A stretch of 64,000 bases of DNA from Acidobacteriota bacterium (GTDB lineage: Bacteria > Acidobacteriota > Thermoanaerobaculia > Multivoradales > Multivoraceae), in the NCBI GenBank assembly GCA_029263415.1, contig JAJCXN010000039.1, positions 124,001 through 188,000 of the forward strand. The letters run 5' to 3'. Under the pieces are notes generated by a model. It was not told the origin of the DNA, ran no database searches, and worked only from the letters and a program-made list of their open reading frames with translations. The position numbers were made by a program, and so were the translations under genes. Each line of letters begins with the position of its first letter. Position 1 is the stretch's first letter. Positions 1 through 64,000 of the stretch are shown here, piece by piece.

Positions 1-600
1 ACTCTCGAGATCCGTTCCTACGACTCGGCATCCGGCGGCTCGCAGCAGAGAAACGGCAATCTGTCCGACCAGTCCAAGGCCGATTACGAAGGCTGTTTCT
101 CCGAGTGCCAACTTGGAGAGACGGACTCCCTGCAGAGCGATTGCACCGATTACCGTGAATGCGGCGTGTTCATGGGAGACGGAGTCGGGTACCACCGCAC
201 AAAGGTTCTTGGCAACGCTGACCACCTCGGCATGGGGCCCATTCGAAGCCACCCGGTCACCTGGCCTGAACCCCTGTACCCCGGAACCACAGGCTAGAAC
301 GATGCCAGACGAGCTATAGCCGAGAGGAGTCGGCTGCGACAGTTTGCTTTGGACCTGCTCATAGGTCTTCAATATGCCCTCTTGGCGGAGCTTCTGCAGA
401 ACTCGCCGGACCTGGTCGGGTCGTTCACGGGCTTTGTTGAGAAGAGACTTCTGGGCGAGGTTGCGCACCGCCTTTTCGGTCCCTGCCGAGATGACGGATG
501 CGACGTTGGCGATGACGATCTGACCGGGAGTCGCGATGGGCTCCGGGACCTCGACGATCCGGAGTTCTCCCCGGTTGAGTTTCTGGACGATCTGTTGCAT
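1..600 (-). CDS. Bi-domain (zinc-dehydrogenase-type) oxidoreductase, N-terminal part, cut by window start
   Basis: The minus strand reads open from an ATG at 600 to the window edge, giving 200 residues without a stop. The protein begins MQQIVQKLNRGELRIVEVPE, then has SAGTEKAV near residue 38, a PLGYSSSGIV stretch with a GDRVAS motif, and ends in a nucleotide-binding turn (GLGLVGQIAV). This matches the GroES-like and Rossmann parts of medium-chain dehydrogenases of the kind fused to a Gfo/Idh/MocA domain in polysaccharide clusters; the second domain would lie outside the window. The substrate is unknown, probably a nucleotide sugar or sugar acid. It diverges from the genes to its right. The family call is good; the fused architecture is inferred from the N-terminal style and the neighbouring heparinase. 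Confidence 0.85.
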   Translation of the reverse strand, partial: MQQIVQKLNRGELRIVEVPEPIATPGQIVIANVASVISAGTEKAVRNLAQKSLLNKARERPDQVRRVLQKLRQEGILKTYEQVQSKLSQPTPLGYSSSGIVLACGSGVQGFRPGDRVASNGPHAEVVSVAKNLCAVVPDSVSHEHAAFTVIGAIALQGVRLSKLALGETAFVIGLGLVGQIAVSLLRAAGCRVVGTDLES

Positions 601-779
601 TTGAGTAAATCTCTTTTCGCCGTCATCCTACATCTTGCCTTCCGTCGGGCCAAGGGTTACCGCAGTCGAGATGAACGAGGACTGGATCTACCCAACCTCT
701 TCCACGTGCGAGAGGCGCCGGTGGAGATTCTGGCGTTCAACTGTCGAAGGAGGGCGCTCAGCTCGAGCTGCTGTAGTCA

Positions 780-1640
780 AGTCCAACCTGTTTCATCATC
801 GGCGCTCCAAGATGCGGCACCACGGCGCTCAGCGAGTAGTATCTGCTCATCCGTGCGGGGAGTTTCTCTACGCGACCGAAGGAGCCCTGTGCCTTTGTAC
901 CGATTTCGCCGCTGAGTGTCGATAGGCGCTCCGCCTGCCGGACTACTTACGGTGTTTTGATCAGACCGATCTGCACCGGCGTCGAGCTGTTGGCGAAGCT
1001 GCAGTTTGGTACCTGTTATTCGGGGTTGCGGTTTCCAGCATCCTTGACTGCAACCCTGAAGCGAAATTCATCGTCATGGTCAGAAATCCAGTGGACCTAG
1101 CATACTCTCACCACCCGCAGAGTGCGAATTGTGGTCACGAAGATGAGGGGCACTTCGAAGCGCCTTGGCGATTGCGGTCGGCGTGTTATCACTGCCAACG
1201 AATACCTTCGACCCTGGCCGACCCAAAAGCACTGCAAAACAGAGAAATCGCAAAGTTCAGTGAGCAGGTCGAACATCTCGACTCTCAAGGCCCGCGAGAG
1301 AGTGCCAGGGTTCTTGTGCTGTCGGACTTGCGCCGCAACTCCGATCACGTCCACCAGCGTGTATTACGCTCTGTGGACCTGGCCCGGGATAGCCGCGCTA
1401 CCTTTCCGAGCGTCAACCGCGATCGAAACATTCGATTGCGAGGGATACGCCGTTTGTCTGCCATCGGTTCGTCGATCGAGCGTCCGGTCGGCGTCCGCCG
1501 TTCGTTCGCGATCTGGCGGGGCCCTTCACCTACTATTGTCGCCCATCCAAAATACCCGCCGCTTGAGCATTCGCTAAGGGCAGAGCACCAGACATTCTTT
1601 GAAAAGGCCGTTTCCAGCGTTTCTGATCCGTCGATCATGA
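780..1640 (+). pseudogene. Decayed PAPS-dependent sulfotransferase
   Basis: No single frame spans this region, but consecutive pieces of a sulfotransferase lie in order. At 792-836 one frame reads FIIGAPRCGTTALSE, the 5'-phosphosulfate loop, followed at once by a TAG; the same frame continues to KEPCAF at about 879. Another frame gives CTDFAAECR then TAG at 923. That frame resumes with RRAVGEAAVWYLL and at about 1052-1110 NPEAKFIVMVRNPVDLAYSH, the 3'-phosphate-binding signature (RNP...AYS). Further on come KFSEQVEHLDSQGPRE, VLVLSDLRRNSDHVHQRVL and FPSVNRDRNIR, matching the family C-terminal half. At least two frameshifts and two in-frame stops make a working protein very unlikely. It was probably a carbohydrate sulfotransferase modifying the polysaccharide made by this locus. 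Confidence 0.82.
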
Positions 1641-1676
1641 TCTATCGGTTTGATCTCGCTGAGACGAGGAGTACTC

Positions 1677-3041
1677 TTGATTGCTGAAAAGAAGGTCTTG
1701 ATAATCGCCAATGACTTCCCGCCGATTGGGGGGGCGGGGGTCCAGCGTTCACTCTATTTTGCCAAGTACCTGCAACAGTTTGGTTGGCTTCCTGTGGTCT
1801 TGACGGTCAAAGATGTTGCTTTCCCGGCCAAAGACCCGACGCTGTTGGACGAGCTTCCTGCTGAGGTTGAGATCCTGCGCACCGCAACCTGGGAACTGCG
1901 GCGTCTCGCGTGGCAGCTCGAGTTGGTTCGGTCCGACCCGAGGATGCCGTTGGCGCCTTCGCGGGCGCTCAAGCCCGGACCCGCTGGCGCCACGGCTTCG
2001 AGCCCGCGCATACGAGAACTCGGTCGGGCCCTCAAGCGGTGGTGTTTTGTGCCGGATGACCGCTTACTGTGGGCTCCGTTTGCTGTGCCCAAGGCTCTGC
2101 AAGCGATCAAACAACTCGGTATCTCAGCCGTTTTCGCGACGATTCCCTGTTATTCCTCCGGTGTCATCGGAGAGATAGTAAGTCGCAGAAGTGGTTTACC
2201 TTTCCTACTGGATATGCGCGATCCTTGGACCCAAGACCCCTACCTACCCAGTCCCACGCGCCTACACGCTTGGCTCAACTCGAGGTTGGAAAGGAAAGCG
2301 ATCTGCCGAGCAAAGCGCATTGTGGTCATTTCCGACGAGATGCGCAAACGCCTACGGGCCGCCTATCCCGCGATGTCAACCGACAAGTTCGTCACGATTA
2401 CCAATGGCTACGATCAAAACGAGTTTTCAACTGTTGTGCCCCGTGATGCTAACGGCCGATTTGTCGTTGCGTACTCGGGTTCTCTTTATGCTCATCACAG
2501 GGCAGCTCTGAGAGTGTTCTGCGCAGCCTGGTGCCAACTCTGCGAGAGAGACGCCGATTTTGAGCGTGAGTCCGAGCTTTGGCTGGTCGGCCGCTGTGAT
2601 CCCGAGATTCGTGAAGAACTCGGTTCGTGGCCGCGACTCAAGGCAAAGGTCTTCGGCTATCGGTCTCATCGGGAAGCGTTGACGTATCTTGCGGGAGCAT
2701 CTGCTCTTCTGTTGCTGATCAAGAATCTCGACCCAGAGCATGATCTGGTGACAATTCCCGGCAAGCTTTTCGAATACGTCGGGGCCAACTCTCCGATCCT
2801 GATGATCGGTCCCGAAGGCGATGCTGCCGATATCGTCCGCAGCACCAATGGAAGAGTCCACCGCGAAGGAGAACTCGATCAGATCGTCGAGTCGTTGTCC
2901 GAGATCTATCGCGGTCGAGGTGTCCCCAGTCGCACAGCGCACGCTGACAATCGTGACATCTATGACCGAAAGCGCCTGGCAGGATGTTTGGCTAGGCAGC
3001 TAGACGAACTCGTCGCCTCCGACAACTCAGTCACGGCATGA
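1677..3041 (+). CDS. Glycosyltransferase family 4-like protein
   Basis: A 454-residue GT-B glycosyltransferase. After the start comes KKVLIIANDFPPIGGAGVQR, the glycine-rich N-terminal loop of GT4 enzymes that follow a ...FPP..GG...R pattern. The C-terminal half has FVVAYSGSLYAHH (about residue 260), a KVFGYRS/REALTYLAGASALLLLI stretch and GKLFEYVGANSPILMIGPEGD, the acceptor/donor nucleotide-sugar region with the K..EY motif. TTG at 1677 is preferred because AGGAG lies 5 bases upstream; a TTG at 1650 lacks such a site. It most likely adds a sugar to the lipid-linked repeat unit in the cytoplasm. The stop is directly followed by the oxidoreductase start, so the two are probably co-transcribed. 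Donor and acceptor cannot be read from sequence. Confidence 0.88.
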   Translation: MIAEKKVLIIANDFPPIGGAGVQRSLYFAKYLQQFGWLPVVLTVKDVAFPAKDPTLLDELPAEVEILRTATWELRRLAWQLELVRSDPRMPLAPSRALKPGPAGATASSPRIRELGRALKRWCFVPDDRLLWAPFAVPKALQAIKQLGISAVFATIPCYSSGVIGEIVSRRSGLPFLLDMRDPWTQDPYLPSPTRLHAWLNSRLERKAICRAKRIVVISDEMRKRLRAAYPAMSTDKFVTITNGYDQNEFSTVVPRDANGRFVVAYSGSLYAHHRAALRVFCAAWCQLCERDADFERESELWLVGRCDPEIREELGSWPRLKAKVFGYRSHREALTYLAGASALLLLIKNLDPEHDLVTIPGKLFEYVGANSPILMIGPEGDAADIVRSTNGRVHREGELDQIVESLSEIYRGRGVPSRTAHADNRDIYDRKRLAGCLARQLDELVASDNSVTA

Positions 3042-4208
3042 ATGGAGCCGGAAGTAATGGACTATACGACTCAGACAATTAGCTACAAGGTGCGGAAAGC
3101 CCTTCGCTACACCCGGCTTTATGGTCTTCGTCGTACTTGGACAAAGGTCCGCGGCCAGTACCACATGAAGAAGGTGTACGACCCAGTTCCCGCCCAGGCT
3201 TCGCCGCCTCCGGAGGGAGGCCATGTTGGCATCATCGGTTGTGGAAATTTTTCATACAGCAATATCGCATACTACCTAAAACGAAACTATGGAGATGTTC
3301 TTCGCGCCTGTATGGATACTGACCTTTCTCGCGCAGCGTCTCTGGCTGAGCGATACGGAGTCCGCTACTTTACCGACGATGCCGAGAAGCTCATGGCCGA
3401 CCCTGACATCGATCTTGTCTATATCGCTTCAAACCACGCCTCGCACGCCGAGTACGCCATCGACGCGCTCTTGGCGGGCAAAGCTGTTCATATCGAGAAA
3501 CCCCATTGCGTCCGTGAAGACCAATTGCTCCGATTGTGCCAGGCCATGTCCGAGACCGGCGGTAAGGTCACTCTCGGATACAACCGTCCCGGAAGCAAGC
3601 TCGGCATTCTGATCAAGAAGCACCTCGACGCAGAGCAGGGAGCCGCGATGCTAAATTGGTTCATAGCCGGCCACCAGCTGGACCCGGAACACTGGTACTT
3701 CCAAGAAGAAGAAGGAGGAAGGATTCTTGGGAATCTTTGTCATTGGACGGACTTTCTTTACCAGATGGTTAAGAGCGAAGATCGCTTTCCAATAACCATC
3801 ACGCCGACGCGATCCTCGCAGTCCGATTGCGATATCGCCGTTACATACCTGTTTGGTGACGGTACGATCGCTGCCCTCACGTTCTCTGCGAAGGGTCACA
3901 CGTTCGAGGGCGTTAGAGAGCGATTCGCCGCTCATAAGGGGAATGTGCTGATTGCTCTGGACGACTTCAGGGACCTAGTCGTGGAGATCGTGGATGAGAA
4001 ACGTAAGTACTCGCGATGGTTCCGCGACCACGGCCACGAACGCCGGATTTGTGACAGCTACCAAATGACTGGAGCTGACGGACGGGGCGAACCGACTTCC
4101 TATGTTTGGGAAACCGGCATGATCTCTCTCAAGACGAAGGAGGCGCTGGAGAAGAACGCGCCGTTGACGGTGCTCTCTTTTGCGGACACGTTTCCACAAC
4201 CTGAGTAG
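3042..4208 (+). CDS. Gfo/Idh/MocA family oxidoreductase
   Basis: A 388-residue NAD(P)-dependent sugar oxidoreductase. A basic N-terminal tail of about 50 residues precedes the Rossmann fold (HVGIIGCGNFSYSNI at about 63), followed by DIDLVYIASNHASHAEYA and the family EKP motif (KAVHIEKPHC, about 150). The C-terminal alpha/beta domain follows with a tryptophan-rich segment (LDPEHWYFQEEEGGRILGN). These enzymes act on nucleotide-activated or free sugars; co-occurrence with a bi-domain dehydrogenase and heparinase is a recurring polysaccharide-locus arrangement. The ATG at 3042 directly follows the upstream stop; an ATG at 3057 with GGAAG in front is an equally good start. Its last 80 bases overlap the convergent heparinase gene. 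Confidence 0.88.
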   Translation: MEPEVMDYTTQTISYKVRKALRYTRLYGLRRTWTKVRGQYHMKKVYDPVPAQASPPPEGGHVGIIGCGNFSYSNIAYYLKRNYGDVLRACMDTDLSRAASLAERYGVRYFTDDAEKLMADPDIDLVYIASNHASHAEYAIDALLAGKAVHIEKPHCVREDQLLRLCQAMSETGGKVTLGYNRPGSKLGILIKKHLDAEQGAAMLNWFIAGHQLDPEHWYFQEEEGGRILGNLCHWTDFLYQMVKSEDRFPITITPTRSSQSDCDIAVTYLFGDGTIAALTFSAKGHTFEGVRERFAAHKGNVLIALDDFRDLVVEIVDEKRKYSRWFRDHGHERRICDSYQMTGADGRGEPTSYVWETGMISLKTKEALEKNAPLTVLSFADTFPQPE

Positions 4209-6195
4209 CCGAAAACTCGAAAGACACCTTGAAAGGAAGGGTCGTTCGGATTGTGCCGACCAAGCATTGTCGCTGACGCTTGAGCCCGTAGGTTGGGTAG
4301 AAGGGGCTCTCGACCAAGGATAAATCGACTTCGAGCGAACCGCACTGAATCGTAAGGGCCGCGCTTCCAGTCAAGGCTGTCAGCCTCGCCCTGGCTTTGT
4401 CGACACGCGGCTCTGAGACCCCTTCTGCGAGGTGAAAGTACCATTTGATGTTGTGCACGCCGGAGCCTTGCAGCTCATCTGTAATGGTGAAACCGCCGCC
4501 CTTGCAGAGGTGTACCGCGCGTTGGTAGGCATCAAAATCCTCGACTGCTGTGTAGCCGCGGTGGCGGCCGACGAAAGCTCCTTGGCCTGGAGACCAATGC
4601 ACGACTTCCGTCGGATAGTGAGTGGCGTGCGGCCATCGATTGAGCGACAACGGGGCAGGTTCGCAATCATCGAGCACCGCGGCGTTGTGCGATCTTGCGC
4701 TGAGGCTAAGCCCTCGTCGGGGCATGGACCTAGTGTAGGCGGCGCAGCCCGTATCTGTAAGAACATCCTCGCCTAGAAGCACCATCTCGACACTCAAAGC
4801 ATCGTAGTGGCCATGTCCGCCCCGCCCTCTGAGGCCGATATCACCGCAGTCGATCATGCAGTAACTTCCGGGTGCTCGCAGAATGAAGAAGCCTCCCTCG
4901 TCGAAGCCTCTGCTCGTTGAATCAGCCTCCAGTTCCGAGACACCCGGGCGTCTCAACACGTGATCGAGAGCCGCCGTGTCGAGCAGCAACGCCGTGTCCA
5001 GCGACAGCATTGCTGCCGGGACTGGCAGGGGCGTGCGTCCAAACAGGCCCTCGCCGATCGTTAGTAGGTATCGGTGATCGTTGACCGGCTGCGAGCCGAG
5101 CTTGTGCACCCTGCCGTCGTCGGCGTCCCCCCATACTGGGGCCTCTCCCGTGGGCTTCGTGTACGCGGCAATGAACTCAAGCATGCCTTCGAGCCGAGTT
5201 CTGTAGTCGCCTTCGAGATCGATGCCAACTCTTCGGCAGACAAAAAAGGCGTGTAGGAAGAGTTCCGTCACCAGCCGATGATAGGGGATCGATCCCTCGT
5301 GGCAGACCCCGTCGGGGTAGGTCTGAAGCAGGATTTCACGCTTCAGGCCCTCCACTGCGCGAGCGCGCCAGGCTCCAGCCTCTCGGTGATCATCGAGCCA
5401 TACGCCTAGGTAGAGCAAGCCGACCAGGCAACTCGTGTGATGGTTTCCATTGATGTCGCTGTACTCGATGTTGCGAAAAAGAAAGCGACCATGCTCTGCT
5501 AGCGTTCGCGCGAACTGCTGATCGACGAATCGCTCGAACCCTGGTGTTCCGGTGAGCAAGTCGGCGCTGAGCACGAGGCTGATCGCGCGCAAGGCCACGT
5601 CCATGCCCACCACCCATTGAATACCGTAGCCAACTGGATTCTCGCGACGCCAGCAGTCGAAGAGCTCTCTGGCGACAGCCGCGTGCCGTTTGTCGCCAGT
5701 GACTCGGTGGGCCAGGCTAAGTACCGGAAGGTACTGAAGGCGTCCCAGCTCCCAGGGTACTTTGATATCGGTGGCATGTTGCAGGTCGATCAAATCGGCG
5801 TAGCGATAACGAGTGTGAAAGCGGCGGGGCCAACGATAGTCAGTGGGAAAATCCTGATCCCACAGGATCTGCCGATCGAGTTGGTATGTCGAGCCGAATA
5901 TTTCGAACTCGTAACGTCCGTGTCGATCGGCTTGATCGAGCAACGCCGCGATCTCTTCGTTACCGTGCCGCTGAGCGAGATCGATGACACGATCAACCGC
6001 TGCAAGGTCGAGAATCCTTGGCTCAGCTCTCGGAGCCTGCTCCGCGAGCCGGTCAGCGTAGGGATTCCCGCCGAACAAAGCGAGCACGTGTCGCAGGCGT
6101 CTGAGGATCTCGTCCCAGCCGCGCTGGAGTAGAAAGCCAAGACGTCGCTTGGGAATCTCTCGCAGAAAATAGGACAGGTGCTCAAGCAATGCCAC
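4129..6195 (-). CDS. Heparinase II/III family protein
   Basis: A 688-residue protein with the architecture of heparinase II/III polysaccharide lyases: an alpha/alpha toroid over roughly residues 40-350, then a beta-sandwich domain. Active-site-like features are NGNHHTSCLVG (about 250-260), CHEGSIPYHR (about 298-307) and GHYDALSVEM. No clear signal peptide is seen (MALLEHLSYFLREIPKRRLG), so within a biosynthetic locus it may act as a modifying lyase or an epimerase-like enzyme rather than a digestive one. It starts 16 bases downstream of the Wzy-like stop and is probably in that operon. The last 25-30 residues (Pro/Ser/Arg-rich) are translated from the antisense of the convergent gene and look like a run-on past an older stop. 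Confidence 0.88.
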   Translation of the reverse strand: MALLEHLSYFLREIPKRRLGFLLQRGWDEILRRLRHVLALFGGNPYADRLAEQAPRAEPRILDLAAVDRVIDLAQRHGNEEIAALLDQADRHGRYEFEIFGSTYQLDRQILWDQDFPTDYRWPRRFHTRYRYADLIDLQHATDIKVPWELGRLQYLPVLSLAHRVTGDKRHAAVARELFDCWRRENPVGYGIQWVVGMDVALRAISLVLSADLLTGTPGFERFVDQQFARTLAEHGRFLFRNIEYSDINGNHHTSCLVGLLYLGVWLDDHREAGAWRARAVEGLKREILLQTYPDGVCHEGSIPYHRLVTELFLHAFFVCRRVGIDLEGDYRTRLEGMLEFIAAYTKPTGEAPVWGDADDGRVHKLGSQPVNDHRYLLTIGEGLFGRTPLPVPAAMLSLDTALLLDTAALDHVLRRPGVSELEADSTSRGFDEGGFFILRAPGSYCMIDCGDIGLRGRGGHGHYDALSVEMVLLGEDVLTDTGCAAYTRSMPRRGLSLSARSHNAAVLDDCEPAPLSLNRWPHATHYPTEVVHWSPGQGAFVGRHRGYTAVEDFDAYQRAVHLCKGGGFTITDELQGSGVHNIKWYFHLAEGVSEPRVDKARARLTALTGSAALTIQCGSLEVDLSLVESPFYPTYGLKRQRQCLVGTIRTTLPFKVSFEFSATQVVETCPQKRAPSTARSSPAPPSS

Positions 6196-6211
6196 AAGGT
6201 TCCGCGTGGTC

Positions 6212-7633
6212 TTAGGTGGGCCGTCGCCCGTTCGTCGTCAGGAGTCGGTGGGATCGCGACTCCAAGAGGACGCTCTCCACATTTCGGGCGCACTTGATCA
6301 CAAAAAGGAAGAGCAAACACGTCACGAAACCATGAAGGATCAAGACTTGCAGATCCGTCGCGAGGCCGAGGATGAGGCCGGCGTAGGCTAGGGTCAATAC
6401 TCGCATGTGCCGTTTGGGGCCCCGTAGGAGGCGTACGTAAAAGCAGTTGCAGAGGAATCCAAAGAGAAACACGACGATCAAACCGAACCACTGAAAGTCG
6501 TACCAGAGACTGCCCCAAATATCGAGCCCAACGTTGCCGGTGGCGCTGCCATAGAGAAGCTCGTGAAGTTGGTTTGACAGAGAATACTCTTGACGTCCGG
6601 GGAGAAGAATCTCGAGTTCAGCGAGGGACCCTCGGCCCCATTGTGGTTCTAGGTCTCTTAGAAACAATTCATAGACTGCGAATCGTTCTCGGGATGGGGA
6701 AGAGAATACGCGGTCCAATACCTGTAACGGTGCCCACAACAGGGGGTGATCGATGAGTTTCGCTTGCCCCCGCGCGCCCATCATCAACGTCAGGGCGCTA
6801 AGCGCTAGTAGGCCAAGGACGGAGACTGCAAGTGTCTGCAACTTGGTCAGGCGATAGGGTGCCATGTACGAAGACAACCCGATGATGATGAAGGCGACGG
6901 CGAAGAAGGCGAAAGCAAACCGGGACCCCGTCCCCACCGCCGCAAGCGCCGTTAGTACCAAAAACAATCCGAAGAGGAGGCGATCTGCAAGTCGCGAGCG
7001 GATCTGCATCCTGAAGAAGAGAATGATCGTGACAAGCGGCAGCAGGCAGTGCTTGAATTGGTAGATGTAGCCTGGGGCTAGATAGTTACCGGTAGCCGAC
7101 GTATTGCGACGAAGACTGTTATAGACAGCACTCATGCCGTCTGTTCCGTTGGTGAGAAGGGCGAGGAACGCTTCTGCGGGAACGAAGAAGCCTAGGAGAT
7201 AGAAGTAGGCGACTGTTACAGCGACGGAGACAAAGCCGATGGTCAGCAATGTGTGGAATTGAAGGCCGCTCAGGTCGTCAACCCACGGCTTGGCAACAAA
7301 CGTCCTCAAGGCTTTGCGGTGGGAGAACCGCAGCAAGAAGGTGCTCGCTGCCGTGCCTAGAATAAAGACGACCAATCCGGTGCCGATGAAAGCTACGTAG
7401 CGGTGAGAATAGTCTCCTGCCTCGCCCGCCGCCAGGAGAGTCGCGACGAAGGATCCCGTGCCCATAAGCAGGAAGAAGCTCTCCGGGCCGGCGATCAGCT
7501 TTCTCTGCCCTACGAACAGGTAGTGACACAACAGTGCCACGGAGAGGGTGCAGCAGATTAGGGTTGTCAGAAGCATGGATCCGCGCCCGGCGGCTATGTT
7601 TCTTTGACTTCTCGCAGCACGGCGCTCATGCAT
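6212..7633 (-). CDS. Polytopic membrane protein, Wzy/O-antigen-polymerase-like
   Basis: A 473-residue integral membrane protein with about ten hydrophobic segments, for example MLLTTLICCTLSVALLCHYL near the N-terminus and FGLIVVFLFGFLCNCFYV near the end. A long polar loop between late segments holds REYSLSNQLHELLYGSATGN, typical of Wzy/EpsG-type repeat-unit polymerases. It would join lipid-linked repeat units on the periplasmic face of the inner membrane. It follows a Wzz-like gene and precedes the heparinase gene on the same strand, which supports the polymerase call. An ATG at 7576, directly before MLLTTL, is an alternative start; the longer form overlaps the upstream gene by 40 bases. Polymerase function is inferred, since these families share little sequence. 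Confidence 0.75.
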   Translation of the reverse strand: MHERRAARSQRNIAAGRGSMLLTTLICCTLSVALLCHYLFVGQRKLIAGPESFFLLMGTGSFVATLLAAGEAGDYSHRYVAFIGTGLVVFILGTAASTFLLRFSHRKALRTFVAKPWVDDLSGLQFHTLLTIGFVSVAVTVAYFYLLGFFVPAEAFLALLTNGTDGMSAVYNSLRRNTSATGNYLAPGYIYQFKHCLLPLVTIILFFRMQIRSRLADRLLFGLFLVLTALAAVGTGSRFAFAFFAVAFIIIGLSSYMAPYRLTKLQTLAVSVLGLLALSALTLMMGARGQAKLIDHPLLWAPLQVLDRVFSSPSRERFAVYELFLRDLEPQWGRGSLAELEILLPGRQEYSLSNQLHELLYGSATGNVGLDIWGSLWYDFQWFGLIVVFLFGFLCNCFYVRLLRGPKRHMRVLTLAYAGLILGLATDLQVLILHGFVTCLLFLFVIKCARNVESVLLESRSHRLLTTNGRRPT

Positions 7634-9048
7634 CCGAGTACAGCGCCAAAAACGAGAGCGAGCGTGGCTTTCGAGAGCAGGCGGCGCGATTTGGGGCCAT
7701 GGCGGGGCACCGCGATAGCTGCTAAGGCTACTTCTGGTAGCTCTAGCGCGCCGCGTGCGAGCTCGGCCTGATTGTATTTTCCCGCCAGCTCTTCGAAGAG
7801 GCTTCGAGCGTTGGTCAGGTTACGGTCCGATTGAAGTAGGAACGTGTTGTGCTGCCGCTCCAAGGCCTGGATCTCTGCGGTTCGTTTGGAGCTGAGCTCC
7901 GCAAGCTCACGGGACCTTTGCATTTGGATCTCATCGTCCTGCTGGCTCCGCTCCGCGTAGAGTTGGAGCAGGCTGGCGGTGCGTTCTCGCTGAACCCTTT
8001 CCATTTCACCGGTAATACGACGCGCCACACCATCATGGCCTTTGGCCACCTGCTCCAGTTCCACTTCGAGATCGGAAAGCGCTTCGGTGAGCGTGGTGTA
8101 GACAGTGTTGATCGCTTGGCCTGGCAGAGTGGGCCGCGTCGCGGTTTCGAGATCCACAATCCCGTTTTGGCTAAGCAGCAAGGATTGCCACAGCGCATCG
8201 TTCGAGATGGCCTTCTCGAAAGACAGGAATTGCAATGTCTGCGCAAGCTGTATGCGAAGAGTCAAGATTTGGAGGAGTTGCGTCTCCACGTCTAGGCTCA
8301 GGCCGACCCGTTCGGTCGGTGGACCGACTCTCTGGCCTGCTGGTCCTGGTGCCGAGGTCGCTGCCAGACCCTGAAGGCGGGCGCTGTCTTCTATTGCACG
8401 CCGAGTCTCCAGCTGAAAGAGAGTCACCAGATCCTCGGTCTCAGCCTGAAACTCCACGAGCTTCCGGTCCCACGACACCGTGGCTCTGTCGATCCGGCGC
8501 CGCCATTCGACCTCGAGCTCAGTGACTTGGGCTTGAAAGCGGTTTTCGGATTCAAGGCGCTCGCCTTCGAGCAGTACGACTCTTTCATCGCTAGTTTGGT
8601 ACTGGGCCTCGACTAGATCAATGTTGGCGTTAGTGGTGTGATTCTGCAGCTGGTGGCTTCGACTAAGGAACACCTCTGCCCAGGTATTGGCAATGGCTGC
8701 GGCCTTCTCCGCGCTAGCGGCCTGGGCGATGAGCTCAATGACCGGCGCGAGAGTTGTGGCATCCGAACGTTGGGAGACGTAGATACGTGTTCGTAGCCCG
8801 TCACCGATGTCCAATCTTTCGTCATCCTGGCCCAATGTACCCTTGTCGATCAGCTGGGTGACAGTCTCGTCGATCAAGGCGTCGGATTCGAGCAGGCGCT
8901 GAAACCCCTGAATGCTCATGGCGGGCGGCAGAACTTCGGAGGACATGCTGCGAGGCGTCAAGACCAGGGTTGCGGACGCTTCGTATTTTGGCGATGTCAG
9001 AGCGATGACCGCAATTATCGTGATGGCGACCGCCGCGAGGCTTGTCAT
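7594..9048 (-). CDS. Wzz/GumC-like chain-length or export protein
   Basis: A protein of at least 484 residues with the polysaccharide co-polymerase layout: an N-terminal membrane helix (VAITIIAVIALTS), a Wzz-type segment (SPKYEASATLVLTPRSMSSE), a long periplasmic coiled-coil region (about 150-430, rich in Glu, Arg and Gln), and a C-terminal helix (KATLALVFGAVLGCMSAVL) after a Pro-containing patch. It would control chain length or export of the polymer made by the adjacent polymerase. The ATG at 9048 sits inside the first helix, and reading upstream in the same frame gives family-like sequence (GELSLTDLVAFYHRHWLLIA) without ATG, GTG or TTG before a stop near 9270. The true 5' end is therefore probably near 9190, with an unusual start or a frameshift. 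Confidence 0.78.
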   Translation of the reverse strand: MTSLAAVAITIIAVIALTSPKYEASATLVLTPRSMSSEVLPPAMSIQGFQRLLESDALIDETVTQLIDKGTLGQDDERLDIGDGLRTRIYVSQRSDATTLAPVIELIAQAASAEKAAAIANTWAEVFLSRSHQLQNHTTNANIDLVEAQYQTSDERVVLLEGERLESENRFQAQVTELEVEWRRRIDRATVSWDRKLVEFQAETEDLVTLFQLETRRAIEDSARLQGLAATSAPGPAGQRVGPPTERVGLSLDVETQLLQILTLRIQLAQTLQFLSFEKAISNDALWQSLLLSQNGIVDLETATRPTLPGQAINTVYTTLTEALSDLEVELEQVAKGHDGVARRITGEMERVQRERTASLLQLYAERSQQDDEIQMQRSRELAELSSKRTAEIQALERQHNTFLLQSDRNLTNARSLFEELAGKYNQAELARGALELPEVALAAIAVPRHGPKSRRLLSKATLALVFGAVLGCMSAVLREVKET

Positions 9049-9359
9049 CGCTATCAGGAGCCAATGTCGATGATAGAAAGCTACCAGGTCTGTCAGGCTG
9101 AGCTCACCTTCGCGCGGAGGTGGAGGGGTTGCGTTCTCGTCGGTGGATATAGGTTGCGAAATCGGGTGTTCCTCAGGATCTCTTGAGTCATTCGGGGAGA
9201 GTATTTGTGTAGGAGCGATTCTGACGCCGCGTATGAAGATTGTAAAGCCATGTTGCGCTGCGCTCGAATCTCACGGCGGCTGAGTCTGCGATGATTGCTG
9301 TCCTCGTACTCGACCAGGTCACACCAACCAAACTTCGACCTTCGTAGGAAGAATGTGCA

Positions 9360-11186
9360 ATGCCATTGCTGATCGTCCTCCTGGAACTGTTCATCGCCAC
9401 GCTCGCGATCTGGGTGCTCACATTCGAGGTGGCCATCTACTCTCAGATGTCCATCGTTTGGCTGGAGGTCTCGTTTCTTCTCTCGTGGACTCTCATGCTC
9501 GTGTTCCTGGCGAAGCCTTGGCTACAAAGGCTTCGTGTCATCGGCCGCGCCGAAAGAGTCTTCGCGCGCAACACGCTGATTGTCGGGTGCCTCGTCGGTC
9601 TGGTGGTGCTGGTTGCTTCTCGCCCAGATGCTGACGATGGCCCTTACATGCGCCAACTGCTGGTAGATGCCTCGACGCCAGGTGGCTCGTTCACCGCCAA
9701 CCCCTTTTATATCCCCTTTGGTGGAGAGCATATCGAAATCCCGTTCCTGTCAGAGAACGAGGCCTGGGAGGCGATGGTGGTGACCTTGGCCCATCTGTTG
9801 AGAATCGATCCATTGCAGGCCTACCACAACGTTTTCGCGTTCGGTGCCACGATCATCTGGGTCTTGACTTATGCGCTTCTGTTCCGGCGTTTTCGCGTAC
9901 CAAGAAACAAGGTCTGGCTCGCACTCGTGGTGACGGTCGTGTTCCTATTTCTTGACGGCAATCTCCATCGGTCGTTCGGTAACTTCAGCCTGATACGGAT
10001 CTGGCAGGGCAAGGTCATTGCTTGGGCGGTTCTTCAACCCGCTTTCTTGCTCTTCGCTCTGCGTTTCCTTGCCCGCCCGAATCGATATCGCTTCTCGCTA
10101 CTACTGGCAACTGGGGTGGTGAGCTTCTTCATCAACCGGTCGTCGATGTTCTTGTTTGCGGTGCTGGGGGCGGCCGTCGCGCTGAGCTATCTGCTCGCGT
10201 TCAAGCGGAATCGCCGGCGTCGCATGCGTGTCCTGGTGCCAATCTTCGCCGTCATTCCCCTCTGGCTTCTCGGCGCATACCTCGCGCTGTATGTGCTGCC
10301 GGCCGGCAGCTCTGTGTCGTCGGTGCTTTCTGACATGTCGGAAAGTGAAGCTGCTGCTGCTCTAAGCCAGAAGCGAATCACGCGTTCCTGGTGGACTTCG
10401 CTAGGAGGGCAGGTGATCGGGGGGCCCTTGACATTGTGGCGGGACGCTTTTTTCCTCACGGTAGTCCCATTGGTTACAGTTGCCCGCCCGCTGCATCGTT
10501 TTCTTCCCCTACTAAGTCTGTCTGTCGCGTTTCTCGCTCTCTCGCCGTTCACGGGGCCGACGTGGTTCTACTTTTTTCCAAAGGTTTATTGGCGCTTGTA
10601 CTACGCACTTCCACTTCCTCTTTGCGTGGGCTTATCCATCTGCTTGCTTTTGCCCTCACGTGCTGCGGGCCCGAGGCGCGTCACGAAGTTCGCCCTCGCC
10701 GCCGTCTTGGTGGTTTCAACGCTCTTGGCAGTTGAGGTTCCAGTCCTGTCCAAGGCCAACAGCGTGGATTTGAAGAGTCCCCTCGAGTATCGCTTTCCCG
10801 CTCAGCCGCTGGCCTTCGCCGAGTCGGTCGCGCCGCGCCTCGACGGGAAGCGCGTCTTGGCTCCAAGCGAGATCAGCAACATCTGGGCACTCACAGACTT
10901 CGCTTCCATCGAACTCTCGTATGGCCGAGTGGCCGGGAATGCGGCAAGGATGGCCAATCACTTGGTGAGCCAGTGCAAGGTCAATTCTCGGACTGTCCCT
11001 GGCATGCGTTTGTTGTTGCGTCGGGGAGTGGACGCGGTGGTCATGTCTTCTTGCTCCGGGCAGGTTATGAAAAGGCTCGGCAGACTTCTCCCCGAGTACC
11101 GGCTGGAGGAAGAGGAAGATGCGGCCGCTTTCGGTTACCGGCTCTATTGGGTAACAGGTCCTTCTGACCCCAGGCCTCTCATGTAG
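9360..11186 (+). CDS. Large polytopic membrane protein, GT-C/DUF6077-like
   Basis: A 608-residue protein with roughly 12 hydrophobic helices, the first starting at residue 2 (LLIVLLELFIATLAIWVL). A periplasm-side loop after helix 3 carries RPDADDGPYMRQLLVDAST, an acidic DxDD-type motif like the catalytic loop of GT-C glycosyltransferases, followed by FTANPFYIPFGGEHIEIP. The C-terminal 130 residues are soluble. This layout fits GT-C-like or DUF6077-type proteins that often accompany polysaccharide genes; lipid-linked sugar transfer is inference. AGGAAG lies 9 bases before the ATG. It is transcribed away from the Wzz-like gene, so the roughly 170 bases between them should hold divergent promoters. 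Confidence 0.72.
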   Translation: MPLLIVLLELFIATLAIWVLTFEVAIYSQMSIVWLEVSFLLSWTLMLVFLAKPWLQRLRVIGRAERVFARNTLIVGCLVGLVVLVASRPDADDGPYMRQLLVDASTPGGSFTANPFYIPFGGEHIEIPFLSENEAWEAMVVTLAHLLRIDPLQAYHNVFAFGATIIWVLTYALLFRRFRVPRNKVWLALVVTVVFLFLDGNLHRSFGNFSLIRIWQGKVIAWAVLQPAFLLFALRFLARPNRYRFSLLLATGVVSFFINRSSMFLFAVLGAAVALSYLLAFKRNRRRRMRVLVPIFAVIPLWLLGAYLALYVLPAGSSVSSVLSDMSESEAAAALSQKRITRSWWTSLGGQVIGGPLTLWRDAFFLTVVPLVTVARPLHRFLPLLSLSVAFLALSPFTGPTWFYFFPKVYWRLYYALPLPLCVGLSICLLLPSRAAGPRRVTKFALAAVLVVSTLLAVEVPVLSKANSVDLKSPLEYRFPAQPLAFAESVAPRLDGKRVLAPSEISNIWALTDFASIELSYGRVAGNAARMANHLVSQCKVNSRTVPGMRLLLRRGVDAVVMSSCSGQVMKRLGRLLPEYRLEEEEDAAAFGYRLYWVTGPSDPRPLM

Positions 11187-11787
11187 GATCTCTTCATTTT
11201 GAGGAGACCAAGTACGGCTTTCGTGACCTATCTGCGGGTCGTTCGGGAAACGGTACGTCCCGGGATGTTGAAGCTGGCCGAGGTGCTTCAAGAAGGGATC
11301 CAGCGGTCGCTGATGGTTAAGGCTCAGCGCAGCAAAAGGCCAATGGAAAGTGTGGTGGATCGTAGTTCGTGAGCCGCGGACTCTCCTCGTTGCCTTCCAA
11401 CAGGCTCTACGACGAGCATCAGGTTTGCCCGGGGCCGGATCAGCTGGAAACGCGGAAGATCGATGGACTCAGCCGAGATCCCCACACGATCCGTCACAAG
11501 ACTTCAAGTGCTGGGACTCGCGAAGCATCACTTTGTTGGATGCAAACAGCCAGTTGCTGCCACCATCTGAACCTCGCTAGATTGGCGCCGCTGATGCGCA
11601 CGCGGCCCACCGAATGAACACCTGAACATCTGTAGGAGAGACGTTGGCCGCAGTTGACGTGAGTCCCCACCGTGGGCGGTCGAGCACTGGCCTTGAGGAG
11701 GTCGCGAAGGTGGTGCTTCCGTCGGTTTCCAAGGAGAGCAGTCCTCGTGGCGCAGCCGTCGGTCCGAAAGGGACACCCTTAAGCGCA
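11187..11787. other. Non-coding stretch without recognisable gene
   Basis: About 600 bases between the GT-C-like gene and paired hairpins. Short open frames exist on both strands (for example one reading LAEVLQEGIQRSLMVKAQRS at about 11270-11330) but none has a recognisable domain or a convincing ribosome site. It may hold degraded coding sequence. Confidence 0.5.
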
Positions 11788-11816
11788 AATTCTCGGCAGC
11801 AATGCTGCCGAGAATT
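11788..11816. terminator. Perfect 13-bp hairpin, likely bidirectional terminator
   Basis: The arms AATTCTCGGCAGC and GCTGCCGAGAATT pair perfectly around a three-base loop. It lies 54 bases beyond the stop of the minus-strand tail-fibre-like gene. On the minus strand it is followed by TTGCGC with a short T run, so it is only a moderate intrinsic terminator; on the plus strand there is no T run. Confidence 0.55.
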
Positions 11817-11835
11817 CTCGTTTCGTGCGCCTTGC

Positions 11836-11857
11836 ACGGTGCTCCTAAGAGCACCGT
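11836..11857 (-). terminator. 9-bp hairpin downstream of the tail-fibre-like gene
   Basis: ACGGTGCTC and GAGCACCGT pair around the loop CTAA, 12 bases past the stop codon of the minus-strand gene. No clear U tract follows. Together with the larger hairpin at 11788 it probably ends or protects this transcript. Confidence 0.45.
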
Positions 11858-11869
11858 CATTACTGGTTT

Positions 11870-13459
11870 CTACGGCTCTGGGTTCGTGGCGGCCAAGGCT
11901 GCCTCCACCTTCGCAAGACGCCGGTGCATTTGCTCGATGTAGATGTGCGCCTTCTCTAGCTCGTTGAGCATGCGACCGGTCTTGTCAGTGAGGTTGATCG
12001 GACCGTTCTCGATCGTGGGACCGACCTCAGGGAGGTGGCGGTTCTGCCACATTGAGGCGGCGTGCTCCTCGATCGACGGCAGCTCATAGCCCGGGCTGAA
12101 GACCAGATCACAGCCGGAACCACAGGTCATGCCACCGGTTGTGATCGAACCCGCAAGAAAGGCGTCGCCATTCGGCAAGATCTCGAACTCATTCACACCA
12201 TCGTCGGTACCAGCGGCGTCGGTATCCGTGATCCGGTACCTTCCGGAGCCCGAAACGCGAGTCGACCAATTAACTCCGCCGGTTTGCGACAGGAGCAAGG
12301 AAACCACGTCGGTTCCGGCTCGCACAATATGGAGATCGGCATCCGGACTAGCAGAGCCAAGACCTACATCGCCATCGACGTCAATGAAGATTGAACTGGT
12401 CGGGGCGCCCGGGCGGATCCGGAAAGGCAGAGCTGATCCGTTGGTGACGTCACGCAGGAAGAAGTTGGTCTCGTTGCCAGCCACGTCCCAGGTTTGCGGA
12501 GCAAATCCTGAACTACCGTCCTGTTGCAGACGGAGTGTCGGCGTGTCTCCATCAATGGTGTGAATCTCGGTTGCTGGCGTGCTGGTGCGGTTGCCAATGC
12601 GGCCGCCATCGTCGACATAAAGAGAGTGGCTGCGCGCGTTTGCTTCGACAGTGAAGGGCGTGCGGTTGCCAGAGATGTCGTCGATCGAGAACTTGCTGGC
12701 GCCGCCGTTGGCGCTGTCGTTGGCGGTGAGCTGCCAGTCATTGCGCGGGAAGCTAGCGGCAACGGAGGTGTCGTCGAACTTGATCCGAAGGTTGTTCTCT
12801 TTGACCCGGATGGTGTCAAATCCGAAGACCTCGCCGTTGACGCAGTCGAAGCCGATGCAGGCGCTGCCATCAACGATCAAGTCGTCGTTGATCACAAAGT
12901 CCCTCAGGACCACGCCGGTGATGCCGTCGTTGCCACCCTGGCCTGTGGTGGGCAAAGCTCGCGAGACCATGTTCGCTGTGGGGTTCCCTTCCTCTTCCAG
13001 GTCCGTCTTGTAGACGAACTTTCCGTTGACTACTTGGAAGTAGCCTTGGTCCGCCAATGTGGCTCGGACAATGCCCTCTCGTCTGAGCTCCTTGATTTCC
13101 ATCGGGTCGTTCCGCTTGCGCGCGCTCGCCAAGATTTCTTGGTCGCGAGAACTCAAGATCGGACGGAAAGTCACCTTGTACTTGTATTGCCCGTCGGGGA
13201 CTAAGTTGCCTTGCGGATCAAAGATCTTGAAAACGCCGGGTTCGCGCTCTTTGAAGTCGCGCTCGAGGTAGCAGTCTTCTGGGCCTGAGACGGTGAGGGT
13301 CGTTTCTCCGCGCTCAAGCTCTTCCAGTGGGATGAAGTACACGGCATCTGGTTCGATCTGAACATCGACGACGCTGTTGGTGCTTGGTGCTGCGAACGCG
13401 ACGGTTGCAAAGAGAAGCGTCAGTAGTCCGACGACTCCCCTGAAGAGCTGTTGCTTCAT
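11870..13459 (-). CDS. Secreted tail-fibre-like protein with S74-like C-terminal region
   Basis: A 529-residue exported protein with a signal peptide (VVGLLTLLFATVAFAAPS, cleavage near residue 23). An N-terminal beta domain (residues 25-170, VYFIPLEELERGETTLTVSG) is followed by a long low-complexity beta region rich in Gly, Asp and Thr with short repeated units such as ATEIHTIDGDTPTLRLQQDG and DADLHIVRAGTDVVSLLLSQ, as in fibre shafts. The last 80 residues contain LPSIEEHAASMWQNRHLPEV and INLTDKTGRMLNELEKAHIY then a heptad helix, resembling the trimerising C-terminal region of tail-fibre/S74 proteins in its non-cleaving variety. It may form a trimeric cell-surface or extracellular fibre. No phage genes are nearby. 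Surface role is inference. Confidence 0.7.
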   Translation of the reverse strand: MKQQLFRGVVGLLTLLFATVAFAAPSTNSVVDVQIEPDAVYFIPLEELERGETTLTVSGPEDCYLERDFKEREPGVFKIFDPQGNLVPDGQYKYKVTFRPILSSRDQEILASARKRNDPMEIKELRREGIVRATLADQGYFQVVNGKFVYKTDLEEEGNPTANMVSRALPTTGQGGNDGITGVVLRDFVINDDLIVDGSACIGFDCVNGEVFGFDTIRVKENNLRIKFDDTSVAASFPRNDWQLTANDSANGGASKFSIDDISGNRTPFTVEANARSHSLYVDDGGRIGNRTSTPATEIHTIDGDTPTLRLQQDGSSGFAPQTWDVAGNETNFFLRDVTNGSALPFRIRPGAPTSSIFIDVDGDVGLGSASPDADLHIVRAGTDVVSLLLSQTGGVNWSTRVSGSGRYRITDTDAAGTDDGVNEFEILPNGDAFLAGSITTGGMTCGSGCDLVFSPGYELPSIEEHAASMWQNRHLPEVGPTIENGPINLTDKTGRMLNELEKAHIYIEQMHRRLAKVEAALAATNPEP

Positions 13460-13616
13460 TTCTAGTCCTCTTTGGTTGACGAATGACTTAGGGCACGGTT
13501 CTGCACATCGCAGCCGTGGCCTGGCGTCAGTGGAGGGGGTTTAGTGTCCCCGCATTAATATAGACGAGGTTTCTGGGTGAAACCCGTCACGCTGGCGCGA
13601 GATTTTTTGCCCCTTT

Positions 13617-13659
13617 CTTCGGCTCTTTCGGCTCTTTCGGCACTTTTGGCTCTTTGGCA
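13617..13659. repeat. Short tandem repeat, CGGCTCTTT units
   Basis: Two exact CGGCTCTTT units are followed by two diverged copies (CGGCACTTTT and GGCTCTTT). Similar nine-base arrays occur at 23661 and 63322. Confidence 0.7.
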
Positions 13660-13747
13660 GCGGTGGCGTCGGCAGGGTTTGGGCTTCTCTGACCTTCGGT
13701 CCGAACCGCCGTGTACTCCGTACTCGCATTGGTGCTTGGCAGCGGTA

Positions 13748-13764
13748 CTGGCTCAGTGAGCCAG
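13748..13764. repeat. Perfect inverted repeat (8+1+8)
   Basis: CTGGCTCA and TGAGCCAG flank a single G. It lies about 125 bases before the MAPEG start and could be an operator or a hairpin in the leader; it is flanked by two copies of TTGGTGCTTG at about 13730 and 13782. Confidence 0.5.
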
Positions 13765-13888
13765 CACATTGGCAGCGGAGTTGGTGCTTGCCGGTTAGAG
13801 TGGCCCGTAGCTGGGAGTCTGTGATCTCCCTTGTAGGTCGAGACGACGAGCCGAGCGACGAGAGTCCTAAGGCGAAGAGGGAGAACCG

Positions 13889-14281
13889 ATGGACTGGATA
13901 GTGCCCTACAACCCATCAATCCTGGCGCTGGGCGCCTTCGGTGGTCTGCAGCTGCTGCAACTGCTGGTTGCCGACGCGGTGTCGATCCTGCGGAAACACC
14001 CACCCGGCCATCCCCCTCCGGGTGATCACGACGACTTTCACTTCCGTTCGATCCGGGCCTACGCTAACAGCGTGGAAACCACTGGGGTCTACTTGCTGGT
14101 CAGCGCCTTCGCTATCTTGCGGCAAGCCGATCCGGACTCGGTGAACCTGTGGAGCCTGGTCTTTGTGGGCGCGCGGGCGGCGCACATGCTGTGCTATTGG
14201 CTTGATTTGCGGATCGCGCGCAGCATTGCATTTACCATTGGTGTGATTGCCCTGGTGGCGCTATTGGTGATTGGCTTTTGA
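13889..14281 (+). CDS. MAPEG family membrane protein
   Basis: A 130-residue four-helix membrane protein. Helix 1 is followed by a polar loop (RKHPPGHPPPGDHDDFHFRS) and then RAYANSVETTGVYLLVSAFAIL, the R.....N..E pattern of the MAPEG family (eicosanoid and glutathione metabolism proteins; bacterial members are mostly of unknown substrate). Two further helices follow, one containing GARAAHMLCYWLDLRIARS, also typical. The length matches the family. It overlaps the next gene by TTGA, so the two are probably translationally coupled. Confidence 0.88.
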   Translation: MDWIVPYNPSILALGAFGGLQLLQLLVADAVSILRKHPPGHPPPGDHDDFHFRSIRAYANSVETTGVYLLVSAFAILRQADPDSVNLWSLVFVGARAAHMLCYWLDLRIARSIAFTIGVIALVALLVIGF

Positions 14282-14814
14282 GCCGCCACCGATACCTTGC
14301 GTTGTGGCGCGGCATCAATGTGGGTGGCGCCAAGCGAGTACCGATGGCGGACCTGCGTACGCTGATCAGTGGCCTTGGATTCGAGCAGGTCAAGACACTG
14401 CTCAATAGCGGAAACGCGGTGTTTTGCGGCCAGCAGACGAAGACGACAACGCTCGCTACGACGTTGCGAGCTGCGGTCCTCGATCGGACGGCGGTAGACG
14501 CTCGGGTGACCGTGCTGACGGCGGACGAGCTTCAGCAGGTTGCCGCTGATAATCCCTTTGCTAACACCGACGTTGACCCCTCCCGCATGCTCGTTTCAGT
14601 GCTCGCAGACCCGCGAGACGGATCCGACCTAGCGCCGATGCAGGAACAAGACTGGGGTACTGAGTCGTTTGCGCTCGGAACGCGCGCGGCCTACACCCTT
14701 AGCCCCGCAGGGGTTCTCGCTAGTCAGTGTTTGAAACAGATCGAGAAGACGATGGGCGGTCGTGCCACGACGCGCAACTTGCGCACGCTGAACAAGCTGG
14801 TCGCCCTCTTCTAG
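14278..14814 (+). CDS. DUF1697 family protein
   Basis: A 178-residue soluble protein beginning SRHRYLALWRGINVGGAKRV, followed by MADLRTLISGLGFEQVKTLLNSGN; the LRGINVGG..., M..LR..., LNSGN order is diagnostic of DUF1697. The C-terminal GGRATTRNLRTLNKL also matches the family (TxRNxxTxxKL). The TTG start overlaps the MAPEG stop by TTGA. The family function is unknown; the fold suggests a small cytoplasmic alpha/beta protein. Confidence 0.92.
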   Translation: MSRHRYLALWRGINVGGAKRVPMADLRTLISGLGFEQVKTLLNSGNAVFCGQQTKTTTLATTLRAAVLDRTAVDARVTVLTADELQQVAADNPFANTDVDPSRMLVSVLADPRDGSDLAPMQEQDWGTESFALGTRAAYTLSPAGVLASQCLKQIEKTMGGRATTRNLRTLNKLVALF

Positions 14815-14944
14815 TAGCCCGCGGCCAACCCGGTCAGTCTCACGCGAGATCTTCCCCACCGGGTTGCTAGCACCTCGGATCGCTTGGATCCCCGCAGGAG
14901 AGATTGACGACGTTCCGGTGTTGAGAGGGTTCCGCCCAAGCGAC

Positions 14945-17900
14945 CTAGAGTGCGCGGATGCGCACGGTGGCTAGCAAGCCGAGCAGCCCGACCAGGAGCA
15001 GCAAGGCCCAGGTACCCAACGTGGGAATCGCCAACAGGTTCGTGACCTCGAGATCCGCGACTGCTACGTCCGCGGGATCACCGACTACAGGTTGTCCGCC
15101 GACATCGGCTGTGAGGGCACTGGTGATGTTGGTGAATATGCCTGGGGTAGCGGAGGCTGGGATTGCCACCGTGACTTGGAAAGTGCAGGTCTCTACCGGA
15201 CCGAGATTGCCGCCGGCGAGGGTGATGATCGAAGTCCCAGTGAGAGACGAGCCAAGGCCGCAAGCGTCGCTGATCGGTAGGCCGGTCGCTTCGAGTCCCG
15301 GGAGCACGGCATCTAAGTCATCAGTGAAGGCGATGTTGGTTGCACCGTTCGCTGGATCCAAGTTGGTGATGGTGAACTCAAGCGTGACAGTGCCACTCGT
15401 AGATGCGCTATCGAGAAAGAACTTATCGATATCCAAGAAGTCGATCATGAGATCGGCCATCGCCGGAGATCCGACAGTCGCCACACCCGAGAAGTCAGCT
15501 GTCACTGAACTGGTGCTCGAGGGATAGGTGCCGTCCGCTGCGTCTGTTGGTACTAGCACGTCGACACTGAAGGTGCAGGAACTAGCTGGAGCAACCGTCC
15601 CTCCAACAAGTGAGACCACTGATCCGCCGCCGAGCACTGAGCCGATGCCACAAGCATCGCCCCCGCGCGTGGTGGTCGCGGTCAATCCCGCCAGTACGGC
15701 TCCAAGATCGTCAGTGAAGGCGACGTCCGTGGCAGTGAAGCCAACCTTGCCGTTGGCGATGGTGTACTCGAGTTCCACGGTACCGCCCGGTAGCACCGGT
15801 GCACTGACGAAGGTCTTGGTGATGGTCAGCAGACCATCGAGCACATTGAGGGTTGCGGTCGCGGTGCCGCTGTTGCCTAGCGACGACGTTAAGTCTCCGG
15901 TGAGGTTGACGTGGGTTCCCGCAGTTGAGCTGGTCACATCGACGGTGATGGTGCACCCGCCACCCGGCCCAGCGGCTCCGCCCGTGAGACTGATGACGCT
16001 TGAACCGGCGGTGGCGGTCAAGGTGCCTCCACAGGTGTTTGCGGTGTTTGGTGGCGCGGCAATTGTGATTGCCGCCGGCAAATTGTCAGTGAACGCTAGC
16101 GCCGTGGCGGCGACAGTCGAGGCTGAGTTGTCGATGGTGAAGGACAGAGTGCTGATCGAGCTCAAGCCGATCGTGTCCGGAGTGAACATCTTGGTAAAAC
16201 CCGGTTGAGGGTCCACTGTCAGCGTGTCCGTGGCGGTGCCACTGTTGCCTGATGTCGAGGTCAGGTCACCGGTGGTGTTGACGTGCATGCCAACCGCGAG
16301 GCCTGTGACCTCGACGTCGATGGTGCAGGTACCGCCGGCATCGACACTGCCGCCAGTGAGCGTAATGGGAGTGGCGCCTGCGGTCGCGGTCAGAGAGCCA
16401 CCGCAGGTGTTGGCAGTCACCGACGGGGTCGCGATCACAACACCCGCTGGAAGATTGTCGGTGAAGGCCAGGCTCGCCGCCGCGACTGCTGGCAAGCTAT
16501 TGTCGATGATGAAGGTGAGGGTGCTGGTTCCGCCAGCACCGATCGCGTCAGGAGCGAAGGTCTTGCTGAATGTCGGTGGCGGCTCGATGGTTAGGTCTGC
16601 AGTGGCTGGCTCAGCCACGGTAAGTCCGCCTTGGAAAAGCTCACTGGTGACGTTGGGGAAGGTCCCCGCGCCCGCGGTAGCTGGAACCAAGACATCGACG
16701 TCGAACGAGCACATGCCGCCCATGGGCGGGAGCTCGCCACCTGAGAATGTCAGGAACGAGATGCCGGTGATTGAGGAACCAGCGCCGCACGGCACCGCTG
16801 GCAAGCTTGTAGCGATCAGGCCTGGGATGACCGAACTCAAGTCGTCTGAGAATTCGATGGCGCTGGCGGTACTGGTGCCCGGGTTGGTGATGGTGAAGGT
16901 GAGGGTCGCGGTGCCGGTGGCTGCGGCCGGGCCGTCGAAGGCCTTACTGAAACCGAGTAATTGGATGATCTCTAGGGTGTCGCTGGCGGGGTCTCCGACG
17001 ACCGGCAAGCCGCCGATATCACCGGTCACATCGCTGGTGGTGTTGGTGTAGATGTTGGCGGCGGCGCCGCCGGGCACATCAAGAGAAACTCGCAGTGTGC
17101 ATGAGCCGCCGGCAGCGAGCGAGACGCCGGTGACGGTGATCATGTCGGTGGTGGTTCCGCCGACGGTCCCGGGGGGCAGGCAATCGTCGAACAGCACGCT
17201 GGCGAAGGTCAGGCCGGTGAGGGCTGCACCGAGATCATCGGTGAAACTGATCATCGTCGCTGCATTTGCGGCATCGAGGTTGGTCAAGGTGAATTCGAGG
17301 GTGACCGGGTCGCCAGGGGTCACTGGATCATCGGTGAACGCTTTGGTGAGCTGCAACAGGTTCGAGTTGACGGTGAGGATGTCGGTAGCGGGATCGACAA
17401 CACCCAGATCGGTAACGAGGGAGCTGGTGATGTTGAGGTAGTCGTCGTCAGCGGCGGCGGCCGGAACTAGGACCTCCACCTCAATCATGCAGGTCGCGCC
17501 GCTGAGCACGCCGCCACCTACATAAATGAGGGTGGTTGTGCCGCTCAGCGCCCCGCCGCAGTCATTGACCGATGGCGGCCCCGTTGCAGCGAGTCCCGGA
17601 AGGTTGGCGTCAAGGGTGTCGGTAAAGAAGCTGATGGTGGCATCATCGGTCGGGTGAATGTTGCTAATGGTGAAGCGCAGCATGACCGTGTCGCCGGCGA
17701 TGACCGGGTCGCCGAGGAACTCCTTGGAGAAGACGAGGCCCGAGACCTTAAGGTCGTCGCTGGCCGGTAGCGAAATCGCGGGCAAACCTTCCACGGTAGC
17801 GCCGACGCTACTGGTGGTGTTGGTGTAGTCGCCCGGAGCGGCACCCATCGGCACATCGACTGTGACGGTGAAGGTGCACGTCTCACCAGGAGAAAGCGTG

Positions 17901-19903
17901 CCGCCCATCAAGGTCAGCAAGGTGTCGCCAGCGGAACCAGCGAACGACGAGCCAGCGCCGCAGGGTGGATCAGGCGAGGGGGGTAGGTTCGCTGTTAGGC
18001 CAGCGAGCACCGGGGCCAGGTTGTCGGTGAAGGTGATGTCGGTGGCGTCACCAGACGCATCGGCGGGATAGGCAAGGGTGAATTCGAGAGTGGCGGTGCC
18101 TCCGGGCGCCACTGGATCGTCGGTGAACGCTTTACTCAGCGTGGGCGCGGAAATCACCGTCAGGGAGTCACTGGCCGGATCGCCTAAACGCGTGCCGCCG
18201 TCGATAGTGGCGGTGATCGACCCGGTGGTATTGAGGTAGACACCGGGAGGGAAGTGTGCGGGTATGGTCAGGGTGACGTCGAAGGTACAGGTTTCGGGAG
18301 GGCCGGGCGCTGCGGACAGGGAACCGTCGGTCAATTCCAGGCCGTGACGGCCAGTGTCGATGAAGACGAGAGCGAGGCTGCTACCGGCGCCGCAGGGTGG
18401 GTCCGGGACTGGCGGCAGGGTCACTGATACCGGGAATGGCAGGAACCCGGTGCCCGGACCACCGTCGGTGAGCTCGTCGAGAAAGGTGATATCGGTGGCA
18501 GGCGAGGTGCCGCTGGGGTTGCTCACCGTGAAGCGGAGGATCACATCGTCGCCAGGGTTGACGATCGGGTCTGGATCGAGAGTGCCGACCTCGAGGAACT
18601 CCTTGGTCAAGATCGGAACCGGCTCGACGAAGAGGTTGTCAGACGCCATGTTGCCGACCACCGGGGAGCCGTCGACAGTGCCGGTGACGGTGCTGGTGGT
18701 GTTGGTGTAGCTAGCGGGAGACCCCGGCGGCACAGCCAAGCTCACACTGATGGTGCAAGACGCCTCCGGCGCAAGGGTGCCACCAGCAAAGGTGATGATC
18801 TGCGTGGGAACGATCGTCACGGATCCTCCGCAGTCATTGGACAGCAAGCTGACGTAGGTCAGGTCGGTGAGCACAGTCGTTAGATCGTCGGTGAAGGCGA
18901 TTCCGGTGGCGCTATAGATACGGTCGAAGTTGGTGATCGTGAAATCGAGTGTGACGGTGCCGCCGGGTGCTACCGGATCATCGGTGAATGACTTCTGGAT
19001 CGCGAGCGGGGTGACCGTGACCTCCAGGGTGTCGGTCGCTTTGCCGCTGTCCGCCGCGAGGGAAACCAGCAGGTTACCGGTAACGTTCTCGAGCATGCCG
19101 GCGCCGGTTGCGACCACATCGACGGTGACGGCGCAGGTCTCGTCGTCGGGTAGAACTTCGAAGCCCGGGATGAAGAACCCGTTGGCGTCCAGGGTAATGA
19201 CGCCGGTTCCGGGAACGGCGATGAGTGTGGTGTCCTGGAAAGTGGGGCTGATGCAGTCGGTGACAGCGTTAGAGGGCTCTGCGATAAGCATCCCGAATGG
19301 CAGGTTGTCAGTGAAGTCCAAGTAGGCAACTCCCGTGGCGTTGAGGGTGTTGTCGATTGTGAACGTGAGCGTACTCTTGTCGCCGAGCGGCACTGAACTA
19401 GGCGCAAAGCTCTTGGAGAAACCCGGCAGACTAGTAACCACGGTGAGATCGATCGGGAGGCTCATGCTGCTGCCGGTGCTCGAGGACAGGGTGACCGCCG
19501 GGTTGGTGTGAGCGCCCGGAGTACTGGAGGTGACGTTGACCGTGACGGTGCACACTTCTCCGGCCCCGACCTGCGCATCATTGAGAATCACCGTTGAGCC
19601 ACCATTTGGTGCATAGAGCGTTCCAGTGACGCCTAGATCGCAATCGGTCGAGGCGTTGGCCGGATCGGCGATTGTCACATCAGCCGGCAAATTGTCGATA
19701 AAAGCGAGCCCGCTGACGGTGGTGCCGCCGCCCGTGTTGTCGATTGTGAACGTTGCAGTGGAACTGCTTCCCGGGCCGATGGTGCTCGGGGTGAACACCT
19801 TGGAGAAGGTTGGCTGCGCCTGTGCGCTAGCTGCAACAGAAATCAGGAGAATGCTGAACAAGAGAGCGAGCCGTGTTGTGGCGTTGTTGGTCCGAATCTT
19901 CAT
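14945..19903 (-). CDS. Giant repeat surface protein with IPTL-CTERM anchor
   Basis: A 1652-residue secreted protein. A signal peptide (LALLFSILLISVAASAQAQP) is followed by 12 imperfect beta-sandwich units of about 100-150 residues, each opening with a K.F hallmark (FSKVFTPSTIGPGSSSTATF, ITKTFVSAPVLPGGTVELEY) and containing FTDNLP- or FTDDL-type strands, CGxxS, and a GTCTxxVxV strand. This is a DUF11/DUF7933-like repeat. Cysteine pairs recur in every unit, implying disulfides in the exported form. It ends in AIPTLGTWALLLLVGLLGLL and an Arg-containing tail, the IPTL-CTERM sorting signal, predicting processing by an exosortase-type enzyme encoded elsewhere. ATG at 19903 is chosen over 19924 because GGAG lies 9 bases before it. 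Role: probably adhesion or cell-surface structure. Confidence 0.88.
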   Translation of the reverse strand: MKIRTNNATTRLALLFSILLISVAASAQAQPTFSKVFTPSTIGPGSSSTATFTIDNTGGGTTVSGLAFIDNLPADVTIADPANASTDCDLGVTGTLYAPNGGSTVILNDAQVGAGEVCTVTVNVTSSTPGAHTNPAVTLSSSTGSSMSLPIDLTVVTSLPGFSKSFAPSSVPLGDKSTLTFTIDNTLNATGVAYLDFTDNLPFGMLIAEPSNAVTDCISPTFQDTTLIAVPGTGVITLDANGFFIPGFEVLPDDETCAVTVDVVATGAGMLENVTGNLLVSLAADSGKATDTLEVTVTPLAIQKSFTDDPVAPGGTVTLDFTITNFDRIYSATGIAFTDDLTTVLTDLTYVSLLSNDCGGSVTIVPTQIITFAGGTLAPEASCTISVSLAVPPGSPASYTNTTSTVTGTVDGSPVVGNMASDNLFVEPVPILTKEFLEVGTLDPDPIVNPGDDVILRFTVSNPSGTSPATDITFLDELTDGGPGTGFLPFPVSVTLPPVPDPPCGAGSSLALVFIDTGRHGLELTDGSLSAAPGPPETCTFDVTLTIPAHFPPGVYLNTTGSITATIDGGTRLGDPASDSLTVISAPTLSKAFTDDPVAPGGTATLEFTLAYPADASGDATDITFTDNLAPVLAGLTANLPPSPDPPCGAGSSFAGSAGDTLLTLMGGTLSPGETCTFTVTVDVPMGAAPGDYTNTTSSVGATVEGLPAISLPASDDLKVSGLVFSKEFLGDPVIAGDTVMLRFTISNIHPTDDATISFFTDTLDANLPGLAATGPPSVNDCGGALSGTTTLIYVGGGVLSGATCMIEVEVLVPAAAADDDYLNITSSLVTDLGVVDPATDILTVNSNLLQLTKAFTDDPVTPGDPVTLEFTLTNLDAANAATMISFTDDLGAALTGLTFASVLFDDCLPPGTVGGTTTDMITVTGVSLAAGGSCTLRVSLDVPGGAAANIYTNTTSDVTGDIGGLPVVGDPASDTLEIIQLLGFSKAFDGPAAATGTATLTFTITNPGTSTASAIEFSDDLSSVIPGLIATSLPAVPCGAGSSITGISFLTFSGGELPPMGGMCSFDVDVLVPATAGAGTFPNVTSELFQGGLTVAEPATADLTIEPPPTFSKTFAPDAIGAGGTSTLTFIIDNSLPAVAAASLAFTDNLPAGVVIATPSVTANTCGGSLTATAGATPITLTGGSVDAGGTCTIDVEVTGLAVGMHVNTTGDLTSTSGNSGTATDTLTVDPQPGFTKMFTPDTIGLSSISTLSFTIDNSASTVAATALAFTDNLPAAITIAAPPNTANTCGGTLTATAGSSVISLTGGAAGPGGGCTITVDVTSSTAGTHVNLTGDLTSSLGNSGTATATLNVLDGLLTITKTFVSAPVLPGGTVELEYTIANGKVGFTATDVAFTDDLGAVLAGLTATTTRGGDACGIGSVLGGGSVVSLVGGTVAPASSCTFSVDVLVPTDAADGTYPSSTSSVTADFSGVATVGSPAMADLMIDFLDIDKFFLDSASTSGTVTLEFTITNLDPANGATNIAFTDDLDAVLPGLEATGLPISDACGLGSSLTGTSIITLAGGNLGPVETCTFQVTVAIPASATPGIFTNITSALTADVGGQPVVGDPADVAVADLEVTNLLAIPTLGTWALLLLVGLLGLLATVRIRAL

Positions 19904-20071
19904 GGTCAGTACTCCAGCGGGCATTGCGATCGGGAACGTGTAACCAGCCGTCTGGCGACACAGAAGGTGAAGTCGAGTGTCACCTATCGTATGGTACGTG
20001 GCGGGTCAAGCGCCACCGAAGTTGGGTGTGGAACACTAGGATCCCTTAAGCACCACAAATGGGAGAACGCC

Positions 20072-20341
20072 ATGTGCCGGAACATCCGTACGCTTCACAA
20101 TTTCGAGCCGCCAGCCACCCCGGATGAAGTTCGAGCCGCGGCGCTGCAGTACGTGCGCAAGATCAGCGGCTCCACCAAGCCCTCTCAGGCGAATCAGGAG
20201 GCCTTTGACGCCGCTGTCGATGAGGTCCATGCGGTGAGTTTGCGTTTGCTCGATCGATTGGTAACCAAGGCGCCCGCGAAGAATCGCGAGGAAGAAGCGG
20301 CGAAAGCACGGGCTCGGTTCGCCAAACGCATGGCGAGCTAG
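20072..20341 (+). CDS. DUF2277 family protein
   Basis: An 89-residue soluble protein starting MCRNIRTLHNFEPPATPDEV, then RAAALQYVRKISGSTKPSQAN, nearly the DUF2277 consensus. The C-terminal half is helical and basic (EEEAAKARARFAKRM). The start is fixed by the conserved MCRNI and GGGAG 8 bases upstream; longer in-frame sequence upstream is not family-like. Function is unknown. Confidence 0.93.
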   Translation: MCRNIRTLHNFEPPATPDEVRAAALQYVRKISGSTKPSQANQEAFDAAVDEVHAVSLRLLDRLVTKAPAKNREEEAAKARARFAKRMAS

Positions 20342-20529
20342 CGTCCGGGAGGGCCTGCGGCCTATCCTCGATTGAGCCGGGCAAGTGGAGCGGCCAGTGA
20401 TAGACAGCGCTCGAGCGTAGGTTAGCAGGGCTTCTGGAGTGCTCGATGACAAGATACTGGCCTTAAGGGCCGTGAGCCGGAGCGCGGGCTTGGCGAACTT
20501 CTTCCGCAACTAAGTAGGACGGAACCTCG

Positions 20530-21063
20530 ATGATCATCAGGCGAGCGCGCTACGGAAATGGCCTCACTTGGAGCCTAGGGCTGATCTTGGGCGTCGCCCT
20601 CGTGGCTTGTGGCACAGAGCCCGGCTCAGGCTCCGACGAGCCAGGGCCGATCAAGCCGGTCTTCGATGCTGCGATGGTTGAGGCGTCGGTGGATGCAGCG
20701 TTGGGCCGATTCCGCGCGGCTCTTCAGGCGGCCGACTATGAAACGGTGATCGCCGCCTATGCCGACGATGAACGGTTCTTCTGGGTTGAAGATGGCGCCA
20801 TCCGTTACACATCGCGTGACGAAGTGCGCGCGGCACTCGGGCAGGTTCAGCAGTTTGGAACCGCGACCTATGAGTTCGAGAATCCGCGTATAGAAGTTCT
20901 AGATCAAGATCACGCCATGGTTTACACCGAGGTTGAGACAACCTTCGGTGTCCCGGAGGCTGGCGGTTTCTCGTTCGCGGTGGCACAGACCATCCTCATG
21001 GCCCGGATCAATGGCGAATGGGTCTTCCTCAACGGACACTCGTCGTCACCGAGACAACGTTGA
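20530..21063 (+). CDS. NTF2/SnoaL-like lipoprotein
   Basis: A 177-residue exported protein. The N-terminus has a hydrophobic segment (LTWSLGLILGVALVACG) ending in an LVAC lipobox, then an acidic Gly/Ser/Pro linker. From about residue 55 a cone-like NTF2 fold follows: VDAALGRFRAALQAADYETV, YADDERFFWVEDG, RDEVRAAL, and closing strands with a tryptophan (INGEWVFLNGHSS), as in DUF4440/SnoaL-like domains. It probably binds a small ligand on the membrane surface or has no catalysis; the family is diverse. Its TGA overlaps the next ATG (TGATG). Confidence 0.82.
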   Translation: MIIRRARYGNGLTWSLGLILGVALVACGTEPGSGSDEPGPIKPVFDAAMVEASVDAALGRFRAALQAADYETVIAAYADDERFFWVEDGAIRYTSRDEVRAALGQVQQFGTATYEFENPRIEVLDQDHAMVYTEVETTFGVPEAGGFSFAVAQTILMARINGEWVFLNGHSSSPRQR

Positions 21064-21449
21064 TGACCGGGTTGGCCCTAGGGGTGGTGACGCTGGTGGT
21101 CGACGACTACGACCGAGCGATCGCTTACTACGTGGAGAGCCTGGGCTTCGATCTGAAAGAAGATCGGGAAATGGGAGCTAAGCGCTTTGTGCGAGTTTGT
21201 CCGCCGGGCGGCGGCTGCAACCTCTTGTTGGCCAAGGCCAAGAACGACTCAGAGCTGGCTCGAATTGGAGATCAGACCGGCGGCCGGGTTGCCTTCTTCT
21301 TGCACACAGACGACTTCGACCGCGATTACCAGCGCATGCTCGGTGCTGGTGTCGACTTCATTGAGCAGCCCCGATATGAGAGCTACGGGACCGTCGTCGT
21401 CTTTCGCGACCTCTATGGCAACAAGTGGGACTTGGTGCAGCACGCTTGA
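21063..21449 (+). CDS. VOC (glyoxalase/bleomycin-resistance) family protein
   Basis: A 128-residue protein with the two babababb modules of the VOC superfamily: VTLVVDDYDRAIAYYVESLG at the start, then GCNLLLAKA, GGRVAFFLHTDDFDRDYQRM, and YESYGTVVVFRDLYGNKWDL at the end. The E/D-type C-terminal ligand pattern (the usual ..DP.GN.W.L) is present as DLYGNKWDL. Candidate metal ligands are not unambiguous and the substrate is unknown. The ATG at 21063 shares an A with the upstream stop. Confidence 0.9.
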   Translation: MTGLALGVVTLVVDDYDRAIAYYVESLGFDLKEDREMGAKRFVRVCPPGGGCNLLLAKAKNDSELARIGDQTGGRVAFFLHTDDFDRDYQRMLGAGVDFIEQPRYESYGTVVVFRDLYGNKWDLVQHA

Positions 21450-21841
21450 TCAATTGGGAAGATCTGGCGCGCGCTTTGGAGCAGCGAGGCATTCTGAGCG
21501 GCGAAGACTTGGATCGCGGGCTCCAGGCTAACGGCCTCAGCCTCAAGAAACTCGATGGCGAGGTGTTCCGCCAGCGCGGAGATCTCCCCGGATGGCTACG
21601 GCAGGGCAAGCAGCTCGAGCGCATGCCGCTGGCGTTGCCGGCGTTCTACTTCGCTTCGAAGGTGATTTGGCCGGACTCGGACCTCGAAGCGATGGGCCTC
21701 ACCTGGCTCACTTGGGCTAGAACGGGTCTGCTGAGTGGCTTCTTGGGTCCGCTCTTCGCCGGCCAGACGCGCGGCCGCTTGGTTCGTCTAGTTGAGAACT
21801 ACCTCGCGCTCGATGATCTGCGACTCGCGCGAGGCGGTTGA
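21446..21841 (+). CDS. Hypothetical protein
   Basis: A 131-residue protein of unknown family. It is rich in Leu and charged residues with two helical stretches (WEDLARALEQRGILSGEDLD and ALPAFYFASKVIWPDSDLEA), no signal peptide and one short hydrophobic segment near the C-terminus (TGLLSGFLGPLFAG). The TTG start overlaps the VOC stop by TTGA, the coupling style used elsewhere in this window; a GTG at 21425 is the alternative. Confidence 0.6.
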   Translation: MINWEDLARALEQRGILSGEDLDRGLQANGLSLKKLDGEVFRQRGDLPGWLRQGKQLERMPLALPAFYFASKVIWPDSDLEAMGLTWLTWARTGLLSGFLGPLFAGQTRGRLVRLVENYLALDDLRLARGG

Positions 21842-21845
21842 CTGC

Positions 21846-21878
21846 AAGGAGAAAGGAGATAAGGGAGAAAGGAGAAGC
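21846..21878. repeat. Purine-rich short direct repeats
   Basis: AAGGAGAAAGGAGATAAGGG and a second similar run form two roughly 15-base copies between two converging genes. The purine bias gives SD-like cores but no start follows. Function unknown; could be slippage-prone DNA. Confidence 0.45.
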
Positions 21879-21890
21879 GTTCGCCCGGAG

Positions 21891-23843
21891 CTATCCTCGT
21901 GCTCGCGGCGTAATCTCAGTCTCCATCCGTTCGCCATCGCGCATGAACACAACGGGTAGGGTGACGTCGACCTTGACTGCATCGAGCGCGTAGGTGTAGT
22001 CGTAGATGTTCTTGACCTCGACCGCGCCGAACTTGACGATCACGTCGCCCTTGCGGAGCCCGGCTTCCTCAGCGGGTCCGCCTGCCATCACCCCGCCTAA
22101 GAGCAGGCCTTCGATCTCGGTAGCGTAGTCAGGGATGGTGCCGGTGAAGGCCCTGACGCTGTCGCGCGATCCAGCGTCTTGGCGGGTCTGCTGCACCTGC
22201 AAGAATTTGGGCGCTTCGTCGTTCTCGCTGAGCTTGCGCACCACCAGGCTGCCGAGCTGCGCGACGCGGTCGAGTTCGTCATAGGCGATGGTGTCGACCG
22301 TGTCGCTCGGCTTGTGGTAGTCCTGATGCGAGCCGGTGAAGAAGTTGAGGCTGGGGATTTCGTAGCGGTGAAACGAGGCCGAATCGGTCGGCAGGTAAGG
22401 GTCACTCTGCAAGGAGAGATCGAAGCCCACGGGTACGTTGCTGCGCTCTAAGAGTCCGGGCCAAGCGTCGCTGCTACCGGTGGCCTGCACGCTCAGCTTG
22501 TTGTCGCGCGAGCGACCGACCATGTCGAAGTTGATGTATGCGGCGACATCTTCGAGCTTGAAGCCGCGGTGTGCGTCGGTGGGTTCACCAGTAGCCGCAG
22601 CCTGCTTGGTGAAGTCGGCCGAACCTAGGAGTCCGAGTTCTTCGCCCGACCACAAGGCCAGCACGATCGAGCGCTTGCGGGCTTTGCGACGTTCGTCGCC
22701 CCCGAGTCTGCGGGCGATGTCCAAAACTGCTGCGGTACCCGAGGCGTTGTCGTCAGCACCATAGTGAATAGCGGTGCGCTGACTCGCATCAGCGAGCGAG
22801 TTGCCGCCGCCACCTTGGCCCAAGTGATCGAAGTGAGCGCCGACCATCACCCAAGGCCTCTCGACCGAGCCTGCCTCTTGCGGTGCCGCTGGCAGCATGC
22901 CGATGACGTTGGTACCGGTCCGCTTCTCGCGCTCAACCTTGACGTCTAGCTTGACCGACGTGCTCAAAGCGAAGCCGGCTACGTGCGGATTGGCGGTGTC
23001 GAGTGAAGCTTGTGCGTCGGCGAGGTTGAGCTCCGCACCCTCGAAGAGCTGGTTGGCTACTTCTCCGCTGATGCTTGCAGCGATGATGCCCGAACCCGAG
23101 ACAGCAGTGTCGAAGGTCATAGGCATCACTTGGCCGCCGTTGGGTGAGTGCGGACCGGTGACCAGCAGCATCGCTTTTGCGCCGTGTTCGCGAGCGAGCA
23201 GCGCTTTGTAGCGGATGCCCGAGTAGCGCGCGAGCGAAGCGCGCACGTCGCCTTCGGTGTCTTCAGGGAAGTAGCGAAGGACAACGACGACCTTGTCTTT
23301 GACGTCGAGCGTGGCATAGCTGTCGTATCCGAAGTCGTCGGAATCGGGAACCCGCAGTCCGTATCCAGCGAACACCAGGTTGCCCGAGGCGTCTCCGTTA
23401 TCGGAGAACGACAGCGCCTGGATGTTGTCGGTGCCTTCAATCGTCGTTGTGTTGTTGACAGCTAGGCTGGTGCCGACGTCTTTGCTGCCCGAGGTGAACT
23501 CGAACGGGTGGAGGAAGGTCGAGTGGCCGGGCAGTGGCGCGGCACCCAAACGTTCGAGTTGTAGAGCGATGTACTGTGCTGCCAGCGTCTCGCCTGGGCC
23601 ACCGGTTAGACGGCCCGCAAGCTTCTCGGAGGCAAGGTAGCGGACGTGCTCTTCTACCGACGCTGTCTGCGCTGTCTGCGCTGTCTGCGCAGCCGGAGCG
23701 GGCTGCTGGGCGCTGAGCTGCACGGGAGCCACCCACAACACAGCTGTTGTGACCAGGCCGAATGTGAGCAATGGGGACAGGGCATGCTGGAAGAGTCTCG
23801 AACTGTTTGGGTGTCTCATTTGACTGCTCATCTGATTGGTCAT
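21891..23843 (-). CDS. M28 family peptidase with PA and PDZ domains
   Basis: A 650-residue exported zinc peptidase. A signal sequence (LTFGLVTTAVLWVAPVQLSA) precedes the PA-like insert (residues 150-290, RYKALLAREHGAKAMLLVTG). The M28 core has VGAHFDHLGQ (H, D), YGADDNASGTAAVLD (D), LWSGEELGLLGS (EE), INFDMVGR (D) and FFTGSHQDYHKPSD (H). A C-terminal PDZ-like domain (GGPAEEAGLRKGDVIVKFGA) ends the protein. It should act as an extracellular or periplasmic aminopeptidase. ATG at 23843 is preferred: it follows GAAGAAGG and shares ATGA with the upstream TolB-like stop. A nine-base slippage repeat encodes a TAQTAQTA linker after the signal peptide. Confidence 0.9.
   Translation of the reverse strand: MTNQMSSQMRHPNSSRLFQHALSPLLTFGLVTTAVLWVAPVQLSAQQPAPAAQTAQTAQTASVEEHVRYLASEKLAGRLTGGPGETLAAQYIALQLERLGAAPLPGHSTFLHPFEFTSGSKDVGTSLAVNNTTTIEGTDNIQALSFSDNGDASGNLVFAGYGLRVPDSDDFGYDSYATLDVKDKVVVVLRYFPEDTEGDVRASLARYSGIRYKALLAREHGAKAMLLVTGPHSPNGGQVMPMTFDTAVSGSGIIAASISGEVANQLFEGAELNLADAQASLDTANPHVAGFALSTSVKLDVKVEREKRTGTNVIGMLPAAPQEAGSVERPWVMVGAHFDHLGQGGGGNSLADASQRTAIHYGADDNASGTAAVLDIARRLGGDERRKARKRSIVLALWSGEELGLLGSADFTKQAAATGEPTDAHRGFKLEDVAAYINFDMVGRSRDNKLSVQATGSSDAWPGLLERSNVPVGFDLSLQSDPYLPTDSASFHRYEIPSLNFFTGSHQDYHKPSDTVDTIAYDELDRVAQLGSLVVRKLSENDEAPKFLQVQQTRQDAGSRDSVRAFTGTIPDYATEIEGLLLGGVMAGGPAEEAGLRKGDVIVKFGAVEVKNIYDYTYALDAVKVDVTLPVVFMRDGERMETEITPRARG
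23661..23687. repeat. Coding tandem repeat, CGCTGTCTG x3
   Basis: Three exact nine-base units inside the M28 peptidase gene, encoding a repeated TAQ linker just after its signal peptide. The frame is kept by the unit length. Confidence 0.75.
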
Positions 23844-25039
23844 CGGGAACCTTCTTCGGTCATGCCCCTGAGTGGAGCTGCTGCGAGCGCCTTCATTGCC
23901 GTCTCGTGGCTCCATTGCGCAACATAGAGCTGTGCGCCTTTGCCAGCGTGGCGGCTCGAAGTCCACACTAACTGTTTGCCATCCGGGGTTGGCACGGGCA
24001 GACCGTCGAAGTCGTCGGTGTTGGTGATGCGGACCGGTTCTTTGGTGCCCGCGACGTCGATCATGAAGACTTCGAAGTTGGAGAAGCCGTGTTTGTTTGA
24101 CGCGAACAGGATGTATTCGCCTGAGGGGTGAACGTAAGGTGCCCAGCTCATGGCGCCGAAATCTGTGAGTTGTCGCTGGTCGCTACCATCAGCTTTCATC
24201 GACCAGACGTTGGCGGTCAGACCATCTTCGCTGAAGCGCCGCCAGATGATTCGCTCGCCATTTGGAAAGTAGAAGGGGCCACCGTCGTAGCCGGGCACGC
24301 TGGTCAGGCGTTCGAGGCCGGTGCCGTCGGTGCGGATGCGGTAGAGCTCGCCGAAGTAACTCGGATCGACTTCGAGGATCTTCTTCTCTTCAGCGGTGAG
24401 CTCACCGTCGTAGCCGTCGCGCATTGAAGAGAAGACGACCCACTTGCCGTCAGGTGAGTAGCTCGCCTCTGCGTCGTAGCCCAACGCGGTGGTCAAGCGA
24501 CGCTCATTACTGGTGGCTGGATCGACAATGTAGAGATCCATTTGCGGGTCGTAGTCCCAGGAGTAGCGACGTTCGGCGCCGGAGGCGCGAAAGTCGAGTT
24601 CTTCTTTTTGCAGCCGCGCTGATTCCGGGTCGTGATGGGTGGACGAGAACAACACGTGACCATTGCCAGGTTCGATGAATGCACACGTCGTCTTGCCGGT
24701 GCCGTTCGACACCTGGGTGACGTCCCCAGTCTCCATGTCCATCAGGAAGATTTGGTAGAACGGATTGTCGTCGATGCGCTCGCTTTGGAACACCATCTGC
24801 TTGCCGTCTGGTGAGAAATAGCCTTCGCCGGAGCGCTTGCCGTCGAAAATGAGGCGCCGGCTGCGCTTGAGAAAGTCGGACTCGGTGAAGGCTGCTGGAG
24901 CAGACTCTTCTGCTGCATGCTCGGTCGCCTCGACAGGGACCGCAAGCAGGCCGAGCGCCAGGGTCGCAAGTCCGAGGTTTGTCGCGAGTCCGTGGATTGT
25001 CGTGCAGCTGAGCGTTGCGATTTGCTTGATCGTGGTCAT
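23840..25039 (-). CDS. TolB-like WD40/PD40 beta-propeller protein
   Basis: A 399-residue exported protein. The signal peptide ends near VPVEATEHA. Afterwards propeller blades of the PD40 type recur, each with a FSPDGK- or YSPDGK-like turn (EGYFSPDGKQMVFQSERID, EASYSPDGKWVVFSSMRDG, YVHPSGEYILFASNKHG), the TolB-type pattern. It shares ATGA with the downstream M28 peptidase, so both are made together, perhaps as sensor or docking partner of the peptidase in the periplasm. The upstream 265 bases should hold the promoter. The partner role is inference. Confidence 0.86.
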   Translation of the reverse strand: MTTIKQIATLSCTTIHGLATNLGLATLALGLLAVPVEATEHAAEESAPAAFTESDFLKRSRRLIFDGKRSGEGYFSPDGKQMVFQSERIDDNPFYQIFLMDMETGDVTQVSNGTGKTTCAFIEPGNGHVLFSSTHHDPESARLQKEELDFRASGAERRYSWDYDPQMDLYIVDPATSNERRLTTALGYDAEASYSPDGKWVVFSSMRDGYDGELTAEEKKILEVDPSYFGELYRIRTDGTGLERLTSVPGYDGGPFYFPNGERIIWRRFSEDGLTANVWSMKADGSDQRQLTDFGAMSWAPYVHPSGEYILFASNKHGFSNFEVFMIDVAGTKEPVRITNTDDFDGLPVPTPDGKQLVWTSSRHAGKGAQLYVAQWSHETAMKALAAAPLRGMTEEGSR

Positions 25040-25304
25040 GAGAACTCTATTCGCGGGCTAGATAGTTTGTGGGAGTAGTGGGAGTGCGAGCCGTAACGGC
25101 CGCCTAGCCGGGCCTTTCCGGAAAAAAGCCGGAGCATTCTTAGTTGATTCTAAGGGGCCTGAAGGGCCGCGCGTCACAGTCAAGTCATGGCGTCAAACAA
25201 CGGTTCAGCAGTGGGGGCTGCGGGGTAGACTCCGCCCGCGGTCCCATGGTCCTCGGTCGCTTCGCTCCAAGGCGAACAACGAGACAAACGACCAGTCGCC
25301 GAAA

Positions 25305-26786
25305 GTGACTCGCCAAATGAACGACGAAACCACCGAAGAACCTATTTCAGCGCTGCCGGGAATGCCCCCGGTGTCAGCTGGTCGACTCGACGAGTTCGCG
25401 GCTGATCCTAAACGGGCTTTGTGGGTGTTGTCGGTGCCGATCATGTTCGGTATGTCGGTGCAAGCGCTGTATTCGATGGTCGACATGATTTTCGTTGGGC
25501 GCGTCAGTGCCGATGCCTTGACTGCTCTTGCATTCAACATGCCGCTCATGTTCCTCGCCATGGGAGCTACCTTCGGGCTGGGTAGCGGGATCACGGCGAT
25601 CATTGCTCAATGTGTTGGTGCACGAGACAAGGCGCGCGCGGATCGGACCGCTGAACACACTGTGGTCTTGGGCGTTGCGATCACGGTGCTCTACACCGCG
25701 ATCGGCCTGTTGTTCGGTCAGCAGTTGCTGCGCCTGCTCGGAGTTCCCGAAGAGATCATGCCGTTGGCGTGGAGCTACTTCCAGGTGATCGCTCAAGGAT
25801 TCGGTTTCATGGTGATGGCGGTGTTCTTCAGATCCGTCCTTTCGGGTGAAGGCGAAGTCAAGGTTCCGGTGATGATCCAGCTGAGCGCGACGGTGCTCAA
25901 CATAGGTCTCGATCCGATCTTTATCTTCGTGCTCGATATGGGGGTCCGAGGCGCCGCAGTTGCGACCATCGTCAGTCAGGCGTGGGCCGCGATCGCGCTG
26001 ACCTGGGTCTTGTTTCGCCGCAAGAAGACGTACGTCGATCTTGACTTCAGAGGCTTCCGCTTCAGTAGCGATGTGCTCTCTGGCATCTTCCGTATTGGTG
26101 TTCCTGCATCGCTCTCATTTGCGGTCATGTCGTTGGGAGGGATCGCTTTCAACCGTCTCTTGGTGGTGCACACCCCAGATGCGGTGGCAGCTCATCAGGT
26201 TGGTCTGCGCATCGACCACATTGTGGTCATGCCGCTAGTTGCAATCTCGTCAAGCCTGGTGACCCTGGTTGGCATGTTCTATGGTGCCAAGCGCTTCGAC
26301 TTGTTACGCGGGATCGTTGGCTACGCCCTCAAGCGGTCGGTCCTGATCGCTTCTCTTGCGAGCGTGTTTTTCATTGTCTGCGCTCCCTGGCTGGTCTCGG
26401 TCTTTACGGCTTCAGAACAGATTAGAGAGCTCGGGGTGTATTACCTGCGGATTGTCTCGTTCGCCTATCCGTTGTTCCCGATCTCAATGATGGCTGGCAG
26501 GGCGTTGCAGGGTCTTGGACGTGGCACACCAGAACTGGTGTTGTCGGTGATGCGGGTGCTGGCGATCGCGGTACCCTTAGCGAGTTTCTTTACCTTTGCT
26601 CTCAAGTTGCCGGTGCAGTCGATCTGGGTGGCGATGGTTTTGGGTTCGTGGGCATCGGCCGCTGTGGCATATGTTTGGCTTCAAAGTGGCCTTCGGCGCG
26701 CCGAGCAGAATGTGCCCGCTGCAGCTAACCTAGTCGCCGATGATCCGATGCTGGCCACCGCCGACGTTGCGACCGAACTGTCCTGA
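25305..26786 (+). CDS. MATE family efflux transporter
   Basis: A 493-residue protein with the 12-helix layout of MATE exporters. After a polar N-terminus comes LSVPIMFGMSVQALYSMVDM, then VGRVSADALTALAFNMPLMF and the AVGARDKARADRT-type loop; the second half shows the same organisation (IGVPASLSFAVMSLGGIAFN). MATE proteins export cationic drugs or lipid-linked molecules using a Na+ or H+ gradient. A GTG at 25305 or ATG at 25317 could start translation. It is transcribed divergently from the TolB-like/M28 pair. Confidence 0.92.
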   Translation: MTRQMNDETTEEPISALPGMPPVSAGRLDEFAADPKRALWVLSVPIMFGMSVQALYSMVDMIFVGRVSADALTALAFNMPLMFLAMGATFGLGSGITAIIAQCVGARDKARADRTAEHTVVLGVAITVLYTAIGLLFGQQLLRLLGVPEEIMPLAWSYFQVIAQGFGFMVMAVFFRSVLSGEGEVKVPVMIQLSATVLNIGLDPIFIFVLDMGVRGAAVATIVSQAWAAIALTWVLFRRKKTYVDLDFRGFRFSSDVLSGIFRIGVPASLSFAVMSLGGIAFNRLLVVHTPDAVAAHQVGLRIDHIVVMPLVAISSSLVTLVGMFYGAKRFDLLRGIVGYALKRSVLIASLASVFFIVCAPWLVSVFTASEQIRELGVYYLRIVSFAYPLFPISMMAGRALQGLGRGTPELVLSVMRVLAIAVPLASFFTFALKLPVQSIWVAMVLGSWASAAVAYVWLQSGLRRAEQNVPAAANLVADDPMLATADVATELS

Positions 26787-26825
26787 CATCCTCTTTCCTT
26801 CGCCAATGGTCCGAAAGTTAAGTCC

Positions 26826-27575
26826 ATGACCCTAGATAACGACGCAGACCTACAAGCTCTCAAGGAGATTGGGGGCATCGTTGCGCGCTGCCTTCGCTAT
26901 ATGGGTGAGAGGCTCGAGCCGGGAATCACCACCCTTGAGCTCGACAAACTGGGTGAGAAATTCCTCGAGGATCATGGCGCCCAGTCGGCACCGCGAACCA
27001 TGTATGACTTTCCAGGTGGCACCTGCATTTCGGTCAACGAAGAAGTCGCTCACGGGATCCCTGGAGAGCGTCGCATTGGTGCAACAGATCTCGTGCACAT
27101 CGACGTTTCAGCGGTCAAGGACGGCTACTACGGGGATTGCGGCGCAAGCTTTGCGATGGATCCAGACAACGAGCTGGATCGACGGATCTGTCAGGCGACC
27201 CGTAAGGCGCTGCGCGAGGCGATGCGTCGAGCTCGCGCTGGCCGGCCTATTCGGGGCGTTGGCAAGGCGATGGAAACGGTTGCTAGGCGGGCTGGTTTTG
27301 GCGTGATTCGCAACCTTGGGTCGCACGGTCTCGGTCGCTCGTTGCACGAGGAACCGACCTTTGTGCCCGGTTTCGATGACAAGAACGAGGGTCGCAAGTT
27401 CACCAATGGCATGGTGCTAACGCTCGAACCGTTTCTGACCACCGGTCGCCAGCAAGCGGAGACCGCTGAGGATGGTTGGACGCTCTACAACATCGACGGT
27501 TCTCGCACCGCGCAGTTCGAGCACACCATTGTGGTCACCAAGTCGCAACCGATCGTCCTCACTAACCCGAGGTGA
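26826..27575 (+). CDS. map: Methionine aminopeptidase, type I
   Basis: A 249-residue cytoplasmic metalloaminopeptidase that removes initiator methionine. Family landmarks are VNEEVAHGIPG (catalytic His, about residue 76), DLVHIDVSAV and GYYGDCG (metal Asp residues about 93 and 104), GSHGLGRSLHEEP (His), LTLEPF (Glu) and QFEHTIVVT (Glu). It lacks an N-terminal zinc-finger extension. The stop overlaps the next start by GTGA, coupling it to the phosphoglucose-isomerase-type gene, an unusual partner. Confidence 0.96.
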   Translation: MTLDNDADLQALKEIGGIVARCLRYMGERLEPGITTLELDKLGEKFLEDHGAQSAPRTMYDFPGGTCISVNEEVAHGIPGERRIGATDLVHIDVSAVKDGYYGDCGASFAMDPDNELDRRICQATRKALREAMRRARAGRPIRGVGKAMETVARRAGFGVIRNLGSHGLGRSLHEEPTFVPGFDDKNEGRKFTNGMVLTLEPFLTTGRQQAETAEDGWTLYNIDGSRTAQFEHTIVVTKSQPIVLTNPR

Positions 27576-29527
27576 TCGAACGACTATCAGCGGTTGCGGC
27601 CAGGTGCGGTGCGTCCGAAGTTGGTGAGCTTAATGAGCAACACTTGTTGCTCGATGGCAGCGCACGCAATGAACTCGCGCAGGGGCTAGGGAGCTGGCAG
27701 GCCGCCAACGGCACCGAGCGGCTGTGGAGTGGTGATGCGTCGCTGTGGACTGATGCGGATGAGTCGAAGTGGGTGGGCTGGCTGAGCCTGGTGGCTGAGT
27801 TCTTCGAAGACGAGCAGGAAGCGCCGCTAAGAGAGATAGCGCTTGAGATCGATGCCGAATTGGGCATGGAGCCACCTGAGGGCGCAGTACCGGATGGGCC
27901 GCCGGATGCACTTCCGGACGGGCCGCCCGCTGCGCCGCACGCCGTACTGCCGGACACACTGCCCGGCGCTCTGCCCGGCGAGGTGGCGGTCGATAGCCCG
28001 TGCAAACCAGCGGCGGTGGTGTTGTTGGGTATGGGTGGGTCGAGCCTCGGCCCGGAAGTGCTCGCTCGCACTTTGGCCGCGCAACGCCCATTGTTTGTGC
28101 TCGACACAACCGACCCGAGCCACATCGCCCGAGTGGAGGCCGAACTCGACTTTGCTCGCACGGTGTTTGTGGTGTCGAGCAAATCGGGAACCACCCTCGA
28201 GACCAGCCTGCTGTTTGACTACTTCTACGCCAAGGTCGCTTTGCAAATGGGAGAAGACCGGGCAGGGCACTTCTTTGTTGCGGTCACTGATCGTGGCTCG
28301 AAGCTCGCAGCGCTCGCCATTGAACGCAACCTGCGCGCGTGTTTTTGGGGCAAGGAGTCAGTCGGCGGTCGATTCTCGGTGCTGTCGAACTTCGGCCTAG
28401 TTCCGGCCGCTCTTGCTGGCATTGATTCCGCTCGACTGATGCAGGCCGCGATGCCGATGGTGATTGCTTGTGCCCAAGACACCCCAGGTGACAATCCAGC
28501 GGTAGCCCTCGGTATCGTGTTGGCGCAAGCTGCTCAGCGTGGTCGAGACAAAGTCACCATCTTCGGTAGCGAATCGCTAGCCGCCTTTGGCGCCTGGGCC
28601 GATCAGTTGCTTGCCGAATCGACCGGCAAGGACGGAAAGGGATTGATCCCGATCGATCTTGAGGGGCCCTTAGCGGCCACACTCTATGGCGACGATCGTC
28701 TGTTCGTGTCGATTGAACTCGTTGACCGAGACGCACAGGTGGAACCCGAAGACGATCCCGAACAGGTCGATCTCGACGCTCGGATTCAAGCGCTGGTAGA
28801 GGCTGGTCACCCGGTGATCCGCGTCATCGTGCACGACGAGTACGCCATCACTCAAGAGTTCTTTAGGTGGCAGTTTGCCACCGCCGTCGCGAGTTCTTTG
28901 CTTGGGGTGCATCCGTTTGGTCAGCCCGATGTCGAAGGCAGCAAGGTTGAGTCACGCCGGCTCTCCGACGCTTTCGAGGCAACCGGTGCGCTGCCTTACG
29001 AAGAACCTTTTGTCGAAGGCACAACATCGTTGCTATTCGCCGATCCCGAGAACCAAAAGCGCCTGTTGACGCCGGGTGATGCCACGGTTAGCGAAACTTT
29101 GACCGCACATTTGGGTCGGATCGAACCCGGTGACTACTTTGCGATCCTGGCCTACATGGATCGCAACGTTGAACTCACCGAGTTCCTACAGTCGATGCGT
29201 CGTAAAGTGGCACAGCACTTCGGAGTAGCGACCTGCCTTGGCTTCGGTCCGCGGTTTCTGCACTCCACGGGACAAGTGTACAAGGGTGGTCCGAACAGTG
29301 GTGTGTTTGTTCAGATCACCCACGAAGAGAACGCGGAACTCGAGATCCCTGGGCACGGGTTCTCTTTCGGAACTGCCAAGGCAGCGCAGGCTCGTGGTGA
29401 CTACGAGGTGATGGCCAGACGCGGGCGACGATTGCTGCGGATCCACTACAAGGGGAAGCTGGTGGCTGGGCTGCAACGACTTGATGGACTTGTGGGGCGC
29501 TCGTTGCACAGCCTGGGCTCCGACTAG
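27572..29527 (+). CDS. pgi: Glucose-6-phosphate isomerase family protein
   Basis: A 651-residue SIS-fold protein. VVLLGMGGSSLGPEVLA (about residue 150), VFVVSSKSGTTLETSLLF, and LLAESTGKDGKGLIP are the glucose-6-phosphate isomerase-type motifs; the form resembles the isomerase half of fused transaldolase/isomerase proteins rather than classical PGI. It would interconvert glucose-6-P and fructose-6-P. A Pro/Ala/Gly low-complexity insert of about 40 residues (residues 97-137, PDGPP and ALPG units) separates the N-terminal helices from the SIS core. It starts with GTG inside the map stop. The isomerase activity is supported by family but specificity is not proven. Confidence 0.85.
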   Translation: MIERLSAVAARCGASEVGELNEQHLLLDGSARNELAQGLGSWQAANGTERLWSGDASLWTDADESKWVGWLSLVAEFFEDEQEAPLREIALEIDAELGMEPPEGAVPDGPPDALPDGPPAAPHAVLPDTLPGALPGEVAVDSPCKPAAVVLLGMGGSSLGPEVLARTLAAQRPLFVLDTTDPSHIARVEAELDFARTVFVVSSKSGTTLETSLLFDYFYAKVALQMGEDRAGHFFVAVTDRGSKLAALAIERNLRACFWGKESVGGRFSVLSNFGLVPAALAGIDSARLMQAAMPMVIACAQDTPGDNPAVALGIVLAQAAQRGRDKVTIFGSESLAAFGAWADQLLAESTGKDGKGLIPIDLEGPLAATLYGDDRLFVSIELVDRDAQVEPEDDPEQVDLDARIQALVEAGHPVIRVIVHDEYAITQEFFRWQFATAVASSLLGVHPFGQPDVEGSKVESRRLSDAFEATGALPYEEPFVEGTTSLLFADPENQKRLLTPGDATVSETLTAHLGRIEPGDYFAILAYMDRNVELTEFLQSMRRKVAQHFGVATCLGFGPRFLHSTGQVYKGGPNSGVFVQITHEENAELEIPGHGFSFGTAKAAQARGDYEVMARRGRRLLRIHYKGKLVAGLQRLDGLVGRSLHSLGSD

Positions 29528-29727
29528 GCAAACTGTGAGGGGTGGTGTGTGATCGTCCGTGGCTTTGCCAGCTTCTGCCGCTGTGAAGCACTGCCTTGGG
29601 CGCGCTCCCTCTGTTGGGCCAAAGGATGGGTACAAGATCGGTGAGTCGAGTGCAAGCACATGAGGCAAGGACTGCGGGGTTGAGACAGCTCAGAAATGAA
29701 TCTCGATTGGTAGCGTTTGAGCGAGTG

Positions 29728-30762
29728 ATGGTCTTGTCGATCTCACTAATCATGCTTGTTGTATCTAGCGCTTGCACTTCGGTGATGCCCTTGTTGCTTT
29801 CTCCTGAGGCTGCGCAGGGCTCGCGAGCGGCGGCCATGCCCGGTGGCTCCAGGACACCCCGACAGGCGTCAGCCGAATGGCCCGCTCACCCGGTAGCGGT
29901 TGAACGTGCGTTCCGGGCGCCGTTGATCGCACGAACCATGCGGGATGTTCAACATGGTCGGACCAACACCAAGAGAGTCGAGGTCCACTCGCCATCGGAG
30001 GGTTTCTCCTTCGATGTCAAGTGGAAGCCGGCGAGAGCGTCCCTTGATGGGATCAACAACTCACCGCGTCGCGAGGTGGCTGCCTATGAATTGCAGCGGA
30101 TAGTGCTCGAGCCAGAAGACTATGTAGTGCCAACTACCTCGATCGTTTGCTGGCCAATGGATGCCATCTCCGGCGGTGTTCTGGGAGAACCCAACATCGC
30201 GGGCGCCGACTGTGTGGTCGGATCCATTTCGGTGTGGCTTCGCGACCTTGCCTACCCATCAAGGAAAGTCGATTGGGACCGATTTCAGCAAGATCCTTGG
30301 TACGCGTATCACTCGGCGGACCTGAACCTGGTCGCCATTCTCTTGGATCACAGCGACACGCACACTCGCAACCTGCTGGTTGCTGAGGCTCCGTCTTCCC
30401 CGCGGATCTACTCGATCGACAACGGCATTTCGTTCAACCATTGGTTCCGCAGCCCCTTCTCTCGCGATTGGAATCGACTTCGAGTTCCTGGCCTTCGGGC
30501 GGAAACTGTGAAGCGACTGAAACGGCTCTCTCGTCGAGACCTAGACTACCTTCGGGTTGTGGCCCAACTGCAGGTCGACGGTTCGGGTGGGTATCGCGTA
30601 ACCACTCCGAGCGCGCCGCTGGCGGGCGCGAGTCCGGTTCGGATGGATATTGAGGATGGCATTGTGCAGTTTGGCCTAACGGAGTCTGAAATCGAAGGAA
30701 TCTGGCGTCGCACCCGACAACTGTTGCGCCTAGTTGAAGCGGAGCAGATTCCAGTTTTCTGA
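29728..30762 (+). CDS. Exported kinase-like (Fam20/PI3K-like) protein
   Basis: A 344-residue protein that begins with a hydrophobic signal ending at a Cys (LVVSSAC, residue 16; -3 Ser is off lipobox consensus). Downstream is a kinase-like order: FDVKWKPA (candidate ATP-lysine about residue 98 or 100), NSPRREVAAYELQRIVLEPE (Glu about 116 on the next helix), NLVAILLDHSDTHTRNLLVA (D...D.H..N, residues 207-215), and IYSIDNGISFNHW (Asp about 231, in place of DFG). This fits secreted Fam20/HipA/PI3K-type kinases and not classical Hanks kinases. Substrate is unknown. ATG at 29728 is chosen because it begins the signal peptide; in-frame sequence continues upstream to about 29596. Kinase activity is inferred. 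Confidence 0.65.
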   Translation: MVLSISLIMLVVSSACTSVMPLLLSPEAAQGSRAAAMPGGSRTPRQASAEWPAHPVAVERAFRAPLIARTMRDVQHGRTNTKRVEVHSPSEGFSFDVKWKPARASLDGINNSPRREVAAYELQRIVLEPEDYVVPTTSIVCWPMDAISGGVLGEPNIAGADCVVGSISVWLRDLAYPSRKVDWDRFQQDPWYAYHSADLNLVAILLDHSDTHTRNLLVAEAPSSPRIYSIDNGISFNHWFRSPFSRDWNRLRVPGLRAETVKRLKRLSRRDLDYLRVVAQLQVDGSGGYRVTTPSAPLAGASPVRMDIEDGIVQFGLTESEIEGIWRRTRQLLRLVEAEQIPVF

Positions 30763-30907
30763 GCGTGTCGCCGAATGGCGTGGGCGCTCGGTCGCTCTGC
30801 CGCACCGGAGCTGCTCTGGTGTTCAAATAAGTCCGAATCCCTACGCCGGACATACATACTTGCGAATCCCGCCCTTATGTACGGGAACCAAGACTTTTGG
30901 AGCGAAG

Positions 30908-31825
30908 ATGAGTACCTCAGATCAGAGATTCTTGAGCCAGCACGGAGGCAAGCTGCGACTTGCTGCGATCGCGCTGTTGGTGGTTTCGGTGATGCTGCTG
31001 ATGAGCGCACTGCCGTTTGATGTGCTGATGAAGGCGCTGGAGCGCGAGGTGGCCGAGCTGGGCGTTTGGGGGCCGGTGGTGTTCGGTCTGGTCTACGTCG
31101 TTGCGACAGTGCTCTTGATCCCGGCCTCTCTCCTGACTCTTGGGGCGGGGGTGATCTTCGGGCTCGGAGTTGGGTTGGTAACGGTGTCACTTGCGTCAAC
31201 AACCGGCGCTGCTTGCGCATTCTTGATTGCCCGCTACCTAGCGCGTTCCAAGGTGCAGACAATGGCTGAGTCGAACGAGAAATTTGGTGCGATCGATGCC
31301 GCGATCTCGGACGGCGGCTGGAAGATCGTGGCCATGCTCCGCTTATCCCCGGCGATTCCCTTCGGCTTGCAAAACTACCTCTATGGTCTCACCAGCATTC
31401 GGTTCGTACCGTATGTCCTGACCAGTTGGATCGCGATGCTGCCCGGCACCTTGCTCTACGTCTACCTTGGCTTGGCGGCTAAGACCGCAGCCGGTGGCCG
31501 AGAAGGAACCTCGGCCGCGCAATGGGCACTGCTGGCGGTGGGTCTGCTCGCGACCATTGGCGTCACCGTTTATGTCACGCGTTTAGCCCGACGGAAGTTG
31601 GCGGAACGCTCAGATGGAGAACGAGCCGATGTGACGGTTGAAGCCAGAGTGGAGCAGGTCGCTGGGCCAACGGCGGCTTCGGTGCTCAAGATTGCAGCAG
31701 CCGCAGTGTTGGTGCTGGCAGTCGCCCTCTTTGCTAGGTCGCGCAGTGAGGAGATCTCAACGGCGGTTGAGCAGTGGGTTGATATCGAGGTTAGTGACGC
31801 TGATACGTCTTCAACAGGTTCCTAG
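30908..31825 (+). CDS. TVP38/TMEM64 (VTT-domain) family membrane protein
   Basis: A 305-residue membrane protein with about six helices. The VTT/SNARE-associated core is recognised in GPVVFGLVYVVATVLLIPAS, a GAGVIFGLGVGLV glycine-rich segment, CAFLIARYLARSKV, and AIPFGLQNYLYGLTSIRF. Family members are lipid scramblases or DedA-related transporters, so a role in membrane lipid handling or small-molecule flux is likely. ATG at 30908 has GGAG about 7 bases upstream. It ends 4 bases inside the convergent patatin gene. A basic periplasmic or cytoplasmic C-terminal helix follows a polar linker. Confidence 0.9.
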   Translation: MSTSDQRFLSQHGGKLRLAAIALLVVSVMLLMSALPFDVLMKALEREVAELGVWGPVVFGLVYVVATVLLIPASLLTLGAGVIFGLGVGLVTVSLASTTGAACAFLIARYLARSKVQTMAESNEKFGAIDAAISDGGWKIVAMLRLSPAIPFGLQNYLYGLTSIRFVPYVLTSWIAMLPGTLLYVYLGLAAKTAAGGREGTSAAQWALLAVGLLATIGVTVYVTRLARRKLAERSDGERADVTVEARVEQVAGPTAASVLKIAAAAVLVLAVALFARSRSEEISTAVEQWVDIEVSDADTSSTGS

Positions 31826-33387
31826 CGGTTGAGCTGCTCCCACTGCGACTTGGCCTGAGCGAAGAGCTGGGCTTCGGGAGTGGTTGGGTCCTGTAGTGCT
31901 TCTTGTTCCTTTTGCAAGAGGAAGCTGAGCAGTGAAAAACAAGTGGTTGCTCGACCGCAGGCAATAACGTTGTCGAGTTGCTGCCGGTTGTCGAACCAGA
32001 CTGCGCTGGGCACCGTCTCAGCCTCCCGCGCCATCGTGGCAACTTGTTCGGTCGGCTTGAGCCACGGGTTCTCTTCGAACAAGGTCTTGCGATTGAGATC
32101 GAGGTCGTAAATCTGATTGGAGATGACCCGGTCTCGATACTTGTCGCCAATGCGCAGTGACGTTTGAATGAGGCTACGCACGCGCTTCATGAAGATGTTG
32201 TTGGTCAAGCTGATCAACGATAGAAGGCGGGCATTCAGCAGATCAACGAAGTCGAGGAGACGCAGTTGAGAGAGATTGGGCCATAGTGCAACCGAGGTCT
32301 GTTGATGAATGCGCGCTTGTTCGATCGTAATGCGTTGGTCGATCCGGCGCAGAGTGAAGGCCATCGCCAAACAGACCAGGACTGGAAGCCCGAAGAGGAT
32401 GGTGTCGAGCAGTGCAAAGTCCTCCTGGCGTACTTCAAAGAACGCCTTAGCGACCAAGGCGATGGCCGAAAGCAAGGAGCTGAAGAAGAATCCCTGGCCG
32501 ATCTGACGCAGCGTGCTGAGTTTGGGGCCGCCCCGCTGCTGGTTGGTAGGCGGTTGATAGCAGTCGTCGTCACGGGCGGATGTATCGCAGACCAGCAGCA
32601 GGCCCACCTCCATGCCCTTGCGTCTGTACACCGCGAGCGCGCCGTCGACGCCTTGGTTGTCGTAGATGCCACCGTCCATGAGAGGCACGCCGTCTTGAAG
32701 CGCCGGGGTGAGCTTCTGTTGGACCTGGACCAAGGGCTCGGTCCAGGAGAAGTCGTTTGGAAACAGCATCGGTTCGAAGGCCGCTGGAAAGCACGACGAT
32801 GCTGCGACGATATCTGCCAAGCGCATGTCCTCGGCAACCACGTCGGCTATGTCGAGCGGCGGCCGGTTGCCGATGTTCGGTTTGCTCCGGCGGCTCATTT
32901 GAAAGCGGAACGCCTTGCCCGAACGAAACTCGGTGGTGCCGAAGATCAAGTCCGCTGGGACTTCGTCCGACCGCATGAGTTCGGCGAAGCGCATCTGACC
33001 GATGAAATCTTGATCGGCATAGGCATCGGCCAACGAACGGATCAAGCTAGGCGGTTGTGTGTTGGTGCCGCTGGTGGGCAGAGCGTCGAAGGCGTCTGTC
33101 AAAGGGTTGGTGGTCGCGAGCTTCTCTTTGAAACCACGCGCAAAGGTCTCGAAGTCGGTTCCCTCGCACAGGGCAATCGCGTAGCACGCGCTGAAGATGG
33201 CTCCGCCGGAAAGGGCCGAGACGACCTTGATCCGGTCGCGGAGTCCGAGCTCGTCGAGCATCTCGAGAGTGCCGAGATGAAACGCAGCCGCCCGATAACC
33301 ACCACCTGAAAGACAGAGGGCGATTTCTCCTCGAAGTGGATGCTCGTTTTGCGCACGCAGGGGCGAAATCGGTTTAAGGCCGTTCAA
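31822..33387 (-). CDS. Patatin-like phospholipase family protein
   Basis: A 521-residue serine lipase-type protein. The oxyanion loop CLSGGGYRAAAFHLG (residues 26-40) and the nucleophile turn VSALSGGAIFSAC (about 57-69) are followed by MDGGIYDNQG (about 240) with the dyad Asp. The serine is in S-G-G as in this bacterial subgroup rather than GxSxG. The C-terminal half carries two hydrophobic helices (FFSSLLSAIALVAKAFF and ILFGLPVLVCLAMAF), so it is membrane-tethered. It would hydrolyse phospholipids or lipid esters. It converges on the VTT gene with a 4-base overlap. Confidence 0.87.
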   Translation of the reverse strand: MNGLKPISPLRAQNEHPLRGEIALCLSGGGYRAAAFHLGTLEMLDELGLRDRIKVVSALSGGAIFSACYAIALCEGTDFETFARGFKEKLATTNPLTDAFDALPTSGTNTQPPSLIRSLADAYADQDFIGQMRFAELMRSDEVPADLIFGTTEFRSGKAFRFQMSRRSKPNIGNRPPLDIADVVAEDMRLADIVAASSCFPAAFEPMLFPNDFSWTEPLVQVQQKLTPALQDGVPLMDGGIYDNQGVDGALAVYRRKGMEVGLLLVCDTSARDDDCYQPPTNQQRGGPKLSTLRQIGQGFFFSSLLSAIALVAKAFFEVRQEDFALLDTILFGLPVLVCLAMAFTLRRIDQRITIEQARIHQQTSVALWPNLSQLRLLDFVDLLNARLLSLISLTNNIFMKRVRSLIQTSLRIGDKYRDRVISNQIYDLDLNRKTLFEENPWLKPTEQVATMAREAETVPSAVWFDNRQQLDNVIACGRATTCFSLLSFLLQKEQEALQDPTTPEAQLFAQAKSQWEQLNR

Positions 33388-33551
33388 AGTGGGGCGATTC
33401 TATCCGGCGGCTCGAGCGGAGATTGAACCAACGGTGCAGTTGTGGACGACAGCGATTGCCACTCCTACGAAGAAACGCGACGCTCGGTGCTGGCGAGAGT
33501 TTGCGAATCGCTGATGGTGAGGATGGCTCATAGCTTCTAAACTGCAGCGAT

Positions 33552-34694
33552 ATGAACTGGCTTCAAGAATTCCCCGACCATCACCCTCGCATTTGGCTCA
33601 ACACCGCTCACCAAGGAGTGCTCCCGCTCAAGGCAGCTGAGGCTGCTCGCGACGCAGTTGCTTGGAAACTCGAACCTTGGCGCATGACCCAAGAGCGCTT
33701 CAACGGTGTGCCGCAACGAGTGCGCGAAGGCATCGCGCGGTTAATCGGCGCCGATGCGAATGACGTCGTCCTAGCGAACGGCGCGTCGCATGGTCAGCAC
33801 CTCTGGGCTGACGGACTTGGGCTCAACAGTGCGGATGAGGTGCTGCTGATGAGCGGCGATTTCCCGTCGACGCGGCTGCCCTGGCTCAGGTTACGCGCAG
33901 ATGGCGTTGTTGTGCGGGACGTCGAGAGCGCGGCGCCGGTGCCGACAGTGGAGGAGGTCGAGGGAGCACTCACCGACAAGACCAGGGTGTTGGGGCTGAG
34001 TTGGGTGCATTCGTTCAGTGGCTTGGTCGCCGATCTGGGCGCTATTGGTGAGCTCTGCCGTGATCGTGGGGTGACGTTCTTGGTGAACACAACTCAGGGC
34101 ACTGGTGCGCTTGAGTTGTCCGTCGAAGATCTGCCGATTGACGGGGTGACCAACGCGGGATGGAAGTGGCTGTGCGGCCCTTACGCCACAGGGTTCTGCT
34201 GGATGCGCCCTGAGTTTCGAGAGTGCTTGAAGACCAAGCGCGCGTACTGGCTGGCTTTTCAGACCGCGAGTGATCTAGCTGCTGGCGGAGACCCTGATCC
34301 TGATCGCAATGTTGGGGCGCGCCGGTTCGACTTGTTTGCGCCGGCGAACTTCTTCTCGTTCAATGCGTGGGCGGCGGGTCTCGAACTGCTTGGCGAGATC
34401 GGTGTTGATCGCATCCGTGCGCATGACGCCGGTCTGGTGCAGCAACTCTTGAAGGGTGTCGACCGTGCCCTCTTTGCTCCGGTCAGCGAGGTTGGTGCCT
34501 CGTCCATCGTGGTCCTCGAAGCGCTCCGTTCCGACGCGCAGTCCATTGCCAGTGGTATGGCTGTCGCAGGAATCGAGGTCGCGGTCAGGCATGGTCGTGT
34601 TCGGCTTTCACCCCATTTGTACAACACAGCTGCGCAGATCGAACGCGCAATTGACGCGCTGAACGACTGTGGCCGCCAGGGCGCCAACTCATGA
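33552..34694 (+). CDS. Class V aminotransferase-like PLP enzyme with atypical residue
   Basis: A 380-residue fold-type I PLP protein. An N-terminal NTAHQGVLPLKAAEAARDAV is typical of the class, and NAGWKWLCGPYATGFCW supplies the Schiff-base lysine (about residue 203). The conserved Asp that pairs with the PLP ring nitrogen, normally in a VD...Q..G motif, is Asn here (FLVNTTQGTGAL, about residue 179). Members cover cysteine desulfurase, kynureninase and isopenicillin-epimerase-like reactions; the exact one is not clear. It shares ATGA with the cupin gene and so heads a three-gene operon with a cupin and an FMN-type flavoprotein. Confidence 0.87.
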   Translation: MNWLQEFPDHHPRIWLNTAHQGVLPLKAAEAARDAVAWKLEPWRMTQERFNGVPQRVREGIARLIGADANDVVLANGASHGQHLWADGLGLNSADEVLLMSGDFPSTRLPWLRLRADGVVVRDVESAAPVPTVEEVEGALTDKTRVLGLSWVHSFSGLVADLGAIGELCRDRGVTFLVNTTQGTGALELSVEDLPIDGVTNAGWKWLCGPYATGFCWMRPEFRECLKTKRAYWLAFQTASDLAAGGDPDPDRNVGARRFDLFAPANFFSFNAWAAGLELLGEIGVDRIRAHDAGLVQQLLKGVDRALFAPVSEVGASSIVVLEALRSDAQSIASGMAVAGIEVAVRHGRVRLSPHLYNTAAQIERAIDALNDCGRQGANS

Positions 34695-35053
34695 GCAAGA
34701 TCAACATTCAAGAGAAACTCAGCGAATTCGACGATCACTGGAACCCGCGGATCCTGGCTCAACTCAACGGCCAAGATGTGCGGGTTGCGAAGGTCGAGGG
34801 CACGTTCGATTGGCACCACCACGACCACGAGGATGAAATGTTCCTGGTAATCGATGGTGTGCTCGAACTTCGGTTCAAGGATCGGGTTGAGATCTTGAAA
34901 GCTGGCGAGATGATGGTGGTGCCGCGTGGTATTGAGCACCAACCCCATGCCGACGATGAATGTGCGATTCTGCTGTTTGAACCCTCGACCACGGTCAATA
35001 CTGGCAATGTGGAGTCAGAGCGAACACGACGGACCTTGGAGACACTCACGTGA
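34691..35053 (+). CDS. Cupin domain protein
   Basis: A 120-residue single cupin barrel. Motif 1 is FDWHHHDHEDEMFLVIDG (HH.H..E.E, residues about 40-55) and motif 2 VPRGIEHQPHAD; together these give a full set of metal-ligand His/Glu residues. It could be a dioxygenase or isomerase with a small substrate handed on by the coupled aminotransferase. It begins 4 bases inside the upstream stop. Confidence 0.92.
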   Translation: MSKINIQEKLSEFDDHWNPRILAQLNGQDVRVAKVEGTFDWHHHDHEDEMFLVIDGVLELRFKDRVEILKAGEMMVVPRGIEHQPHADDECAILLFEPSTTVNTGNVESERTRRTLETLT

Positions 35054-35066
35054 CGGAGACACTCAA

Positions 35067-35642
35067 ATGACCGCGGCGTCGGATTCGCCGGAATTTGCCA
35101 ATCGCTTCCAAGAACAGTTTGGAGTGCCGTCGCAGAAGGCTCGCGACAAGGTTAGAGATCAACTCACGCCCTGGGCCTGCGAATTCATCGGTGTGTCGCC
35201 TTTTCTGGTGATGGCGACCTCGAACGGGGAAGGGCGTTGCGATGCGTCGCCCCGTGGCGGTGAGCCAGGCTTCGTGGAAGTGGTTGATGAACACACTCTC
35301 GACATCCCGGATGTTCGCGGTAATCGCCTCTTTCAATCGTTGGAGAACCTCGAGAGCAACCCCAATGCGGGCCTGATCTTTATGATCCCAGGCCTTAATG
35401 AGACGCTCCGGGTCAATGGTCGCGCTCGCGTCGTCAGTGCCGAGGAGGGTGATCGCCCGAGGGTGCAGAACCCGGATGCCGGGGCCTTGCGTCTACAGAC
35501 CATCCGACTCCACGTCGAAGAGTCTTATGTGCATTGCCCGCGGGCTTTTGGGTTCTCCGAGCTTTGGAATCCGGCGACCATTGAACGGCACAAGGAGGAG
35601 CGGCCGATCTCGCCGTTCTCTTGGTCCGAGGGTGTGACTTAA
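35067..35642 (+). CDS. PPOX-type FMN flavoprotein (MSMEG_1061-like)
   Basis: A 191-residue split-barrel flavoprotein of the pyridoxamine-5'-phosphate-oxidase superfamily. Landmarks are FLVMATSNGEGRCDASPRGG, GFVEVVDEHTLDIPDVRGN and GLIFMIPGLNETLRVNGRA, closest to the MSMEG_1061 type. It would bind FMN and reduce or oxidise a small molecule. ATG at 35067 follows GGAG; an identical 11-base segment GGAGACACTCA lies just upstream at 35038, so the ribosome site appears duplicated. It is the last gene of the aminotransferase operon. Confidence 0.9.
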   Translation: MTAASDSPEFANRFQEQFGVPSQKARDKVRDQLTPWACEFIGVSPFLVMATSNGEGRCDASPRGGEPGFVEVVDEHTLDIPDVRGNRLFQSLENLESNPNAGLIFMIPGLNETLRVNGRARVVSAEEGDRPRVQNPDAGALRLQTIRLHVEESYVHCPRAFGFSELWNPATIERHKEERPISPFSWSEGVT

Positions 35643-35673
35643 GCCCAAGCCGCGGCGTCTATGGCCGAATGGG

Positions 35674-35701
35674 ACCACGCCCTGGAGACTGGGCGCGTGG
35701 T
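35674..35701 (+). terminator. Hairpin after the PPOX gene
   Basis: ACCACGCCC pairs with GGG and CGTGGT with a two-base bulge around an eight-base loop. It begins 32 bases past the PPOX stop and lacks a T run, so termination is only suggested. Confidence 0.35.
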
Positions 35702-35880
35702 GTCTGACTCCGCCCTCTTAGATTCCACCCGGGCCTTGAGATAGGGCGCACCGGTTTTGACTGGCGGCAGATCCTGTGGATAGGGGAAAGCCCGCAGTTC
35801 TGGCTAGCACGAAAACTGCGGACTCCAGGCGTCGTTTGAGTGGTTGGCGGCAGGTGCTGCTTTGACTCTAGGCGGAAGGG

Positions 35881-38514
35881 CTACTCCAGCCAGGTGTCCG
35901 GCGCCGACGTTCCTTGCACGATCGGTCCGAAGAAGATTGAATTCATGAACAGCTTGGTCGGGCCGTACCAGATAGCGCGAAAGTTCGGGTTGTCGAGCAG
36001 TTGAACGATGGTGCCGCGACCGAAGCGGCTGGCGAGCACAGCCGGCTGACCGCTGAGGCGTTGCTGGTTCTCTTCTGAGATGTAACCCGACATGCGCGGC
36101 GGCGACGAGTAGGTCGCGACAACTTCGAACGGGTTCTTGACCTCCGGCAAGAGCGTGGCGTTGGTGCGAAACATCGGCAGCTTAGGCACCTGGTAGCCAT
36201 AGGCGAGCGGGTGTGTGAGGTCGAGGTTGGTCTCGACGATGGTGCCAGAAATCAACTGTTCAGCACGCGCGGCTCGGTAGCTCTCATAAGTGCGTTCGGC
36301 ATCTGGTGGGGTGACCTCTGCATCGGAGTCATCATCTCCTTCGGCCTTCCGTTCTCGCACGGCGCTGTCGAGAAACGCCGCTCCGCCCTTGATGCCGATC
36401 AGGGTGCCACCGGAGCGGCCGAAATCTGTGATCGCTTTGGTGAAACCGTCGCCAAACCGGCTGTAGAAGCCGCCAGGAAGGATGATGTGGGTATAGCGAC
36501 TCAAGTCGATGCGGGCCACGCGATCGGCTTCGACCAGCGAGACCGCCATATCGAAGCGGTCGTCGAGCAAGTGCCACGTCTCGCCGGCCTCGTAGGCCGA
36601 GACTCCCGAGCCGACCACTACCATGATCTTGGGCAGATCGACCGGGCGCAGGCTGGGCGAACCGAGGTCGACTCCACCGTCGGCGTAACCAGAGCGGAGG
36701 GCCACGATCTCGATGCCGTCTTCTTTGGCGATGGTGATGAAGGCCTCTTGCAGCGAAGCGTTGCCGGGCAGGCCGGCCGGGATGACGATGGTGCCGCGCT
36801 CGAAGCGTGTGCTGCCGTCATCAGTACGAGCGGAGAACGATTCGGTGGCAACCCGTGCTTTGTGGCCCGCTGCGAGCACGCGATAGAGCGCGCGCGGAGC
36901 ATGGTAGTCGTCCCAGCGAAAGGCGTAGGCGTAGGCTCCAGCGTCAGGCGCCGAGGCTTGAGCGATGCTGCCGTCCTGGATCCGTTCGCCCAGCATTGAA
37001 GGGCGATACTGACCCCGTTCCACCCCTGAGAATGTGGCTCCGAACGCAAGCGGCAAGCTCCAGGTCGATACGTCATAGAAGGTGGTGGCGGTGAAGTTGG
37101 TGAGTGGCTCGAACAGCGAGCGAATCAGAATGTGCTGTGCTTGACCCAGAGGAACAACCACGGCTTCGCCGGCGGCGTAGCGCATGCCGTCAATGGTGAT
37201 GTCTTCGGCTAACTCATGGACAGAGACTTGGTGCCGCGTGAGGTTGTCCACCAGGTGAGTGAGGCGACCGCTATCGCCCTGGGTGTTGACCACATAAGCC
37301 TTGGTCGAGAGTGCGTCGGCCTGCGCCTTGGCCTCGCGGAAGAAGCGCGATTGATGCTGCAAGAACGCGACCCGATCGGCGACTGCGCCGCGCACGGAAG
37401 AGAGCGAAGCAAGGAAGTGGTTCTTGATGCCGTAGGGGAAGGAAAGGTCACCGTTGACCGATTCTTGAAGATGGCCACGGGAGCTAGCTTGCTCGAAAAG
37501 GATGCCAACCGCGCCGTTGAGGTCGGGATAGGTGGACCCCTTGCCCGGATAGAAGTCGTCGAAGGACTCCTTGCTGTAGTAGAGACGATTCTCGGCGTCG
37601 AACGCTGCAGCGTGGTGCTTGGCGAGACGGTTGGTGAGATCGAGGTTGCCCTCAGGGATCAGCGGGTTCTTGCGTTCCGGCACGCCCGGCTGAAAGAAGA
37701 ATGTGGAGTTGGCCCCCATTTCATGGTGGTCGGTCAAGAGATTTGGCTTCCAGCGATGAAAGTTGACCACTCGGTTGCGTGACTCGGGATGCTGCAACAG
37801 CAACCAGTCGCGATTGAGGTCGAACCAATAGTGGTTCATGCGGCCGCCGGGGAATCCCTCCGTGTGCTCGCGATGATTGGGGTCGCCATTGAGAATGTCG
37901 CCCTTGTGCATGTTGGCCCAGTGCGCGAAACGACCGAGTCCGTCTGGGTTGTACATCGGGTCGAACAGAATCACCGCATGGTCGAGGCTGTTCATGGTCT
38001 CTGCGTCCTGCGCGGCCGCTAGGTGATAGGCCGCGACCAACGAAGCATTGGCACCGCTCGCTTCGTTGCCATGAATGCTGTAACCGAGCCAGACCACCAC
38101 TGGCATGGCACCGATCTGTGCGTCGGTTGGCTCAGGATTGGTTGGGTCTGACAGCGCAATGTGCTCGCGCCGGATTTCCTCGATGCGCCCGTGATTCGCC
38201 GGCGAAGTGATGGTGAGCAGGACCTGCAAACGATCTTCGTGGGTGCGACCCTGCTCTTCAAGAGTGATGCGCGGCGATGCCGCTGCTAAGCGACGCATGT
38301 AATCGACCACCTGATCGGGACGGACATGCCAGGTACCCACGCCATATCCAAGAACTTCGTCGGGGGTTGGTATCGAGGCGTCGTAGGAGACGTCAGCCGG
38401 CAAGTAGTACGACAGTGGCGCCGCCTGCGTGGAGCTAGCGGTGCCCGTCAACAGCCCTGCAGTGAGGGTTAGAGCGGCGACGATCGATGCGCTTGGAACT
38501 CGAAGAAGTGACAT
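35881..38514 (-). CDS. M14 family zinc carboxypeptidase-like protein
   Basis: An 877-residue exported protein. Signal peptide SIVAALTLTAGLLTGTASS (cleavage near residue 32) precedes an M14 domain (residues 60-380) with metal ligands in SIHGNEASGA (H..E) and DHHEMGANS (H), and a catalytic Glu in GILFEQASSRGH. The remaining roughly 450 residues form a further domain with a Rossmann-like segment (KIMVVVGSGVSAYEAGETWH) and glutamine-amidotransferase-like turns (HIILPGGFYSRF), as seen in some long secreted M14 proteins. It would act on peptides outside the cytoplasm. ATG at 38514 has AAGGAAA upstream. It converges with the PPOX operon. Confidence 0.87.
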   Translation of the reverse strand: MSLLRVPSASIVAALTLTAGLLTGTASSTQAAPLSYYLPADVSYDASIPTPDEVLGYGVGTWHVRPDQVVDYMRRLAAASPRITLEEQGRTHEDRLQVLLTITSPANHGRIEEIRREHIALSDPTNPEPTDAQIGAMPVVVWLGYSIHGNEASGANASLVAAYHLAAAQDAETMNSLDHAVILFDPMYNPDGLGRFAHWANMHKGDILNGDPNHREHTEGFPGGRMNHYWFDLNRDWLLLQHPESRNRVVNFHRWKPNLLTDHHEMGANSTFFFQPGVPERKNPLIPEGNLDLTNRLAKHHAAAFDAENRLYYSKESFDDFYPGKGSTYPDLNGAVGILFEQASSRGHLQESVNGDLSFPYGIKNHFLASLSSVRGAVADRVAFLQHQSRFFREAKAQADALSTKAYVVNTQGDSGRLTHLVDNLTRHQVSVHELAEDITIDGMRYAAGEAVVVPLGQAQHILIRSLFEPLTNFTATTFYDVSTWSLPLAFGATFSGVERGQYRPSMLGERIQDGSIAQASAPDAGAYAYAFRWDDYHAPRALYRVLAAGHKARVATESFSARTDDGSTRFERGTIVIPAGLPGNASLQEAFITIAKEDGIEIVALRSGYADGGVDLGSPSLRPVDLPKIMVVVGSGVSAYEAGETWHLLDDRFDMAVSLVEADRVARIDLSRYTHIILPGGFYSRFGDGFTKAITDFGRSGGTLIGIKGGAAFLDSAVRERKAEGDDDSDAEVTPPDAERTYESYRAARAEQLISGTIVETNLDLTHPLAYGYQVPKLPMFRTNATLLPEVKNPFEVVATYSSPPRMSGYISEENQQRLSGQPAVLASRFGRGTIVQLLDNPNFRAIWYGPTKLFMNSIFFGPIVQGTSAPDTWLE

Positions 38515-38970
38515 ACAGCTTTCCTTGTTCTGAAGCTCAGTAGAGCTCTTGAGGACTGAGTTGGGAGTCGGCCGGCGGAAGCAGCTACGCACTGCTCCTG
38601 TCTCGTGGCGTCCCTGTGTGCGAGGAGCTTAGAGAACCCGGCATGAAGTCTGGAACCGCCGATCGCGGTGGAGCGTTACGTTCAGTTGAGCGATGTTAGT
38701 TGATCGCGCGCCACCTTTCGCCTCAGAGGATGGAACACGAGGATTGGCTGGTGTACTCTCTCAGCGCAATGGAGGCGGTCCTCCCCCTTGGCATTCTCTG
38801 ATGGACAGACGCTGTTTGGAGGAAGCCAAAGTATCGGGATGGGTTCCATTCATGGACCATGTAGATAGCTACAGACAATTCGGTCGTTGCCGAAAGAGGT
38901 CTCAGAGCGCTACGCACACAGGGGTCGGCGTTAGCATGTGCAGATTGTCTTTCGGTACTAGGAGATTTCG
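38515..38970. other. Intergenic region between divergent M14 and ABC-operon genes
   Basis: About 456 bases with divergent transcription on both sides, so the promoters of the M14 gene and of the ABC operon should lie here. No gene, repeat or convincing -10/-35 pair was found. Confidence 0.45.
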
Positions 38971-39921
38971 ATGAGCCAGGAGCAAGGTTCGCCCGACGTA
39001 TTGATTCGGGTGAATTCACTGAGCAAGAGCTACGGCGCGATTCGTGCGGTCGACTCGATCTCGTTTGAGGTGCGTAAGGGTGACGTGCTCGCCTTTCTTG
39101 GCCCCAACGGTGCGGGCAAGACGACGGCGATGAAGATGATCACTGGTTTCTTGGAGCCGGATCACGGCACAGTCGAGCTGTGCGGACACAACGTGCAAGA
39201 GCATCCGATCCAGACCCGGCGTAATCTTGGCTATCTGCCGGAAAACGCTCCAGCGTACGGTGACATGACTCCGCGCGGATTCCTTGAGTTCATCGGTGAG
39301 GCTCGAGGAGTGGCCGATACGCCAAGCGCGATTGATCGTGTGGTGGAGATGACCAACCTGAGCGAGGTCATGAGTCAGCCGATCGAAACGCTGTCGAAGG
39401 GTTTTAAGCGTCGGGTCGGATTGGCGCAGGCGCTGATTCACGACCCCGCTGTCCTGATTCTCGACGAGCCGACCGATGGCCTTGATCCGAACCAAAAGGC
39501 GATGGTGCAGGACCTCTTGTCGAGCTTGTCCTCCGATCGCTGCATCGTCTTGTCCACGCACATCCTCGATGAAGCAGAGCGCATCGCGAATCGCGCGGTG
39601 ATCCTGTCGGGCGGTCGGATCTTGGTCGACTCGACACCGACCGAGCTGATGGCGAGAGCGGGACAACACAACTCGGTCCGGGTGGTGTTCGAGGATGCAG
39701 TGCCAAGCGACATCCTAGAGGCAGTTCAATCGGAAGATTGGTGTAGCGCCGCCTCGGTTGACGGAACCGCCTTGTTGGTGGAACCGGTCGCCGGCGCCAA
39801 CGTGGTCAACGACTTGCTCAATACAATCAACTCCTTTCACGCACGAGTCGCGGATGTGCAGCTAACGGAAGGTCGACTCGATGATCTGTTCCGTGAAATC
39901 ACAAAAGGGGTGGCGGCATGA
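38971..39921 (+). CDS. ABC transporter ATP-binding protein, GldA-like
   Basis: A 316-residue ABC ATPase. Walker A is GPNGAGKTT (about residue 45), the signature region is TLSKGFKRRVGLAQAL (about 140), Walker B is VLILDEPTDGLDPNQ (about 160), followed by STHILDEAERIANR, the switch His. It resembles the ATPase of the Gld-type and CcmA/NatA exporters. GGAG lies 7 bases before the ATG. It overlaps the permease by ATGA. It supplies energy to the permease encoded next. Confidence 0.94.
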   Translation: MSQEQGSPDVLIRVNSLSKSYGAIRAVDSISFEVRKGDVLAFLGPNGAGKTTAMKMITGFLEPDHGTVELCGHNVQEHPIQTRRNLGYLPENAPAYGDMTPRGFLEFIGEARGVADTPSAIDRVVEMTNLSEVMSQPIETLSKGFKRRVGLAQALIHDPAVLILDEPTDGLDPNQKAMVQDLLSSLSSDRCIVLSTHILDEAERIANRAVILSGGRILVDSTPTELMARAGQHNSVRVVFEDAVPSDILEAVQSEDWCSAASVDGTALLVEPVAGANVVNDLLNTINSFHARVADVQLTEGRLDDLFREITKGVAA

Positions 39922-40673
39922 TGGGTTTTGACCTGACCGGCTGGAAAGCCGTGTTCCGTCGCGAGTTCAAGAGCTACTTCGCTTCACCCTTGGGCTACAT
40001 CTTCATCGTGATTTTCTTGCTTGCCAGCGGCTACCTGATGGTCTCGCGCGACTTTGGTCGCTTCCTCGAGCTCAGGCAGGCCTCGCTCGATCCACTTTTT
40101 GACTACTTCCCTTGGCTGTTCGTCGTACTGGTCCCCGCAGTCGCTATGCGTTTGTGGGCCGAAGAGCGCAAGAGCGGCACCGTGGAGCTGTTGCTGACTC
40201 TCCCGGTCACTTTGGCCGGCACCTACGTGGGCAAATTCCTCGCCGGTTGGAGCTTCTTAGGACTTTCGATTTTCCTAACCTGGCCTGCAGTCCTGCAAGT
40301 CATGCGCTTGGGTGACCCGGATTGGGGCGCGATTCTCTGCGGTTACTTCGGCAGCCTGCTAGCAGCGGGCGCTTTCCTCGCGGTTGGCATGCTGTTCTCG
40401 GCTGCGAGCAAGAATCAGGTGGTGGCGTTCATCCTGGCTGTGAGTGCGTCGATCGTCTTCTTGCTGCTGGGCTTGCCCGAGACCCAAGAGACAATCGGCT
40501 CTTACCTCGGCGGGTTCGCCGAACAGATCGTTCAAAGCCTGTCGATGGTCGATCACTTCGATGTGTTGAAACGAGGGTTGCTCGAACTGCGAGCAGTCCT
40601 CTTCTTTGTGATCTTCACTTTGGTTTGGCTGGTAGGCGGCATGCTCGTCTTGCAGCGGACTAAGACTGCTTAG
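39918..40673 (+). CDS. ABC transporter permease, GldF-like
   Basis: A 251-residue permease with six helices. The N-terminus WKAVFRREFKSYFASPLGYIF is the ABC-2/GldF entry helix, followed by DYFPWLFVVLVPAVAMRLWA, a basic cytoplasmic loop (EERKSGTVELLLTLPV), and further helices. Together with the ATPase it forms the membrane pair of the exporter. It ends 14 bases before the next gene, which has a strong AGGAGG. Confidence 0.93.
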   Translation: MMGFDLTGWKAVFRREFKSYFASPLGYIFIVIFLLASGYLMVSRDFGRFLELRQASLDPLFDYFPWLFVVLVPAVAMRLWAEERKSGTVELLLTLPVTLAGTYVGKFLAGWSFLGLSIFLTWPAVLQVMRLGDPDWGAILCGYFGSLLAAGAFLAVGMLFSAASKNQVVAFILAVSASIVFLLLGLPETQETIGSYLGGFAEQIVQSLSMVDHFDVLKRGLLELRAVLFFVIFTLVWLVGGMLVLQRTKTA

Positions 40674-40687
40674 GAGGTTCTGAGACA

Positions 40688-42799
40688 ATGAACTCAACGC
40701 AAAGCAATTCCAGCACGCCTCAGGGCCAAACCGACGATATCTCGGTGGACCAGAACCGCAAGCGCGCGCTCGGCGTCACCCTGTTCTTGTTCGCCGTAGT
40801 GGCGGCGTTCTCGGTGTACTTGATCAACTATTGGCTGTCAGACGCTCGGGTCGACCTCACCGAACAGAACCTCTACTCGCTCACCTCCGGGACCGAGGCT
40901 CTGCTCGATCGGATGCAAGAAGAGGGCACCAAGCCCCTAGACGTCACTCTGTTCTTCTCAGAGACGACCGGCAAGACGCTGCCCAAGTTCATCAAGGAGT
41001 TCCTCACCTACGACCAGTACATGCGCAGTTTGCTACGTGAGTACGAGCGAGGCTCGGGAGGCCGCATCCGGTTGGACTTCATTGATCCGGTGCCGGACAG
41101 TGATGAGGCGCAGCGGGCCGCGGACCTTGGGCTGGAGGGCAAGTTGATCAACCAAGACGGAGACCTCTTCTACTTTGGTCTGTCGATCGAGACGCAAACG
41201 GGGTCGCGCCAGGTGCTGCCGTTCATGTGGCCCGCCGAACAGGAGAACGTGGAGTACGAAGTATCCAAGGCGCTCTACGGTCTTTTGTGGCCGCAGAAGA
41301 GCAAACTAGGGGTCTTGTCGAGTCTCGAGGTGCTGGGTTCGGCCTCTGATCCCTTCATGGCACAAATGCTCGCCGCACAAGGCAAGCAACCGTCACCCAA
41401 GTGGGTCGCGATTCAGCTGCTCGAAGAGCTCTATGAGGTGGTGCCGGTCGACGCGGCGGCTACCGAGATCCCCGCTGATCTTGATTTGCTCGTGGTGATC
41501 CATCCCAAGGAGTTACCCAAGAAGACGGTAGCGGCGATCGATCGGCATGTCGTCGCTGGCGGCAACGCCATGATCTTCGTCGATCCTTACGCTCTTGGCG
41601 ATCAGGCTCCTCAGAATCCGCAGCAGCCGTGGGCTGCATTGCAGTACCAGCCGGCATCAGATTTGGGTGAACTCTTTGCTGCTTGGGGGATCGAGCGTGT
41701 GCCGAACGGCTTCGCTGCTGATTTCGACCTTGCAGTTCGCCGGCCGGTCCAGCAGTTCGGTCCGGCCGAATCGGTGATCGTCGACATGCAGTTCACCGGA
41801 GACGCGCTCGAGGAGAGCGTCGATCTTTCGTCGCCGATCTTTCGAGGATCCGCCGACCTGCGCATGCTGCTCGCCGGCGCGCTCAGGACCACAGCAGGCG
41901 CAGGCGCTGATGGCGCTGACGAGGCCGATGCCTCGCAAGCAGGCGATTCCGACCTCGAGCGCTTGCCGCTGATTGTGACCACCGAGGCTGGCGCAACGTT
42001 GAACATCCAACCCGGGTTTGGCGGCGCTGGCGGACTGGCCTATACCGATCTCAACAATCCCGCCAAGTTGCGCGACAGCTACTCAGCGTCGGGTGCTGTC
42101 ACTCTGGCGTACTCACTCAGCGGGCAGTTTCCCAGTGCCTTCCCAGACGGTGTTGAGTATCCAGATCGCGAAGCCGAGCGGCCGCCGAATCTGCCACCTG
42201 GGGTCGAAATGCCGCCGCCTGCTGACGCCCAGATGATTCGTGCTGAGGCGGTACCTGCGGACCAGCAGAGCCCTGCCACAGTGATGGTGTTCGCGGACGT
42301 TGACTTCATCGGCGATCAGATCGCTTTTGTGCGTAGTCCGTTTGGCATTGTGCAAGCTGCGAACGACAACCATCGCGTCTTGCTCAACTCGGTCGACCTA
42401 TTGTTGGGTGCCGAAGAGCTGATGGCGATTCGCAGCACCAAGCGGCTCGATCGACCGTTCGAGTTGTTCGATGAGATCGAAGCGCAAGCGGAGAAGGACA
42501 CCCTCGACCGAGAACGCGAGATTCGCGAAGACATCGAGACCTTCCAGCAGCAGCTGCGCGACAAGCAGACCGCGATCACCTCGCGCAATGCATCGTTGTT
42601 TCAAAAGGAGGTCCAAGACGAAGTGGCGGACCTCAACGAACGGATTGCAGGGGCCAACCGCGAGTTGCGCGAGATTCGTAAGTCCCGACGCCAAGCACTT
42701 GAACGACAGGAGTCGGGCGTGCGCTTTGCGGTCATGGGCTGGATGCCGATCGTGATGTTGATCGCCGGCGTCTGGCGTTTTACGCGGCGGCGGAGCTAG
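40688..42799 (+). CDS. GldG-family ABC-associated protein
   Basis: A 703-residue protein anchored by an N-terminal helix (ALGVTLFLFAVVAAFSVYLI) and a C-terminal helix (FAVMGWMPIVMLIAGVWRF). The large periplasmic region begins NYWLSDARVDLTEQNLYSLT, the conserved GldG/ABC-2 accessory start, and includes DVTLFFSETTGKTLPKF. A basic/acidic coiled coil (about 590-680) precedes the last helix. It belongs to the ABC exporter operon and is thought to couple ATPase/permease to a periplasmic cargo. An AGGAGG sits 10 bases before the ATG. Confidence 0.92.
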   Translation: MNSTQSNSSTPQGQTDDISVDQNRKRALGVTLFLFAVVAAFSVYLINYWLSDARVDLTEQNLYSLTSGTEALLDRMQEEGTKPLDVTLFFSETTGKTLPKFIKEFLTYDQYMRSLLREYERGSGGRIRLDFIDPVPDSDEAQRAADLGLEGKLINQDGDLFYFGLSIETQTGSRQVLPFMWPAEQENVEYEVSKALYGLLWPQKSKLGVLSSLEVLGSASDPFMAQMLAAQGKQPSPKWVAIQLLEELYEVVPVDAAATEIPADLDLLVVIHPKELPKKTVAAIDRHVVAGGNAMIFVDPYALGDQAPQNPQQPWAALQYQPASDLGELFAAWGIERVPNGFAADFDLAVRRPVQQFGPAESVIVDMQFTGDALEESVDLSSPIFRGSADLRMLLAGALRTTAGAGADGADEADASQAGDSDLERLPLIVTTEAGATLNIQPGFGGAGGLAYTDLNNPAKLRDSYSASGAVTLAYSLSGQFPSAFPDGVEYPDREAERPPNLPPGVEMPPPADAQMIRAEAVPADQQSPATVMVFADVDFIGDQIAFVRSPFGIVQAANDNHRVLLNSVDLLLGAEELMAIRSTKRLDRPFELFDEIEAQAEKDTLDREREIREDIETFQQQLRDKQTAITSRNASLFQKEVQDEVADLNERIAGANRELREIRKSRRQALERQESGVRFAVMGWMPIVMLIAGVWRFTRRRS

Positions 42800-42867
42800 A
42801 CCGTGCACTCTCGTCGCCGGCTGATGAAAAGCAAATCAAGAACTGACTCGAGTTTGTCTAGGACCTA

Positions 42868-43908
42868 ATGACGATGACTGATTTCAACAAGAAACTTGGC
42901 GCTATCGCCGCGGTGCTGTTGCTGCTGGCTGTGTTCACCTATAGGCATGACGCTGGTCGTGCAGAGCGCTTTGAATCCGGGCAAAAGTTCCTTCAGAACC
43001 TCAATCCTGATGAGATCGCTAAGGTGACCATCAAAGGATCGGCTGAGGATGCTTCGGTGACGCTTGACCGCCAGGGTGAGGAATACACGGTTGCTGAGAG
43101 CAACGGCTACCTGGCGCGCAATGAACAAGTGAACCGAGTGGTTCGCGATCTGCTGGAGGTGGCGCTTGATCGTCGCATGGGTGATGGCGATGAGCTCGCT
43201 TTAGAACTGGGCCTAGTCGGCGACGAGGCGATCTCCGTTGTCTTGTCCAACGTCAGCGGCGAAGACATGGTCTCGCTCGAGATCGGTGCAAGCTCAGACT
43301 CTGGTGGACGCTACGTGCGACGCACGAGTGGCGAGGACCAGGCGATCTACCGGACCGAGGGCGCCCTTTCGGTGTCCACCGATCCGGGTTCATTCCTTAA
43401 AAAGGAAGTGCTTGATCACTCTTCTTCCGAAGTGGTTCGGCTTGAGGGCTCTGATTTCGTTCTCGCCAAGGCACAAGACGAGGAGGGCAGCTGGCAAGGG
43501 GCCCTCGAACTCGAAGGAGGAACGGCGGAGCCCGCCGAGGTCAACAAGCTCTCAGGACTGCTCAGCCGACTGTCCTATGAAGAGGTCTACCTGGCCAACG
43601 CGGCAGAGGTTGTCGGTCTACGCTTCGATCGCACCCTGGTATTCGAATTGGACGACCGGAGCGGCTACGAACTCCAAGCCGCGCAGCAGGGCGACGAAAC
43701 TTTCATTCGTATCCGTGGCCTGTTCAATGTCGATCGACTGGAGGTCTCCGAGGACGAGACCGAGGAGGAACTTGAACAGAAGGCGGACGTCTTACGTCGT
43801 TCGGACGAGATCGCGAAGTTCGATCAGTACCACGGGTCCTGGGTCTACCAGGTGAGCGCCGCTGCGGGTGAGACCATCGCTCTGTCGAGGGTTGATCTAC
43901 TTGAGTAG
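42868..43908 (+). CDS. DUF4340 domain protein
   Basis: A 346-residue exported protein with one N-terminal helix (LGAIAAVLLLLAVFTY). The DUF4340 pattern follows: EIAKVTIKGSAEDASVTLDR, VNRVVRDLLEVALDRRM, and repeated ELGLVGDEAISVVLSN-type strands. DUF4340 proteins almost always follow a GldG-type protein, as here, and are likely periplasmic partners of that exporter. ATG at 42868 or 42874 could start it. Its TAG overlaps the next start by several bases. Confidence 0.92.
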   Translation: MTMTDFNKKLGAIAAVLLLLAVFTYRHDAGRAERFESGQKFLQNLNPDEIAKVTIKGSAEDASVTLDRQGEEYTVAESNGYLARNEQVNRVVRDLLEVALDRRMGDGDELALELGLVGDEAISVVLSNVSGEDMVSLEIGASSDSGGRYVRRTSGEDQAIYRTEGALSVSTDPGSFLKKEVLDHSSSEVVRLEGSDFVLAKAQDEEGSWQGALELEGGTAEPAEVNKLSGLLSRLSYEEVYLANAAEVVGLRFDRTLVFELDDRSGYELQAAQQGDETFIRIRGLFNVDRLEVSEDETEEELEQKADVLRRSDEIAKFDQYHGSWVYQVSAAAGETIALSRVDLLE

Positions 43909-44293
43909 CTGGCGGTTCCGCGGTGGTTCGACAATCGCTGCTTTGGGTGCGATCGCTGTGGTCCTGGCCTGCTCGCCAGAGGACAGCGAGCCCGCAGGTG
44001 ATCGATACCAGGTCCGTGGCGTGGTGCGCGCGGCACAGCTCGCAGACGAGCCTCGCCGATTGCGCATTCAGCATGAGTCGATCGAGGACCTAATTGGGGT
44101 CGATGGCTTGGTCGAGCCGATGAATGCGATGACCATGAGCATGGTGGTTGCTGAATCGACGAACGTGCCAGACGGCCTGGTGCAAGGAGACAAGGTCCGT
44201 TTTGTGCTTGACGTTGACTGGTCGCGCTCGCCGACCGCACTGATCGTCGAGGTTGAGCGGCTGGACGGGAGCGCCGAACTCCAGCTCGAATAG
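43901..44293 (+). CDS. CusF-like copper-binding lipoprotein
   Basis: A 130-residue exported protein. A hydrophobic segment (STIAALGAIAVVLACS) ends in a lipobox-like VLAC. The mature part contains VEPMNAMTMSMVVAES and VQGDKVRFVLDVDW, the Met-rich pattern and beta-barrel of CusF-type periplasmic copper chaperones. TTG at 43901 starts inside the upstream DUF4340 stop; a GTG at 43868 is possible. Joining a copper chaperone to the ABC/DUF4340 operon suggests metal handling or metal-linked export. Copper binding is inferred from the motif. Confidence 0.75.
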   Translation: MSSWRFRGGSTIAALGAIAVVLACSPEDSEPAGDRYQVRGVVRAAQLADEPRRLRIQHESIEDLIGVDGLVEPMNAMTMSMVVAESTNVPDGLVQGDKVRFVLDVDWSRSPTALIVEVERLDGSAELQLE

Positions 44294-44767
44294 GAGGGCC
44301 TTGAGTGCGCCGTTTTGGCTGCACTCCTTTGCCCATGTGGGTGCAGTCGGCTCCAGCTTGAGCGGATCTCCGAGACGGCCAAAAATCTTCGCGTTTGTCC
44401 GTTTGGCTTCGGATCGGGCTAAGGCTTGAGGACTGAGCGACTTAGGGCCGATTCAACCGGAAAATGAGTCCGAATGGCATGGTTCCAGGTCTTGTTCAGA
44501 CCGTCCGTCAGGCCTTACAGTCTCTCTATAATCGGCATCTCCGGTTCTCCGACGAAGGGTTCTCCCCTTTGGCTACTGCCGAACCACAAAGAGCCGGTCT
44601 TGAGGAGCCGTTTTGAGCTCCCGGCCACACCGCTCTCGATCAGCTGGGCCTCCTCAGCAGATTTTTCGAATCGATGCGCAATTTCACACACAATCCATCG
44701 CGAGTATCCTGGAAGGTCAATTCCGACCACCTGGATTCCGCAATGATTTTTGGAGGATTCATCCATC
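44294..44767. other. Long leader region of the TonB-dependent receptor
   Basis: About 470 bases without a gene precede the receptor. A TATAAT is present at 44527, which would give a leader of about 230 bases if used. Candidate stem-loops are short (for example around 44645-44665 before ATTTTT), so an attenuator or riboswitch cannot be claimed. Confidence 0.45.
44527..44532 (+). promoter_or_regulatory. Candidate -10 element for the TonB-dependent receptor gene
   Basis: TATAAT is an exact consensus -10, 236 bases before the receptor ATG. The expected -35 position shows no TTGACA-like hexamer, so this may depend on an activator or be chance. Confidence 0.35.
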
Positions 44768-47698
44768 ATGATGAGGCATAGGTGCTTCGTCGCGCTGGCG
44801 ATCGTCGCCATCGCGCTGCTTGGTGTTAGCTCCGTTTCGGCCCAAACCTTGGGCACGATTCAGGGCTACATCTCCGGTGCAAATGGTGAGGCCCTGCCGG
44901 GCGTCACCGTTGTTATCCGTAATACCGACACTGGTGCCGAGCGCACCGTCATCTCGGATCAGTCCGGGTTCTACCGTGCTCCTGGCCTCAGTTCCTCGAA
45001 CTACTCTGTCACCGGCTCCTTGGACGGTATGCAGTCCACTCGCCAAGACGGCGTCCTTCTGCAGGTCGGCCAGGTGCTCGACATCAACCTGGCCCTCGAG
45101 GTCGAGTCGACCAGCGAAGTGATCACCGTCACCGGTGAATCGCCGGTGCTCGAGATCTCGCGGTCGAGTGCAGCCTCCTACATCTCCCAGGTGGAGATCG
45201 AAGCACTGCCGATCGCAGGTCGCGACTTCAAGCAGTTCGCGCTCTTGAGCCCGACGGTGCAGAACGACGATGTCCGTGGTTTCATCACCATCTCCGGGCA
45301 GCGCGGCATTTACTCTGGCCTCAACATTGATGGCACCTCCGGTAAGTCTGCCTTCTTCGGCTACGGCCGTGGCGGCGAGGCAACGGAAAACGACGGCTTG
45401 GTGGTCGCTCAGGACTCCGTTAAGGAGTTCCAGATCGTGACCAACGGCTTCGCACCTGAGTACGGTGCGAACGGTGGCGGTTACATGAACGTTGTGACCA
45501 AGGGTGGTACCAACCAGTACAAAGGCACCGCGTTTTACCAGTACCGGGATGATGGCTTCGTCGAAGACATTCCGTCGACGCCGCTCGATGATTCCCGTGG
45601 CATCGATGGTTCGCGCAAACAGAGTGAGTTCGAAGACAAGAACTACGGCGCTTCCTTCGGCGGCCCGATCGTTCGCGACCAGACTCACTTCTTCCTGACC
45701 TTTGATCAACGTGAGCGGAGTCTTCCCTTCACGGACGACCTGCGCACTCGCGGTGCCTACGACGCTGTTCTGCAGCGCGCTCAGGCGGACCCACGGTTCT
45801 TGGAACTGCTCGAGGGCTACACCCCGAACGGCGACGGAGTCGCTGCTCCTGACGCTGACAACGGTCGGACTGCGACTGGTCTCTTTACCCGGAACACTGA
45901 CAACCTAATCTTGTTCGGCAAGTTGAGCCATCAGTTCAGTCAGTCGCACACTGGTACCTTCCAGTTCAACCTCACCGAGTACGAGCGCACCAGCGACTTT
46001 AGGGATGAAGAGTCCCTCAAGACCGAGGACACCGACTCGTACATCGTGTCGTTGTTGTCTGTCATCGGCGAGAACAAGGTGAACGAGTTCCGTTTCGCGA
46101 GCGCGAAAGACGATCTCGGCCGCCAGTCCAGCCGTGTTGGTTCTGCCTTCGAAGAGCAGATTCGGTTCCGCTTCGGTTCGCGTGATTCACTGGGCAAGTT
46201 TGATTTCTTGCCGATCATCGCTGCAGAGGAAAAGACACAGGTTCAGAATAACTTCTCCTACCTGTTCGGTTCACATGACCTGAAGTTCGGTATTGACTAC
46301 CAGAAGGACGACCTAGCACAGCTGTTTGCTGGTTCCCGCGACGGTCGTTATGACTTCGCCACCATGGACGCCTTCCTCAACAACGACGCGACTCAAGCTC
46401 GTATCTACTTCGGTAACGTTCAGTTCCCGAACTACGACGAGAGCCAGAAGATCCTTGGCATCTACGCTCAGGACAGCTGGAGGGTCAACGAAAGCCTGAC
46501 CGTCAACTACGGCCTGCGTTTCCACCAGACTGACAACCCCGGCAACCTGCAGCATCTCTTGCCTGAAGGCCGTGATATCCCGGACGATGATTCCATCGAT
46601 CCGCGTGTCGGCTTTGCGTGGACTCCAGGTAATGAGGGTAACCAAGTTGTTCGTGGCGGCTTCGGTCTGTTCACCTCTCGTACACCGACCTTGCTGTTCG
46701 CCAGCCAGGTGCAGGAGAACGGTTTGTTCCCGAATTTCGGTCGCCAGATTGTGCGGCCGGGACAAGCAGGCTTCGTCCCGCTTGGTACGCCGATCGACAA
46801 CGAGAATCCACCGTTGACCGTGATTCCGTCAACCTCGTATGTCAATCCCAACTTCGAGGATCCGGAAACCATGCGGATCAACCTGGGCTATGAGCGAACC
46901 TTCGCAGATAGTTGGGTTGCAAGTGCGGACCTGGTCTATGCCGATGGCAAGAACTTGCAAAGCAACGTTGAGCAGAACCGGACCCTCATCGGCCGGGATC
47001 AGTTCGGTCGGCCGCTCTACTCGAGCGATCGCCCGAACCCCAACCTGCAGCAGTTGTTCGTGCGTGAGTCGGTTGGTGAGTCGGAGTACACCGCTCTTAC
47101 CTTTGGCATCAAGAAGCGCTACAACGGCAAGTATCAGTTTCAAGCCCACTACACCTGGGCTGAGGATCAAGACACTGACTCGAACGAGCGTTCGGCAACG
47201 TCGGTGACCCTCACTGACATCAGTAACCCGAACTACGATTTCGGTCTGTCCGACCGCGATGTAGAGAACCGGTTCTTGGTGTCTGGTCTTTATGTGCTGC
47301 CCTTCGACATTCGCCTGTCGGGTGTCTTCGAGTACAAGGACGGAACTCCGTACACCGCTCTAGATGACGGTTTCAACGTCCTTGGCTACCCTGGTGCCAA
47401 CGGTCCGCGAGCTCGTGCCATCATCGGTGGACAGGCCGTTGGCCGGAACACGTTCCGCAACGAGTCGATCAACAGGATCGACTTGCGGATTTCCAAGCTG
47501 TTCAACATTGCTGAGTGGAGCTTCGAGCTCTACGGCCAGGCGTTCAACCTGCTCGACGAGAACAGTTTCGCAGTGGGTAGTGCCCAACTCGAGCCGTTCG
47601 ATGGTTCGGACACCAACGCTGAGTTCGGTATCCCGGACAACTTGGTGACTAATCCACGCCAGTTCGAGGTCGGTGTTCGCATCGGTTTCGGCAACTAG
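44768..47698 (+). CDS. TonB-dependent receptor with carboxypeptidase-regulatory domain
   Basis: A 976-residue outer-membrane receptor. Signal peptide (CFVALAIVAIALLGVSSVSA) is followed by a CarboxypepD_reg-like domain (residues 25-105, IQGYISGANGEALPGVTVVI), a plug (about 110-240, QVEIEALPIAGRDFKQFALL) and a 22-strand-type barrel ending in FEVGVRIGFGN. The Oar-like arrangement fits import of a polysaccharide or siderophore, or peptide export; no transporter partners are adjacent. The true start is ATG 44768 (or the next ATG); GGAGGA at 44752 is the ribosome site. A strong terminator follows. Confidence 0.92.
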   Translation: MMRHRCFVALAIVAIALLGVSSVSAQTLGTIQGYISGANGEALPGVTVVIRNTDTGAERTVISDQSGFYRAPGLSSSNYSVTGSLDGMQSTRQDGVLLQVGQVLDINLALEVESTSEVITVTGESPVLEISRSSAASYISQVEIEALPIAGRDFKQFALLSPTVQNDDVRGFITISGQRGIYSGLNIDGTSGKSAFFGYGRGGEATENDGLVVAQDSVKEFQIVTNGFAPEYGANGGGYMNVVTKGGTNQYKGTAFYQYRDDGFVEDIPSTPLDDSRGIDGSRKQSEFEDKNYGASFGGPIVRDQTHFFLTFDQRERSLPFTDDLRTRGAYDAVLQRAQADPRFLELLEGYTPNGDGVAAPDADNGRTATGLFTRNTDNLILFGKLSHQFSQSHTGTFQFNLTEYERTSDFRDEESLKTEDTDSYIVSLLSVIGENKVNEFRFASAKDDLGRQSSRVGSAFEEQIRFRFGSRDSLGKFDFLPIIAAEEKTQVQNNFSYLFGSHDLKFGIDYQKDDLAQLFAGSRDGRYDFATMDAFLNNDATQARIYFGNVQFPNYDESQKILGIYAQDSWRVNESLTVNYGLRFHQTDNPGNLQHLLPEGRDIPDDDSIDPRVGFAWTPGNEGNQVVRGGFGLFTSRTPTLLFASQVQENGLFPNFGRQIVRPGQAGFVPLGTPIDNENPPLTVIPSTSYVNPNFEDPETMRINLGYERTFADSWVASADLVYADGKNLQSNVEQNRTLIGRDQFGRPLYSSDRPNPNLQQLFVRESVGESEYTALTFGIKKRYNGKYQFQAHYTWAEDQDTDSNERSATSVTLTDISNPNYDFGLSDRDVENRFLVSGLYVLPFDIRLSGVFEYKDGTPYTALDDGFNVLGYPGANGPRARAIIGGQAVGRNTFRNESINRIDLRISKLFNIAEWSFELYGQAFNLLDENSFAVGSAQLEPFDGSDTNAEFGIPDNLVTNPRQFEVGVRIGFGN

Positions 47699-47740
47699 CT
47701 GATAGGCAGTCTTGCTGACCCGTTGAGGTCGGCAACGGAA

Positions 47741-47766
47741 AGGGCCTCCTTCGGGAGGCCCTTTTT
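47741..47766 (+). terminator. Intrinsic terminator of the TonB-dependent receptor gene
   Basis: AGGGCCTCC and GGAGGCCCT pair perfectly around a TTCG loop, followed by TTTTT. It lies 43 bases past the stop, a textbook rho-independent terminator. Confidence 0.95.
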
Positions 47767-47862
47767 CGTGTCTGGCAGGGTTGTGTCGCTTAGAGTTGGC
47801 CGCACTCCAACTTCTGCCATCCGAAGCAACTTGAAGACGTGGCCCAAGGTCCCTGAGCGACA

Positions 47863-49188
47863 ATGAATCCCCTAGATCTCATCTACTCCGGTAGCCAGCG
47901 TAACGTCTGGCTCGACGGCTTTCTGCGTCGTACCAAGGTGCCCTTGGAGATCGTCTGCGACGTTCATCGCAACGATGAGATGTTCTCCTACACTTTGGGT
48001 GCCTCTCAAAACTCTTGGAACGATGCGCTGGTGCTCTACCATCACAGCGGGTTGATGGGTTGGCGGATTGTTCAGCAGCTTCTAGCGCTGTGTGACGAGC
48101 CGGAACGCTGGCTCGATTTCGGTTGTGGCTACGGTCGTGTGCTTCGCTTTGCTGTGGCTGAAGCGACTGAGTTGGCGATCACCGGTGTCGACATCGACGC
48201 TCGGGCGGTCGAGTTCGTGAGAGAGACGTTTGACGTTGAGGCGGTGGTATCGAGTCACCGACCTGATGATTTCGGTGTGTCGGAAGAACACTCCTTGGTG
48301 ACTGCGCAGTCGGTGTTCAGCCACCTTCCCCGCGCTTCGTTTGAGGGCTGGCTCAAGACGCTATGGAGCCGGGTCGCTGAAGGCGGGATCCTCGCGGTGT
48401 CGACGAACGACATCAGCGGTATGCCGGAAGGGCTTGGGGAAGCCGGCCTCGATTTCGTGTTCGAGCGCCATAGTGAGAGCGATGATTTGCTCGAAGACCT
48501 CTACGGCACAACCTGGATCTCAGAAGAATGGATGCGGACCGCGTTCCGATCAGTCGCTGGGGAGGACCTCGCGTGGATGCACCGGATTCCTCGCGGTCTA
48601 TGGAACGCGCAAGACCTGTGGGTTGCCAAGAAGCGCTTGAGCGCGGCGGGTGAGACCGGCGGGCCGCCTTCGCCTACCATCGAGCGGCTGCCGGTCGGTT
48701 ACCTCGACGGGGTGGAGTTGATCGGTCCCAACAGGATCAATCTTGCTGGCTGGTGCCTTGCCGACGCCACCCACGAACCAGTGGGTGGAGATGGCCCGGG
48801 TGTGGTTGTTGAGGTCTTGGCAGCCGACGGCACAGTGATCGGTAGTGCTTCGGCCGATCACTTGGCAGCTAGAGAGGATCTTGTGGCCGAGTATGGTGAG
48901 GGCTTCGTTGGAGGTTCTTGGTGGCTTGAGATCGAAACCGCAGAACCACTGGCAGGTACCGAGTTCCTGTGCGTTCTCGCCGACGATTGGCCGGTGCACT
49001 TCAGCTTGCTGGATGCGGCGGATCGCAAGCTGCGCACCCAACGGGAGCTGCACGAGCTTGAGGTCGCGTTGCGAATCCGCGAAAAGGAACTGGAGATGCG
49101 CGGTGGCATCGCGTTGCGGTTCGCTCGCGCCGCTGCCCGACGCCTGACAGTCCGTCGCCTGGCAGTCCGTCGCGACCCGAAGGCGTAG
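47863..49188 (+). CDS. SAM-dependent methyltransferase with C-terminal extension
   Basis: A 441-residue protein. The methyltransferase core spans residues 80-220: RWLDFGCGYGRVLRFAV (motif I), ITGVDIDARAVEFVRE (acidic motif II), and a final AEGGILAVSTND strand. A separate C-terminal region (about 280-380, YLDGVELIGPNRINLAGWCL) resembles a beta-sandwich found in polysaccharide-modifying proteins and is followed by a basic helix with a repeat RRLTVRRLAVRR. It may methylate a sugar or lipid. The upstream strong terminator means it has its own promoter. Confidence 0.82.
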   Translation: MNPLDLIYSGSQRNVWLDGFLRRTKVPLEIVCDVHRNDEMFSYTLGASQNSWNDALVLYHHSGLMGWRIVQQLLALCDEPERWLDFGCGYGRVLRFAVAEATELAITGVDIDARAVEFVRETFDVEAVVSSHRPDDFGVSEEHSLVTAQSVFSHLPRASFEGWLKTLWSRVAEGGILAVSTNDISGMPEGLGEAGLDFVFERHSESDDLLEDLYGTTWISEEWMRTAFRSVAGEDLAWMHRIPRGLWNAQDLWVAKKRLSAAGETGGPPSPTIERLPVGYLDGVELIGPNRINLAGWCLADATHEPVGGDGPGVVVEVLAADGTVIGSASADHLAAREDLVAEYGEGFVGGSWWLEIETAEPLAGTEFLCVLADDWPVHFSLLDAADRKLRTQRELHELEVALRIREKELEMRGGIALRFARAAARRLTVRRLAVRRDPKA

Positions 49189-49282
49189 GAGCCTGCGAAC
49201 TGCTCAAGGCCGAGATGGCCTCTAAGGGCAACAAAGCGAGCACTACGGACTTTCCCTGCAAGCTTCTAGGGGGCTAAGGGCG

Positions 49283-51049
49283 CTAGGGCCTTGGAGGCTC
49301 GCTGAGGATGCTCAGCTGACTCCGAGCCGTGGTGGGTAGCGTGTGCGTGGTGGTGGCGCCCGCCGGCCACAGGATCTCGAGCGTCAGTGTGGTCGTATCC
49401 TTGGGCACCGCGAGCACGACCTCGTGCGGAGGTTGTGAGAGGTAGCCGGTGGTGCTGTTCATCCAGCGCACTTGGGTCTTGCGTGTTGGGTGGTTGGAGA
49501 CCAGTTTGATGCGGGCTCCGATGCCGCTGGGTGCGGACGCTTTCGAGGCCAGTCGGACAGTGACTGAGCGGCCTCCCTCGAGATTGTTGCGCAACAGCAA
49601 TGGAGCGCCGTTGTTTTGAGTGAACACTAGATCGAGGTCGCCGTCTTGATCCCAGTCGGCTGCCACAGCCGCCCGGCCGACGAGCGGCTGATTGGTCAAG
49701 CCCAGGCGCTCAGAGACCTCGACGAAGCGGCCGTTGCCTAGGTTCTCGAAAAGCTGTGCCGGCTGGCGGTAGGAGCGATGTGGATCGAACTCAGCGATGT
49801 TGTCGATGATGTGACCGTTGACAACCACCAGATCGAGATCGCCGTCGAGATCCATGTCGAACAACTGAGTCCCGAATCCAACCCAGGGCAGACTGGGCCC
49901 GGCGAGACCAGAGGAACTGGTCTGGTCACTGAATAGGCCGTCGCCCTGATTGAGGTAAAGCGTGTTGGTCTCTTGGTCGAGATGGGTGAGCAGGAGATCA
50001 AGTCGTCCGTCGTGATTGATGTCTCCTGCTGCGATTCCCATGCTGGCCTCGGGCTGACCTGCCCCGGAGTAGCCGATCCCGGCGAGTAGACCGTCTTCGC
50101 GAAACGCCTGGCCGTCGCGAACGAAGAATAGGTTGCGCGTCGAGTCGTTGGCGACGAAGACATCGGTCTGGCTGTTGCCGGTTAGATCTGCGGCGAGCAC
50201 TGCCAGCCCTTTGCTTTCGGCTGCGAACTTGGGCGCTGAGAACCCCAGAACTACAGTCGCAGTCTCGAAGGTGCCGTCGCCGCGATTGCGGTAGAAGACG
50301 TCGGGCTGCGCTTGGTAGATGTCAGGGTGGCAATAGGAACGCAGCTTGCGCGCGGCCGAGCCGCAGAACTTGTGATTGGCCACCGAAAAATCGAGGTAGT
50401 TGACGACGTAGAGATCGAGGTCACCGTCGTGGTCTGCGTCGAAGAAGGTAGCGCCGGTGCTCCAAAGGTGCTCCCCGTTGCTTGCGTCGTTGGGCAAGCG
50501 TGTTGAGGTCTCGTCGATGAAGCGCCCGTTACCTTGGGCGCGGTAGAGGCGATTGCTACCAAAGTTGGTGATGAAGACATCCTGGTGGCCGTCGCGGTCG
50601 ATGTCGCCGATGGCGACTCCCATGCCATATCCAGTGTCGTTGAGTCCCGAGTCGGTTGCTTCCCACTTGGCGCCATCGCCATCGCCATCGCCATCGCCAT
50701 CGCCGCCGGCGTCGGTGCTAGTTCTTAGGTAGAGACGATTGCTGCGTCGCTCAAGAGGCGTGGCCTGGGCGGCTTCAGCGCTCCACGGTGCACTTTGCAC
50801 GAAGTAAAGATCAAGCAGGCCGTCGCCATTGGCGTCGAACCCGGCGACGCCTGAGCCCATGTTCTCGGGCATGTACTTTTGCCCAGTCCCGAAGTGGCGA
50901 TGCTGAAAGGTTACAGCTGAGGTGGCGGTGACATCGGTGAACGAGGCTCCTTTGGGTTTCGGAGGTTGAGCGGTCTGGGCCTCGATTGCGGGTGAGCTAG
51001 CGAGAACGGTCGCGATCAGGGTCGCCGCGGTTCCAAGCGATGCTCTCAC
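49283..51049 (-). CDS. CRTAC1-type FG-GAP/ASPIC-UnbV protein
   Basis: A 588-residue exported protein (signal peptide LGTAATLIATVLASSPAIEA). Several FG-GAP/VCBS-type blades with D.N.DG-like calcium loops follow, for example GVAGFDANGDGLLDLYFVQS, IGDIDRDGHQDVFITNFG, AGDINHDGRLDLLLTH, and AADWDQDGDLDLVFTQ. The C-terminal 100 residues match ASPIC/UnbV (VTVRLASKASAPSGIGARIK). A tandem GCCATC run encodes a GD repeat. It starts with GTG inside the TPR stop (GTGA), so it is made with the TPR protein. Likely a calcium-dependent surface or periplasmic binding protein. Confidence 0.9.
   Translation of the reverse strand: MRASLGTAATLIATVLASSPAIEAQTAQPPKPKGASFTDVTATSAVTFQHRHFGTGQKYMPENMGSGVAGFDANGDGLLDLYFVQSAPWSAEAAQATPLERRSNRLYLRTSTDAGGDGDGDGDGDGAKWEATDSGLNDTGYGMGVAIGDIDRDGHQDVFITNFGSNRLYRAQGNGRFIDETSTRLPNDASNGEHLWSTGATFFDADHDGDLDLYVVNYLDFSVANHKFCGSAARKLRSYCHPDIYQAQPDVFYRNRGDGTFETATVVLGFSAPKFAAESKGLAVLAADLTGNSQTDVFVANDSTRNLFFVRDGQAFREDGLLAGIGYSGAGQPEASMGIAAGDINHDGRLDLLLTHLDQETNTLYLNQGDGLFSDQTSSSGLAGPSLPWVGFGTQLFDMDLDGDLDLVVVNGHIIDNIAEFDPHRSYRQPAQLFENLGNGRFVEVSERLGLTNQPLVGRAAVAADWDQDGDLDLVFTQNNGAPLLLRNNLEGGRSVTVRLASKASAPSGIGARIKLVSNHPTRKTQVRWMNSTTGYLSQPPHEVVLAVPKDTTTLTLEILWPAGATTTHTLPTTARSQLSILSEPPRP
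50672..50701. repeat. Coding tandem repeat, GCCATC x5
   Basis: Five exact six-base units inside the CRTAC1-type gene, encoding a Gly-Asp repeat on the minus strand in a loop between blades. Confidence 0.85.
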
Positions 51050-52347
51050 TGGGGTGAAACGCCGCTACGTTCGAGAGCCAGTCGCCGCGCACGCTCAATC
51101 TGTTCGCCTGATGCACCGAGCTCGATCGCACGATCGAAATGCTCCAGGCTAGCCTGGGCCTCGCCGCTCTCAAGCAAGATGCCACCGAGGATCGCGTGCG
51201 CCTCTGCGAGGTTAGGGTCGAGGCTGAGTGCGCGTTCGAGGGCCAGCCGTGCGTCATCAGTGCTGCCCGCGGTCCTCGCGAACAGTCCTTCGAGGTAGTG
51301 GAACTCGACCAAGCCCGGACGCAGGTCGCGCGCCTTTCGGATGGCGACCAACGCTTGCTCGATCTTTCGCTGCGAGTAGAGGACCTTGGCACGCAGGGCG
51401 TGCGCGCTGAACGATGAGGGATAGGCTGCGAGCACGGTGTCGATCTTGCTCAAGGCGTCGTCGAGTTGGTCGCTGGCTGCAAGCTCTTGGGCTTCGTTGA
51501 GGGCTGCCCCGGTGCTGCGTTGCGCTGCATCGCGCTGATCCTCGGTTGAGCGGAGTCTTTGAAACTCTTCGAGCATGGCTCGAGCATCATCGGCTTGGCC
51601 GAGTTCTCGATAGGCAAGGGCGAGTCGATAGGCGAGATCTGAATCCTGAGGGCTTTGATCGTAGGTCCATTGCAGATGGCCGACCGCATCAGCCGTGCGC
51701 CCGAGGTCTGAGAGCAAGGTGCCGAGTTCACGACGTAAGAGCAGCACCGGCACCACCGACGAGGCATTGGTTTCGAGCGCTTTGTGCAACTGCTCAACAG
51801 CGTCGCCCCGACCGTCGGGGAGCGCGGCCAGGATCAGACCAAGAACGCCGGGGTCGACCTGCTGACCTGCCCCCATGGTATTGGTGAGGAGGCGTAGCGC
51901 CGGTTCCGGTTGACCGAGCTTGAGTAGCAACAGCGCGGCCTCGCGCTCGAGGATGGCGTGCGCTGGTGCTTTCACCATAGCCCGTTCGATTTCGGCAAGC
52001 GCCGCTTCGGGTTGGTCTTGCTGTTGAAGCGTCCATGCCAGGAGCAGAGCGTTGTCCGGTGTTGAGGCTACGGCGAGGGCGGCACGGGCCGCGCTTTCGG
52101 CTGGCGGCCAAGCGCCCAGTGATCCCAGCGCCCTAGCGGCGGCGGCGTTGCCCCGGTTGGGGTCGAGCAAGGCTGCTCGTCTTGCTGCGTCGAGAGCCGC
52201 CGTGAAGTCGCCGGATTTGTAGGCCGCTTGAGAGATCTCTAGGTCGTCGCGCTCGACCTCCTGCTGGCCGGTCGACGACAACGTGGTGGTGGCCGATCCC
52301 AGCAGCAAAAGCAAGGCGATGAGAGTCTTTGGATTGAGTAGGCGCAT
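51046..52347 (-). CDS. Tetratricopeptide repeat protein
   Basis: A 433-residue exported protein. A signal peptide (TLIALLLLLGSATTTLSS) precedes about ten TPR-like helix pairs, with clear units such as LAYRLALAYRELGQADDARA and LAEAHAILGGILLESGEAQA. ATG at 52347 is preferred because it begins the signal peptide; longer in-frame sequence upstream is not signal-like. It probably serves as a scaffold for the coupled CRTAC1-type protein. The TPR/CRTAC1 pair is common in this kind of bacterium. Confidence 0.9.
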   Translation of the reverse strand: MRLLNPKTLIALLLLLGSATTTLSSTGQQEVERDDLEISQAAYKSGDFTAALDAARRAALLDPNRGNAAAARALGSLGAWPPAESAARAALAVASTPDNALLLAWTLQQQDQPEAALAEIERAMVKAPAHAILEREAALLLLKLGQPEPALRLLTNTMGAGQQVDPGVLGLILAALPDGRGDAVEQLHKALETNASSVVPVLLLRRELGTLLSDLGRTADAVGHLQWTYDQSPQDSDLAYRLALAYRELGQADDARAMLEEFQRLRSTEDQRDAAQRSTGAALNEAQELAASDQLDDALSKIDTVLAAYPSSFSAHALRAKVLYSQRKIEQALVAIRKARDLRPGLVEFHYLEGLFARTAGSTDDARLALERALSLDPNLAEAHAILGGILLESGEAQASLEHFDRAIELGASGEQIERARRLALERSGVSPQ

Positions 52348-52773
52348 CGGAGGTGGTTGCCGGCCTGCGGAGGAAGGCGGCAGAACGCATGAGCCTATCG
52401 TGAGACGCTCTGAGCCATAGTCCGAGGTGCAGGCTTTGAGTTTCAAAACGATATCGATCGTATTGGTGAGACGCAGGACGGTATCGCTCGGATCCTTCAT
52501 GCCCCACTCAACATTGGGCGCCGACGGACGGCCGCTCGCGGCTACTTCCTCTGTGGCCCTCACTCCTGACCGGCCAAGAAAGCATCTGGGGGCTGGTTGG
52601 AGAGCCTTACCTACGATTCACGAGTGGCCGAAAAAGTGGTGTCGACGTGACCGAGCCCGAGAGTTGACTTGCGGGGAGCTAACATGGGTTTGTCCTCTCA
52701 CCCTTTAGCCGGATGCGCTGGCAAACGCTCTTTGCCCTGAAGTAGATCTGCTGCCGGAGTGGCCACAAAATCA
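52348..52773. other. Divergent intergenic region
   Basis: About 425 bases between the TPR gene and the membrane-protein gene, transcribed away from each other. A TTGACT at 52664 could be a -35 for the plus-strand gene, but no -10 is found at the right distance. No gene or repeat is supported. Confidence 0.45.
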
Positions 52774-53925
52774 ATGAGCACAAGTACCAACTCACAGACG
52801 GACGTTAGCGGTCTTCGAATGGCCAATCTACCGAGAGCGCTAGGTGCAGCCCTGTTGCAGGTGGTCGTTCTCACGGTCATGGTGGTGCCTGTGGCCTACG
52901 CCTTTGGTTGGAGCAGCGGGTCGATGCTTGAGGACATTTTGACGGCGTGGATCCCGTCATTGGCGCTGGCTCTCGGAACGCTGCTTCGTTTGGGACACAA
53001 GGAAGGAACGTCGCTTGGCTTGGTGCTGGGATCGGTTGTGGGCCTAAGTCTGGTTTCAGTGCTTGCGGTGTCACCGATGCGCGGTTTCGGTTTGCTGCTG
53101 CCACCGACCATCGGACTTGCCTTGGGGTTGCTCGACGGAGTGGGTCGACGGCTATTTGAGGGTTTTAGGCAGGGAATCACTGTCTCGATGGCGATTGGTT
53201 TCGCTGTGAGCCTCGGGCTGGTCGCTCGTCAGGGCTGGACGGTGGTGTTCCCCGGTCTACTCATTGGGTTGATGATTGGCACTCTCATCGGCATGCGGAG
53301 GGACAACGTGAGGGGCTGGCGCGGTGGGCTAAGACGGCCCCCTGTCATTCTGGTCGCGGTCGTCGTTCTGTTGCTGGTCGGCATGTTCTTCTTGCTGCGT
53401 TCAGAGTTCGAGGCAGGGAAGTCGAGTCAGTTGATGAGCGGGTCTCCTGAGTTCGAAGCGTTGGGCTTCGTCGCGCTCCTCATGGTTTTGATGCCGATGG
53501 CCTGCTTCTCTTTTGGCAGCGCTCTTGGTCGATGGCTGCGGCCAAGGTTTGAAGTGCTCGGCCAACTCGTGCTCTACCTGCGAGCGATGTATGTGCCAAT
53601 CGGCGCGTTTGCGATCGGGTACTCCGTCATCCTGTTGGTGTTTGCCGGGTTCTATGGGTCGCTCTATCGGCTGGATCCTGGTCACTTCGGTACCCCTGAG
53701 CTGGTTCCAGCGCGGGTCGATTGGATCTTTTTCGCGCTCTACTCAGCGGTCGGAACCACCTATAGTGCTCTGCGCCCGGTTTCGGCGATCGCGAATGGAA
53801 CCGTTGCGGCGCAGTCGCTGCTCGGTATCGGGTGGGCGGTCGTGGTGTTTGCCGCAGTGATGAGCCATCTGCAGCCGAGACTTGCGGCCATCAGCCAACG
53901 CGTGAACGACGGCTACGAGGAGTGA
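52774..53925 (+). CDS. Multi-pass membrane protein of unknown function
   Basis: A 383-residue protein with about nine hydrophobic helices, for example LGAALLQVVVLTVMVVPVAY, GFGLLLPPTIGLALGLLDG and VILVAVVVLLLVGMFFLL, separated by short loops and with a soluble N-terminus. The helix pairs and glycine-rich loops resemble small transporters or sensors but no family is recognised. An ATG at 52774 or GTG at 52759 may start it. It is followed by a convergent nucleotidyltransferase gene. Confidence 0.7.
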   Translation: MSTSTNSQTDVSGLRMANLPRALGAALLQVVVLTVMVVPVAYAFGWSSGSMLEDILTAWIPSLALALGTLLRLGHKEGTSLGLVLGSVVGLSLVSVLAVSPMRGFGLLLPPTIGLALGLLDGVGRRLFEGFRQGITVSMAIGFAVSLGLVARQGWTVVFPGLLIGLMIGTLIGMRRDNVRGWRGGLRRPPVILVAVVVLLLVGMFFLLRSEFEAGKSSQLMSGSPEFEALGFVALLMVLMPMACFSFGSALGRWLRPRFEVLGQLVLYLRAMYVPIGAFAIGYSVILLVFAGFYGSLYRLDPGHFGTPELVPARVDWIFFALYSAVGTTYSALRPVSAIANGTVAAQSLLGIGWAVVVFAAVMSHLQPRLAAISQRVNDGYEE

Positions 53926-53969
53926 GTAGCTGGCAGCGGCGCTGTGAACAGGTACGAAACGCGGGACAG

Positions 53970-54725
53970 CTACTTGAGGATCGCTTGCGCTCGGCGCAGG
54001 TCATCAGGAGTTCCAACGTCTAACGCCCAGCCGTCGGGAAATCGAACGGTGGCGATATCCAGGTCAGCCTCGAGGGCTTGCAAGATGACGTCGCCCACGT
54101 ACAGCTCCCGATCAGTCTCGGCGCGTTCACTCGCAATGGCGGTCAATAGGAGCTCGGAAAACCGATGGCTCCAGCAGGCAATCGACCAGGTGTAGCGCAG
54201 CCCGATGCAGGCTTGCTTGATTCGGATGTTGAGCACACGACCGGCTTCGTCGATCTCCACCATGTCGGTCTTGTCGGGACGATCGGTAGGAAACAGCCCG
54301 AGGACCAAGTCGCGACCACGGCCCAATTCGGCGAAAAGAGTCCGGTAGGCGTCGTGAGGTTCGAAGAGAATGTCGGGGAAGCCGAGAGCCCAGATGGGTT
54401 GGGGCGCATCCGAATGCTGAGCTTGGGTGTTGTTGAGTGCCACGGCGATGGTGTGCACAGCGCTTGGAGTGGCGTCAGTCTCGAGGTAGTCCAGCTGGAC
54501 ACTGCGATAGCCGCGCCCCAGAGTCTCGGCGATATCGCTCTTTTGAGGCCTGGTGATGATCTGCGCGCGCTCGATGCCGCCAGCGACGCAACGATCGAGT
54601 AGGTACTGGATCACCGGGACGTGGTCGGCACCCACCGGAACCAATTCCTTGCTGTGCGGCAGCGGGCCGAGGCGACTGCCCGTGCCAGCGGCAGGAATGA
54701 TCAGAGCTGGGGCGGCACCCTTCAC
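53970..54725 (-). CDS. Sugar-phosphate nucleotidyltransferase
   Basis: A 251-residue nucleotidyltransferase. The glycine-rich loop IIPAAGTGSRLGPLPHSKEL (residues 9-28) with G.G.R...K and FPDILFEPHDA (Mg-binding Asp, about residue 115) match the RfbA/GalU-type fold. It would make an NDP-sugar for glycan synthesis. The GTG start overlaps the MBL-hydrolase stop by GTGA. It belongs to an operon with the MBL hydrolase and the GT-C-like gene. NTP and sugar specificity are not readable. Confidence 0.85.
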   Translation of the reverse strand: MKGAAPALIIPAAGTGSRLGPLPHSKELVPVGADHVPVIQYLLDRCVAGGIERAQIITRPQKSDIAETLGRGYRSVQLDYLETDATPSAVHTIAVALNNTQAQHSDAPQPIWALGFPDILFEPHDAYRTLFAELGRGRDLVLGLFPTDRPDKTDMVEIDEAGRVLNIRIKQACIGLRYTWSIACWSHRFSELLLTAIASERAETDRELYVGDVILQALEADLDIATVRFPDGWALDVGTPDDLRRAQAILK

Positions 54726-55555
54726 GAGACAGCTTGCGCTAGCCGGATGCTCTTGCCTTCCTTGCCGTGCACGATTTGGTAGTGCGGGCTGGCGAGTTCG
54801 CGATGCAGCTCGGCAAGTGCTTCATCATCCTTGTGCGGATGATGGTGGACGGGCATCAGCCGCCTGACTCCAGCACTCTCTGCGATCCTGCGCGCGCTCG
54901 CAGCGTCGGCGTGGCCCGAGATCAGTGATGGGTTGCTGTTTGCCTCCGCCTCGGAAACCCAGACGTCGTGCACGAGTAGATCGACATCTCTGACGAGGTC
55001 GATGGTCTTCTCGTCGGCAATGGTGTCGGTGATGTACGCCAGTTGGAGGCCGAGTCTGAGGCCGGCCGAAGCACCAGCGTGTGTTTGTCGACGAACGCGC
55101 ACGCTGATGTTTGAGAGCAGCGGGATGGTCGCGAGGTCCTCGGCTTTGGTGTAGGCCTTCACTGTCATCCATTCATGGAATCGGTCGATCCCCACCGGGA
55201 ACAAGGGCGGTGACACCAGTCGCGCGAGGGCTACCTTTGGGTCGCCATCGACCAAGGGCGGTGCTGGAGCCCACAGAACAAGTTCGATGCCGCGTTGCTG
55301 AGCATTGAGAACGGCGGCCAGCGAGGGCAATCCAGAGACGTGATCGAGGTGGAAGTGGGTGAGGATCACGTCGAGTCGTTCCAACTGTTCGAGGCGCTGA
55401 GCGAACGCGGGTTCACCAAGCCGGGACACACCCGAGCCAGCGTCGAGCAGGATTGCCTGTTTGGCTCCGCCGAACACCAAGAACGTCATCGTTTCGCGGC
55501 CGCAGGATGCATAGAAGCCGTTAGTGCCGAGCGGGATGAACTCAGTGAAACTCAA
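54722..55555 (-). CDS. MBL-fold metallo-hydrolase
   Basis: A 277-residue metallo-beta-lactamase-fold protein. ILTHFHLDHVSGLPSL holds the H.H.DH metal motif (about residue 80), followed by YITDTIADE (Asp), SLISGHADAASA (His), and MPVHHHPHKD (His). The fold resembles ribonuclease Z-type or lactonase-type enzymes; substrate unknown. The TTG start at 55555 shares bases with the upstream GT-C-like stop (TTGA). The 95 residues upstream in frame are Arg-rich, not family-like, and overlap another gene, so the short start is preferred. Confidence 0.82.
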   Translation of the reverse strand: MSFTEFIPLGTNGFYASCGRETMTFLVFGGAKQAILLDAGSGVSRLGEPAFAQRLEQLERLDVILTHFHLDHVSGLPSLAAVLNAQQRGIELVLWAPAPPLVDGDPKVALARLVSPPLFPVGIDRFHEWMTVKAYTKAEDLATIPLLSNISVRVRRQTHAGASAGLRLGLQLAYITDTIADEKTIDLVRDVDLLVHDVWVSEAEANSNPSLISGHADAASARRIAESAGVRRLMPVHHHPHKDDEALAELHRELASPHYQIVHGKEGKSIRLAQAVS

Positions 55556-58035
55556 GGCGCTGGGCTCATAGCCGGTGACACCGTGATCGCGATCCGGTAG
55601 GCGTCGGCTTCGCGATCTTTGAACCAGGCGACGTGCTCCAAGAGCGGGTCGATTTCGAGCAGGTAGTCGCCCGGTTCCTTGGGTGCGGTCACCGACATGT
55701 CTAGGTCGACCGTCTCGCCGGCTGAAACGTCGGTCTCGAGGTGGCTGCGTACTCCGTTGAAGTCGACTACCCTTGTTCCGGTGGCGTCGAGCCAGTGGTA
55801 GGAGAACTTGACGGCAGCAGCCCCGTTCGCCGCCGGCCAAGCAAAACTGCTGGTGTTGGTCGCGCGCACGCTAGCCAAGAAAGGTTGCTCGGGCGTTACC
55901 TCCGTCGGTGCGGTGACCGCATCCCAACGAATCGAGTAGATGTCTTGCTCGAGTCGTTCTTGGGGCCCGAGGATGGAGACTTGGGCGCCAGCAAAAAACG
56001 ACTCTTCGTAAACGTCGTTGCGTGCAAACGGAGGGCACGGGTTGCGCGGCATTCCGCGCTGCCACGACATTACGGACCCTTGATCGCTGGTCACACTGAG
56101 TGGATAGACGTTCCACTGCTGGTGATCGGGATTGTGCCGTTTGCGATGGCGCTGGGGAGTGAGCGTCACCATCTTGGATTCCTTGGCGGACACGGTGACA
56201 CTTGCAAGCGCTCCGGCGAAATCGAGGTCGATGGTTGCCGGTTCGGCGGTGATCCCAGTGACGAGAAACGCGGTTGCACCGAGCGGCCCGTCTGCCAAGG
56301 CGGTGATGTCGGTGGAACTCCGGCCTTGGACCCAGAACGACTCGCCGCGCCGCAGCCAGCGATCCTTCCGAGCGACGAGTCGCATGCCGCCCAGTCGCTC
56401 GGTGTAGTAGCCCGGTAGGTTTTTGAGAGTCAGTTCGAGCGGGAAGAAGCTCAAGGGGTCAGATCGCGTGTGGGCTTGCAGAGTGGGTTCCGGCGACACC
56501 AGCCCGAGCGGACTGACCAACGATGGTCCTAAGAACAAACCGGCAGCCAGCGCCGCTGTAATCAGTGGCAGGGCCCTCAGTCTGGTGACCAGATAGCCGA
56601 ACGCCGGCACAACGACCACAAAATACCGGTTGCCGACGAAACCGCCGCCCCCTTGCCAGTTCCAGGAAATGAAGACCAGCAGCAAGAGCCCGATGCCCAG
56701 GCTTGAAGCCAGCAAGGTCCAGCGCTCGACCTCCAACTGGCTGTTGGTGCCATTTCTGCGGTTGCGCCAAGCGGCCAGCAAGAAGCAGGCGATGGCGGCA
56801 GCGGCGAACGGGAAGTAGAGGAATAACCCGGTGTGGCGCCCTACAAAGAAGTAGAGGATGTTCTCGACATTCTCCTTGAACGTGACCGGTGGGATGCGGA
56901 AGATCCAAGCCCAGGATTTATCGTTTCCCTTGGCAGTGGCCGCTTCGGCTGCGGCCTCGGCAACAGCCGCAGCGTCAGCGGCGTCGGCAATGGCCGCCGT
57001 GGCCACGGCCCCTGCAGAACTGGTCGTCGCGATGGGCGCCTCAGTGGAGGGCACCGGTTGATTGCCGGCCGCTACCCCGAGTGGCTCGCTGTCGACGGTG
57101 CTGGCCAACACGAGCTGCTCTTGCTGCAGCTGTGCTTTGGCGGCCTCAAGTTCGGGGATCAACGGCATCACGCCAGGTTCGCAGATCGTCGCTGAGTCGC
57201 GCGCGACGCCGAGATAGGTGCTCGGATTGCCGGTCAACATCCAGGCGCTCGCTGCCGAGACGATCAAGGCGAAGGCTGCGCCCGCCGACCACGCTGCGAA
57301 CCAGCGCAGTGCGGCACGCCGCTGTTGCGTCCGACCGTGGTGAAGAGCACCGAAGAGAAACACCAACCCTAAAGGTGCGATGTATGGCTTGTTGTAGACG
57401 GCGATTGCCAGCAAGCCGCCGGAGGCCGCAGCCATCGCGAGGTTGGTGAGCCGGCCACCTGACTCGGAAGGGTGCTTGAGTCCGAAGAAGAGAGCGCCGC
57501 CAACACCAAACATGCTCAGGATCTCGGGTTGGATCCAAAACGCATAGTTCCAGGTGGTGCTGAGTAAGAAAAACGAAGACGCGAAGAGCAGTGCTTTTCC
57601 GGAACTCTCGGTGTAGCGCAGGCTACGAGCAAGCATCCAAATTAGGCCGAGGAACAGCATCATGTTGAATTGTAGGATGCCGCGGTAACCGGCGACCCGG
57701 GCAAAAGGCGCTGCCAGCAATGAATAGAGGTGCGGTTTGCCGTAGTAGATCGTGTCCCAACCGTCTGGCGAACTGACCACGAGGTTACGGGTGCGGCGAC
57801 CCGAGAATTCATCAAACAGTCGGTCGGTGTCGTGGGCTTCGAGCTTGGCGTCGCCGTCGAAGGCGAGCGACATCGCCATCATGTAGTAGGCGGCCTCGTC
57901 CGCCTTGAGGCCGCCGGGAGTACCGGGAAGTACCAGGCCGTAGGGCAAGAGCAGCAGGAATGCACTCAAGACTAGAAACACCAGGCGCGGGGTCTGGTTC
58001 TCCGCGTTGGCGTGGGTTTCTGGTGCGGCGTTCAT
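55552..58035 (-). CDS. GT-C-like membrane glycosyltransferase
   Basis: An 827-residue polytopic protein with about ten helices in the first 510 residues, including LVFLVLSAFLLLLPYGLVLP and later ALPLITAALAAGLFLGPSLV. An acidic loop after helix 1 (GTPGGLKADEAAYYMMAM, about residue 38) resembles the GT-C/PMT catalytic DE motif. A loop of about 75 residues (about 300-375) holds a low-complexity Ala-rich run (IADAADAAAVAEAAAEA). The last 300 residues form soluble beta domains, one with a tryptophan-rich Ig-like pattern (FAWPAANGAAAVKFSYHWLD). It should transfer a lipid-linked sugar outside the membrane. It is coupled to the MBL gene by TTGA. ATG at 58035 has GAAGG upstream. Confidence 0.78.
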   Translation of the reverse strand: MNAAPETHANAENQTPRLVFLVLSAFLLLLPYGLVLPGTPGGLKADEAAYYMMAMSLAFDGDAKLEAHDTDRLFDEFSGRRTRNLVVSSPDGWDTIYYGKPHLYSLLAAPFARVAGYRGILQFNMMLFLGLIWMLARSLRYTESSGKALLFASSFFLLSTTWNYAFWIQPEILSMFGVGGALFFGLKHPSESGGRLTNLAMAAASGGLLAIAVYNKPYIAPLGLVFLFGALHHGRTQQRRAALRWFAAWSAGAAFALIVSAASAWMLTGNPSTYLGVARDSATICEPGVMPLIPELEAAKAQLQQEQLVLASTVDSEPLGVAAGNQPVPSTEAPIATTSSAGAVATAAIADAADAAAVAEAAAEAATAKGNDKSWAWIFRIPPVTFKENVENILYFFVGRHTGLFLYFPFAAAAIACFLLAAWRNRRNGTNSQLEVERWTLLASSLGIGLLLLVFISWNWQGGGGFVGNRYFVVVVPAFGYLVTRLRALPLITAALAAGLFLGPSLVSPLGLVSPEPTLQAHTRSDPLSFFPLELTLKNLPGYYTERLGGMRLVARKDRWLRRGESFWVQGRSSTDITALADGPLGATAFLVTGITAEPATIDLDFAGALASVTVSAKESKMVTLTPQRHRKRHNPDHQQWNVYPLSVTSDQGSVMSWQRGMPRNPCPPFARNDVYEESFFAGAQVSILGPQERLEQDIYSIRWDAVTAPTEVTPEQPFLASVRATNTSSFAWPAANGAAAVKFSYHWLDATGTRVVDFNGVRSHLETDVSAGETVDLDMSVTAPKEPGDYLLEIDPLLEHVAWFKDREADAYRIAITVSPAMSPAP

Positions 58036-58180
58036 CGATGCCTTCTGTCTGCGCAGTCCATTCTCGGAAGTTTAGCGGCCCGTAGCGAATTGTTGGGTCT
58101 GTGACAGTGATGATCGCGGGACAGTAGCGGCGAAGACCAGCTGGTTCAGTTGTTGCGGTCGTGGTGGCCACGGGTCAGAC

Positions 58181-58196
58181 TCTCTGTGCACAGAGA
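58181..58196. promoter_or_regulatory. Perfect 16-bp palindrome, possible operator
   Basis: TCTCTGTGCACAGAGA is a perfect palindrome 47 bases before the crystallin-domain gene start. Its position between divergent genes fits a dimeric regulator site, but no regulator gene is nearby to link it. Confidence 0.4.
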
Positions 58197-58243
58197 TTGA
58201 AGACCATGATGCTTAGGGTTGAAAGCCCAAAGGAGCCTTGAAG

Positions 58244-59482
58244 ATGACATTGATTTTTATGAAACGCGGCCAGACCACGGGCGCGCACGGGACTGCCTGT
58301 TCGGGCGCTCTCGCAACGCTTACACTGTTGTTTCTGTTTGCTGTATTGCCTCAGTCTTCGTTTGCGCAGCGTGCTGCTAGTCGTACTGGTGTGAGCGCGG
58401 ACTACCAGGTGGGTGCGGTTGTGATCCAGGTTTACGACGTCAACAAGGGCTCTGAGACGATCGCTGAACTCGAGCCAGGTGGCACGGTGACGCTCAATCC
58501 AGGGCAGAAGGCCCGACTCCGCATAGCCGTGAAAACGCGCAAGGGCTCGGATCGGTCGCGCTACCCACGTGCTCTATTTGTTCCGGCTCGTCCACTGACC
58601 GCGATCACGCCGATCAGGACCGGCGAGGTTGGTGGCTTTACCTTCCTCAGCGAGCGGAGAGACAACCGCCGCGGTCGTCAAGTCATCGACTACGAGATCA
58701 CCGATCCAGACTACGCGGTTCCGAGCAATCTGGTGCGTGGACAGGTGTTTGTGGAGCTGGCCGAGGTAGAGCCACCGAAACCTGCTCCGGAACCGCCACG
58801 CGTTGACCCGCTGCCCGACACACCGACACCCGAGCGGTTGGGCGTGACTCTGTTTGAGGACTCCGGTTTTCGAGGCCGCTCAGAGCGTCTCTACTCAAGC
58901 GATCGAAACCTGCGGGACAATGTCGTCGGTAACGATCGGCTGAGCTCGATTGAGGTCGATAGAGGGTGTGTTGCCCGCTTGTTTGAGGCGTCCGAATATA
59001 GGGGAGACTACGCCGAGGTGCGGTTCGACCTAGGAGACTTCGAGAGCATTGGCGTGCGCAACGATCATGTGTCGTCGATCCAGATCGACTGTAGTGAGGA
59101 CGCCACTCGCTACGACCGAGACCAGGATCAGCGGGAACGCTACGATCGCGAACGGTCTGATCGGGATCGTGAGGAGCGAGATCGCTACGACCGTGAGCGC
59201 GGTGATCGCGACTTTCGCCAGGGTGTTACCTTGTACTCAGATTCCAACTTCCGCGGCGACCTTACGTTCTTTCGAGATGGCTCGTATCCCGACCTGCGGC
59301 GCACCGAAGTCGGCGAGAAACGCGCCTCCTCGATCGCAGTCAGTCGTGGTTGCGTCGCGGTGCTCTATGAGTACCCGGACTTCCGCGGTCGCTCGGTCGA
59401 GGTCGATGGAGATCTCGACTCGCTCAGCCGAACACAGCTTGGAAGCGACGCGGTTGCTTCAGTCCGGGTCCTGTGTCGCTGA
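58244..59482 (+). CDS. Secreted two-domain beta/gamma-crystallin-like protein
   Basis: A 412-residue exported protein (signal peptide ATLTLLFLFAVLPQSSFAQR). Residues about 45-175 form a beta domain with a basic loop (RRDNRRGRQVIDYE) and a Pro-rich linker. Two crystallin-like units follow: VTLFEDSGFRGRSERLYSSD then VARLFEASEYRGDYAEVRFD with DHVSSIQI, and VTLYSDSNFRGDLTFFRDGS then VAVLYEYPDFRGRSVEVDGD with DAVASVRV. The Y/F...F.G motif marks the fold. Between them lies a charged run of about 35 residues rich in DRE and RYD repeats. Calcium binding is possible but the usual N/D-N/D-X-S/T-S motif is only partly present (NDRLSS, NDHVSS). ATG at 58244 follows AAAGGAG; TTG at 58238 is an alternative. 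Confidence 0.82.
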   Translation: MTLIFMKRGQTTGAHGTACSGALATLTLLFLFAVLPQSSFAQRAASRTGVSADYQVGAVVIQVYDVNKGSETIAELEPGGTVTLNPGQKARLRIAVKTRKGSDRSRYPRALFVPARPLTAITPIRTGEVGGFTFLSERRDNRRGRQVIDYEITDPDYAVPSNLVRGQVFVELAEVEPPKPAPEPPRVDPLPDTPTPERLGVTLFEDSGFRGRSERLYSSDRNLRDNVVGNDRLSSIEVDRGCVARLFEASEYRGDYAEVRFDLGDFESIGVRNDHVSSIQIDCSEDATRYDRDQDQRERYDRERSDRDREERDRYDRERGDRDFRQGVTLYSDSNFRGDLTFFRDGSYPDLRRTEVGEKRASSIAVSRGCVAVLYEYPDFRGRSVEVDGDLDSLSRTQLGSDAVASVRVLCR

Positions 59483-59496
59483 GCAAAGGGCTCGTT

Positions 59497-59520
59497 GGCC
59501 CGGTCCCGCGGGATCGGGCC
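59497..59520. terminator. GC-rich hairpin after the crystallin-domain gene
   Basis: GGCCCGGTCCC and GGGATCGGGCC pair with one wobble, 15 bases past the stop. It is followed by no T run. It also lies just before the convergent PIG-L stop and may end both transcripts. Confidence 0.45.
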
Positions 59521-59554
59521 CGGTAGGGATCGTCCGTGACTTCCTTGGCGTGCC

Positions 59555-60370
59555 TTAGCTTGAACGCCAGATCCGTTCGCCGCCGACCTTTCGGCTGTAC
59601 CAGCGGACTGCGCGTTCAAGCTGACGCTGTCCGCCGAAGAGCGGCTTGATCTGCGAGGTGTATGCAGCGATCGCCTGGATCTTTTGGTTCAGGTCATGCG
59701 GACTCGCGGCGAGTGCTTCGGCCTTGAGTTGCCTGAACAGTGGCAAGCCCAACGTACGCAACCGATTCTTGAACTTGTAGGCGTAGGGTGCGTCTTCGTA
59801 GTAGGCCAGTTGAGGTTGAACCTCCAAGGAGGTTGCCGGATGCTGTGCCTTGGCTGCTAGACGCACCATTCGATGGTCCACATGACCGCCGATACCCAAT
59901 GGTGCGAGCCAGGTCTTTGCCGACGGCAGTGCGTCGAGTACTGCCTTGAGCGGCTCGGCAAGCGTCTGCGCATCTGTCGGGTCGGGCTCTGCAAAGAGCG
60001 CGGCGGCGCTGGCGTATGGAGGGGTGGAGTGCGCGCCGTCGGGGTGCCGGTAGATCGCTTCTTCAAGATCTAGGTGGACCCAATCAGCTCCAAGCAACCG
60101 GCAAGCGGCGGCGTCCTCGCGCCGTCGCTCTACCATCGCAGTGCTCGGGTCTAGATTCATGTAGTGCAGCACACGCTCGGCGAACGGCGTCAGCTTGCCG
60201 CCGTCTTCTGAGGTCACAACGTCGGCAGTAAAAATGGTGGCGATCAGCGCCCGACCGCCGCCTTGGGCGATCTGGTGGACGTGCGCGCCGCACGAGAGCA
60301 CGCCGTCGTCCAGATGGGGCGATAGGACGATGACGTCGTAGCTCGGGGCCAGCGCGCACTCTTCGCTCAT
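59555..60370 (-). CDS. PIG-L family deacetylase
   Basis: A 271-residue LmbE/PIG-L-fold zinc hydrolase. VIVLSPHLDDGVLSCGA (residues 13-29) is the family loop (usually PHPDD; Leu here). DLDLEEAIYRH-type region and a later GHVDHRMVRLAAK (H.DH, about residue 160) provide the other zinc ligand and conserved His. These remove N-acetyl groups from GlcNAc-containing substrates or related compounds. It follows the methyltransferase and precedes the intergenic hairpin on the minus strand; the gene order suggests an operon with the methyltransferase and glycosyltransferase. Confidence 0.92.
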   Translation of the reverse strand: MSEECALAPSYDVIVLSPHLDDGVLSCGAHVHQIAQGGGRALIATIFTADVVTSEDGGKLTPFAERVLHYMNLDPSTAMVERRREDAAACRLLGADWVHLDLEEAIYRHPDGAHSTPPYASAAALFAEPDPTDAQTLAEPLKAVLDALPSAKTWLAPLGIGGHVDHRMVRLAAKAQHPATSLEVQPQLAYYEDAPYAYKFKNRLRTLGLPLFRQLKAEALAASPHDLNQKIQAIAAYTSQIKPLFGGQRQLERAVRWYSRKVGGERIWRSS

Positions 60371-60389
60371 CGACGTGATTCGAGAGGTG

Positions 60390-61349
60390 TCATTGGCGCC
60401 AGCGGAACTTGCGTGGTGGCATCTGGCGCGGCAAAAGCCTGCGCCGTGCCCACTCTCCCACGCGTTTGAGCTGTCGGCCGAGTGGTGAGCCAGCGCCGTC
60501 GGCGCCGATATTGCGCTCGATCACCGACTGCGACGAGCCTTCCTTCTTTTGTCCGGCCGCACGATCTGCTTTGCCAGCCTGTTGTTCGAAGGTTTTCCAG
60601 GTGGCTTGGTACTGGCCGAGCTGAGGAGAGACGTCGCCAGTGGAGTCTTCAAGCTTGCGTGCCACCACGAAGTTCGCGGCCTGTGCGCCCCCATAGCGAC
60701 CGAAGGTCAAGCTATCGAGTGAGCCGGGGCTGTACTCGTAGGCATCCCAGCGAGGCGTGAACAGCCGATCGTGATACCAGTAGCTGGTGTACTCACACAG
60801 GTACTGGGTCTCGATGGTGTAACCATTGGCGGTATAGAAATCAGCGAACAAGGTAGGGCATGGCATCGCAAAACCCAGGTCGATGTGGTTGTTCGAGGGG
60901 GTTGCGCAATGCACGATGCGCCCGTCGACCCTGAGCAGCTGATGCAGGTTAAAGAGCACTTTGGGCAGATTGAAAATCTGGGTGATTGTGCCGGTCTCGA
61001 ACACCGCGTCAAACGCGCCAATCAGGTTGCTAGGAACATCTTCGTTGAGATCGAAAATGTGATCAGCACCTTCCCACTCTGCGATGTCGCAGCTGCGCAC
61101 CTCATCAAAGCCGAGCATCAGAAAGAACGACTCATCCGACAGGCAGCCTTGAGCCGCTAAGCGAGGGTCGTGGGACAAGGTGGTTTCGCCAATGTCCTTG
61201 AGTTGGACGCCCTGCTCATCGGCCCAGCGCAAGAGGTCTTGCTTCGAGAAGTACAGCGTGCCGCGGCCGAGCTGCAGAATGGTGCCGCCGTATGGCGTGG
61301 TCTTGCTCTGTTCGAGCAGCATGCGTGCGCTGCCTGCGGGAATTCCCAA
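60390..61349 (-). CDS. SAM-dependent methyltransferase-like protein
   Basis: A 319-residue protein with a degenerate class I methyltransferase core: YGGTILQLGRGTLYFSKQDL in place of motif I, ADHIFDLNEDVPSNLIGAFD (acidic motif II-like), ETGTITQIFNLPKVLFNLHQ, and DGRIVHCATPSNNH as a post-motif strand. A tyrosine-rich segment (CEYTSYWYHDRLFTPRW) and a charged C-terminal tail follow. TTG at 61349 is chosen because GGAG lies 8 bases upstream; ATG at 61322 is an alternative. It is on the minus strand with PIG-L and GT2 genes. Confidence 0.65.
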   Translation of the reverse strand: MGIPAGSARMLLEQSKTTPYGGTILQLGRGTLYFSKQDLLRWADEQGVQLKDIGETTLSHDPRLAAQGCLSDESFFLMLGFDEVRSCDIAEWEGADHIFDLNEDVPSNLIGAFDAVFETGTITQIFNLPKVLFNLHQLLRVDGRIVHCATPSNNHIDLGFAMPCPTLFADFYTANGYTIETQYLCEYTSYWYHDRLFTPRWDAYEYSPGSLDSLTFGRYGGAQAANFVVARKLEDSTGDVSPQLGQYQATWKTFEQQAGKADRAAGQKKEGSSQSVIERNIGADGAGSPLGRQLKRVGEWARRRLLPRQMPPRKFRWRQ

Positions 61350-61385
61350 CGATCGATCTCCTGAATGGCGACGTGCTTCGGTGGC

Positions 61386-62315
61386 CTACTCTATGAGGTC
61401 GCGGTACTCGATGGGGAGGACGCTCAACGGCGCGTTGAGTCCAGCTCGCAGTCCCCTGACCTTTTGCACGACGGCCTCTTGGTTGCCTTTGAATAGTTCT
61501 CGAACGTAAGCGATCGGCATGGCGGCTGCAAACCACAGGAGCGAGGACAGGCGTTGGAAGGACGTTGCATGCTTGCGCAAGAAGATGCCCTGTGAGCGGG
61601 TGGTGTGAAACGTGCGCGTGGGTTTGTAGACGCCGATCGAGTGAGAGATCATGTGCCACAGTTTGGCGCGATGGGCGTACCAGCAGCTGAATCCTGCGGC
61701 CTTTAGTCGCACGCAAAAGTCCGCGTCTTCGAGTCCTAGGTAGTAGTCGGGATCCCAGTAGCCCGCCGCTTGCATTGCCTTGGCCTTGACCAACATGGCG
61801 CAGCCGTTGATGTACTGCATGGCTTGATCCTGCTCGTACTGGCCCCGGTCGAGCTCGCCGTCGCCGCGTTCGTCAGTGAGCGAATGCCTAAAATGCAGTT
61901 GCCCGCCGGTTGACCACAGGCGTTCTCGATCCGAGTAGTAGTAGGTCTTTGGGCCGACGCAGCCGATGGTGGGTTGCGATTCGGCGACGGTGATGAGTTC
62001 GCTCAGCATGTCGGGTGCGACTTCGATGTCGTTGTTCATCAATAGGACATAGTCGAAGCCTTCATCCAAGGCCCACTGAATACCGTGGTTGAGGCCCCAA
62101 GAGATGCCGTGATTCTCGCGCACGCGCAGTTGTCTGATGGTGGGATAGGCCGCGCTGATTGCAGCGAACGAATCGTCAGTAGAGCCGTTGTCCACCACCA
62201 CCAGTTCGAGATTTGGGTAGTCGAGCTCAACCAGCGACGACAAGGAGAGCTGCGTGACGTCTCGGCCGTTGTAGTTGAGAACTAGCCCGGCTACTGTTGG
62301 TGAAGAGTCAGACAT
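61386..62315 (-). CDS. Glycosyltransferase family 2
   Basis: A 309-residue GT-A glycosyltransferase. VAGLVLNYNGRDVTQLSLSS, LVVVDNGSTDDSFAAI (nucleotide-binding Asp), NHGISWGLNHGIQWAL, DYVLLMNNDIEV (the DXD-like metal motif), and YLGLEDADFCVRLKAAG (ED catalytic region) are all present. This is rhamnosyl/WbbL-like in style. ATG at 62315 is preferred; longer in-frame sequence overlaps the divergent epimerase gene. It probably extends a glycan with the products of the neighbouring genes. Confidence 0.93.
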   Translation of the reverse strand: MSDSSPTVAGLVLNYNGRDVTQLSLSSLVELDYPNLELVVVDNGSTDDSFAAISAAYPTIRQLRVRENHGISWGLNHGIQWALDEGFDYVLLMNNDIEVAPDMLSELITVAESQPTIGCVGPKTYYYSDRERLWSTGGQLHFRHSLTDERGDGELDRGQYEQDQAMQYINGCAMLVKAKAMQAAGYWDPDYYLGLEDADFCVRLKAAGFSCWYAHRAKLWHMISHSIGVYKPTRTFHTTRSQGIFLRKHATSFQRLSSLLWFAAAMPIAYVRELFKGNQEAVVQKVRGLRAGLNAPLSVLPIEYRDLIE

Positions 62316-62343
62316 CTGAGGATCAGATCGGGAGTTGGTATCA

Positions 62344-63321
62344 GTGGAAACGAACGGGCCGGTATCGAAAAGAGATGGGGCGTCGGCGGGAGAGGGAGCG
62401 TCTCCGCCAGATTGGGCGAGCAAAGTAGTGCTCGTGACCGGCGGTTCCGGCTTCATTGGCCAGCATCTGCTGGCTCAATTGGTCGCCTCAGGTTGCCGAC
62501 CGACGGCCGTTGCTCGAAAACGCCCGCAACGGTTCCTCAGCGCCGCACTTGAATCTGGAGTTGATTGGCAGAGCACCGACCTGATGGAGCCGGGAGCAGC
62601 CCGCAGTCTACTGAAGGAGGTAGCTCCGAACGTCATTTTTCACCTTGCCGGCTTAGTCAAGGGTACTCGGGATCGGTCGATGGTGCTGCCTATGCTCGAC
62701 GCCAACGTGCGACTGATGGTGGAGCTGATGGATGCCGCGGTCGACTGTGGTTGCGATCGCTTTGTACAAGCTGGATCACTCGAAGAACCGGACGATCTCA
62801 AGAGCGCACCTTCATCGCCCTATGCCGCGGCCAAGCTCGCCGCTAGTGCTTATGCGCGGCTTTATCGCGACCAGTACGGTCTTGCGACCGCGGTGGCCCG
62901 GATTTTCATGGTCTACGGTCCTGGCGTTCAGGACGAGAACAAGTTGGTTCCCTATGTCATTCGCAGCTTGCTGGCCGCTCAGCCGGTCCAAGTTTCGGGT
63001 GGAACCCGGCCGGTCGATTGGGTGTATGTCGAGGACCTCGCCGCAGGCTTGATTGCCCTCGCGGCCTGCGATGCTGCAAGCGCAGAGTTGGGCAGTGGCG
63101 AACTCCACACGGTGCGATCCGTGGTCGAGAAGATCTACGTTAGCTTGGGCCAAGAGGCTCAGCTGGAGACCTTGTCACCGTTTGGTTCGGTCGCTGACCG
63201 AGCGCACGAGCGGGTTCGCGTGGCGGATCTGTCAGCGAATAGTGCGCTCGGCTGGCGACCTCAGGTGAGTCTTGTGGATGGGCTCGCGCGAACCATTGAG
63301 TGGTTCGACTCTCAGACCTAA
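62344..63321 (+). CDS. NAD-dependent epimerase/dehydratase (SDR)
   Basis: A 325-residue extended SDR enzyme. KVVLVTGGSGFIGQHLLAQL is the TGxxGxxG nucleotide loop, VIFHLAGLVKG follows, and SPYAAAKLAASAYARL holds the catalytic YxxxK. The C-terminal substrate region includes VDWVYVEDLAAGLIAL. GTG at 62344 has GGGAG 9 bases upstream; a TTG at 62335 is less likely. It probably makes a nucleotide sugar for the divergent glycosyltransferase set. Its 5' end lies only 28 bases from the GT2 start, so the two promoters must overlap. Confidence 0.93.
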   Translation: METNGPVSKRDGASAGEGASPPDWASKVVLVTGGSGFIGQHLLAQLVASGCRPTAVARKRPQRFLSAALESGVDWQSTDLMEPGAARSLLKEVAPNVIFHLAGLVKGTRDRSMVLPMLDANVRLMVELMDAAVDCGCDRFVQAGSLEEPDDLKSAPSSPYAAAKLAASAYARLYRDQYGLATAVARIFMVYGPGVQDENKLVPYVIRSLLAAQPVQVSGGTRPVDWVYVEDLAAGLIALAACDAASAELGSGELHTVRSVVEKIYVSLGQEAQLETLSPFGSVADRAHERVRVADLSANSALGWRPQVSLVDGLARTIEWFDSQT

Positions 63322-63354
63322 GCCTCTGCCGCCTCTGCCGCCTCTGCCGCCTCC
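63322..63354. repeat. Short tandem repeat, GCCTCTGCC x3
   Basis: Three exact nine-base units and a partial fourth (GCCTCC) begin directly after the epimerase stop and lie before the convergent MATE stop. Confidence 0.8.
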
Positions 63355-63401
63355 GACGTCATCTGACGCCTCAGATCAGCCGCCTCAGACCTGAACGGGC
63401 C

Positions 63402-64000
63402 TTAGGCCTTTACGCTGCGGTTCGACCACCACCAGCCGACTGCGCCAGTAACCAGGTTGGCGAGCGCGGCGCCCGCGAAGATACCGCCGACGCCATAGAG
63501 CCGGCTGCCGAGCCAGGCTAGCGGCAGGTACAGCGCCACCATCCGCACAGTCGATACCAACACCGCGCGCATGGGCCGATCGAGCGCGTTGAAGACCGCG
63601 TTGACCTGCATCACCACGCCGTAGGTGCCGTAGCTCACCGGCACGATCAAGAGGTAGAGCGCCGTCATGCGCAGGACCTCTGGGTCCTTGGAAAAGATGG
63701 CGGCGACTGGATTGCGTAGCAGCGCGAGCAGCAGCGCTGCGAGTAGGCCAAAGCCCATGCAGAACAGGAACGAGGAGCGCAGGGCTGTTACCACACGCGA
63801 CCACAGTCCAGCGCCCGCATTTTGACCAACGACGGGACCGATGACCGACGACAGTGCATAGAAGAAGATGAGCGCCATCGATTCCACTCGGCTGGCAGCG
63901 CCGAACGCAGCCACCGCTGCGGTTCCGTAGACAGCGAGCATTGGCTGCACTACCGCTGTGGACGCAGGAACGATCATGTTGGTGGCCGCTGCAGGGATGC
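63402..64000 (-). CDS. MATE family efflux transporter, C-terminal part, cut by window end
   Basis: About 199 residues of the last half of a MATE exporter. The frame stays open to the window edge: upstream of ATG 63977 it reads IPAAATNMIVPASTAVVQP, the conserved entry to the second MATE half, so the real start lies outside. Helices such as LIFFYALSSVIGPVVGQNAG and a final VTGAVGWWWSN are typical. It may export a lipid-linked or small molecule. It converges with the epimerase gene. Confidence 0.88.
   Translation of the reverse strand, partial: IPAAATNMIVPASTAVVQPMLAVYGTAAVAAFGAASRVESMALIFFYALSSVIGPVVGQNAGAGLWSRVVTALRSSFLFCMGFGLLAALLLALLRNPVAAIFSKDPEVLRMTALYLLIVPVSYGTYGVVMQVNAVFNALDRPMRAVLVSTVRMVALYLPLAWLGSRLYGVGGIFAGAALANLVTGAVGWWWSNRSVKA

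Follow-up and report, generated by a model that had tools for sequence, protein, structure and literature searches.

A predicted exported bacterial protein family with a Fam20/PI4K-II-like kinase fold, recurrently encoded near NTT-family transporter genes

The kinase-like gene lies at positions 29728..30762 on the + strand of the window, by which we mean the whole 64,000-nucleotide stretch of Acidobacteriota DNA analysed here. Its open reading frame encodes 344 amino acids from the ATG, and the product is a predicted exported, Fam20/PI4K-II-like kinase. In-frame starts also occur upstream of ATG 29728, reaching back to 29596, and the start codon of the gene is therefore uncertain. VTT and patatin genes adjoin it. 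Just upstream, at 27572-29527, the window encodes a 651-aa protein with a phosphoglucose isomerase domain over residues 148-354; its residues outside that range gave no Pfam match. A contaminating or recently acquired gene was considered, but the GC content of the kinase-like gene (58.5%) agrees with that of the window (59.6%). A genome search found a single copy in the source genome and none in the other 148 genomes searched in the source organism's class, an absence that may reflect lateral transfer, or loss elsewhere.

Queried alone, the window protein gave no match in Pfam, NCBIfam, PDB sequences, plasmids or phages, nor did an initial contig scan with this single sequence. Among 396 genomes searched in the phylum there was one clear relative, in genome G156 of another class, which is 45% identical over the core; the other sub-threshold matches were mostly chance, and only the G156 match was accepted as real. 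An alignment of these two proteins retrieved 13 more loci, mostly from Deltaproteobacteria or Myxococcota MAGs, and whole-genome searches of two classes placed the family in 22 of 90 and 9 of 148 genomes, respectively. Viral contigs searched with the pair and family alignments held no relatives. The resulting family alignment comprises 37 members, and the neighbour counts given below refer to 35 kinase loci.

Across the 37 members, none was seen to exceed a kinase-family cut-off in Pfam or NCBIfam, which, judged by sequence profiles, makes this previously undescribed group a separate family within the kinase-like fold. Weak likeness was nevertheless found to three families. Weak matches to PI3_PI4_kinase (PF00454) occur in 23 of 37 members, over the catalytic loop, with a best E of 2.2e-4; the member at L003 scores 20.8 bits against a cut-off of 27.1. 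The SCO1664 family (TIGR03843), actinobacterial PI3K-like proteins of unknown function, is matched weakly by 14 of 37 (best E 0.0012), the shared part presumably being the catalytic region. Fam20C (PF06702) is matched, below cut-off and with a best E of 0.03, by only four, a negligible sequence match. The window protein itself matches neither SCO1664 nor Fam20C. The family profile run against PDB sequences gave chance-level matches only.

Conservation within the family takes in the positions expected of a kinase. In window numbering, K98, N110, R114, E116, Q123, C162, W170, R185, N200, D210, N215, D231 and N232 are invariant (37/37), and K100 and C141 are each kept in 36/37. At the sequence level, the residues expected of the protein kinase-like (PKL) superfamily (ATP-site Lys, C-helix Glu, catalytic Asp and Asn, metal Asp) are thus kept in every member. 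The position of the glycine-rich loop (29947..29973, +) reads AGxGVTGAxK in the family, of which the window protein keeps only G77, a residue invariant in 37/37. It is followed by K98-W99-K100 (30019..30027, +), holding the candidate ATP-binding lysine or lysines, and by D107-G-x-N-N-S-P-R-x-E116 (30046..30075, +) at the start of the C-helix, in which D107 is kept in 32/37 members and E116 is the candidate ion-pair glutamate. Further on, the window motifs LLDHSDTHTRN and YSIDNG are both present. The first contains the putative catalytic loop D210-THTR-N215 (30355..30372, +), which reads DGRxGN in the family, with R at 212 in 35/37 and G at 214 in 33/37, so that the window copy carries R212H and G214R; the second contains D231-N232-G233 (30418..30426, +), a candidate metal-binding (DFG-like) motif. 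D210 stands five residues ahead of N215 and 21 ahead of D231.

The original prediction, made from the window sequence alone, had proposed an exported protein with the motif order of a Fam20/PI3K-like kinase. Its motifs were recovered in the order claimed (K98/K100, E116, LLDHSDTHTRN, YSIDNG), and they exceed chance because K98, E116, D210, N215, D231 and N232 are invariant in the 37 family members. Its assignment of Asp207 as the catalytic residue did not survive alignment: that position is Asp in only 18/37 members, whereas Asp210 is Asp in 37/37. Nor did the D...D.H..N reading of the loop built on Asp207, since residue 212, a histidine in the window, is R in 35/37; the loop is D210-x4-N215.

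A single-sequence AlphaFold2 prediction of the window protein reached a pLDDT of only 35, and the protein was therefore modelled from the 37-sequence family alignment, with a pLDDT of 84 and a pTM of 0.84. The bilobal kinase core, for which structure prediction had been suggested as a check, is present in this predicted fold, whose best PDB matches span 230-256 residues. K98 lies on the third strand (K98-W99-K100 being at model residues 78-86) and E116 on the next helix (model residues 98-111), while D210 and D231 fall in the expected loop regions of the C-lobe. In a Foldseek search of the PDB, the top two matches were Fam20C1 (E 5.9e-6) and PI4KII-alpha (E 6.2e-6). VIA-align ranked hydra Fam20 highest, with a Z of 16.6 over 249 residues at 3.9 A, other Fam20 chains scoring 15.5-16.3 and PI4K-II structures 14.9-15.8, PI4KII-beta being the 15.8; the score drops to about 9.5 for the next PI3K-type kinases (Vps34, ATR). 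PI4K-II and some Fam20 chains thus differ by less than 1 Z unit, and the model supports a fold closest to Fam20 with PI4K-II nearly tied, in agreement with the fold originally proposed.

The two closest relatives in fold differ from the family in other respects. Like Fam20 (Fam20A/B/C, hydra, C. elegans), which works outside the cytosol, the family keeps the series Lys, Glu, Asp...Asn and Asp. The present family, however, is bacterial, whereas a kinase-family survey (PMC9758233) gives Fam20 as specific to eukaryotes or Metazoa, and it has two conserved cysteines where Fam20 has four conserved disulfides (PMC5865150). Type II phosphatidylinositol 4-kinases share the fold and the weak PF00454 matches, but the family is predicted to be exported and has no conserved link to lipid genes; to our knowledge, the known PI4-kinases are not exported. 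HipA kinases have a broad kinase fold and the same D...N / D motif order as the family. HipA, which the original prediction offered for superposition, was nevertheless not a close match: no HipA_C (Pfam) match was found among the 37 members at E <= 1, the family is predicted to be exported, and no HipB-like partner was seen by inspection rather than by profile search. A HipA-type toxin was dropped as a candidate on the HipA_C result.

The exported character of the protein was borne out across the family as a sequence prediction. In the window copy, a hydrophobic N-terminus (29728..29775, +) ends at Cys16 in a lipobox-like VSSAC|T sequence (the region reads LVVSSAC) that is non-canonical at -3. 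Among the 37 N-termini, 26 have a cysteine just after the hydrophobic stretch and nine are signal-like without it, the remaining two being truncated or masked; this supports an export signal, usually with a lipobox, in nearly all members. The two nearly invariant cysteines, Cys141 (30148..30150, +) and Cys162 (30211..30213, +), are proposed to form a disulfide, and the conserved pair fits a location outside the cytoplasm.

Within the family, the window copy is divergent and isolated, on a branch of length 1.63 in the kinase tree. Its long branch, together with the degenerate glycine loop and the lost catalytic-loop residues seen in the 37-member alignment, suggests that its activity could be altered or lost.

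Gene neighbourhoods across the 35 kinase loci gave a picture different from that of the window. VTT and patatin genes recur at none of the other 34 kinase loci, which undoes the argument from lipid-related neighbours in the original prediction, and a lipid-pathway role based on them was dropped. A search for conserved neighbours instead brought out nucleotide transporters and exported ATP-using enzymes. NTT-family genes are found at 15/35 loci, on the same strand as the kinase gene, divergent or convergent, and often with a gap of less than 50 nt. Several of these NTT neighbours score above the Pfam cut-off for TLC ATP/ADP transporters, and their profile run against the PDB matched ADP,ATP carriers exclusively (E 1e-23 and 7e-20); their TIGR00769 scores, at 19-67 bits, are far under the cut-off of 387. 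An NTT match was present in 23/30 genomes with the kinase versus 5/30 without it (p 6e-6, with kinship ignored), and an exported PPDK in 23/30 versus 8/30 (p 2e-4, likewise with kinship ignored). The loci linked to NTT or partner genes are clustered, yet scattered over several parts of the kinase tree and not confined to one.

Nine loci also carry an exported PPDK_N protein of about 1000 aa together with a beta-lactamase2-like partner. Such ATP-grasp proteins, with signal-like N-termini, are encoded at L098:13167-16109, L100:5134-8109, L101:10686-13616, L106:3135-6164 and L107:10550-13600, and the L098 protein has a PEP-utiliser domain as well. Three genomes encode fusions in which a beta-lactamase2 domain (PF13354) precedes the kinase domain (L038:4870-6804, L043:4831-6771 and L086/L106:1084-3132), and the beta-lactamase-like part of each fusion has a signal-like N-terminus of its own; in a fourth genome, at L107, the two are separate genes overlapping by 4 nt. 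At three loci (L040:5800-8192, L091:7526-9906 and L097:7118-9747), the kinase gene shares about 4 nt with the gene of an exported calcineurin-like phosphoesterase, a possible kinase and phosphatase pair. Members in the PPDK/beta-lactamase-like context are mostly without a lipobox Cys and most other members have one (loci compared: L097, L040 and L091 versus L098, L100, L101, L107 and others), a sequence difference that may correspond to different final locations.

The window neighbourhood has no NTT, PPDK, beta-lactamase-like or phosphoesterase partner, so that what we say of ATP supply rests on the family and not on the window locus. The source genome does encode one NTT-HEAT gene (PF03219, 42.6 bits), unlinked to the kinase gene and with a cNMP-binding gene directly after it (both at L111, G000:C55:126000-145500, 8988-12428); no exported PPDK was found in that genome.

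We consider it probable, with room for doubt, that the family consists of exported, probably lipid-anchored phosphotransferases of Fam20/PI4K-II fold that act on envelope substrates with ATP from NTT proteins. This proposal starts from computed results (a family with invariant residues, a predicted fold, export signals and gene linkage) and extends by inference to catalysis, substrate, the direction of ATP movement and the use of NTT-HEAT by the window copy. The protein would be exported, probably lipid-anchored, and active beyond the inner membrane. Its ATP would lie between the two lobes, bound through K98 in a pair with E116, with D210 and N215 making up the catalytic loop and D231 coordinating the metal. 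The substrate would be an envelope macromolecule, protein or glycan, phosphorylated with ATP. The linkage to NTT genes elsewhere in the family suggests the ATP source of such an extracytoplasmic kinase: the ATP/ADP exchangers encoded next door would supply the periplasm, and the window copy would depend on the unlinked NTT-HEAT gene at L111. The NTTs that have been characterised in parasites import ATP, and movement of ATP outward is an assumption here. More tentatively, as a scheme that is plausible but could easily be wrong, we suggest that free-living bacteria have an ATP-dependent extracytoplasmic phosphorylation system, in which NTT exports ATP, Fam20-like kinases and PPDK-type dikinases modify the envelope, and phosphoesterase and beta-lactamase-like partners join in.

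One rival reading concerns the ATP supply. The kinase may be real while its NTT-like neighbours share the carrier fold and move something other than ATP, which would make the supply step wrong. The low TIGR00769 scores favour this, as does the lack, as far as Major et al. 2017 (PMC5381601) report, of any characterised NTT from a free-living bacterium; yet the PDB matches are to ADP,ATP carriers exclusively, several neighbours exceed the Pfam TLC cut-off, and the same genes also lie beside that of another ATP user, the exported ATP-grasp dikinase. We regard a non-ATP substrate as doubtful, though a serious contender. Doubt of another kind attaches to the catalytic step. Kinase-fold proteins with other activities are known, such as SidJ and SelO, and the family, or at least the window copy with its long branch, R212H, G214R and degenerate glycine loop, might be a pseudokinase or catalyse something else, for instance AMP transfer or glutamylation. 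Against this stand the residues expected for ATP, metal and catalysis, all invariant in 37/37 with the window protein included, and we think a loss or change of reaction unlikely.

A PI4K-II-like lipid kinase acting on a membrane lipid would account for the near tie in fold (Z 15.8 versus 16.6), for the VTT and patatin genes beside the window copy and for a lipid anchor, which would put the protein at the membrane. The absence of VTT and patatin from every other kinase locus, and the recurrence of other partner genes (NTT, PPDK-type, beta-lactamase-like and phosphoesterase), make this quite unlikely. Finally, the uncertain start codon, with longer in-frame starts available, would allow the hydrophobic N-terminus to be misread and the protein to be cytoplasmic. 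We hold this to be highly improbable, as nearly all members have a hydrophobic stretch, in differing sequence forms, ahead of the conserved core, and in the three fusions the beta-lactamase-like domain in front has its own signal-like N-terminus.

If the preferred reading of an exported, ATP-using kinase holds, it bears on a known puzzle. Little or no ATP is believed to be present in the periplasm, which makes bacterial phosphorylation outside the cytoplasm hard to explain. A Fam20-like fold, an export signal and linkage to ATP/ADP exchangers together make the question of extracytoplasmic ATP testable, and the NTT neighbours may be the means by which an extracytoplasmic kinase obtains its ATP. 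The reading further suggests a first role for the NTT transporters of free-living bacteria, and, if true, an extracytoplasmic phosphorylation system would explain the NTT proteins of free-living, Deltaproteobacteria-type bacteria. Major et al. 2017 (PMC5381601) left NTT function in such bacteria open and noted NTT-HEAT-cNBD fusions. Both NTT-HEAT and NTT-HEAT-cNBD forms occur among the recurrent neighbours of the present family, but kinases are not mentioned in that paper (PF03219; PMC5381601). A literature search that covered neither most subscription journals nor any preprints returned nothing that connects NTT transporters with an exported kinase of bacteria, so a kinase partner for NTT is new within the literature searched. 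The bacterial Fam20-like fold bears, in addition, on the origin of animal secretory kinases, although a shared fold alone does not establish descent.

In genomes G517, G529 and G533, where no kinase was found, the gene of the exported PPDK_N protein still lies at most a few kb from an NTT gene, which suggests that NTT and the exported dikinase may be a core pair of their own. At L124 (G544:C362:20000-39500), a long NTT gene, a PPDK gene, a beta-lactamase-like gene and an NTT gene form a cluster without a kinase gene, and the kinase copy of that genome, G544, lies on a different contig.
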